Position numbers and translations under genes: made by a program. A DNA stretch of 32,617 nt from Brevibacillus laterosporus LMG 15441 (lineage in GTDB: Bacteria > Bacillota > Bacilli > Brevibacillales > Brevibacillaceae), in contig NZ_CP007807.1 in the NCBI RefSeq assembly GCF_000219535.2, positions 1 through 32,617 of the forward strand. The letters run 5' to 3'. The notes under the pieces were generated by a model. The model was not told the DNA's origin, ran no database searches, and saw nothing but the letters and a program-made list of their open reading frames with translations. Position 1 is the first letter of the stretch. Every line of letters begins with the position of its first letter. This document shows positions 1 to 32,617 of this stretch, in pieces.

Positions 1-22
1 CAGGAAGGGTGCTTTTTTTTTG
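1..22 (+). terminator. Possible right arm of an upstream terminator
   Basis: The window opens with a GC-containing stretch ending in GGTGC followed by nine T residues. This looks like the 3' arm and U-tract of an intrinsic terminator whose left arm lies outside the window. It cannot be confirmed without upstream sequence. Confidence 0.3.
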
Positions 23-170
23 TATGTAACCAAAGAAGAGTTCTAGGAATATATCGGTAAAAAATTTTTTATGTTAAAAAATGGGTAAAATAGGTTATTT
101 TTACAGTATTTTTCAAAATGGGTTTTTTGGAATAATAGGTTATAGTGTAAATAAGACATTTGATCTAAAA

Positions 171-180
171 AGGAGGAGGT
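171..180 (+). promoter_or_regulatory. Strong Shine-Dalgarno before an ATT codon
   Basis: AGGAGGAGGT is the best ribosome site in this stretch, but no ATG, GTG or TTG in the Spo0E-like frame follows at a normal distance. The in-frame ATT at 185 is well spaced. A TTG at 180 in another frame gives only eight codons. The site decides the start of the Spo0E-like gene. Confidence 0.5.
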
Positions 181-184
181 TGAT

Positions 185-481
185 ATTAAAGACATCAAAA
201 AGGTAGAGGACGTTCTACTCTACCATAGGAAAAGAACGGTTAGAACGAATGTGAAATTCTCTGCTCCTATCAAATCTAGTAATCCCTTATCAGGGAAACG
301 TATTCAAAGCTATCAGACTGAAGATGAGCTCCACACGGATACGGAGAATCTCAGGAAAAAATTAGTCGAGCTTGTTTGCAAAGAAGGTACTTTCTCAAGC
401 CTCGCAGTGTTAGAGATGAGCCAACAGCTAGATGAGTATATTGTCCATATGCAAAAAAGGATAAAATCCTATAAACACTAA
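185..481 (+). CDS. Spo0E-family aspartyl-phosphate phosphatase
   Basis: Spo0E-like proteins dephosphorylate Spo0A~P and so delay sporulation. The family signature is in the C-terminal half: a helix with LVELV, then MSQQLDEYIV, matching the family's S-Q-x-L-D-x-x-I motif. The usual call would be GTG at 251 (76 aa), but no clear ribosome site precedes it. The frame stays open upstream to an ATT at 185, placed 5 to 8 bases after a very strong AGGAGGAGGT at 171-180, which would give 98 residues. ATT starts are rare, so the start is uncertain; 251 remains the conservative alternative. The N-terminal extension of either form is not typical of the short members of this family. The gene stands alone, with no receptor or kinase next to it. 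Confidence 0.7.
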   Translation: MKDIKKVEDVLLYHRKRTVRTNVKFSAPIKSSNPLSGKRIQSYQTEDELHTDTENLRKKLVELVCKEGTFSSLAVLEMSQQLDEYIVHMQKRIKSYKH

Positions 482-850
482 TGTTGCCTGTTCAAATGTC
501 TACGGTTCCTATAGCACGTATCAAGCTTGCTATTGCTTTGTCTAGTTTGTACGTACACGCGATCTTGTGCGGCTTCGGCCAACGGGCAGAAGCTGTGGAT
601 GCCGTACTCAAGCGGTAAAAATGAAGCCCAGTACGAGGCAGCAACCAGCAAGCAAATCAAGAGGAATGTCAATCTTTTGTGCAGAAGATATCTAGAAGGC
701 ACTCCTGCGTTGGCAAAAAACTGCAAGTCTACCATAGGAGGCGAGACAATCTATATTTATTTTGGAACCATCACTGCAAATCGAAACCAAACCATATGGG
801 CGCCTTTCTCACGCTCCAAACAGTTACTTGTCAAACAAAATCCGCAATGA
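481..850 (+). pseudogene. Unrecognised, possibly frameshifted secreted-protein gene
   Basis: I do not recognise this sequence. An ATG at 481 overlaps the Spo0E-like stop and opens a 45-codon frame containing a basic-hydrophobic stretch (IARIKLAIALSSLY) that resembles a signal peptide. A second frame, 527-850, continues with codons that look coding (from ANGQKLWMPYSSGKNEAQYE to KQLLVKQNPQ) but has no good start. Joining the two frames near position 570 would give a secreted protein of about 110 residues. This may be a frameshifted gene or two chance ORFs. A competing minus-strand frame over the same bases has no ribosome site. Confidence 0.25.
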
Positions 851-1079
851 TCCATGCCAATTTAGCCGGCGCCCACCCTTTTACGTTGGCAAGCGTTATG
901 CTGACGACCACACAGCCCCCAACCATTTCTCAAGTTCCTATAAGTTTAGCCAATGAAATACCAGTACGAATAGTTACCGCAGTCGCATACTTGTTATCGT
1001 TTTTTCCGAATCCTAGCTTTAGCAACACACGGAGGTAGATGATAAGCCAGAAGTAACAGCTTATCAGTACGATAAAAAT
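831..1079 (-). pseudogene. Decayed membrane-protein remnant
   Basis: Read on the minus strand, one frame encodes about 80 residues with a hydrophobic start (IFIVLISCYFWLIIYLRVLL), a polar stretch and a second hydrophobic segment (MVGGCVVVSITLANV). It carries an in-frame TGA after LAKLIGT and has no start codon: the only ATG, at 1085, is followed at once by TAA. It ends at TGA 831-833. The pattern fits an inactivated small integral membrane protein. I cannot name the family. The remaining bases from 1080 to 1178 hold nothing I can identify. Confidence 0.35.
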
Positions 1080-1177
1080 TTACATCCCTATTATATATCA
1101 GAAAATTCTGGAACAAAAGATGGGTAACACATCATCATGGGTATTTTGTATGACCCGTAGTAACGACTGGTGAAGCA

Positions 1178-1203
1178 AAAGGCCCGTAACTAGTCTACGA
1201 GCC
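1178..1203 (-). terminator. Intrinsic terminator of the XRE gene
   Basis: GGCCCGTA at 1181-1188 pairs with TACGAGCC at 1196-1203, with one wobble pair, and on the minus strand is followed by TTTT. The stem begins right at the stop codon, the same arrangement as at the second copy of this gene near 9060. Confidence 0.6.
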
Positions 1204-1568
1204 TACTCGTCATGATTTTTCTGTTTTTGTTCTGCTAGATATGCTAGAAAACGGACATGCTCTAGTGCTTTTTGTTTATCCTCTTCCGAAAGCTTATCCA
1301 ATTCAGATAGAAATAGTGCTTCAAATGCAGAATAAGGGCTGGCCGTTTCTTTGACTAGACCGGGGCGTCTGTTGTCAAAAAGAATGCAATCCGCAGATAC
1401 CTCCAGCGCTTCTGCTAGACGGGAAATATCATCATGATTGGGATTTGTATAGGATCTTTCCCAGTTAGAAATCACTTGTGATGAAACATTTACACGTGCA
1501 GCCAACTCCTGCTGCGTCCACTTCTTCTGTTTTCGTAGAGCTTTGATTCGTAGTCCGATCGTTGGCAT
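1203..1568 (-). CDS. XRE-family transcriptional repressor
   Basis: A 121-residue DNA-binding protein with an N-terminal helix-turn-helix at about residues 6-60 (core TQQELAARVNVSSQVISNWE) and a helical C-terminal tail (SELDKLSEEDKQKALEHVRF) of the kind used for dimerisation in SinR- and phage-type repressors. The start at 1568 (MPTIGLRIK) is preceded by AGAGGTG at proper spacing; a longer frame to 1658 lacks a ribosome site. A close paralogue lies at 9077-9439 but is interrupted by a stop codon, so this is the intact copy. The upstream region carries TAACG-type boxes also found at the second copy, which suggests autoregulation. The target genes are not known from sequence alone. Confidence 0.85.
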   Translation of the reverse strand: MPTIGLRIKALRKQKKWTQQELAARVNVSSQVISNWERSYTNPNHDDISRLAEALEVSADCILFDNRRPGLVKETASPYSAFEALFLSELDKLSEEDKQKALEHVRFLAYLAEQKQKNHDE

Positions 1569-1601
1569 TCTTGTCACCTCTTTACCCAAATAATAGCAAG
1601 A

Positions 1602-1680
1602 ACTAACGCATTTAGGTAGTTTACTAACGATAATTGAGAGGGTGACAAAAAATAACAATTAAAGAAACGAGTTACGTTAT
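1602..1680. promoter_or_regulatory. TAACG-box operator region of the intact XRE gene
   Basis: Upstream of the XRE start are ACTAACG (1602-1608), TTACTAACG (1621-1629) and AACGAGTTACGTTAT (1666-1680). The same three elements occur in the same order and at similar spacing at 9473-9551. On the minus strand the middle box overlaps a TAAACT that could be a -10 element. Likely autoregulatory operators; this is inference from the conservation between the two copies. Confidence 0.55.
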
Positions 1681-1807
1681 TTGAATAGATACAAGCTTTT
1701 AGATGCAATCCAGTTGTTTTTTTGGAGCGTGTCAAAAGGTCAAAGCATGATTATTCGTGAACGTGATAAGCATGGAATATTATTATAAAGCGAAAAGAAA
1801 CAAACAG

Positions 1808-1858
1808 TGTTGATTTTTTATCAACAGGTATGTAACAAAATGGCACTTTTTATCAACA
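1808..1858. repeat. Repeated TTTTTATCAACA boxes upstream of ytaF
   Basis: TTTTTATCAACA occurs at 1815-1826 and again at 1847-1858, 32 bases apart (three helical turns). The first copy is also half of the inverted repeat TGTTGAT-N5-ATCAACA at 1808-1826. The location just before ytaF suggests a regulator site. The gap 1681-1903 holds no other gene that I can support. Confidence 0.4.
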
Positions 1859-1903
1859 TTCCTAATACAATACAAAAAACAATGTTTAGGAGTGGAATTA
1901 AAA

Positions 1904-2536
1904 ATGAATTGGCTTCTCATACTAGGATTTGCTGTTTCATCGAGTCTCGATAATCTTGGTGTCGGAATATCGTATGGAATACGCAATATTCGGATCGGCT
2001 TTCTTTCCAACTGTGTCATTGCTTGTATATGCTTTCTTTTGAGTGAAATTGGGATTTATTTCGGTCAGCTCCTGTCAGCTATATTACCTGGAATACTTCC
2101 CGTTCTAATAGGGGCTCTGTTATTATTCGTCATTGGCGTACGGATTATCTTATTGGCATTTCCCGGTAAAAAACTGGCTTTGGCAGTATCAAGCGAAGGT
2201 AGAGCGAACACCAAAAGCATCAAGGGCATCCTGGAAAATCCTGAAGAGGTGGACTTAGACAAATCAGGAGAAATTGGTGTGGGGGAAGCGTTTATTTTGG
2301 GAATAGCCCTTGCTGCAAATGCTGTTACCAATGGGTTAAGTGCAGGGCTAATGGGCTTATCTCCGCATGCGATTTCGATAACTGCCGCGATAGGTAGCTT
2401 CATCACGGTCTGGGCAGGAGTTGCCTTAGGAAAAAAAGTAGCATCAGTTCGGATTGCTTCTTTTACCTTAGGTCAATTCGGCACCATCATAAGTGGAGTG
2501 ATGCTTTTGGTGATCGCGGCTAACACTTTGTTGTAG
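1904..2536 (+). CDS. ytaF: Sporulation membrane protein YtaF (MntP-like)
   Basis: A polytopic membrane protein of 210 residues in the YtaF/MntP cation-exporter family. The N-terminal segment FAVSSSLDNLGVGISYG carries the conserved intramembrane Asp, and a related motif recurs in the second half (LGIALAANAVTNGLSAGLMG), reflecting the two three-helix repeats of this family. A central polar loop (about residues 90-125) connects the halves. YtaF is linked to sporulation in Bacillus; its substrate is not settled. The ATG at 1904 follows AGGAG at about 11 bases; a GTG at 1892 overlaps that site and is less likely. The gene is monocistronic with its own terminator. Confidence 0.85.
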   Translation: MNWLLILGFAVSSSLDNLGVGISYGIRNIRIGFLSNCVIACICFLLSEIGIYFGQLLSAILPGILPVLIGALLLFVIGVRIILLAFPGKKLALAVSSEGRANTKSIKGILENPEEVDLDKSGEIGVGEAFILGIALAANAVTNGLSAGLMGLSPHAISITAAIGSFITVWAGVALGKKVASVRIASFTLGQFGTIISGVMLLVIAANTLL

Positions 2537-2561
2537 CTTTTACCCAACATGTTTGACAAGA

Positions 2562-2593
2562 AAAGCAACTGCTTACGGCACAGCAGTTGCTTT
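2562..2593 (+). terminator. ytaF terminator
   Basis: AAAGCAACTGC at 2562-2572 pairs perfectly with GCAGTTGCTTT at 2583-2593, with a T-run at the end. A classic intrinsic terminator 25 bases after the ytaF stop. Confidence 0.85.
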
Positions 2594-2770
2594 TTGCTAT
2601 GGATAGTCGATGCAGTTTCGTATGTTGAAAAAACATGATGAACAAGAGAGGGAGCATCATATACACCTACTTTCTTTTGGAAAGTAAATATTTCTAGCCT
2701 ATAGGTACGAAAGGATATTAATGTGATAAGATGCAGTAAATCAATCGAATCATGTTACAGGAGGAGATGC

Positions 2771-3109
2771 GTGAGTATGGTAGAGCCTATTGTACTAACG
2801 AAGGGAACGCCAGGAGAAATCTGTCCCATTGCCAAAACACTCGACATAATTGGTACGAAATGGACTTTTTTAATCATTCGAGATCTGCTTATTCAGGGAA
2901 CGATGAGATTTAGCGATCTTATCAAATCAACGGATGGCATTAGTCCCAAAACATTATCGCTTCGTCTCAAGGAACTGGAGATACAAGGGATAGTGGTAAG
3001 AAAGGTGTACCCAGAAGTTCCTCCACGTGTGGAATATACGCTAACGGATAAAGGGAAACAATTAGAAGGCATTTTCATTGAGCTGAAGCGATTTGGATTA
3101 ACTCTGTAA
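2771..3109 (+). CDS. HxlR-family transcriptional regulator
   Basis: A winged-helix regulator of about 112 residues with the HxlR hallmarks: an N-terminal CPIAKTLDIIGTKWTFLIIRDL segment containing the redox-reactive-type Cys, a recognition region around GISPKTLSLRLKELE, and the wing region VPPRVEYTLTDKGK. In relatives such as HypR and YodB, the Cys senses electrophiles or oxidants. GTG at 2771 is six bases from AGGAGG (2759-2764); ATG at 2777 is the alternative. The next gene downstream on the same strand is an SDR oxidoreductase, a common partner and likely target of HxlR regulators. A terminator lies between them, so the two are probably not one transcript. Confidence 0.85.
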   Translation: MSMVEPIVLTKGTPGEICPIAKTLDIIGTKWTFLIIRDLLIQGTMRFSDLIKSTDGISPKTLSLRLKELEIQGIVVRKVYPEVPPRVEYTLTDKGKQLEGIFIELKRFGLTL

Positions 3110-3130
3110 AATCCGATACATTTTATTAAG

Positions 3131-3156
3131 AAAAAGGACCTTTGGGGTTCTTTTTT
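3131..3156 (+). terminator. Terminator after the HxlR gene
   Basis: AGGACC and GGTTCT form a short stem with one wobble pair around TTTG, flanked by A5 and T6 runs. It lies 22 bases after the stop. Confidence 0.65.
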
Positions 3157-3324
3157 GTTATCTAAAGACTTTGCATTAAAAAAATAGTACGCTTCTATAC
3201 CTTGCTACATCAAAAACTTACCAAAATGTAACTTTGTGAATGAAATATCACTTCTTCAAATCAGAAATGTTTGGAACTACAATGATCTCGGACACAAAAT
3301 GTTTTGAAAAGGAGGAGTGACAGC

Positions 3325-4038
3325 ATGTTGAAAGGTAAAAAAGTTGTGGTTATTGGCGGAAGCTCTGGAATAGGATTAGAAACGGCTAAGCTAGCGCTAG
3401 CAGAAGGAGCTGATGTTGTCATTGCCAGCCGTTCTGAGGAGAAGCTACAGAAGGCTAAAACAAAGCTGGGCGGTAAGGTAACAACCTATACGCTGGATAT
3501 TACCCAAGAGAAGCAGGTTCAATCCTTTTTCCAGCAGATAGGTACGCTTGACCATTTAGTCATTACTGCTGCTGAAACCTCTGGAGGTTCATTTCTTGAA
3601 ATGGACGTAGATCAAGCACGGCAGTTGTTTGATCATAAATTTTGGGGGCAATACTACGCCGCTAAATATGGAACACCTCACATAGCCACAAATGGTTCCA
3701 TCACCTTATTTTCCGGAGTGGTTGCCTATAAATCTATGATTGGATCGGCTACCCTTGGAGCTGTTAACGCAGCCGTTTCCAATCTAGGGCAAACGTTAGC
3801 CTTAGAATTATCACCTGTGCGTGTGAATATCGTCTCTCCAGGTATCATTGATACGCCGTCACGCAGTAAAATGCCTCAAGAAGCACGAAATAGCTTTTAT
3901 GAAGCTGTGGCAAGCAAGCTCCCAGTCAAACGGATCGGTCAACCAGTAGATGTAGCACAGGGAGTGATGTATTTGCTCCACAATGATTTTGTTACGGGGA
4001 CCACTTTGCATATTGAAGGCGGACATATTCTTCTATAA
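3325..4038 (+). CDS. Short-chain dehydrogenase-like protein lacking the YxxxK pair
   Basis: 237 residues with an SDR Rossmann fold: the cofactor loop GGSSGIG at 11-17, an Asp after beta-4 (LDIT), and the late motif RVNIVSPG. Ser130 is in place, but the segment that should carry Tyr-x-x-x-Lys reads TLGAVNAAV, so Leu144 and Asn148 replace the catalytic Tyr and Lys. The NNAG motif is also changed, to TAAE. It may bind NAD(P) without classical catalysis or use another mechanism. The ATG at 3325 follows AAAGGAGGAG; an upstream TTG frame start has no site. It lies downstream of the HxlR gene, which may control it. Confidence 0.8.
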   Translation: MLKGKKVVVIGGSSGIGLETAKLALAEGADVVIASRSEEKLQKAKTKLGGKVTTYTLDITQEKQVQSFFQQIGTLDHLVITAAETSGGSFLEMDVDQARQLFDHKFWGQYYAAKYGTPHIATNGSITLFSGVVAYKSMIGSATLGAVNAAVSNLGQTLALELSPVRVNIVSPGIIDTPSRSKMPQEARNSFYEAVASKLPVKRIGQPVDVAQGVMYLLHNDFVTGTTLHIEGGHILL

Positions 4039-4240
4039 CCGAAAAACCCCTTCTCGTAGAGGCATAAAGCATGCTTATCTATGAGAAAGAACAGCATTTA
4101 AAAAAGCTAAAGATTAGTTGATTACAGATGAAAATAGTGTTAGTAAAAGTGAATACAAAAAAGTTTGGAAAAACAATTGGTATAAAAATTGATGATACTC
4201 CTTCTGTGCCAAGGTAGCTATTAATTCGTTTAATAAGGAA

Positions 4241-4289
4241 CACAGCAATCGTCAATTCTAGTGTGAGGTTCTGAATGACGATTGCTGTG
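4241..4289 (+). terminator. Strong hairpin terminator
   Basis: CACAGCAATCGTCA (4241-4254) pairs perfectly with TGACGATTGCTGTG (4276-4289), followed by CGATTTTTAT on the plus strand. It lies about 200 bases after the SDR stop. The stretch between holds a weaker hairpin (about 4051-4087, no T-run) and no gene I can support. Confidence 0.7.
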
Positions 4290-4313
4290 CGATTTTTATA
4301 TTATTCCCCAATA

Positions 4314-4499
4314 CTACGCGCCTATTAAATCAAGCAAAGACAGTTGATCTTGGATAAAATAGTATAAGTATGTAATCCAACATATAAATAAAACTGCTGA
4401 GAATACAATATAACGTTTGTTCTGAATGAAAGCTCCTCTAAAGAAGAAGAAGAGTCCTAACAATAATCCTAATAAAATAATCACTATTTCTATTATCAT
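4314..4499 (-). CDS. Small two-helix membrane protein
   Basis: 61 residues with two hydrophobic helices (about 2-21 and 30-49) joined by a short basic loop (IQNKRY). I do not recognise the family. The ATG at 4499 lies seven bases after the stop of a 36-codon ORF in what looks like a string of packed minus-strand ORFs following the EamA transporter. No clear ribosome site is present, so translational coupling is possible. It could also be a chance hydrophobic ORF in AT-rich DNA. Confidence 0.45.
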   Translation of the reverse strand: MIIEIVIILLGLLLGLFFFFRGAFIQNKRYIVFSAVLFICWITYLYYFIQDQLSLLDLIGA

Positions 4500-4506
4500 G
4501 GCTTAG

Positions 4507-4617
4507 TCAGGGATTAAAACCTATGTATATTTCAATATTTCCCCAAAAATATACAGTAGCTATTTTGTTACTCCCTTCCTTCTCCACCTCCCATATTCCA
4601 AGTATATGTTTATTCAT
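4507..4617 (-). CDS. Very small hypothetical ORF (36 aa)
   Basis: The ATG at 4617 overlaps the TGA of the preceding ORF in an ATGA junction, the usual sign of translational coupling. The peptide begins MNKHILGIWEVEKEG and ends in an aromatic segment, VYFWGNIEIYIGFNP. No family recognised. It is supported only by its position and the overlap. Confidence 0.35.
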   Translation of the reverse strand: MNKHILGIWEVEKEGSNKIATVYFWGNIEIYIGFNP

Positions 4618-4820
4618 ATTGGGGTTCCGCCATCATGCTTCAAAAGGAGTTGCTTATATTGTTGGTCAGCAGATATAGGCTTTTGAACCACAGAAACGGG
4701 TCTCTCAGGCGTTTTTTGTAATAGGGTTGGTGGTAGTTCTTTGCCCTTCTCTAATGGGGCTGTCTTATAACCAGCTTTCGTTTTCGTCCCAGGCGTGGGC
4801 TTACATGCTTGATCTGGCAC
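4614..4820 (-). CDS. Hypothetical small protein, overlaps the EamA gene
   Basis: A 68-residue Lys/Pro/Gln-rich ORF starting at GTG 4820, which overlaps the last 20 bases of the EamA gene in another frame and shares an ATGA junction with the next ORF. It is low in hydrophobic residues, and no family was recognised. The packed arrangement supports expression with the transporter. No independent ribosome site is evident, and the alternative is an untranslated tail. Confidence 0.35.
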   Translation of the reverse strand: MPDQACKPTPGTKTKAGYKTAPLEKGKELPPTLLQKTPERPVSVVQKPISADQQYKQLLLKHDGGTPI

Positions 4821-5685
4821 GAGCTGTAAAGTGAGCTAGCTGTGGAAGGGCAATGCCGATAAAAATAAAGCCCACGCCTATCCATTGTGATGCAGAGACC
4901 GCTTCTTTTAAAATCAGCACAGATAAAATAACGGTAACGGGTAATTCGGCTGTCGCTAAAATCGTAGCCAGTCCCGAGCCGATTTTTGGAATCCCGATGG
5001 AAAAAGCAATCGAAGGAATCACAATACTAAAGGTTCCTAAGGCTAGTGCATATTTCCATAGACCTTTTTCCAACGCTCCGTCGTAGAGAAAGGTTGGCGG
5101 GAAAACGATGAGTATAAGCGCTAATGCGCCAGCTATCAGGAATACACTTCGAGGAAAAGGCGGAACCTCCACGGCTACTTTTCCGCTTACAAACAGATAA
5201 CAAGCAAAAGAAACGGCAGACAATAATCCAAGGAGGATACCGCTTATTTCCAGACTTTGAATGGATTGCTCCAGTAAGCCGCCGGAAAGAGCAGTACCGG
5301 CTAGCAAGAATAGCACAGAAATCATTTTTTCTTTTGACGGTAAGGTCCTGGTAGAGATGGCTTCAATAATGATGCCGATCCAGACAAATTGAAAAAGCAA
5401 AACAATGCCGATAGAAGCGGGGATGGTTTGCAATGCAGCATAATAACAAATGCCGGTGAAGCTGGCTGATGTACCCGCAAAAAATAACGCAATCGCTTTT
5501 TTCAGTGGAACGCTCTGGCGAAAAAATAATAAGGTCAGGACAAGCAATAAGAGCCAGCCGGTTACATATTGGCTGCCAATTACCTCGCCTAGTGTAAAGC
5601 CCATCTGATAGGCAAACTTTACAAATATGGCTAATACCCCAATGCTACAAGCTCCTGCTAACACTAAAAAGGAATAACGAAACAA
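4801..5685 (-). CDS. EamA/DMT-family transporter
   Basis: 294 residues with ten predicted membrane helices in two EamA repeats (first around residues 6-135, second around 148-283), the standard drug/metabolite exporter architecture. Members export amino acids, metabolites or drugs from the cytoplasm. It starts at TTG 5685, seven bases after GGAGG, with no better ATG. It lies 102 bases downstream of the aminotransferase gene on the same strand and, with the decarboxylase before that, suggests an operon that makes and exports an amine or amino-acid derivative. The substrate cannot be read from the sequence. Confidence 0.85.
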   Translation of the reverse strand: MFRYSFLVLAGACSIGVLAIFVKFAYQMGFTLGEVIGSQYVTGWLLLLVLTLLFFRQSVPLKKAIALFFAGTSASFTGICYYAALQTIPASIGIVLLFQFVWIGIIIEAISTRTLPSKEKMISVLFLLAGTALSGGLLEQSIQSLEISGILLGLLSAVSFACYLFVSGKVAVEVPPFPRSVFLIAGALALILIVFPPTFLYDGALEKGLWKYALALGTFSIVIPSIAFSIGIPKIGSGLATILATAELPVTVILSVLILKEAVSASQWIGVGFIFIGIALPQLAHFTARARSSM

Positions 5686-5787
5686 ATCGAGCCTCCGTGT
5701 AAATGAATGATTTTAGGATTTAAGCTGAAAAAATTTTCCACGCCAAGGACTAGCTAAGTGGTGCTGTGCTCGTCCGCGTCAGCCTTC

Positions 5788-6960
5788 TTATGTTGCTGCG
5801 CTTACTTTTAGCCGTTGCAGACGTGCAATTACCTCTTGTAGCACCTCGATGTCCTTAACCAGTGCAATACGCACATATCCTGTACCGCCAGCACCAAATC
5901 CACTGCCGGGTGAAAGGAGAATGCCTGCTTGGTCTAAGAGATAGCTTACGAAATTCCGATCGCCCATTTCTTCATACTCGCGAGGAATCTTTGTCCAAAG
6001 AAAGAAGGATGCAGGTGACTTTTTAACCTCCCAGCCTAACTTTTGCAGCTCTGGGACAAAATAATCCATGCGCTCCTGATAGCGTTTCATCTGCTCAGAT
6101 GCGTAGTATTCCATCTGCTCCAGCGCATCTATGGCCACACATTGGAAGGGTAGGAACATTCCAAAATCAACATTGAATTTCATAGTTCGCAGCCCCTGCA
6201 ATACGTGTTTATTTCCTACAGCAAAGCCAATACGCCATCCTGCTACATTGCAAGATTTACTTAAGCTATATAGCTCAACAGCGACATCCCTGCCTCCCGG
6301 TAAAGAAAGAATACTAGGAACCTCAGCACCATCATAAGAGATTTCAGCATAGGCTAAATCATGGATGATCACAAAATTAAATTCCTTTGCCAGAGCAATG
6401 GCTTCTGCCAAAAACTCTTTCGATAACACAGTTGCTGTTGGATTCCCAGGTGAGCAAAGGACCATCACCTTGGCTTTTTGCAAATCTTCCTGAGAGATCT
6501 GTGATAAATCTGGTATAAAGGTTTCTTTTTCACATGGAAAATAAATAGGAACTCCGCCTACTAAATGTAAACAATTCGTATAAACGCTGTAAGAAGGGGA
6601 GGGGACGAGGACGCTGTCTCCTTCATCTAATAGAGCAGACAGTAGATAATAAATTCCTTCTTTTGTCCCCAATACATCTAAAACCTCTGTTTCATCACAT
6701 AAGCTGACTTTGAATCGGCGTGCGTAATAAGCGGCAGCCGCCTTTTTTAGCTTTTTCCCGACGTCTGGAGTAAAATCACCATAGCCATGATAACTGGAAT
6801 TTGAGATATATTCCTTCAGCTTTTCCATCAATTCTGGATTGGGGGAACCATCTGGATTCCCGATGGCTAAGTTAATAACAGGGCGTGTTTGCCTTTGTAA
6901 TTGCTCCTCAATAAAGCTAAATGCATCCTCTGGCAGGGTTTGGATATAGGTTCTTGCCAT
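5788..6960 (-). CDS. Class I/II PLP-dependent aminotransferase
   Basis: 390 residues, fold type I. The cofactor lysine is in SLSKSCNVAGWRIGF (Lys235), with CSPGNPT at about 169-175, HDLAYAEISYD around 200-210 supplying the Asp and Tyr that bind PLP, and a C-terminal YVRIAL with the carboxylate-binding Arg. The overall pattern is close to LL-diaminopimelate aminotransferase/MalY-like enzymes that carry GNPDGSP near the N-terminus. The ATG at 6960 follows AAAGGAG. It lies between a PLP decarboxylase and an EamA exporter, which points to a small amino-acid or amine pathway rather than lysine synthesis. Substrate unknown. Confidence 0.9.
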   Translation of the reverse strand: MARTYIQTLPEDAFSFIEEQLQRQTRPVINLAIGNPDGSPNPELMEKLKEYISNSSYHGYGDFTPDVGKKLKKAAAAYYARRFKVSLCDETEVLDVLGTKEGIYYLLSALLDEGDSVLVPSPSYSVYTNCLHLVGGVPIYFPCEKETFIPDLSQISQEDLQKAKVMVLCSPGNPTATVLSKEFLAEAIALAKEFNFVIIHDLAYAEISYDGAEVPSILSLPGGRDVAVELYSLSKSCNVAGWRIGFAVGNKHVLQGLRTMKFNVDFGMFLPFQCVAIDALEQMEYYASEQMKRYQERMDYFVPELQKLGWEVKKSPASFFLWTKIPREYEEMGDRNFVSYLLDQAGILLSPGSGFGAGGTGYVRIALVKDIEVLQEVIARLQRLKVSAAT

Positions 6961-7007
6961 GTAAAGGCTCCTTTCCCGATCATTTTTTAACCTTCCTGAT
7001 AAAAGAA

Positions 7008-8645
7008 TTAGCGGATTGGTTTTTCTAGGAGACGATTTTCCACTTCAATTTCTCCTGAGATCACTTTCATTTCAAATTCATAGATGCAGGCGGCTAATTT
7101 ACTGACTATCTCTGAGATATGATCCTCTGAAAATAATGACATTGGATAAAGTAAAAATGCAGTCTTCATGCTATCGTCTGGATTCACTTTAAATTCTGGT
7201 ACAATACTAATTAATGGAACCTCATGCCCTTTATTGGTTTCATTCCAACAGTATTGAATGAATGTTTTCGCAATTTCGCTTGTATCGAAGTGGGAGGAAT
7301 GTAAGCGAATCCGATTAAAGGCAATCTGAAACACAAGCTCCCATCCTAAAGAGGCATCATTAATGACAGAGATACCGCTTACTTTTTCAAGCGCATCCTT
7401 ACATTTCATATGTAACGTATGTAGCTGGACTAAATATTCCTGAAATCCCACTCTTCCTAACCGGTTCATTGCCACCCAAGCGGCGGCGATCCCATTAGCA
7501 GGACGAGAATTTTCGATGGTATAGCGATAGGCGCGGAAGTTACCGAATTCATAGTCGGATTCTCCATAGCTATAGGAGCCTTCATTTAAATGGTTAAAGC
7601 ATTCATCCGTTTTGGAAACAAAAAAACTTGTTGAATAGGGGCACAAACCATTTTTGTGCATATCGACACCAAACGAATCAAATCGAGAAACACCTTTTAC
7701 CTTTTCTACTACTCGCTTAATTTTGCGGCGAATTTCAGCATTTTCGATTTTTTGTTCCCATTCGTTATCCCTTACTCCCATAAAAGTAAACCACAGCCAG
7801 CCAATAACGCTATCTAAATGAAAATAGGGAAAATAGGTTTGCTTCGTTTCTGCAAATACCTGCTCAACACACTGATATACCTCATTCGTATCATCACAAG
7901 CGAAGTTAATCGTGGTTCCACCGCAACATACAACGGCGGCAATTCGCTTTCCTTTAGCGAGCTGCTCGTGCAGAACCTGTTTTAGCTTCGTTACATCCAT
8001 GCGCCAATCCTCTGTAGTACCAATACGGATGCATTGATCCGCTCCTAAACCAAGTATGGAACAAACATGCTCAACACAATAATGTGCGCCTTCATTTGTT
8101 AGGACCACGAGATCATTGGGAATCCCTTCACGTCTTGATTCAGGAGCGATTTTGGAAATGGCTGATTTGATCGCGTAGAAAAGTGTTAATTTTCCACCAT
8201 TACAAGAAATACCATGTGCTTGCTCCCAGCCTACTAAACGGCCAATGGCTCTTGCTATGCGCTGTTCAAATAATATTGTTTTGCCACCAAAGGCATCCAT
8301 TAAACTATTGGAATTATATAATTGCGTCATTGTTGTCGCTGCTACAGTATCTAACAAGGGTGAGGGTACCATATTAAAGAGCGAATAGGGGGAGTGCGGA
8401 CGAATACTGCCTTCAAACATTTCAGAAAGGCTATGAAAGACCTCTTCTGTATGTTTTCCCGTTTCCGGCATATAGCTTTTTTCTAGATCTTCCTTATAAT
8501 GAAAGGTTTGGGCAGAAAATTTCGGATTTAGATGATTTTTAGCCTGAAGCTGTTTTTGAAGGAGGGCTGTTTTATTGAAAAATGTCTCTATATTATCTTC
8601 GGATGGCAGTAAAAATTCTGTTTCTGGCTTTATGTTTTTGATCAT
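7008..8645 (-). CDS. PLP-dependent group II amino acid decarboxylase family
   Basis: 545 residues in the glutamate/aromatic/diaminobutyrate decarboxylase superfamily. Lys331 in DMHKNGLCPYSTSFF is the Schiff-base residue; HLDSV (276-280) supplies the Asp contacting the pyridine nitrogen, and GGTTINFACDD is the usual segment before it. The N-terminal domain includes SPYSLFNMVPSPLLDTVAATTM, typical of this family. The ATG at 8645 follows TGGAGGT. First gene of the minus-strand set decarboxylase-aminotransferase-EamA. The substrate (glutamate, diaminobutyrate, tyrosine or other) cannot be decided, and HLDSVIGWLW is unusual compared with the common HVDAAYGG. Confidence 0.85.
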   Translation of the reverse strand: MIKNIKPETEFLLPSEDNIETFFNKTALLQKQLQAKNHLNPKFSAQTFHYKEDLEKSYMPETGKHTEEVFHSLSEMFEGSIRPHSPYSLFNMVPSPLLDTVAATTMTQLYNSNSLMDAFGGKTILFEQRIARAIGRLVGWEQAHGISCNGGKLTLFYAIKSAISKIAPESRREGIPNDLVVLTNEGAHYCVEHVCSILGLGADQCIRIGTTEDWRMDVTKLKQVLHEQLAKGKRIAAVVCCGGTTINFACDDTNEVYQCVEQVFAETKQTYFPYFHLDSVIGWLWFTFMGVRDNEWEQKIENAEIRRKIKRVVEKVKGVSRFDSFGVDMHKNGLCPYSTSFFVSKTDECFNHLNEGSYSYGESDYEFGNFRAYRYTIENSRPANGIAAAWVAMNRLGRVGFQEYLVQLHTLHMKCKDALEKVSGISVINDASLGWELVFQIAFNRIRLHSSHFDTSEIAKTFIQYCWNETNKGHEVPLISIVPEFKVNPDDSMKTAFLLYPMSLFSEDHISEIVSKLAACIYEFEMKVISGEIEVENRLLEKPIR

Positions 8646-9050
8646 TTCGAAACCTCCAGTAAGAACTGCTAACTTTCTTGTGATTTATACATCAACCATT
8701 TAGATTTTGACTCAAGGGAGATCGTAAGCGATTTTTTTGTCTGTATAAAGGCTGTTATCTTATGTCGTATCCCTCCTATGCTCAGATGAAAGAACGAAAT
8801 CTTGCATTGTGCTATGCATATAATTTCAATAAATAGCAAATGATCATACTTTTTGAAATTATATTGCTTATAATATAACCTGAAATAGGCTAATTTGTCG
8901 ATATTTGTATTTAGTCATAATGAAATGAATTTATTTTTGTTAAACTCTTCTGAATTTTTGTTTATGTTTGTTTATGAGGAGTATCAAGCAGGTCTTATAG
9001 AATAGCAACGATAAAAAGAGGCGGAATAAGCCTAGGGCATCTTTGAAAAT
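8646..9050. other. AT-rich intergenic region with a weak promoter candidate
   Basis: About 400 bases without a gene. On the minus strand, TTGAGT (8710-8715) and TGTATA (8686-8691), 18 bases apart, could be the decarboxylase promoter. I see no riboswitch, RNA gene or long repeat. Confidence 0.3.
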
Positions 9051-9078
9051 AAAAAAGCCCGCATATAACATGCGAGCT
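9051..9078 (-). terminator. Terminator of the broken XRE copy
   Basis: AGCCCGCAT (9056-9064) pairs with ATGCGAGCT (9070-9078) with one wobble pair; on the minus strand the T-run from 9051-9056 follows. The stem overlaps the stop codon, exactly as at the first XRE copy. Confidence 0.75.
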
Positions 9079-9439
9079 ATTTGTCGTGATCCTGTTGTTG
9101 ATTTGCCAGATAGCGCAGGTAACGGATGTGTTCCAGCACCTTTTTTCTATCTTCCTCTGATAGCTGTTCTAATTCGGATAAATATAAGGCTTCAAAATCG
9201 GAATAGGGACTAGAAGCTTCCTTAACAAGCCTAGTATGCTTGCTGCCAAATAGCATGTAGTCAGCAGAAACGTCCAAGGATGTAGCGAGTCGATAAATAT
9301 CATCATGATTGGGATTCGTGTAAGCTCTCTCCCAGTTAGAAATGACTTGTGCTGAGACGTTTACACGAGCAGCCAATTACTGCTGCGTCCATTTTTTCTG
9401 TTTCCGCAGCTCTTTGATTCGTTGACCGATCAATGGCAT
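9077..9439 (-). pseudogene. XRE repressor paralogue with in-frame stop codon
   Basis: Second copy of the 1203-1568 repressor, with the same length, helix-turn-helix and C-terminal tail (SELEQLSEEDRKKVLEHIRYL). In the recognition segment, where the intact copy reads WTQQELAA, this one reads WTQQ-stop-LAA: the Glu codon GAG has become TAA at 9377-9379. The ribosome site AGAGGTG and the ATG at 9439 remain. A TTG directly after the stop (9376) could restart translation, but the product would lack helix 1 and part of helix 2 and should not bind DNA normally. Its operators and the divergent promoter look intact, so the loss may be recent. Confidence 0.8.
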
Positions 9440-9472
9440 TCTCGTCACCTCTTTAAAAAAATAATATCAGCA

Positions 9473-9500
9473 ACTAACGAATGAAGATAGTTTATTAACG
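9473..9500. promoter_or_regulatory. TAACG boxes before the broken XRE gene
   Basis: ACTAACG at 9473-9479 and TTATTAACG at 9492-9500 match the two boxes before the intact paralogue in sequence, orientation and near-identical spacing. They lie in the leader/promoter of the minus-strand gene and probably serve autoregulation. Confidence 0.5.
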
Positions 9501-9529
9501 GAATTTGAGAAAGTGAAGAAAAAAGAGCA

Positions 9530-9558
9530 TTGACAGTAACGTGTTACGTTATTATGAT
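9530..9558 (+). promoter_or_regulatory. Sigma-A promoter with an operator inside the spacer
   Basis: TTGACA at 9530-9535 and TATGAT at 9553-9558 are 17 bases apart, a near-consensus sigma-A promoter reading toward the small XRE gene. The spacer contains TAACGTGTTACGTTA (9537-9551), a perfect 6+3+6 inverted repeat. A protein bound there would block RNA polymerase. The half site equals the boxes before both XRE genes, so the XRE repressor is the obvious candidate. Confidence 0.75.
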
Positions 9559-9600
9559 ATAGCTATAGGCTCCTAAAAATTGGAATGCGAGGTGCTACAT

Positions 9601-9840
9601 ATGGTTCATCAGAATGTCGAGAGAATCAGGCGGGCAAAAGGAATCACTAAGACGCATTTGGCAAAGATATTAGGTCTTTCATTACAAGGATACAGACATA
9701 TTACGTGCGGGCAGGTGAGGCTTGATGTAGAACGCTTGCAGATTATTGCAAATGTATTAGACGTTGAACCAGGCATTTTTTTTGATGATAAACTAACGGA
9801 TTCAGTTATAAAATCTATGAACCAATCTAAAACAGCTTGA
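9601..9840 (+). CDS. Small XRE-family DNA-binding protein
   Basis: 79 residues consisting almost wholly of a helix-turn-helix domain (RIRRAKGITKTHLAKILGLS, then LQGYRHITCG) with the Cro/CI-like continuation VERLQIIANVLDVEPGIFF. The start at 9601 is five bases from GAGGTG; an upstream ATG at 9580 lies ahead of that site. It is read from the strong promoter at 9530-9558, divergent from the broken repressor, in a layout like a CI/Cro switch. The first RRNPP receptor gene follows after 52 bases. It may be a Cro-like antagonist or a co-regulator of the receptor cassette; no target can be read directly. Confidence 0.8.
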   Translation: MVHQNVERIRRAKGITKTHLAKILGLSLQGYRHITCGQVRLDVERLQIIANVLDVEPGIFFDDKLTDSVIKSMNQSKTA

Positions 9841-9852
9841 GAGCGAAAGAAT

Positions 9853-9866
9853 CGTTAGAAATAACG
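9853..9866. promoter_or_regulatory. CGTTA-N4-TAACG inverted repeat before receptor 1
   Basis: CGTTA (9853-9857), GAAA, TAACG (9862-9866) lies 27 bases before the start codon of the first receptor gene. The half-sites match the boxes found near both XRE copies, although the spacing and orientation differ from the 9537-9551 operator. It could be another operator of the same network. Confidence 0.4.
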
Positions 9867-9892
9867 GTAGAAGCTACAAAGGTGGGGAATGG

Positions 9893-11191
9893 ATGAAAGG
9901 ATTGGCTTTCCAATACCAAACGTTTGGGGAAGGAATGAGAAAACGCAGACAGGACAAGAATTTAAGCCTGTCACAGCTATCCAAAATGACAGGAGTCAGC
10001 AAGGGGGTGATATCAAAAATAGAGTGTGGGGAAACCCGCAAACCCGAATGGCGAACCATTAAACCGCTAGCTATTTCCCTACAGATTCCGTGGGAAGAAG
10101 TCATTGGCTATTATGCAGAAGTGGAACGACGCCCTAAGATTTTACTTGATTTGCTCTCCAAATCCATTTCATTACGACAAACCCCACTGATTAAAAAAGT
10201 AGCGCTGCGTTTTATTCAACTGCCAACTGAGGATAGTTACGAGCTCATGGAAAAGCTGTATGAGTGCTCCCGTTTGGTTAATGACCTTCCTAGCCGTCTC
10301 ACTTTATTCAATCTCATCGTAAGCTACGCTAGGGAAAGAGGAATGCAGAAATATCTAGCTAAAGGTCTGTTGCAAATTTATTTGGTGCAGCGGCAGGATT
10401 TAAAGAAGCTGGGAGAATCCTTTCAAATGGGAGAGGAGGTGTTGCATTACATTGTATTTTTGGCGCAGGAGGAAAGGATTGATTTCCTTTACAAATTGGC
10501 CCTGCAAGCCTATGCATTAAAGAAGTACGAAAAATGTATCGCCCTTAGTAAAGCAGGGATTCGAGAGGATCAGGGCAGTAGTGAATTAAAAGCGAGAGGC
10601 TATCTAGCTATGATTAATTCCCTTTCACGATTAGGGCGATACAAAGCTGTAGAGCGGCACCTAGAGCAATTTCAACAGCTTCCTTATTCTTTTGTAACTG
10701 AGGCAACCTTACTAACAAGAGCGATTTTACACGCAAGGCGACAAGAGTATCAAGTTGCTATCCCATTACTCAAAGAGTGTTTAGACACAAGCAGTCCGTC
10801 TTCTAAAATTCATGTGGTAAATGAGCTTCTGGATATTTTCCTTACCATTAATAATGTGAAAGCCTGCGAAGAGTTATTTCATCAAGAAAAAGAGTGGCTG
10901 TATGTGAACCTGCAAACACCGTACAAGCATTTATCGGTAGGGAAATATTATCGGTTCAAAGGATTTCATCAAATGAAGGCAGGCTATGTGGATGAGGGAT
11001 TTGAGAGTTACAGCAAGAGTCTACTGGTCTATGCAAAACTAAATGCTTTTTTTGAAATGAATGAATGCATCAATGATATCTTGGCTCATTTTGTAGCTTG
11101 CTCCAAGGCTATAACGGTAAAGCAAATCGAACAATTGCAACGTGTGTATCAACAGATTGTTTCTGAAAACTATCAGAGTAGGGGTGCGTAA
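9893..11191 (+). CDS. RRNPP-type HTH+TPR quorum-sensing receptor 1
   Basis: 432 residues: an N-terminal XRE helix-turn-helix (about 14-67, core LSLSQLSKMTGVSKGVISKI) followed by a long all-helical region of TPR-like repeats (about 90-425, for example YLAMINSLSRLGRYKAVERH). This is the architecture of the RRNPP receptors (PlcR, NprR, Rgg, AimR), cytoplasmic transcription factors whose TPR domain binds an imported pheromone. The ATG at 9893 follows AAAGGTGG. Only three bases after its stop begins a 44-codon gene for an exported pro-peptide, the standard receptor-pheromone arrangement. The receptor's targets are unknown. It could also be a generic tetratricopeptide regulator without a peptide ligand, but the neighbour argues against that. 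Confidence 0.8.
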   Translation: MKGLAFQYQTFGEGMRKRRQDKNLSLSQLSKMTGVSKGVISKIECGETRKPEWRTIKPLAISLQIPWEEVIGYYAEVERRPKILLDLLSKSISLRQTPLIKKVALRFIQLPTEDSYELMEKLYECSRLVNDLPSRLTLFNLIVSYARERGMQKYLAKGLLQIYLVQRQDLKKLGESFQMGEEVLHYIVFLAQEERIDFLYKLALQAYALKKYEKCIALSKAGIREDQGSSELKARGYLAMINSLSRLGRYKAVERHLEQFQQLPYSFVTEATLLTRAILHARRQEYQVAIPLLKECLDTSSPSSKIHVVNELLDIFLTINNVKACEELFHQEKEWLYVNLQTPYKHLSVGKYYRFKGFHQMKAGYVDEGFESYSKSLLVYAKLNAFFEMNECINDILAHFVACSKAITVKQIEQLQRVYQQIVSENYQSRGA

Positions 11192-11194
11192 TCT

Positions 11195-11329
11195 ATGAAA
11201 AAAGTAATAGGTATGCTTCTGATGTCTGTAACAATGCTTGTAACGGTCACACTTACTGATTCAGTGGTTCCTACACCAAGCGGGACAAGCCTTCAGGTTC
11301 AACCATCTGATTATGATCCAGGGTATTAA
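11195..11329 (+). CDS. Candidate pheromone precursor 1 (44 aa)
   Basis: A short gene starting three bases after the receptor 1 stop, with AGGGGTG eight bases upstream of the ATG. The peptide starts MKKVIGMLLMSVTMLVTVTL, a clear Sec signal sequence with two Lys residues and a hydrophobic core, then a Ser/Pro/Thr-rich region and the C-terminus QPSDYDPGY. In NprX, PapR and Phr precursors the exported tail is trimmed to a 5-10 residue signal and re-imported by an oligopeptide permease; the tail here is of suitable size. The mature peptide is not determined. It also contains SVVPTPSG, which resembles SVVPYEHG in the second precursor. Confidence 0.75.
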   Translation: MKKVIGMLLMSVTMLVTVTLTDSVVPTPSGTSLQVQPSDYDPGY

Positions 11330-11363
11330 AATCCTGCATTTTGTAAAGCTGTAAACCAGCGAA

Positions 11364-11398
11364 ACACAGGAGCGTTTGCCAGAAAAGCGCTCCTGTGT
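11364..11398 (+). other. Perfect 11-bp hairpin without a T-run, between the cassettes
   Basis: ACACAGGAGCG (11364-11374) pairs perfectly with CGCTCCTGTGT (11388-11398) around a 13-base loop. The next bases are AAAAAGGG, so it lacks the U-tract of an intrinsic terminator. It could protect the upstream receptor-peptide mRNA or attenuate read-through into cassette 2. From here to 11560 I see no gene. Confidence 0.6.
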
Positions 11399-11579
11399 AA
11401 AAAGGGTAGTAGCAGATGGACGTTTCGGTTATGAGGATAGGCTGTACGGAAACCTAAGTAGAAAAGAGCGGCCGTTTCCAGCTATCTAAGGCCGAAGATA
11501 GTCCGATCGAATTTACGAGGTCTACAGGAGGTACAGCTTTAGCTACAAATAGATACGATTGCTTAAAAGGAGTGGTTAC

Positions 11580-12992
11580 ATGATTGATCGTAATCATGTT
11601 AGGGCGCGATCCATACGTAAGGAAATTGAACATCGTCTCCAATTACATGACTACACTCTGAGTAAATTAAGTGAGTTATCCCATATCAATAATGGGCATC
11701 TAAGTGGTTTTTTGAATGGAAATCCTGGCAGGGCATTAACGGTTGCACAATTAGATTCCATTGCAAATGTATTTCATGAGCCTCCTGGCTGGCTGTATGA
11801 CTTGTATATTGATGAATGCTTTCCAAAGGGAAGAGTATCTAGGAGAAGAGTATGTCCCTATCTGATTAGATGTGCCGAGCTGGGCAGACATGACTGCATT
11901 CAGCCCGTTGTCTCAGCCTTATTGGAGCAACGTAAAAACATCGAAATCCTTTTTTATGTAGCCGAACAGCTATTTCAACATGGGAGGCAGGACGAATCAA
12001 TCTACTTTTATCAGTTAGTGATTGATAATGAAAAGGACAGCTATTCAGACCGATTTATTATGAGTCACTATCGTTTATTTCGTTCCTTGCAGGAAACCGA
12101 TATGGAGGAAAATTGGAAGGCTGTTATCCGATTTGAAGCTTATCGCAAAAGATTGTCTGAGCGTCATCAGTTGGATGCACTTCTACAGCTAGCTAATGTA
12201 TGCTTTACATTACATAAGTGGAAAGAAGTGGAGAAGTACGGAGATGAACTAAGGAAATTAGCTACTCTGGTTTACCAAAAGGAACTTTCCAAGCTTAAGA
12301 ATAATCGATACTATCAGCCACTTAAAACCGAGCGTCATTTGGTCGTTTATTATGGACAGGGATATCTGTTAAAGGCAGTGTCTCTGGAAAAACAAGGGCA
12401 TTACGAACAAGCCAAGGAATATGTCTCTGGCTACGCTGATCTTAGCTGGTTTGAACTGCTAGACGATTCTGGACAAGAAGAGGTCGAAAAATTCAATCTG
12501 TGGGCTACCGCAAACATGTATACATTAGACATGCTCATGGGAAATACAAGTGTTCTCGCTGACTACATTGCCTTCCTTGAGGATCACCCTACGGAAATAT
12601 TATCCGGCGTAGTAACAATTATGAAATCAGCCAACCAGCATGGTTTTTTAATAGATCATCTATTAGAGAAATTTTCGGCAGAAATACGTACCTTTGAACA
12701 TTCCCATGATTCCATTTGTGTAGATCGACATCTCCGGTTTCGATATGATCTGGCTATTTACCATTTTCAAAATGAACGGTTTGAAAGTGGAATAATAGAT
12801 ACTCTCCGCTGTCTGGATTTGTCCATCGTGATGAATAATCAGAAGAAGTTCATCCAATGTGTAACACTTTTTGAAGCATATAGATATCACGCCACAGAAC
12901 AACAAAAAAGAGAGTATAAAAAATTGTTGGAGGAGGTGAGAAAGGATGAGGGGATTTTTGCTATCGCTAGTAATGGCTTTTGGAATGTTTAG
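11580..12992 (+). CDS. RRNPP-type HTH+TPR receptor 2
   Basis: 470 residues. The N-terminus has a helix-turn-helix (about 8-65; YTLSKLSELSHINNGHLSGF) ending with LDSIANVFHEPPGWLYDLYIDE, and the rest is helical repeat sequence compatible with TPRs (for example RFIMSHYRLFRSLQETDMEE and YGQGYLLKAVSLEKQGHYEQ). The ATG at 11580 follows AAAGGAGTGG; a TTG at 11559 lies ahead of that site. It differs in sequence from receptor 1 and is not a recent duplicate. Its 3' end overlaps a second exported-peptide gene, again giving a receptor-pheromone pair. The helix-turn-helix suggests a transcriptional regulator, not a Rap-type phosphatase. Targets unknown. Confidence 0.75.
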   Translation: MIDRNHVRARSIRKEIEHRLQLHDYTLSKLSELSHINNGHLSGFLNGNPGRALTVAQLDSIANVFHEPPGWLYDLYIDECFPKGRVSRRRVCPYLIRCAELGRHDCIQPVVSALLEQRKNIEILFYVAEQLFQHGRQDESIYFYQLVIDNEKDSYSDRFIMSHYRLFRSLQETDMEENWKAVIRFEAYRKRLSERHQLDALLQLANVCFTLHKWKEVEKYGDELRKLATLVYQKELSKLKNNRYYQPLKTERHLVVYYGQGYLLKAVSLEKQGHYEQAKEYVSGYADLSWFELLDDSGQEEVEKFNLWATANMYTLDMLMGNTSVLADYIAFLEDHPTEILSGVVTIMKSANQHGFLIDHLLEKFSAEIRTFEHSHDSICVDRHLRFRYDLAIYHFQNERFESGIIDTLRCLDLSIVMNNQKKFIQCVTLFEAYRYHATEQQKREYKKLLEEVRKDEGIFAIASNGFWNV

Positions 12993-13065
12993 TCAAGTAG
13001 CAGATGTAGAAATAGCTAAAGCAGAGCATTCTGTAGTTCCCTATGAACATGGCGTAGGTGGTTAA
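12946..13065 (+). CDS. Candidate pheromone precursor 2 (39 aa)
   Basis: The gene begins inside the last 47 bases of receptor 2 in another frame, with a near-perfect ribosome site AGGAGGTG seven bases before the ATG. The peptide begins MRGFLLSLVMAFGMFSQVAD, a short signal sequence, and ends AEHSVVPYEHGVGG. Overlap of a receptor gene with its pro-peptide gene is typical of Rap-Phr and NprR-NprX pairs. The mature signal is probably within the last 5-10 residues (inference). A strong terminator follows, closing the cassette. It is too short for routine gene callers and may be missing from public annotation. Confidence 0.75.
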   Translation: MRGFLLSLVMAFGMFSQVADVEIAKAEHSVVPYEHGVGG

Positions 13066-13083
13066 TTCTTGTTTTTCATTTGG

Positions 13084-13114
13084 AAAGCACTCCTTTTATC
13101 AGGAGTGCTTTTCT
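13084..13114. terminator. Bidirectional terminator
   Basis: AAAGCACTCC (13084-13093) pairs with GGAGTGCTTT (13102-13111), with T-runs in both directions. It ends the receptor 2 cassette on the plus strand and the O-methyltransferase gene on the minus strand. Confidence 0.85.
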
Positions 13115-13137
13115 TTGGTTTATCAATAGATTTTTCG

Positions 13138-13809
13138 CTATCCTTTTACGACACCAAGAGCGAAGCCGTCATAACCTTTGCTCCCCACGGTTTGGATAGC
13201 CGTTGCTTCAATCCGGGGCTCAGCAGCTAGCAGATCAAAGAATTGCCGAATACCCTGAATACGGTCATCTCCATTCTCGGGATCGATCACTTCTCCATTA
13301 CGTACCACATTATCTCCCAGAATAATTGCCCCTGGATTGCAAAGCTTTATAGCCCATTGTAAATAATGGGGGTTGTTTTGTTTATCGGCATCAATAAAAA
13401 TCATATCGAAGCCCGTCAGCCCTTTTTCTTGAAGGGTCGGGAGTGTTTCTAGTGCAGGGCCTACAAGAATGGTTACTTTTTCAGCGAGCCCCGCTTTTTT
13501 TATATTCTCTTTCGCGACCTGAGCGAATGCTTGCTCATATTCTAAGGAAATAAGCTGGCCATCTTCTGGCAAGGCACGAGCAAGCCAGATACTGCTGTAC
13601 CCACCAAGTGTCCCTATTTCTAAAATCTTCTTTGCCCCTCTTATTTTGGCTAGCAGGTATAAGAACTTCCCTTGGTTTGGTGCGACATCAATGGCAGGCA
13701 TGCCGGAATTAGCATTTGCTTGGAGAACTCCTTCTAGAATTGGATCAGACGGAAGTAGCATACTGTTGAAATACTGATCAACCTCAGCCCATTTGTTAGG
13801 TGCTTGCAT
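13138..13809 (-). CDS. Class I SAM-dependent O-methyltransferase
   Basis: 223 residues of the caffeoyl-CoA/catechol O-methyltransferase family (YrrM-like). The SAM-binding motif is ILEIGTLGGYSSIWL (about 62-76), with an acidic residue in SLEYEQ for the ribose, and FIDADKQNN (138-146) and GDNVVRNGEV are the metal-binding and active-site segments of this family. The ATG at 13809 is nine bases from AAAGGAGG; the ATG at 13818 abuts that site and is less likely. It is transcribed away from the ECF sigma gene. The substrate, usually a catechol-like hydroxyl, is unknown. Confidence 0.85.
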   Translation of the reverse strand: MQAPNKWAEVDQYFNSMLLPSDPILEGVLQANANSGMPAIDVAPNQGKFLYLLAKIRGAKKILEIGTLGGYSSIWLARALPEDGQLISLEYEQAFAQVAKENIKKAGLAEKVTILVGPALETLPTLQEKGLTGFDMIFIDADKQNNPHYLQWAIKLCNPGAIILGDNVVRNGEVIDPENGDDRIQGIRQFFDLLAAEPRIEATAIQTVGSKGYDGFALGVVKG

Positions 13810-13992
13810 GTCAATCATCCTCCTTTAATCTGATAACAGCAATTTCTTTATCTTGAATCTGCTTCTAGTGTAATACAGGATGAAAAATAAAACGCATAAA
13901 AAGAGATTTTTTTTTGAATGGTTCGTCGAATATAAGTGAATAAGCAAAAGATCAGGATTGTCCAGAACATCTTTGAAGATTGGAGGTACGGA

Positions 13993-14547
13993 ATGCAGGA
14001 CGACAAAAAAATCATTGAGCAGGTTCTTCAAGGCAATAAAGAAGCATACGCAGAGCTCATTGATAGACATCAAACAAAGGTATTTTTTATCTTGAAAAAA
14101 ATGCTAGGTCACTCGCAAAATCATCAGGATATCGTTCAGGAGATTTTTATTAAAGCCTACTACCATTTATCCGAATATAGATCAAATTATGATTTTTCCG
14201 CATGGCTGTACCGTATTGCTGTCAATCATTGTCTTGATGAGCTACGAAAACAGAAGCGCACACCGTCGGTAGTCCAAGCGGAAATCATGCTGGTTGATAG
14301 GCATACACCGGAGGAGGAGTATCTGGAAAAAGAACAACGATTGTTCGTAAGGCAGAGGATGCTGACACTGGAGGAGAAGTATAGAAAGGTATTGGACATG
14401 CGCTACTTTCAGTATTTAAGCTATGAGGAGATCAGTAAAAAGCTATCGGTTCCCATCAGTACCATCCGCATGCGTCTGTCACGAGGAAAAATGAAGCTTC
14501 GGGAATCAATTGAAAAAATAGCGAAGAGGGGAGACTCTCGCCAATGA
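13993..14547 (+). CDS. ECF sigma factor
   Basis: 184 residues of a sigma-70 ECF factor. Region 2 spans about residues 20-88 (DIVQEIFIKAYYHL, then SAWLYRIAVNHCLDELRKQ) and region 4 about 120-175 (RQRMLTLEEKYRKVLDMRYF, SYEEISKKLSVPISTIRMRL). The start is ATG 13993, six bases after GGAGGT; a GTG at 13936 lies upstream. It overlaps the next gene, an anti-sigma factor, by four bases (ATGA), so the two are translated together. A CGTC in the region before the gene could be an autoregulated -10, but I find no matching AAC at the right distance. Confidence 0.9.
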   Translation: MQDDKKIIEQVLQGNKEAYAELIDRHQTKVFFILKKMLGHSQNHQDIVQEIFIKAYYHLSEYRSNYDFSAWLYRIAVNHCLDELRKQKRTPSVVQAEIMLVDRHTPEEEYLEKEQRLFVRQRMLTLEEKYRKVLDMRYFQYLSYEEISKKLSVPISTIRMRLSRGKMKLRESIEKIAKRGDSRQ

Positions 14548-16253
14548 AATGTCTGAGCACAGAAGAGTTAGATGCTTATCTAAGTAATGAACTATCTTTA
14601 GCTAAAAGCAATCAAGTAGATGGACATCTACAAAACTGTAAGCATTGTCAGCAACAATTCATAGAGTATGTGGATCAATTGGAAACAAACAACGATAGAG
14701 CTGAACAAACAATAGATACAAGAATAGTGGCTCACGAGCTTGTTGCAAAGCTTCCGCCTTATCCCATTTATGCATTAAAACGAAAGCAATATGTTAATCG
14801 CCAAGAAGAGATGCATCGGCGAAAAAGGGGAATAGGCATCTTGAAAAAAACCTCCCTTCTTGTAGCTGGGTTAACCGTAGTTGTTTTAATCGGTCCAGTG
14901 ATATTTTCGCCGCTTGCCATCTATGTGAACGGTTTGTATGCTAGCCTTCATTCCGAAGACACGACTGTGTTGATGAATCATCGCATCGATCAAGAGATAC
15001 ATAATAATCAAAAAGAATGGATGAAACAACTAAATGCAAAGTCGACGGATCAGGGAATTACATTAGAAGTAAAAGAAGTGTTTGCCGATACGAGAAAGAT
15101 TGAACTAATCACCTCGATTGAAGGAGAAAGGGGAGAGACCTCTGAAGGATTGGCTCTCATGAAGGATGTTCATTTTCAGATAAAAGATAAAGCTGGGAGA
15201 ATCTATGAAGCAGATGGGGAAGCATCCAGTTTTCCAAGAAAGCAGCGACTTGGTGCTAATTTGGTATTGTTAAGTCGAGATCTTACTCCCATTTTCTATG
15301 AAGCTCAAAAAATACCGAACGAACTAATGATTGAAATTAGCACAAAAAAAATAGGCAATACAACAGGCAACTGGAAGGTAGAAATTCCACTAGACCTGTC
15401 GAAAGCAAAAGCGGCCACAAAAACAGTAGCTATTAATAAGCGATATACGAGTCCCCAAGGCATCTCCTTTCATCTTAGAGAGATTAGCTTTGCTCCTAGC
15501 TCCACACAACTCGTAATTGATACCAATATTCCAAAAGGAGCCTACCATGATAGGTTTAGCTATCAATTGGTTGATGAACAGGGAACGGTTCTCGCTGGAT
15601 GGAGTGATTATGATCAACGACTTTTCACATGGAGTGAATTCAATCAAAGCTCTTTCAAAAGAAATGATGTTCGTCATAACCCGTTTCTAGATGAAACAGA
15701 AAAAAATCCTGTTAACATTTTTAAAAATCAAGTAAATCGCTTTTATGTGACCACAAAGGATCAGCATTTAAGGCTTTTAGCCAATTCCTATCCGTTACCA
15801 AAGGATAAGAAAATGATGTTTACCTTACACTCTATTTATAAGGTTGAACCTGTTGAGGTCAGTACAAAGCTTAATCTTGAGCAATTATCTACCAAGCCAG
15901 TTAAAGTAGAAGATCAGGGAAGTCTCTTCATTTTTAAGGATGTGAAGTACGAGGCCAAGAATCAGAGTACAAAAGAAACATATACAGAGACCAGTATTGT
16001 GATGGAGGGAATTTTGGCGAAGGATATTGTCTATGTAGATGAGTGGGAGGTAAAAGACGAAAAAGGCAATACGTATATTGCTATATTTGACAGAGGAGTA
16101 GGTAGAAATTCAAATGGCAATGCTGTAATGAATGGGGAATTGAGAATTCAACAGCTAGAAAAATTGCCTAAGGAGCTAACCATTACTTATAAGCGTAAAA
16201 TAAAAGAGGATCGAAATGTGGAGTGGGAGGTACCGATACAGGTGGGGAAATAG
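14544..16253 (+). CDS. Membrane anti-sigma factor with DUF4179-like domain
   Basis: 569 residues. The N-terminus is a zinc-binding anti-sigma domain (H28-x3-C32-x2-C35, HLQNCKHC), followed by a basic linker (HRRKRGIGILKK) and one membrane helix at about 103-128. The extracellular part is about 440 residues and matches the DUF4179/DUF5643 style of repeated beta-rich domains (NKRYTSPQGISFHLREI, then VNRFYVTTKDQHLRLL). It should hold the ECF sigma factor at the membrane until an outside signal releases it. Coupled to the sigma gene by ATGA overlap. The signal is unknown. Confidence 0.85.
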   Translation: MKCLSTEELDAYLSNELSLAKSNQVDGHLQNCKHCQQQFIEYVDQLETNNDRAEQTIDTRIVAHELVAKLPPYPIYALKRKQYVNRQEEMHRRKRGIGILKKTSLLVAGLTVVVLIGPVIFSPLAIYVNGLYASLHSEDTTVLMNHRIDQEIHNNQKEWMKQLNAKSTDQGITLEVKEVFADTRKIELITSIEGERGETSEGLALMKDVHFQIKDKAGRIYEADGEASSFPRKQRLGANLVLLSRDLTPIFYEAQKIPNELMIEISTKKIGNTTGNWKVEIPLDLSKAKAATKTVAINKRYTSPQGISFHLREISFAPSSTQLVIDTNIPKGAYHDRFSYQLVDEQGTVLAGWSDYDQRLFTWSEFNQSSFKRNDVRHNPFLDETEKNPVNIFKNQVNRFYVTTKDQHLRLLANSYPLPKDKKMMFTLHSIYKVEPVEVSTKLNLEQLSTKPVKVEDQGSLFIFKDVKYEAKNQSTKETYTETSIVMEGILAKDIVYVDEWEVKDEKGNTYIAIFDRGVGRNSNGNAVMNGELRIQQLEKLPKELTITYKRKIKEDRNVEWEVPIQVGK

Positions 16254-16290
16254 AACAATGAAATGTTTAGCTTCAAAGATATCGCACGAC

Positions 16291-16322
16291 AAAAAAAGGC
16301 GCTCCTTTCAAGCGCCTTTTCC
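16291..16322. terminator. Bidirectional terminator
   Basis: AAGGCGCT (16296-16303) pairs with AGCGCCTT (16311-16318), with an A-run before and a T-run after. It serves the anti-sigma gene on the plus strand and the potassium transporter on the minus strand. Confidence 0.85.
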
Positions 16323-16327
16323 TCTTC

Positions 16328-17686
16328 CTATTGACCAATAATCATCCGCTCTTTTGGATAATGATAACGAACAGACGGGGCATCTTTTTTTAAGAATAGT
16401 AATAGGTTGATAATCCCAATCCGTCCAATCACCATCATGATGATGAGAATGAGCTTACCAGGTGTACTTAATTCTGAAGTAATTCCCATCGACAAGCCAG
16501 TTGTACCAAAGGCCGAACAGACTTCAAATAAAATGGCCTGCATCGACAGGTCCTCGAACCACACCATGAAAATAACTGCCGTGAACACCATGATGATTGC
16601 GACAAAGAACACCATAAACGATTTGATGACATCTTCTTGGACTAGCTCACGACCAAATACTTTTACATCCTTTTGTCCACGCATATAAGTATATATGGTC
16701 GCAATTAGAACGAAAAACGTAGTTGTCCGAATCCCGCCCCCCACACTGCTTGGAGAAGCCCCGATAAACATCATGCCGGATAGCATGACAAGGGTAGGGG
16801 TGGACAGTAAGCCGATATCCATCGTGGCTAAACCGCCGCTTCGTGTAGAAACAGATTGGAACAGGGAGTAAAAAAGTGCCTCATGCCAGGTTTTATCCTG
16901 TAAAAAGGCATTCTTTTCAAAAAAGTAAAAGAGCAGTGTCCCAACCACGATTAGTGTGAAGAAAGTCAAGGTTGTTACCTTTGTGAATAAGGAAAACGTA
17001 AAGCGATATTGACCTTGTCGATGAGTTGCGTAGCTGACCAGTTCTATCAGCACAGGAAACCCGATCGCTCCACAGATGATGAGGATCATATTGATGCTTT
17101 GGACAAAATAATCCCCCGAGAAGCTGAGCAGGGAATTACCAAAGATATCGAATCCAGCATTGGTAAATGCACTAATGGAAACAAAGTAGCCATAATAGTA
17201 GGCGGTATACCAATCAGTCTGATAGCCAGTCCAAAAGAAATAACTGCCTAGCAATAGCGTACCGATTAGCTCAATTAAGATGGTGAGCAATAAAATACTT
17301 CGCGTTAGTTTGACCAATCCCGATAGAGTGGGACGATTGTGGTCCGTAGCAATCCATTTTCTTTGTTCTAAGCCGATTCGTTGTCCAAGCATCATCCACA
17401 AAAAGGTACCTAAGGTCATAATGCCGATTCCACCTATTTGAAAGAACAAGGTGAGTAAAATAATTCCGCTCTGATTAAACACTTCACTAATTTGGATGAC
17501 GGTTAGACCCGTTACGCTAATCGCACTGGCTGCCGTAAATAAAGAATCTACAAAAGATATAGATACGCCAGGCTGGTGAAAGATGGGTAACCAGAGAAGT
17601 AATGCAGCGAGGATAACACTGCTAAGATAAAACATGACAATAATTTGTACGGAGCTTAAGCGCCGTTTTTTATAAGAGAGCAGCAA
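16328..17686 (-). CDS. KtrB/TrkH-type potassium transporter, membrane subunit
   Basis: 452 residues with four repeated membrane-pore-membrane units. The four filter-type segments are visible: AISVTGLTV, AFTNAGFD, STRSGGL and AFGTTGLS, each with the Gly that lines the K+ path. The start is TTG 17686, seven bases after AGGAGGT; the longer frame to 17878 runs through the terminator of the preceding gene and overlaps its coding region, so it is not real. A promoter is visible at 17719-17747. No KtrA/KtrC gene is adjacent; the regulatory RCK subunit must be encoded elsewhere, as for ktrD in Bacillus. Confidence 0.9.
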   Translation of the reverse strand: MLLSYKKRRLSSVQIIVMFYLSSVILAALLLWLPIFHQPGVSISFVDSLFTAASAISVTGLTVIQISEVFNQSGIILLTLFFQIGGIGIMTLGTFLWMMLGQRIGLEQRKWIATDHNRPTLSGLVKLTRSILLLTILIELIGTLLLGSYFFWTGYQTDWYTAYYYGYFVSISAFTNAGFDIFGNSLLSFSGDYFVQSINMILIICGAIGFPVLIELVSYATHRQGQYRFTFSLFTKVTTLTFFTLIVVGTLLFYFFEKNAFLQDKTWHEALFYSLFQSVSTRSGGLATMDIGLLSTPTLVMLSGMMFIGASPSSVGGGIRTTTFFVLIATIYTYMRGQKDVKVFGRELVQEDVIKSFMVFFVAIIMVFTAVIFMVWFEDLSMQAILFEVCSAFGTTGLSMGITSELSTPGKLILIIMMVIGRIGIINLLLFLKKDAPSVRYHYPKERMIIGQ

Positions 17687-17718
17687 CTCGCTTACCTCCT
17701 GAGTAAGTAATACAGGTA

Positions 17719-17747
17719 ATTCTACCGAAAAACATTGTAACAAGCAA
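17719..17747 (-). promoter_or_regulatory. Sigma-A promoter of the potassium transporter
   Basis: On the minus strand, TTGCTT (17747-17742) and TAGAAT (17724-17719) are separated by 17 bases. It lies after the yoxD terminator and 33 bases before the TTG start. Confidence 0.55.
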
Positions 17748-17767
17748 AACGAGTTTTTAACAGGTGC

Positions 17768-17812
17768 AAAAAAAAGAAGCCCTCTTTTTAACAGACAAAA
17801 AGGGCTTCTTTT
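17768..17812 (-). terminator. yoxD terminator
   Basis: On the minus strand, AAGAAGCCCT (17810-17801) pairs with AGGGCTTCTT (17783-17774) and is followed by a run of T. It shows that the potassium transporter is not read from the yoxD promoter alone. Confidence 0.85.
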
Positions 17813-17831
17813 GATGAACAAATCTCTATAA

Positions 17832-18551
17832 TTATTGTGGATTCGTGGTCCAAATTCCAGATGTTTTAATAAAGACACGCTCAGGCAAGCGCAGGGTGGC
17901 TAAGGCTAGCTCTGCTACATCCTCTGGCTGCATCATGTGATCCTCTGCACCGATTTTTAGACCGGCATTAACAGCTAGCTCGGTGTTGACAGTACTTGGA
18001 GTTAGCGCTGTGACGCGAATGTTGTGTTTGCGCACCTCTTGCAATAGGGATTCTGTAAAGCCCATTACGGCGAATTTAGAAGCACAATACGCAGAGCCTG
18101 TCGCAAAACCGCGTTCTCCAGCAGTAGAAGCTACATTGATGATATTTCCGCTGTTTTGAGCGATCATATCAGGCAATGCCGCATATGTCATGTAGTAGGT
18201 TCCAAACAAATTCACAGCAACGATGCGTTCCCACTCTGCTGGGTCCATGTCTGTAACTGTACCGAAAGTAGCAGTACCAGCATTATTGATCAGGATATCT
18301 ATAGAACCAAGCTCTGCTTTCATTTTGGCATACGCGGCTTCCACATCACTGCGTTTTGAAATATCAGCAGTTGCAATATGAACTGTAACACCATAGATTT
18401 TGGCAAGCTCAGTAGCTAACTCCTGTAGATCAGATTCTGTGCGGGCGACCAAACCTAGATGGGTTCCTTCTTTTGCCAAAGCGACGGCAATCGCACGTCC
18501 AATTCCTTTTCCTGCTCCGGTAATTAACGCTTTTTTTCCTTTAAAATCCAT
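17832..18551 (-). CDS. yoxD: YoxD-like short-chain dehydrogenase (FabG-like)
   Basis: 239 residues of a classical SDR: TGAGKGIG (11-18), NNAG (89-92), catalytic Ser142, Tyr155 and Lys159 (YCASK), and the product-release motif TPST. The sequence, including the C-terminus FIKTSGIWTTNP, closely follows B. subtilis YoxD, annotated as a 3-oxoacyl-ACP-reductase-like enzyme of unknown substrate. The start is ATG 18551. Its own terminator lies 20 bases beyond the stop. The assignment to YoxD rests on recall of that protein, not on a search. Confidence 0.85.
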   Translation of the reverse strand: MDFKGKKALITGAGKGIGRAIAVALAKEGTHLGLVARTESDLQELATELAKIYGVTVHIATADISKRSDVEAAYAKMKAELGSIDILINNAGTATFGTVTDMDPAEWERIVAVNLFGTYYMTYAALPDMIAQNSGNIINVASTAGERGFATGSAYCASKFAVMGFTESLLQEVRKHNIRVTALTPSTVNTELAVNAGLKIGAEDHMMQPEDVAELALATLRLPERVFIKTSGIWTTNPQ

Positions 18552-18765
18552 GTCGGCAATCCTCCCATTTTTAACTTAGTATAAATGATGATACGAAAAT
18601 GCCTTTTGTTATGTCAATTTTGTAAGTGCAACTAGTTGTTATAGCTGGATAAAAAGCATGATACACTATAATCCATAAGCCCATTATACACGATTTCACA
18701 TGAAGTCTTGAAGATGAATCGGGCTGAACAAGGATAGATATTGTACGAGGGAATGGTGAAAAAGT

Positions 18766-19458
18766 ATGGACAAACAGGTTGTTGTGATTACAGGGGCAGG
18801 AAGCGGGTTAGGTGCTTCTTTAGCGAAACGTTACTCGGAGCAAGGCTTTCATGTTTGCTTGCTTGGACGAACCAAGGCAAAGCTTGAACGGATAGCTGAG
18901 CAATTGACTGGCAGTTATTCTATCCACGAAGGCGATGTTGCGAATAAACAAGCCATCATGAAAATCATGGACTCCATTCTCAATGCGTATAATAGAATTG
19001 ATGTATTGATCAACAATGCGGGGACAGGAAGCTTTGATTTGGCTGAAAACCTCACCGAGGAAGCTGTTCACCACATGATTGATATTAATCTAAAAGGAAC
19101 GATTTTTAGTACTCAGGCAGTAGTAAAGCAAATGAAAGAGCAGAATTACGGAACGATCATTAATATCGTATCTACGGCCGGCAAAGTAGGAAAAGCAAAT
19201 GAGTCTGTCTACTGTGCCAGCAAATTTGGTGTGAGAGGCTTTACAGAGAGCTTAGCCATTGAGCTAAAAGAGACGCCTATACAAGTAGTCGGAATCTACA
19301 TGGGAGGCATGAAAACGGAATTCTGGGATGGTATTTTCACAGAAGAACGCATGAAGCACCTGATGGAACCGGATGATGTTGCTGATGTTATTATGGCAAA
19401 TGTAAAGCCAAGACAACGCCTAGTGGTATCTGAAGTGGTCATTCAAAACCAAAAATAA
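18766..19458 (+). CDS. Short-chain dehydrogenase/reductase
   Basis: 230 residues, classical SDR: TGAGSGLG (9-16), NNAG (83-86), catalytic Ser136, Tyr149 and Lys153 (YCASK). After the active site comes GIYMGGMKTEFWDG, the substrate-side segment found in YqjQ- and DltE-like SDRs. The short length and the ending VVSEVVIQNQK fit that group. The start ATG 18766 has only a weak site (GAGGG, about 13 bases upstream). Divergent from yoxD and followed by its own terminator. Substrate unknown. Confidence 0.85.
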   Translation: MDKQVVVITGAGSGLGASLAKRYSEQGFHVCLLGRTKAKLERIAEQLTGSYSIHEGDVANKQAIMKIMDSILNAYNRIDVLINNAGTGSFDLAENLTEEAVHHMIDINLKGTIFSTQAVVKQMKEQNYGTIINIVSTAGKVGKANESVYCASKFGVRGFTESLAIELKETPIQVVGIYMGGMKTEFWDGIFTEERMKHLMEPDDVADVIMANVKPRQRLVVSEVVIQNQK

Positions 19459-19550
19459 AATGAATCATCTGATTGTAGTGGCGGACAAGCCTATTGTGTA
19501 AATATCCTTGCTGTTCTCTTTGTCTACAGGAAGAGAGCATTGGCTAATTG

Positions 19551-19595
19551 AGACACCTTTCATCTCTAAATTGAGAGAAAGCGTGTCTATTTTTA
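19551..19595 (+). terminator. Terminator after the SDR gene
   Basis: AGACAC-TTTC (19551-19561) pairs with GAAAG-GTGTCT (19577-19588), with one mismatch, followed by ATTTTTATT. Between here and the LysR gene, short ORFs on both strands (19544-19741 minus, about 19610-19775 plus) lack ribosome sites, and I do not support them. Confidence 0.7.
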
Positions 19596-19776
19596 TTCTC
19601 TTTTACGACGAAAATGGCCCAAATCATTACTAGCAATGACAGACAGTGCGTCCATTGCGCTAACCTTGATTTTACAGCGATTTTACGTGCACGAACGCAT
19701 GGGCCAATACCGATGACTTTTGGATGCTTTGCTTCATTCATAACACAAACGCATGAATATCATGCAAATACGTAAA

Positions 19777-19805
19777 TTGAAGTCATGACAAACATGAAGT
19801 ATGAT
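19777..19805 (+). promoter_or_regulatory. Sigma-A promoter of the LysR gene
   Basis: TTGAAG (19777-19782) and TATGAT (19800-19805) are separated by 17 bases and end 39 bases before the ATG. The spacer holds the palindrome GTCATGAC. Confidence 0.55.
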
Positions 19806-19844
19806 ACACAAAAGACAAAAGAAAACAAAACGGAGACGTAACTA

Positions 19845-20720
19845 ATGGAGTGGCAACAAATTTTATATTTTCGCAAGGTAGCACAGACGCAGCACATTAC
19901 ACGATCGGCAGAGCTGTTAAATGTGTCCCAACCCGCCTTAAGTAGAGCAATTGCTCGTTTGGAGGAAGAGTTAAATACGCCTTTGTTTGAGCGAAAAGGG
20001 CGAAATATCGTGCTAAATCAATACGGGGAGCTATTCTTAAAGCGAGTGGAGCGAGCCATTCAGGAGATAGAAGAGGGGAAGCAGGAAATTCAGGACCTGA
20101 TTAACCCTGATCACGGCAAAATACAGATCGCTTTTTTACATTCCTTAGGAATTGAAGTAGTCCCCGAATTTATTCGTTCGTTTCGTCTGCAATATCCACA
20201 GGTCAGCTTTCATTTACATCAAGCATCCATGGATCAGATTGTAGAACAGCTCAAAACGGGTTTAATTGATATTGCCCTGTTTTCCATGTTAGAGCCAATA
20301 GATGAGGTGCATTGGGAGCCTTTAATTACAGAGGAGCTGTTTCTCATTGTTTCCAAGACGCATCCTTTGGCAAATCGGACACAGATCGAGCTAAAGGAGA
20401 TTGCCAATGAACCTTTTATTTCCTTCAAGCAGGGGTATGGTCTGCGAACCTTGACCGATACGCTTTGTAAGCAAGCTGGCTTTACTCCCGCTATCACCTT
20501 TGAAGGAGAGGAGATTGCTACAATAGCTGGTCTGGTGGCCGTTAAATTGGGAGTAAGTCTTGTTCCAGATGTAAACGTGCTGGATAAATCGAAGGTATCA
20601 CTCTTACGTGTGCTAGATCCAGGCTGTGAACGAACCATTGGACTCGCATGGAAAGAAAAGCGTTATTTGTCTCCTGTTGCAAGAAGGTTCATCTCATTTG
20701 TAAAGGAACATTATATCTAA
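19845..20720 (+). CDS. LysR-family transcriptional regulator
   Basis: 291 residues. The N-terminal helix-turn-helix (about 15-60: HITRSAELLNVSQPALSRAI, then RLEEELNTPLFERKGR) is the LysR signature; residues 90-290 form the periplasmic-binding-like effector domain. The next gene, 71 bases downstream on the same strand, is an MFS exporter. This regulator-transporter order resembles B. subtilis yybE-yybF, and I infer that it controls that exporter. The ligand is unknown. The start ATG 19845 has GGAGACG upstream. Confidence 0.9.
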   Translation: MEWQQILYFRKVAQTQHITRSAELLNVSQPALSRAIARLEEELNTPLFERKGRNIVLNQYGELFLKRVERAIQEIEEGKQEIQDLINPDHGKIQIAFLHSLGIEVVPEFIRSFRLQYPQVSFHLHQASMDQIVEQLKTGLIDIALFSMLEPIDEVHWEPLITEELFLIVSKTHPLANRTQIELKEIANEPFISFKQGYGLRTLTDTLCKQAGFTPAITFEGEEIATIAGLVAVKLGVSLVPDVNVLDKSKVSLLRVLDPGCERTIGLAWKEKRYLSPVARRFISFVKEHYI

Positions 20721-20791
20721 TCTGTTTAAGACATTAACGGAACCCATAGCTACGTTTTCTAACTGAATAATAAAGAGAGAGGATTTACACC

Positions 20792-21997
20792 ATGAGTTAT
20801 ATCAAGCAAGGGTCAAGCGCATTTCGCAGAACCAACATAGCGTTGTTTGCAGGAGGGTTAAATACATTTGCTATTCTGTACTGCACACAGCCTTTGTTAC
20901 CTGAATTCACGAAGGAATTTCAGGTTTCTCCAACGCTGGCCAGTCTTTCCTTATCTGTAACCACGATGGCTTTAGCCATAAGTTTGTTATTTCTCGGTTC
21001 ATTGTCAGAGGCGTGGGGACGCAAACCGATTATGATTGTTTCCTTGATTGGAGCTTCGTTGTTGGCAGTGTGTACGGCATTTAGCTATCAATTTCAAATA
21101 TTACTTGGCATTCGAATACTGGTCGGAATGGTTCTCGCTGGGTTACCGGCTATTGCCATGGCTTATCTGGGTGAAGAAATTGACAAAAATAGCTTAGGCG
21201 TAGCAATGGGGCTATATATAAGCGGAAATTCGATTGGTGGAATGGGCGGACGAATCATCACAGGGACGCTAACCGATTTGTTTAACTGGCATGTGGCTCT
21301 GATTGGAATTGGTGTGTTGAGCCTCTTGTGCACGATTTTGTTCTGGATTATGCTTCCACCCTCCAGACATTTTTCACCGCGCAAACTAGAAGTAAAGACA
21401 TTAGCAAAATCACTCTGGAGCCATTGTACGGACCAACGCTTGCTTTATTTATATGGACTTGGCTTTCTGCTAATGGGCAGCTTTGTGACGTTATATAATT
21501 ACATCGGCTATCAGTTGGTTGAGCCGCCATATTCCCTTTCGCAAACAATCGTTGGCTGGATTTTTATTGTGTATTTAGTCGGTACGTTTAGCTCTACTTG
21601 GATGGGCAAGATGGCAGACAGACTTGGGCGCGCTAAAATGCTGTGGATGTCTTTAGTTATTATGTTTGGGGGCATTGGACTTACATTGGAGCCTCATTTA
21701 TTTAGTAAAATTGCGGGAATTGCCATCTTTACATTTGGCTTTTTTGGCGGGCATTCGATCGCCAGCAGCTGGGTAGGTAGATTAGCTACTCATGATAAAG
21801 CACAGGCTTCCTCCTTGTACCTATTCTTCTATTATGCTGGATCGAGTTTAGGTGGGACGTTTGGTGGTTTGTTCTGGTCGTTATTTGGATGGGCCGGAGT
21901 TGTTGGAATGATTGGGGGCTTTATCGTGATTGCCTTCGTATTGCTTATGAAGCTCTCTCATGTAGAGCAGTCTCCAGCAGCATTACGTATTCAGTAA
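20792..21997 (+). CDS. MFS exporter (YybF/YnfM-like)
   Basis: 401 residues, 12 membrane helices. Segments typical of this group are visible: FAILYCTQPLLPEF near the first helix, GSLSEAWGRKPIM (loop 2-3 motif) and the corresponding MGKMADRLGRAKMLW in the second half. The overall pattern matches the YnfM/YybF inner-membrane efflux group. The start ATG 20792 follows GAGAGG. It sits directly behind a LysR regulator and ends at a strong terminator. The substrate, likely a drug or metabolite, is not known. Confidence 0.9.
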   Translation: MSYIKQGSSAFRRTNIALFAGGLNTFAILYCTQPLLPEFTKEFQVSPTLASLSLSVTTMALAISLLFLGSLSEAWGRKPIMIVSLIGASLLAVCTAFSYQFQILLGIRILVGMVLAGLPAIAMAYLGEEIDKNSLGVAMGLYISGNSIGGMGGRIITGTLTDLFNWHVALIGIGVLSLLCTILFWIMLPPSRHFSPRKLEVKTLAKSLWSHCTDQRLLYLYGLGFLLMGSFVTLYNYIGYQLVEPPYSLSQTIVGWIFIVYLVGTFSSTWMGKMADRLGRAKMLWMSLVIMFGGIGLTLEPHLFSKIAGIAIFTFGFFGGHSIASSWVGRLATHDKAQASSLYLFFYYAGSSLGGTFGGLFWSLFGWAGVVGMIGGFIVIAFVLLMKLSHVEQSPAALRIQ

Positions 21998-22034
21998 TTT
22001 TTGCGTGTTGCAAAATAAAATGTTACACAGATAA

Positions 22035-22068
22035 AAAAGGACGGGAACCATTGCGGCTCCGTCCTTTT
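22035..22068. terminator. Bidirectional terminator
   Basis: AAAAGGACGG (22035-22044) pairs perfectly with CCGTCCTTTT (22059-22068). It closes the MFS gene on the plus strand and probably the two-component operon on the minus strand. Confidence 0.85.
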
Positions 22069-22091
22069 CACATTTCTAACATCAGGGCACT

Positions 22092-22112
22092 TGTCATCTA
22101 TCTCTAGATAGA
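22092..22112. repeat. 21-bp direct repeat, copy 1, with inverted repeat
   Basis: The same 21 bases, TGTCA followed by TCTATCT-CT-AGATAGA, occur here and at 24096-24116. The core is a perfect 7-bp inverted repeat with a 2-bp spacer. This copy lies two bases beyond the response regulator stop codon, so the repeats bracket the two-component operon exactly. Confidence 0.8.
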
Positions 22113-22114
22113 AT

Positions 22115-22831
22115 TTACTTTACCAATTTATGCCGTAGCGCTAGGACTACTGCCTGTGTCCGATCATCGACATTTAGCTTTTGTAAAATGCGATGGACAT
22201 GGGATTTTACCGTGCCTTCCGAGATAAAGAGATTTTGAGCGATTTGATCATTGCGAAAGCCAAACGCTAATTGCTGCAACACATCCTGTTCTCGTTCTGT
22301 AAGTTCATCTAGCAGTACGAGATGATTCTCTTGCGAAAAAGCTTCCTGTGGTTTGTCAGCATGAGGTATGGCGGTCGTTTCCGATTTTTGTTTCTTTAAT
22401 ACCTCAGCTAATGCCTTAGCAGCCGTTGCTGTGTGAAAAGAAGCTTCCCCATTGTAAGCACGGCGAATTAAGTCTAGCATCTCCTTGGAATCAGCATCCT
22501 TTAGCATATAACCAACCGCACCTGCTAGAATGCCATCCACAACGTAATCATGGTTATCGAATGTCGTTAATATGAGAACCTTCACTTTCGGTACATGTTT
22601 TACAATTTCGCGTGTCGCTTCAATACCTGTACACTTGGGCATTTGTACGTCCATGAGAATGACATCAGGCCTCAGCTCGCAAGCTAGATTGATAATCTCT
22701 TCTCCATCCGCCGCTTCTCCAATTACCTCCATATCCTCTTGAACATTAATGACATACCCAAGACCCTGTCTGATCATCTTTTGATCGTCTGCCAGCATGA
22801 CTCGAATCTTTTGATGTTTATGATCTACCAT
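22115..22831 (-). CDS. NarL/LuxR-type response regulator
   Basis: 238 residues. Receiver domain at residues 8-128 with the acidic pair Asp15-Asp16, phospho-acceptor Asp61 (ILMDVQMP) and the conserved Lys in MLKDAD. A Gln/Glu/Ser-rich linker (about 145-175) is longer than usual. The C-terminal LuxR helix-turn-helix covers about 176-237 (LTEREQDVLQQLAFGF, then ISEGTVKSHVHRILQKL). It lies five bases after the partner histidine kinase gene. Signal and targets are unknown; the inverted repeats bracketing the operon are candidate binding sites. Confidence 0.9.
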   Translation of the reverse strand: MVDHKHQKIRVMLADDQKMIRQGLGYVINVQEDMEVIGEAADGEEIINLACELRPDVILMDVQMPKCTGIEATREIVKHVPKVKVLILTTFDNHDYVVDGILAGAVGYMLKDADSKEMLDLIRRAYNGEASFHTATAAKALAEVLKKQKSETTAIPHADKPQEAFSQENHLVLLDELTEREQDVLQQLAFGFRNDQIAQNLFISEGTVKSHVHRILQKLNVDDRTQAVVLALRHKLVK

Positions 22832-22836
22832 AGCAG

Positions 22837-24045
22837 CTATGTGTTCCCTTCTAAAGATGAATGATGGTAAGGAATTGTTGCAGTAATTTCAAAGCCAAAT
22901 GGTTCCCTCATCTGATATTTCAGCGTTCCGTTTACTTTCGTGATACGTTCTCTCATGCCAGATAAACCAAAACCAGGTTCAACCCCTTCCTGAGAACGAT
23001 TTTGGCCGTTGTCGTGAATGGATAAAACGATGGAATCAGCTATCTTACTAATTTCAACCCACATGGCGGTGGCATTGGAATGACGCAATGTATTCGTAAT
23101 CGCTTCTTGTAGAATTCGATAAAAAACAATCGTTACCTCGTTTGTTAAATCGATCTCTTCCTCATTCGTGACAAACGTACAGGACAGGTCCGTATTTTTC
23201 TCTGTTTGCGACAAAAGAGCTTGTAATGGCGTTAAGCCAAACGTCCGCTTGTCGACTGCAAGGGTATGAACGGAGCCGCGGATATCCTCCAAGCTTTGCT
23301 TCGCTACATCCAACATATTGTTGACCGCCGTCTGTGCATCATTTGGTCCAGACTTCAGCATATAGGTAAGCGCATGTAGCTGCACGATGAGAGAGGTAAG
23401 ACTGTGACCTAACGAGTCATGAATATCACGCGCGATTCGATTTCGTTCCTCCAACACGGCTACTTGCAATGTATTTACAGTCATTTCCTGCAATTCATTA
23501 TGTGCATCCTGTAGTTTTGTATGTGCGATTTGCAATTCTTTTAAATGCTGTTGATTTAATTGATACGCTTCATGGTGGGAACGATACCCGCGTGCACCCA
23601 GATAACACCCAATAAAGGAAAGTAAAAAAGGAGCAACATGCGTGGTGTAGCTATGAGTGATCCAGATGAGTAATACACAGGTAACCACTCCAAAAAAGGT
23701 GGCTAATGGTAACGAATATTTTTTATCGATGCGCAGGCCGATGATAATCCCAAGCAGGATGATCATGCCAAACCCCTCAGGACCCAGATAAATGCCTTTA
23801 AATAGGGTAACGCCCCCGACTAGTAAAAGAATGACAGTCATTTTTATGGAGGGCAGTTGAATAGAGGAGGTCCAAAATAAGATCAAATACCCACAGAACA
23901 GTAATACGGAAAACACAAATTGTATAGGTGATTCATGATTATAGGAGTTTGGTAGCCATGTCAAAAGAGATAAGGCTAAGAACCAGACCAATAAGAGTCG
24001 TTTGCGGAGGGCCTTAGTTATGTTATCAATCAAAGAATAGCCCAC
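22837..24045 (-). CDS. NarL-family sensor histidine kinase (HisKA_3)
   Basis: About 402 residues. The N-terminal sensor has six membrane helices (about 15-150) and no large external domain, like LiaS- and DesK-type intramembrane sensors. A coiled-coil linker (160-195) leads to the HisKA_3 box EERNRIARDIHDSLGHSLT with His209; the ATPase domain has the N-box EAITNTLRHSNA and the G-box GFGLSGMRERI. The start is GTG 24045, though TTG 24033 has better spacing to GGGTGG. It forms a two-gene operon with the response regulator and is divergent from the MarR-RND operon, so it may sense the stress that the pump relieves (inference). Confidence 0.9.
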   Translation of the reverse strand: MGYSLIDNITKALRKRLLLVWFLALSLLTWLPNSYNHESPIQFVFSVLLFCGYLILFWTSSIQLPSIKMTVILLLVGGVTLFKGIYLGPEGFGMIILLGIIIGLRIDKKYSLPLATFFGVVTCVLLIWITHSYTTHVAPFLLSFIGCYLGARGYRSHHEAYQLNQQHLKELQIAHTKLQDAHNELQEMTVNTLQVAVLEERNRIARDIHDSLGHSLTSLIVQLHALTYMLKSGPNDAQTAVNNMLDVAKQSLEDIRGSVHTLAVDKRTFGLTPLQALLSQTEKNTDLSCTFVTNEEEIDLTNEVTIVFYRILQEAITNTLRHSNATAMWVEISKIADSIVLSIHDNGQNRSQEGVEPGFGLSGMRERITKVNGTLKYQMREPFGFEITATIPYHHSSLEGNT

Positions 24046-24081
24046 CCTTCTTCAAATTTTTCGATCGTTTGTTCATATTCT

Positions 24082-24116
24082 ATTGTAGCACGGGGTGTCA
24101 TCTATCTCTAGATAGA
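24082..24116 (-). promoter_or_regulatory. Two-component promoter with overlapping inverted repeat (repeat copy 2)
   Basis: The second copy of the 21-bp repeat is at 24096-24116; its inverted repeat (TCTATCT-N2-AGATAGA) is at 24101-24116. On the minus strand a TACAAT (24087-24082) is a good -10; the -35 position 17 bases upstream (24105-24110) falls inside the inverted repeat and matches consensus poorly. That fits a promoter activated by a regulator bound at the repeat, possibly the response regulator itself. Confidence 0.5.
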
Positions 24117-24235
24117 CGAGCCAGTGCTACGGTTTTCCATCCTTCGGTAGATTTGCCTATTTCAACTTGCCGCTACAATGAAACTTGTGACATTTCGTAT
24201 CGCGAACAATTGATTAACGGCAGGAGGTGGCTTGG

Positions 24236-24652
24236 ATGGAAGAGTTGATTACCATGGCGAAGCTTCTCAAAGAAGCGAGTGCCCTTTTTACATGGATCAC
24301 ACGTGAAGAACTCGAAAGCAAAGATATCACCTGGCAGCAAGTGCTGATTCTGGAGCAAATTGTGCACGACCCGAAAACCATTGGGGAAATCAGCAAGGCT
24401 GTTAGTCTTTCGTACAGTACGGTATCTGGATTAATTGATCGCCTAGAACGAGATAACATCGTCATAAGGCTCAAGGATAAAAAGGATAAACGATTGGTTT
24501 GGGTTGCGATGTCCCCACGATTCGATCATGCGAATGAATTCGCGGGACGCCAAGCGGAAATGGAGACGTTTGAGCAACAGACGACTCAGATGATTTCATC
24601 CCTCCATGTCTTGCAAGAAATGTATACAACCAAAAAAAGAATAACGAGTTAA
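24236..24652 (+). CDS. MarR-family transcriptional regulator
   Basis: 138 residues. Winged helix: ITWQQVLILEQI (helix 2 region), TIGEISKAVSLSYSTVSGLIDRLERDN (recognition helix) and the wing RLKDKKDKRLVWVAMS. The C-terminal helices serve dimerisation. The ATG at 24236 is seven bases after AGGAGGT; a GTG at 24227 overlaps that site. It begins an operon with the RND pump and its membrane fusion protein and probably represses it, as MarR regulators commonly do with efflux operons. The ligand is unknown. Confidence 0.85.
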   Translation: MEELITMAKLLKEASALFTWITREELESKDITWQQVLILEQIVHDPKTIGEISKAVSLSYSTVSGLIDRLERDNIVIRLKDKKDKRLVWVAMSPRFDHANEFAGRQAEMETFEQQTTQMISSLHVLQEMYTTKKRITS

Positions 24653-24674
24653 GACATTGGTGAGGTGAAAAAGA

Positions 24675-27600
24675 GTGAATATATCTGAAGTGTCGGTCAA
24701 ACGACCTGTTCTCATTATCATGTTGACCCTGGCAGTCATGATTTTTGGAATCGTTTCTCTGCCGAAATTGGCTATTGATTTGTATCCAGAGCTGAATTTT
24801 CCAGTTGCCGTTGTCGTGACATCTGTGGATGGCGCGGCGCCGAGCGAGGTAGAGAAGCTAGTAACGAAACCGATAGAAAGTGCAGTAGGAACTGTTGCTA
24901 ATTTAAAGGAAGTATCATCTATTTCGATTCAAGGAGCATCACAGGTTATTCTCAGCTTTAATTGGGGGACCGATTTAGATCAAGCTACATTGGAATTGCG
25001 GGAGAAGGTTGATCGAGTGCGACAACTGCTCCCATCCTCAGCGAAATCTCCACAGGTTCTGCGGATTGATCCGAATAGCACGCCGATTATGACATTTGCC
25101 CTAACAGGCGAGGATGATGTCAATCAATTGAAGAAGATAGCAGAGGACTCCATTCAAAACCGCTTAGAAAGAATTGATGGTGTAGCTGGAGTAAATCTGG
25201 TCGGTGGTCAGGATCGCGTGGTGGATGTGGTGCTCGACCCTGCTAAAATTTCGTCGTATGGATTAACCATCGACCAAATTCAGCAGGCGATTGCCAGCAA
25301 CAACCTGTCCGGTTCAGGTGGTGCCGTACGTGAAGGAGATGGCAAATATAACATTCGAGTTCAGGGTGAGTACGATAGTGTAGCTAAAATCGGACTAACA
25401 CCTATTCGCATGGGAAATGGCTCCCTTCGCCTGCAAGATATTGCTACCATCAACGATACTACGGCGAAAATCAATCAGTTCAGTTACGTTAATGGGAAAC
25501 CAAGCTTAGGCATTACCATTACAAAGGCATCTGGTGGAAATACCATTCAGGTAGCGGATGCTGTAAGTCAGGAATTGAAAGAGATTAAGAAGACCTTACC
25601 TTCCCAGTTACAACTAACAACTACGCTGGATTCGTCCACGTTTATTAAAGATTCAATCTACACCACAGCAGAGCATGCCTTGTTCGGTGGATTGTTTGGG
25701 ATTATTATTTTGTTCTTCTTCTTAGGTAGCTTCCAATCAATGATTGTTGCGATCATCGTGCTACCCATCTCGATCATCTCCACCTTTTTGCTGATGTATG
25801 CGACCGGCCAAACGATCAATCTGATTTCCCTATCAGGGCTGACACTCGGACTGGGTTCACTGGTTGACTTCGCGGTCGTAATGCTGGAGAACATTTTCCG
25901 ACAAAGGGAAAAAGGGAAAGGCATGGTAGAAGCTGCGTTAGATGGTTCCAAGGAAGTGGGTACTGCTGTAATGGCTTCTGCTTTGGCGCAGATATGTGTA
26001 TTCCTGCCAATTGCACTAGTTGATGGTATTGCAGCAGAAATTTTTAGACCCTTAGCTCTAACCGTTGTGTATTCTCACATTGCCGCTTTGGTCTTTTCCA
26101 TTATCCTAGTACCAATGTTAAGCTCACGGATACTCAAAAAAGTACCAGAGCATAACAATCGGGAAGGATATCGTGGAATGAACCCGGTAATCTGGTTCAA
26201 TATTGGATTTCACAAGGTAGAAAAAGGCTATAAAAGGCTGTTAGATTTTTCGCTGAATCACCGGAAAACAGTAGCGATTGTTACGGTTGCCATGATGATA
26301 GGTTCTGTAGCGCTGACTCCATTGGTTGGGGCAGAGTTTATGCCATCGATGGATCAGGGACAAGTTACAATTGATATTAAGATGCCTAACGGTAGTGTTT
26401 TGGAAGAAACAAAGAAGGTAGCCCAACAAGTGGAAAAGATAGCGGCGCAAGTACCGGAGCTGGATATTCTGAGCACCTCGATTGGTAGCGGTGGTTCAGC
26501 GGCCGTGGCTACCTCTACCTCTAATAAAGCAACCGTTGATTTAAAACTGGTCGACGTAAAGGATCGTAAACGCTCCACTCCGGAGATAATGGCAGATTTG
26601 CGTAAGCAGGTAGCATCAATTGCGGGTGCTGAAATTAAGGTGAAAGAACAATCTGCTGGTATGTCCACAGGATCGCCTTTACAGATTACCTTACGCGGTG
26701 ATGATATCGAGGTTCTAAAAGATGTGAGCGGGATTATTAAGCAAGAGGTAATCAGTGTCCCGGGAACCAGTAATGTGGTGACCACCTTAGATGATACGCA
26801 GCATGAATTTGAAGTGAAAATCGATGCAGAGAAAGCAAGTATGTATGGGCTAAGCTCTGGACAGATTTTAACGGCTGTGGGTACAGCATTTAACGGACAG
26901 ACGGTGACAAAGTATCGCACGGGTGATGATGAAATCAATGTGCAATTAAAATGGCCCGAGCAGTATCAGGAAGATACGAATTACTTGAATAGCTTGCGCA
27001 TAACTGCACCAGGTGGCGCACAGGTAGCGTTGTCTTCTGTTGCAGAGGTGACAAAAGTAGAGGCACCGCTAACGATTAATCGCTCGAATCAGACTCGTGA
27101 AGTAAAAATCACAGGTGATTTAGCAGGACGTGATCTGAACTCAGTCACTACGGATGTACAAACGAAGCTAGACAAGCTCTCCCTGCCAGATGGCTATAAA
27201 ATTGAGTACGGCGGAGAGAGTAAAGATATGATGGAGTCCTTTAGTAGTCTTGGATTGGCTGTTATTTTGTCAGTCGTCCTACTTTATATGGTAATGGCGG
27301 CCCAATTTGAATCCTTATATACGCCGTTTATTATCATGTTCTCTATCCCGCCTACCTTTGCAGGGGTTATGCTTGGCCTGTTGTTTACCAATACCTCGAT
27401 CAGTGTGTCCGTGTTCATTGGATATATTCTGCTGATTGGTTTGGTCGTTAATAACGCCATCGTATTAATAGATTATGCAAATCAATTGCGAGACAAAGGT
27501 ATGAGTGTAAGGGATGCGATTTTGGAAGCAGGGCCTGTACGCTTGCGTCCCATTCTCATGACGACATTGACTACCATTCTAGCAATTGGTCCATTAGCTT

Positions 27601-27803
27601 TTGCCACAGGCTCTGGTAGTGAATCTCAAGCTCCGATGGCGATCACAGTTATTTTCGGATTAAGCTTTGCTACGCTCATTACCCTAGTGTTGGTTCCAGT
27701 CGTGTATACTTGGTTCGATGATTGGTCTTCTAAACGTAAACACAAGAAAGAACAAAAGCGACTAAAGAAACAACAAGCAGCTATTGCGGTAGCGCAGTCG
27801 TAA
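24675..27803 (+). CDS. RND-family efflux pump (HAE1/SwrC-like)
   Basis: 1042 residues with the full RND plan: helix 1 at 11-30, a large external loop, helices 2-6, a second half starting near residue 530 and a basic tail (KRKHKKEQKRLKKQ). The helix-4 motif reads GLGSLVDFAVVMLEN: Asp398 is present, but the second Asp of AcrB-type pumps is Phe399. In helix 10 the AcrB Lys is replaced by Asn (GLVVNNAIVLIDYAN), as in many Gram-positive members. It exports hydrophobic compounds such as drugs or surfactin-like lipopeptides. The GTG start at 24675 follows GAGGTG. Downstream is the adaptor lipoprotein; no outer-membrane factor is expected in a Gram-positive. Confidence 0.9.
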   Translation: MNISEVSVKRPVLIIMLTLAVMIFGIVSLPKLAIDLYPELNFPVAVVVTSVDGAAPSEVEKLVTKPIESAVGTVANLKEVSSISIQGASQVILSFNWGTDLDQATLELREKVDRVRQLLPSSAKSPQVLRIDPNSTPIMTFALTGEDDVNQLKKIAEDSIQNRLERIDGVAGVNLVGGQDRVVDVVLDPAKISSYGLTIDQIQQAIASNNLSGSGGAVREGDGKYNIRVQGEYDSVAKIGLTPIRMGNGSLRLQDIATINDTTAKINQFSYVNGKPSLGITITKASGGNTIQVADAVSQELKEIKKTLPSQLQLTTTLDSSTFIKDSIYTTAEHALFGGLFGIIILFFFLGSFQSMIVAIIVLPISIISTFLLMYATGQTINLISLSGLTLGLGSLVDFAVVMLENIFRQREKGKGMVEAALDGSKEVGTAVMASALAQICVFLPIALVDGIAAEIFRPLALTVVYSHIAALVFSIILVPMLSSRILKKVPEHNNREGYRGMNPVIWFNIGFHKVEKGYKRLLDFSLNHRKTVAIVTVAMMIGSVALTPLVGAEFMPSMDQGQVTIDIKMPNGSVLEETKKVAQQVEKIAAQVPELDILSTSIGSGGSAAVATSTSNKATVDLKLVDVKDRKRSTPEIMADLRKQVASIAGAEIKVKEQSAGMSTGSPLQITLRGDDIEVLKDVSGIIKQEVISVPGTSNVVTTLDDTQHEFEVKIDAEKASMYGLSSGQILTAVGTAFNGQTVTKYRTGDDEINVQLKWPEQYQEDTNYLNSLRITAPGGAQVALSSVAEVTKVEAPLTINRSNQTREVKITGDLAGRDLNSVTTDVQTKLDKLSLPDGYKIEYGGESKDMMESFSSLGLAVILSVVLLYMVMAAQFESLYTPFIIMFSIPPTFAGVMLGLLFTNTSISVSVFIGYILLIGLVVNNAIVLIDYANQLRDKGMSVRDAILEAGPVRLRPILMTTLTTILAIGPLAFATGSGSESQAPMAITVIFGLSFATLITLVLVPVVYTWFDDWSSKRKHKKEQKRLKKQQAAIAVAQS

Positions 27804-27828
27804 AGGCGAAGAGATAGAGGAGGGGGAA

Positions 27829-29079
27829 ATGAAATTGAAAGCAAAAACAACGATGAATAAAAAAATGATTCTAGTAGCAGCATCCGCCCTGTTCTTGGTA
27901 GCGGGGTGTTCGAATCAAGCGGCAGAGAATACTCCGACAGAACAGACAGAGAGCGTAACACCGGTTCAGATTGAAATGTCTAAGCTAGGGACAGTTTCCT
28001 CTAGTGCAGGCTTTACGGCTAAATTAGCGCCTAGTCAGGATGTGCAGTTAAGTCCAAAATTGTCTGGGAAAATCACCTCCTTACCTGTTCGTTTAGGACA
28101 ATATGTAAAACAAGGAGAAACTTTGTTTAGTGTAGATGAACAAGATGTGATCAATTCGATCAAACAGGCAGAAGCGGCTTATCAGGTAGCTAAGGCGAAT
28201 TTAAATCAAGCAGGCAATAGCTCCAGTCAAGGTCTTGAACAAGCGAAGAATAGCTTGAGCCAAGCCCAAACAGCCCTACAGGATGCAGAACGAAATCAAC
28301 AGCGGATGCAAACGCTATTTAATCAAGGCGCAATTGCTCTACAACAATATGAACAAGCAAATACACAGCTTGCTAATGCAAGAACAGCGGTTGCCAATGC
28401 ACAGGAAGGCCTGAAAGCTGCCACACAAATGTCAGCAGTAGGTGTATCAGAGGCTTCTGTTAAGCAAGCGGCTGTGAGCTTGGAAAATGCTCGGACACAA
28501 CTGGGGAATGCAGTAGTAAAAGCTCCTTTCAGCGGGTACATTTCAAGTGTGAATGGAGCGGTTGGACAGGTGGCTTCTCCACAAAGCCCTATTGTCACAT
28601 TAGTTAATACCAACCCACTTGTTGTGAAGGCTAATTTATCTGAACAGGATATTTCACAGGTGAAGGTTGGCGATGAGGTAAAAGTGAATATCACGGCATT
28701 GGGAAAAGAAATGACAGCTAAAGTAACGGCTGTCAGCCCGGTGATGGATCAACAGCTCAAAGCCTATCCCATCGAAATATCAATCCCTAATCCAAACAAC
28801 GAGCTGAAAGCAGATATGGTTGTGAACATGAATCTAGTAGGGCAACAAGGAAAAGGACAGGAAAAGGTAGTTGTTCCTCGCAAGGCCGTGTTCGATCGCG
28901 ATGGGAAGCAGTATGTTTACATCGTAGAAGGCGAGATAGCAAAGCAAGTCGCGGTAACCACAGGAGAAGGCTCTAGCGAATCCATCGAAATCCTGACAGG
29001 AATTAAGGCAGATCAACAAGTCGTCGTAAAAGGACAGACACTGTTGAAGGATGGAAGTAAGGTAACGATCCAAAAGTAA
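27829..29079 (+). CDS. RND adaptor lipoprotein (membrane fusion protein)
   Basis: 416 residues. A lipoprotein signal with lipobox LVAGC (Cys27) anchors it outside the membrane. Then come a first barrel/lipoyl part (SPKLSGKITSLPVRLGQYVK), a coiled-coil hairpin rich in Ala and Gln (about 110-220), the second lipoyl half (VVKAPFSGYISSVNGAVGQV) and a beta-barrel region (VGDEVKVNITAL). This is the HlyD/MFP family. It follows the RND pump by 25 bases, with AGGAGGGGG before its ATG, and ends at a perfect terminator. It works with the pump in the same complex. Confidence 0.9.
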   Translation: MKLKAKTTMNKKMILVAASALFLVAGCSNQAAENTPTEQTESVTPVQIEMSKLGTVSSSAGFTAKLAPSQDVQLSPKLSGKITSLPVRLGQYVKQGETLFSVDEQDVINSIKQAEAAYQVAKANLNQAGNSSSQGLEQAKNSLSQAQTALQDAERNQQRMQTLFNQGAIALQQYEQANTQLANARTAVANAQEGLKAATQMSAVGVSEASVKQAAVSLENARTQLGNAVVKAPFSGYISSVNGAVGQVASPQSPIVTLVNTNPLVVKANLSEQDISQVKVGDEVKVNITALGKEMTAKVTAVSPVMDQQLKAYPIEISIPNPNNELKADMVVNMNLVGQQGKGQEKVVVPRKAVFDRDGKQYVYIVEGEIAKQVAVTTGEGSSESIEILTGIKADQQVVVKGQTLLKDGSKVTIQK

Positions 29080-29115
29080 GAATAACCGAAAAGATACAGA
29101 CAAAATCATCTCTCG

Positions 29116-29151
29116 AAAAAAGCTGTCACATTCTATTGTGACAGCTTTTTT
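29116..29151 (+). terminator. Terminator of the MarR-RND-MFP operon
   Basis: AAAAAAGCTGTCACA (29116-29130) pairs perfectly with TGTGACAGCTTTTTT (29137-29151). A strong intrinsic terminator. Confidence 0.9.
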
Positions 29152-29154
29152 CAT

Positions 29155-29466
29155 GGAAATAATATAGGGATAATTCAAGCTACTAGCTCCTTTGAAGAAG
29201 GAGAGCAAGAAGCCATCACTATGGAAGGCTCAAAGCGAGCTACAGTCATTATTGATAAGAAGACAAAGCAGCTTGTCTCTGCTGATGTGAAATTACAAGT
29301 AAGTGAAATCGATCAGACAACTCCCAACAAAGCCATACAAGCACGTAAGGAAATTGACCCGAAACGAGACTATACGTTTAAAAAGGTGGTACGTAACCTG
29401 TTTTCTCATTCAATAGATACGATTACGACGTCAGTTTACCCCCAAAGAAGCTACTGTACATTTTAA
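29155..29466 (+). pseudogene. Truncated remnant of a secreted-protein gene
   Basis: A frame open from the preceding terminator to 29466 encodes residues that look real (IIQATSSFEEGEQEAITMEG, then ATVIIDKKTKQLVSADVKLQ). The only ATG (29221) has no ribosome site nearby, and the frame has no proper N-terminus. The last 20 residues look different in character, suggesting a frameshift. It is most likely the middle or C-terminal part of a lost gene. I cannot name the family. Confidence 0.5.
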
Positions 29467-29487
29467 AATGCTAAACTAGGCGTTACA

Positions 29488-29516
29488 TTTATAATTATCC
29501 CTCTATTTGGTATAAT
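29488..29516 (+). promoter_or_regulatory. Promoter of the small membrane protein
   Basis: A perfect TATAAT -10 at 29511-29516, with TTTATA at 29488-29493 and a 17-base spacer. It reads into the DUF4083-like gene at 29596. Confidence 0.6.
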
Positions 29517-29595
29517 TCCTGCGTAAGATTGTTTCATCATAAAGTTTTATATAAACAAACATTTATGGAACATATTAAAAAGGAGGTTGTTTTCG

Positions 29596-29790
29596 TTGGA
29601 ATTTAGTATTATCTCTTCATTATATCAATTATTTTTTTTGTTTCTGATCGTATTCGTAATTGTGTGGATATATAGGTTTTTTTCTCGTAAATTTGATAAA
29701 AAACACGATGAAACCATAAAAATGTTGCAAAAGGTAGTAGATTTGCTTGAGGAGCAAAACAAAAAAAGAAGGAGTAGTTATTTACAATAA
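29596..29790 (+). CDS. Small DUF4083-like membrane protein
   Basis: 64 residues: one membrane helix (about 9-28, LYQLFFLFLIVFVIVWIYRF), a basic patch, then a charged amphipathic helix (MLQKVVDLLEEQNKKRR) that may form a coiled coil. This resembles the DUF4083 group of small Bacillus membrane proteins; function unknown. TTG at 29596 is nine bases after AGGAGG; another TTG at 29587 overlaps that site. It has its own promoter and terminator. Confidence 0.6.
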   Translation: MEFSIISSLYQLFFLFLIVFVIVWIYRFFSRKFDKKHDETIKMLQKVVDLLEEQNKKRRSSYLQ

Positions 29791-29841
29791 TTTTGGATGG
29801 ATATTTGTGAAGGATGGAGTAGGTTGATATATCATTTAATC

Positions 29842-29886
29842 AAGAAAGTTGTCTCCTTTACATTTAGGAAACGACTTTTTCTTTTA
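29842..29886 (+). terminator. Terminator of the small membrane protein gene
   Basis: AAGAAAGTTGTC-TCC pairs with GGA-AACGACTTTTTCTT, with wobble pairs and a T-rich end. It lies about 50 bases after the stop. Confidence 0.55.
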
Positions 29887-29925
29887 CAAAAACAACTTTC
29901 AAGACACATAAATGAATATAAAGGT

Positions 29926-29965
29926 TAGTTGTTGACGCATTGTTGAGCAAATCCGTCAACAACTA
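29926..29965. repeat. Perfect 12-bp inverted repeat
   Basis: TAGTTGTTGACG (29926-29937) and CGTCAACAACTA (29954-29965) are perfect complements around 16 bases. No T-run follows on either strand. It lies downstream of the His-rich ORF (minus) and may be an mRNA end structure or a relic of a mobile element. Confidence 0.7.
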
Positions 29966-30061
29966 GAGGTAAAAATTCAAAAGGAATCATAAATAATCAC
30001 ACGATAATAGATAGTATTAAATCAACAACGATTCCCAATCAGATAGCTTTTGGTGCAATTA

Positions 30062-30265
30062 TTAGTGATGTGAATGCATCATTCTCTTATGGTGATGCAT
30101 CATCATTCTATGGTGATGCGCTCTCATGCGATGGAAATGCTCTCTGTGAGCAAACTCGTGACGCCTGGCCGGGTGATGCCGATGCATCATACTTAAAGAG
30201 CGAAAGTGATCGGCATGCCTTAAATGATGGTGCATTCTCCTCCGATGGTGTTCAATTGGGTCCAT
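30062..30265 (-). CDS. His-rich small protein, possibly metal-binding
   Basis: 67 residues, about one third His with many Met and Arg (clusters MHHHLRHADH, HRMRAHHHRMMMHHHKRMMH, ending HSHH). The ATG at 30265 has AAAGGAG about nine bases upstream, which makes this strand the better choice over an overlapping plus-strand frame that has no start or ribosome site. Such composition is compatible with binding Ni, Zn or Cu and is seen in metal-storage peptides and some spore-coat proteins. No family recognised. Repetitive His codons also yield long open frames on the other strand, so expression should not be assumed. Confidence 0.55.
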   Translation of the reverse strand: MDPIEHHRRRMHHHLRHADHFRSLSMMHRHHPARRHEFAHREHFHRMRAHHHRMMMHHHKRMMHSHH

Positions 30266-30279
30266 AAACCCATCTCCTT

Positions 30280-30633
30280 TCTAACCATGATAGTTATGAT
30301 ATGGGGGCAGCTGTAGAATTGATTATCCTGAACACAAAAATGGGTTAATGTCCGAAACGTACTTGCGAAAGCATTTGGGGTCCTATCGAATATAGTCTGG
30401 TGGAAAGTAAGACTGGTGAAAGAAGGAAGTTAGATCTCCCCATTTCGTCTAGAAGTGATGTCTATCTTTCCCATGACGCTAAGGGTATTTATTATCTGGG
30501 CAGTACTTCAAAACAAGATGTTAACAAGGGGCGCGGGATTTATTATTACGATTTTGCTACGAAAAAAATAGAACCTGTCTTTTTACAGGAGAATGGGTTT
30601 ATTAATAATTTTATGCTAGTGTCTCGTGAATGA
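30280..30633 (+). pseudogene. Beta-propeller-like protein remnant
   Basis: One frame carries SYDMGAAVELIILNTKMG, then TAA at 30347, and then continues in the same frame as CESIWGPIEYSLVESKTGER and on through SDVYLSHDAKGIYYLGS and GIYYYDFATKKIEPVFLQ to 30633. The repeated IYY segments with D-x-A/S turns resemble blades of a TolB/WD-type propeller. The in-frame stop and the lack of a start and N-terminus mark it as a decayed C-terminal fragment. It is followed by a good terminator, which belonged to the intact gene. Confidence 0.55.
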
Positions 30634-30643
30634 TAAAGCTTAA

Positions 30644-30673
30644 GACCGTCAGATTCTTCTGACGGTTTTTTTA
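30644..30673 (+). terminator. Terminator behind the propeller remnant
   Basis: ACCGTCAGA (30645-30653) and TCTGACGGT (30658-30666) pair around a 4-base loop, followed by T7. From here to 30930 I see no supported gene; the 69-codon frame at 30676 lacks a ribosome site. Confidence 0.85.
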
Positions 30674-30942
30674 GTATGTTAACAGCTCCTTACAGTTTTG
30701 ATAAAACCAATTCAATTCATCTGATTACATTCAGGTATTGTAGGAAAACAGAATCAATAATCCACTATCTACCCAGTTCTCCATTTTTGCTTACAAAGAT
30801 ATGGCATATTAATCTGTTCTGTACATATATGTACCAAAAAAGAAACGGTAAGGATGTGCTCAAACTCTCCAAAACATTTCAATAAGAAATCATTTTCAGT
30901 GAAATGCTGATACAATAAGGGGAAACTAGAAGGGGGAAGGTT

Positions 30943-31299
30943 ATGGCAACATGGGATTTATCGAAAACAAAGCACCATATCCTGCTATGTAATGGTGGTA
31001 GCTGCATGCGAAAAGGTGGCGAAGAAGTCACTGTGGCGATTCGTCAGGAAATAGCCCGGCAGCGAGCAGATGAACAGATTCATACAACCCGGACCAGATG
31101 TAATGGACGCTGTGAGGATGCCTGTGTCTTGATTGTGTATCCAGATGGAGTTTGGTATCAAAATGTTCAGCCTGAGGATGCGAAAGAGATTGTCGAACAT
31201 CTTGTCCAAGGACAGCATTATCAGGCTAAAATTAGCCATAGATACTCCGGCGACGGATTTGTTAGAAATGAAACCGTAGCGCTTGGGGTAAAGAAATAA
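30943..31299 (+). CDS. Thioredoxin-like [2Fe-2S] ferredoxin domain protein
   Basis: 118 residues. Cys16, Cys21, Cys53, Cys57 and Cys61 (LLCNGGSCMRKGGEE and TRCNGRCEDACVLIVYPDG) form the cluster-binding pattern of thioredoxin-like [2Fe-2S] ferredoxins, also seen as the C-terminal subunit of hydrogenases and in CbiW-like cobalamin-pathway proteins. The VYPDGVWYQNV strand and the C-terminal VEHL helix complete the fold. The ATG at 30943 follows GAAGGGGGAAGG. The cobalamin or other redox partner is not in the window. The IS element starts 20 bases after its stop and may have separated it from downstream partners. Confidence 0.85.
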   Translation: MATWDLSKTKHHILLCNGGSCMRKGGEEVTVAIRQEIARQRADEQIHTTRTRCNGRCEDACVLIVYPDGVWYQNVQPEDAKEIVEHLVQGQHYQAKISHRYSGDGFVRNETVALGVKK

Positions 31300-31318
31300 A
31301 AGAACAGACTCCCAAATC

Positions 31319-31343
31319 TGATATTATCCCCTTTTAGTAGACA
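31319..31343. repeat. Left inverted repeat of the IS
   Basis: TGATATTATCCCC and on to AGTAGACA; it matches the right end's complement at both extremities (TGAT and AGTAGACA). Confidence 0.8.
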
Positions 31344-31390
31344 GTAAGAAGCAAGACCCCTTACTGTATTAACTAGGAGGGGAATTTTTT

Positions 31391-31699
31391 ATGGGGAAAA
31401 TTAGAAAAACATATTCAAAGAATTTTAAGCTAAAAGCCGTACAGCTTTATTTGAGCGGTGAACAAGGGTACAAAACACTTACAAGGGATCTCGGCATTAG
31501 TGACCCTTCTATTTTAAGAAGATGGGTTGATCATTATAGAAAGGAAGGTATACAGGGACTAGATGAAAAACGCGGGAGAACAAAAAATCCTCTTAGAGGA
31601 AGACCACGAACAAGGCCAGAGAGTACGGAGGAAGAGATAGTTCGATTACGTGCAGAGAACGAATTCTTAAAAAAGTGGCTAGGTCTAGAAAAGAGGTGA
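31391..31699 (+). CDS. IS3 transposase OrfA (helix-turn-helix)
   Basis: 102 residues. An HTH (KTYSKNFKLKAVQLYL, then LTRDLGISDPSILRRWVDHY) that binds the IS ends, followed by a Leu-zipper-like heptad region (EEEIVRLRAENEFLKKWLGL). TAGGAGGGG precedes the ATG. The 3' end overlaps OrfB by 25 bases in the -1 frame. Confidence 0.9.
   Translation: MGKIRKTYSKNFKLKAVQLYLSGEQGYKTLTRDLGISDPSILRRWVDHYRKEGIQGLDEKRGRTKNPLRGRPRTRPESTEEEIVRLRAENEFLKKWLGLEKR
31669..31675 (+). promoter_or_regulatory. Probable -1 frameshift heptamer
   Basis: AAAAAAG, read as A-AAA-AAG in the OrfA frame, lies at the OrfA/OrfB overlap. OrfB is in the -1 frame, as in other IS3 elements where slippage makes the OrfAB transposase. 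Confidence 0.7.
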
Positions 31700-32574
31700 A
31701 ACCGAAAGATAAACGCTGTTTTTTCGAGCTTATTAAAGAATTGTCTAAAAAGTATTCTATTACTTTATTGTGTAAAATTACGAAAGTATCTCGTAGTGGT
31801 TTTTACAAGTGGCTTTCTCATGAGAAACACCCCACCTCAAAACAATTGGTAAATGAAAAATTAAGAGGAATGATCATGGAGTGTTATCAAGAGGTCAAAG
31901 GCATTTACGGGTATCCCCGAATAAAAGTGTGGTTATTTAGAAGGTACGGACTAAAAGTCAATCATAAACGTGTGTATCGCATCATGAAGGAACTTGGGAT
32001 ACAAGCGCTAATCCGTAAAAAACGAAAATTCTTTGGGCGCAAAGAGAAGGTTGTTATCTCCGAAAACAAGCTGAATCGAAATTTTTACGCCTCACGGCCA
32101 AATGAGAAATGGGCTACAGATATTACCTACATACTATTTAATGGTCGCCGTCTTTATCTGTCGGTCATATACGACATGTATAACAACGAAGTTGTTGCCT
32201 ACAAAACAAGCAAACGTAATGATTTACAGCTTGTAATGGATACCGTAAAATTAGCGCTTAAAAAGCGGGATGTAAACGGAGTCCTCCTACACAGTGATCA
32301 AGGATATCAGTACACCTCAAAGCAGTATAACCAGTTCCTTCAGAAATATAAAATCGTAGCAAGTATGTCTAGAAAAGGTAACTGTTTAGATAACGCCTGT
32401 ATTGAGGGATTCTTTGGGCATTTAAAAACAGAGTGTTTGTATCTTCATTCGTTTCAAACAGATAAAGAAGTGGAAGAAGCTCTCCACGGTTACATTAATT
32501 TCTATAATCAGCAACGGTTTCAATCTCGATTAAAAAACCTGAGTCCGATAGAATACCGAACTCAGGCTGCCTAG
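31675..32574 (+). CDS. IS3 transposase OrfB (DDE integrase domain)
   Basis: 299 residues. An HTH_21-like region (about 65-120: YGYPRIKVWLFRRYGLKVNH) then the rve integrase core with catalytic Asp149 (WATDITYI), Asp208 (HSDQGYQY) and Glu244 (ACIEGFFG). The C-terminus YNQQRFQSRLKNLSPIEYR is typical. A GTG at 31675 is the nominal start, but the functional product is most likely the OrfAB fusion. All three catalytic residues are intact. Confidence 0.9.
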   Translation: MARSRKEVKPKDKRCFFELIKELSKKYSITLLCKITKVSRSGFYKWLSHEKHPTSKQLVNEKLRGMIMECYQEVKGIYGYPRIKVWLFRRYGLKVNHKRVYRIMKELGIQALIRKKRKFFGRKEKVVISENKLNRNFYASRPNEKWATDITYILFNGRRLYLSVIYDMYNNEVVAYKTSKRNDLQLVMDTVKLALKKRDVNGVLLHSDQGYQYTSKQYNQFLQKYKIVASMSRKGNCLDNACIEGFFGHLKTECLYLHSFQTDKEVEEALHGYINFYNQQRFQSRLKNLSPIEYRTQAA

Positions 32575-32592
32575 ATGGGGCTTGTTTAAAGT

Positions 32593-32617
32593 TGTCTACT
32601 TGACAGGGGTAAGATCA
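32593..32617. repeat. Right inverted repeat of the IS
   Basis: Begins TGTCTACT and ends AAGATCA at the final base of the window. Confidence 0.8.

Follow-up and report, generated by a model that had tools for sequence, protein, structure and literature searches.

Two probable RRNPP receptor/pro-peptide pairs in tandem in Brevibacillus laterosporus LMG 15441

The window analysed here, a 32,617-nucleotide stretch of Brevibacillus laterosporus LMG 15441 (contig NZ_CP007807.1, positions 1 to 32,617, forward strand), very probably holds two complete RRNPP pairs in a row, one of the AloR-AloP family and one of another family that is most likely 'cluster 8', working as proposed below. The tandem and its surroundings comprise the following features:

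9530..9558, forward strand: sigma-70-like promoter TTGACA-17-TATGAT (11 of 12 consensus matches), possible start of an xre-R1-P1-R2-P2 unit; promoter-like sites across the region show no excess (9 observed against 9.8 in shuffles)
9601..9840, forward strand: small HTH_3 protein, 79 aa, just 5' of R1, its DNA 97-99% identical in the genomes G003 and G004
9893..11191, forward strand: receptor 1 (R1), 432 aa, N-terminal HTH and TPR-like repeats; probably 'cluster 8'
11195..11329, forward strand: pro-peptide 1 (P1), 44 aa, MKK followed by a hydrophobic stretch, tail ...DYDPGY
11309..11326, forward strand: last six P1 codons, DYDPGY, putative pheromone 1 of presumed length, proposed from three-genome identity and the family motif
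11364..11398, forward strand: 11-bp inverted repeat in the P1-R2 gap, arms ACACAGGAGCG/CGCTCCTGTGT, without a T tail
11580..12992, forward strand: receptor 2 (R2), 470 aa counted from the ATG; AloR family
12946..13065, forward strand: pro-peptide 2 (P2), 39 aa, AloP-like, tail ...PYEHGVGG
13045..13062, forward strand: last six P2 codons, EHGVGG, putative pheromone 2, modelled on the SHGRGG of AloP13
13082..13113, forward strand: terminator-like hairpin 3' of P2; the region holds 2 such hairpins against 3.0 expected from shuffles

The two HTH+TPR receptor genes, each followed by a short ORF, lie exactly where the sequence-only reading had placed them. P1 begins 3 bp past the R1 stop codon and P2 overlaps R2 by 47 bp, in agreement with the spacing and overlap given there. 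Both peptides have N-termini of the Sec-signal type, as had also been proposed, judged here by our own hydropathy and charge proxy rather than by SignalP; P2 further shows an AKA cleavage-like site, spotted by eye. The claim that both ribosome sites are proper holds for P2 (AGGAGGT, 8 nt 5' of the ATG) but not for P1, whose weak, G-rich stretch fails a 4-base match to AAGGAGGT. The inverted repeat between P1 and R2 has unchanged arms in three genomes and a differing loop. An Rfam search of this gap gave no match at E 1, and its reading as a repeat element was rejected, a genome search at E 0.001 returning only the gap itself. Elsewhere in the window, Rfam yielded three matches, each under its gathering score.

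Both receptors combine an HTH with a TPR-type domain, the architecture of RRNPP-type receptors. In R1, HTH_3 and TPR_14 score above their Pfam cut-offs; in R2, TPR_2 passes barely (27.1 against a cut-off of 27 bits) and HTH_3 is weak (15.4 bits, below its cut-off of 23). AlphaFold2 models are all-helical, with pLDDT of 90 (R1) and 89 (R2). The top Foldseek match of the R1 model is a PlcR-PapR7-DNA complex, and AimR and Rap entries are found within the top 50, at low query-normalised TM-scores of 0.25-0.44 against RRNPP entries. No RRNPP receptor occurs among the first 25 matches of the R2 model. A sequence search of solved structures was uninformative for R2; for R1 it returned HTH matches along with spurious ones. 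The two receptors have no real BLASTP similarity to each other and are alike at profile level only. PlcR is a transcription factor with an HTH and a TPR domain and a short peptide as ligand; R1 resembles it as its best fold match (3u3w), but at 15% identity in the fold alignment, and the PapR tail is presumably unlike those of P1 and P2. The R1 model likewise resembles the arbitrium receptor AimR (5zw6, 6jg5, 6jg9; 12-13% identity). AimR-AimP comprises a receptor, its peptide gene and a downstream gene under regulation (PMC7425212); unlike it, the tandem locus lies on the chromosome in G003 and adjoins chromosomal sequence in G004.

G003 and G004, two other Brevibacillus genomes, carry the tandem in the same gene order and the same frames. 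R1 and R2 are open in all three genomes at 90-96% DNA identity, and P1 and P2 are likewise open. Changes across the three genomes are few, and P2 compared with G003 lacks a clear excess at third codon positions. The final six residues of P1, and those of P2, do not differ between the three orthologous copies. Conservation in the peptides is concentrated in the tail, as a ligand would show, and the variable C-terminus of the sequence-only reading gives way to a conserved one, since most ORF-bearing family members also share a tail motif.

Family-wide counts extend this picture for pair 1. A signal-type ORF with a ribosome site stands behind 85 of 98 R1-type receptors, compared with 11 of 334 control genes, none of which (0/334) has the tail motif. 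The 98 are relatives covering at least 370 query residues and lying at least 200 bases from the locus end, with near-copies counted once; the controls, assumed to be real genes, were drawn from the fetched loci as ORFs no shorter than 250 aa, and the stretch was searched to +60. The search matched 113 places, fragments included; longer matches outside the count are G008:C41, G008:C76, G003:138121, G006:4586532 and G011:5970174. A proline lies within the last four residues in 82 of the 85 peptide ORFs, and 44 end in (D/N)PG(Y/H/F/W); at one locus, L084, the wrong ORF was picked, another there ending in DNPGH. The 13 relatives failing the peptide criteria include the window's own R1 and its G004 copy, on account of the ribosome site. 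Tail classes follow the R1 receptor tree, with 7 changes against 35.9 in shuffles and none of 200 shuffles as low (87 of 88 rows, L084 left out, the ribosome-site test waived for L001, L028 and L088). About a dozen further R1 relatives are encoded elsewhere in the LMG 15441 genome. Pair 1 is most likely a member of a second family distinct from AloR-AloP. It fits the second LMG 15441 pair, 'cluster 8', of a 2023 survey (PMC10075063) by elimination only.

Among R2 relatives, 73 of 116 carry a short ORF, 70 of these ending in HG plus 1-3 residues, and 43 fail the peptide criteria; the 116 are the best-scoring loci of several searches, an incomplete sample, with the stretch searched to +190 and the control only to +60. 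When the stretch was narrowed, 48 of 87 places in genome-contig loci passed. Several R2 relatives lie elsewhere in the LMG 15441 genome. Comparison with AloR13 was made through its Paenibacillus brasilensis counterpart (L224) rather than ATCC 842 AloR13 itself: this protein is 45% identical to R2, its peptide ends in SHGRGG, and its start differs from the published AloR13 primer by 2 mismatches. The exact primer matched nothing in 75 genomes of a single genus or in the genome contigs; near matches (1-3 mismatches) occur at six loci. From its AloR13-family homology, overlapping ORF and SHGRGG-like tail, pair 2 is, at the level of sequence, an AloR-AloP pair. AloR13 itself was shown to control genes in a peptide-dependent manner, both in P. 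polymyxa and with a reporter in B. subtilis (PMC7425212). Pair 2 shares with the Alo systems of Paenibacillaceae (PMC7425212) the HTH and TPR receptor, the ORF overlapping its 3' end and the HGxGG tail. Unlike them, it stands directly behind a second pair from another family.

Receptor homologues thus do not consistently lack a downstream ORF, and frame and tail are kept in relatives. The expectation of a short ORF behind related receptors was borne out for most of them, that of hypervariability was not. The RRNPP reading, doubled in a row, is supported by family counts and conservation, and quorum sensing at the tandem locus is what we infer.

The 2023 survey, which names an AloR-AloP and a "cluster 8" pair on the carrier of the tandem, lists that carrier as a plasmid (PMC10075063); here it looks chromosomal. 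Two features of the window bear on its history:

329..478, forward strand: Spo0E-like domain, whose G004 counterpart follows another AloR-type receptor at a distance of 446 nt
31319..32617, forward strand: IS element, 1,299 bp, encoding an rve integrase-core transposase; C1:4009906-4011204 is a 100% identical copy

The 3-bp target duplications of the two IS copies match only crosswise, and the window is colinear with the G003 chromosome and in G004 joined to a chromosomal flank. By this colinearity and these duplications, the sequence appears to be chromosomal in its own lineage, and the pBRLA33 "plasmid" is most plausibly a stretch of chromosome flanked by two IS copies. No replication family was found among the window ORFs scanned, mainly those of about 115 aa or more apart from the two large ones at 24675-29079. 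The circle may have arisen by recombination in the cell or as an assembly artefact. Given the G004 arrangement, the domain at 329..478 would originally have partnered the receptor at C1:4011325-4012731, from which an IS apparently split it.

Spo0E (PF09388) recurs beside such receptors: 7 of the 11 matches in the genome lie 329-499 nt behind R1- or R2-type receptors. Several Alo-type sister loci are followed by Spo0E, whereas no PF09388 match adjoins the R1-P1-R2-P2 tandem, including behind pair 2. In Paenibacillus polymyxa, spo0E lies behind only 6 Alo systems (PMC7425212), so its absence here does not exclude AloR-AloP membership. The R1-before-R2 order recurs, including in phage SecTim467, which carries R1-P1-Spo0E-R2. 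Viral contigs scanned with the single R1 or R2 protein yielded no relative; with the R1 alignment A1 they yielded 13.

In the proposed working, P1 and P2 would each be exported via Sec and cut outside the cell to C-terminal pheromones of about six residues, DYDPGY and EHGVGG. These would be re-imported by an oligopeptide permease, each to bind its cognate receptor in the TPR groove, and the peptide-bound receptor would shift its grip on DNA adjoining its operon. Where the phage version has Spo0E, this locus has a 250-bp gap, so the nearby target of pair 1 would most likely be R2. A two-pheromone relay is a tentative and rather unlikely extension: pair 1 (DPGx) would set the level of pair 2 (HGxGG), with a receptor in the place of the sister loci's Spo0E, and the arrangement would have been assembled or passed on repeatedly across chromosomes, prophage and phage.

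A rival reading, in which two ordinary HTH-TPR regulators are followed by reading frames of chance or relic origin, is barely credible: comparable frames do occur behind some unrelated genes (the 11 controls) and the P1 ribosome site is weak, but most relatives carry the ORF, mostly with one tail motif per family, a motif missing from every control, and tails track the receptor tree; the 334-gene control rejects chance ORFs. The peptides might instead work as receptor partners within the cell or at its membrane, since signal-type N-termini are also typical of small membrane peptides. This is highly improbable, the conserved part being the tail, as for a ligand. Moreover, AloP fragments without the tail were detected in growth medium, and synthetic SHGRGG supplied externally switches an AloR13 reporter (PMC7425212). 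The SecTim467 order, together with the missing Spo0E, would also suit a leftover, in which the tandem descends from an element that had Spo0E between the pairs and one or both receptors have lost what they controlled; this is improbable, as receptors and peptides alike have stayed open and conserved in three genomes.

Two functioning pairs are therefore preferred. Both are ordinary in kind and essentially published in silico (PMC10075063), since they fit the AloR-AloP and 'cluster 8' pairs named for LMG 15441. Added here are the chromosomal reading of the "plasmid", which puts one listed 'multilingual plasmid' in question, the recurring R1-before-R2 order, and the receptor-Spo0E link, with no Spo0E at the tandem. 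If the reading is true, B. laterosporus would read two distinct peptide signals at one locus, in a simple pheromone code of DPGx and HGxGG tails. The seven Spo0E genes behind receptors and the one split off by an IS suggest that sporulation timing may be partly tied to peptides, in this organism and also in two phages.

The window carries two receptor genes in tandem, each followed by a short pro-peptide ORF, with a ribosome site that is weak for P1 and strong for P2:

9893-11191: R1, receptor 1, 432 aa
11195-11329: P1, pro-peptide ORF 1, 44 aa, starting 3 bp past R1
11580-12992: R2, receptor 2, 470 aa counted from ATG
12946-13065: P2, pro-peptide ORF 2, 39 aa, overlapping R2 by 47 bp

An NCBIfam scan of R1 and R2 returned no family above cut-off for either receptor. 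Structurally, both AlphaFold2 models are all-helical (R1, pLDDT 90.0 from 11 sequences; R2, pLDDT 89.0 from 18 sequences). The top Foldseek match of R1 is PlcR with PapR7 and DNA (3u3w), and AimR and Rap entries occur among its best 50 matches, alongside many unrelated TPR proteins. For R2, other repeat proteins rank best and AimR comes only at rank 26, Rap at ranks 36, 46 and 47, so that its membership rests on sequence. BLASTP finds no real similarity between the two receptors; profile-to-profile comparison aligns them over most of the length of R1 (97.9% probability, 15% identity).

An alignment search of genome_contigs recovers R2 relatives that include six Paenibacillus loci whose receptor start is the published AloR13 primer with 1-3 mismatches. 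At one of these, in P. brasilensis (L224), the receptor shares 45% identity with R2 and the peptide tail, SHGRGG, is the AloP13 pheromone. By these starts, this tail and this identity, pair 2 (tail EHGVGG) is assigned to AloR-AloP. Pair 1 (tail DYDPGY) is most likely the member of cluster 8 named, in the available part of PMC10075063, on a plasmid of LMG 15441, since only the window, of the two small contigs, holds both receptor kinds; the other, C3, has 0 matches to R1 and one to R2.

Relatives of R1 at E 1e-30 occur in 28 of 39 genomes in the family. A peptide-type ORF (25-65 aa, with a ribosome site, basic start and hydrophobic stretch, starting -110 to +60 from the receptor end) lies behind 85 of the 98 R1-type receptors examined; the identical test on control ORFs of at least 250 aa is positive in 11 of 334, and the tail motif of either family appears in 0. 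Tails ending in (D/N)PG(Y/H/F/W) account for 44 of the 85 peptides, other forms being EPDW, PEPW and NPQG, and proline is among the final four residues in 82. On the R1 receptor tree, tail class changes 7 times against a mean of 35.9 with shuffled labels (0 of 200 shuffles as low), a figure to which near-copies contribute.

In the R2 family, with the search stretch running to +190, a peptide-type ORF stands behind 73 of 116 receptors; 70 of these 73 peptides end in HG plus 1-3 residues, and the overlap with the receptor is most commonly 47, 50 or 4 bp. Extra copies in receptor arrays are among the 43 relatives that lack an ORF; for P. terrae, the accessible text of PMC7425212 gives peptide genes behind 27 of 40 Alo receptors. 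Three loci (L141, L148 and L150, in G034, G009 and G028) are tandem arrays in which 2-3 AloR-type receptors are accompanied by a peptide gene and frames resembling Spo0E.

The order R1-P1-R2-P2 is the same in two other Brevibacillus genomes, G003 and G004, with DNA identities, respectively, of 89.8% and 96.2% for R1, 86.7% and 95.6% for P1, 79.0% and 94.0% for the P1-R2 gap, 90.0% and 96.1% for R2, and 88.3% and 91.7% for P2. Neither peptide frame contains an indel relative to these genomes, and the final six residues of P1, likewise of P2, are unchanged across all three. Changes in P1 fall mostly at the third codon position (positions 1/2/3: 0/6/12 against G003, 1/0/5 against G004); those in P2 (4/5/5 and 1/3/6) are small numbers and not decisive. 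The P1-R2 gap folds better than its own shuffles (z -3.2) and contains an 11-bp inverted repeat without a T tail (11364-11398), its arms identical in the three genomes. Within the genus, G001 and G002 hold R1 relatives and no R2 relatives at E 1e-20.

Both receptor families are present in 21 of the 39 genomes. R1 and R2 stand no more than 6 kb apart in six cases (G000, the LMG 15441 genome itself; G003, twice; G004; G018; G022), the widest gap being 3.6 kb, and in all six R1 is upstream on the same strand; random placement would give 0.12 pairs within 4 kb. One orthologous locus accounts for three of the six; R1 is separated from R2 by unrelated genes in G018 and G022. Phage SecTim467 (L134 5001-8332) encodes R1-P1 (tail AYTDDPGY)-Spo0E-R2, in a region described as homologous to B. 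laterosporus under the heading 'Transposable Region' in the available portion of PMC4909266, and phage Sundance (L135 3992-5886) encodes R1-P1-Spo0E. Both are phages of B. laterosporus. An IMG/VR contig (L127), corresponding to G003:1168351-1173060, carries R1-P1 and R2 with ~2 kb between. No peptide ORF was found behind R2 in SecTim467 or L127.

Genomic neighborhood analysis also links the receptors to Spo0E (PF09388). Seven of the 11 PF09388 matches in the LMG 15441 genome (E 0.01) lie 329-499 nt behind a same-strand receptor (four R1-type, one R2-type, one R2 fragment and one distant R2-like), and three lack such a neighbor. For 34 of the 116 R2-type receptors, a loose motif search picks out a Spo0E-like frame no more than 1 kb downstream. 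The PF09388 search found no Spo0E beside the R1-P1-R2-P2 tandem. The window match is as follows:

329-478: Spo0E; G004 has the same 50-residue protein stretch, there 446 nt behind an AloR-type receptor

In LMG 15441, an IS stands between this Spo0E and the AloR-type receptor at C1:4011325-4012731 of the chromosome contig. The aloR-aloP-spo0E unit, intact in G004, is apparently split by the IS: aloR and aloP lie on the chromosome contig, spo0E on the 'plasmid' contig.

The 5,153,859-base genome comprises contigs of 5,114,147, 32,617 (the window) and 7,095 bases (C3); by length, the smaller two correspond to pBrla33 (32,617 bp) and pBrla07 (7,095 bp) of LMG 15441 in a table in the accessible part of PMC6978878, which gives RepA for pBrla07. 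In the single-contig G003 genome, the window has its counterpart at 772177-805562, in inverted orientation and with the order kept (pieces 82-90% identical), exactly where the LMG 15441 chromosome runs from 4009793 to 4009906. In G004, window base 1 (C4:11071) adjoins C1:4011205 sequence (C4:11069), the IS being absent. Window 31319-32617 is a 1,299-bp IS that matches C1:4009906-4011204 at 100% identity, and its flanks are crosswise, GAT-IS-CTG on the chromosome contig and CTG-IS-GAT on the circle, so that the 3-bp duplications pair only with the window segment chromosomal, between two IS copies. Both insertion points are hairpins by eye, uninterrupted in G003 (left) and G004 (right). The window ORFs scanned, a set without the two large ORFs at 24675-29079 and with few of those under ~115 aa, yielded no replication family; by eye, the two large ORFs resemble an RND-type efflux pair. 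Given the colinearity with G003, the G004 junction and the crosswise duplications, the window most likely belongs to the chromosome, flanked there by two direct copies of the IS. The circle is thus either a product of recombination or an artefact of assembly, and the 'plasmid with two languages' is better regarded as a locus of the chromosome. C3 carries a receptor of the AloR type, a peptide with the tail HGMGG and Spo0E (L070; 1915-3339 and 3626-3745); a neighboring 271-aa ORF looks by eye like a rolling-circle replication protein.

For AloR13, the available text of PMC7425212 describes a downstream promoter activated by the receptor and shut off by the peptide. The best account of the tandem, which the sequence-only reading had taken for doubled quorum-sensing pairs, is two RRNPP pairs that would act as AloR13 does; with R2 as the next gene after pair 1, a fair guess is that pair 1 may relay to pair 2. 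Among the matches listed, no further relevant literature on Brevibacillus RRNPP, AloR or peptide quorum sensing appeared. The finding is known in kind and, as far as PMC10075063 goes, the literature already names this very pair; it is of value for the tail codes, the link to Spo0E, the gene order that recurs and the corrected carrier.
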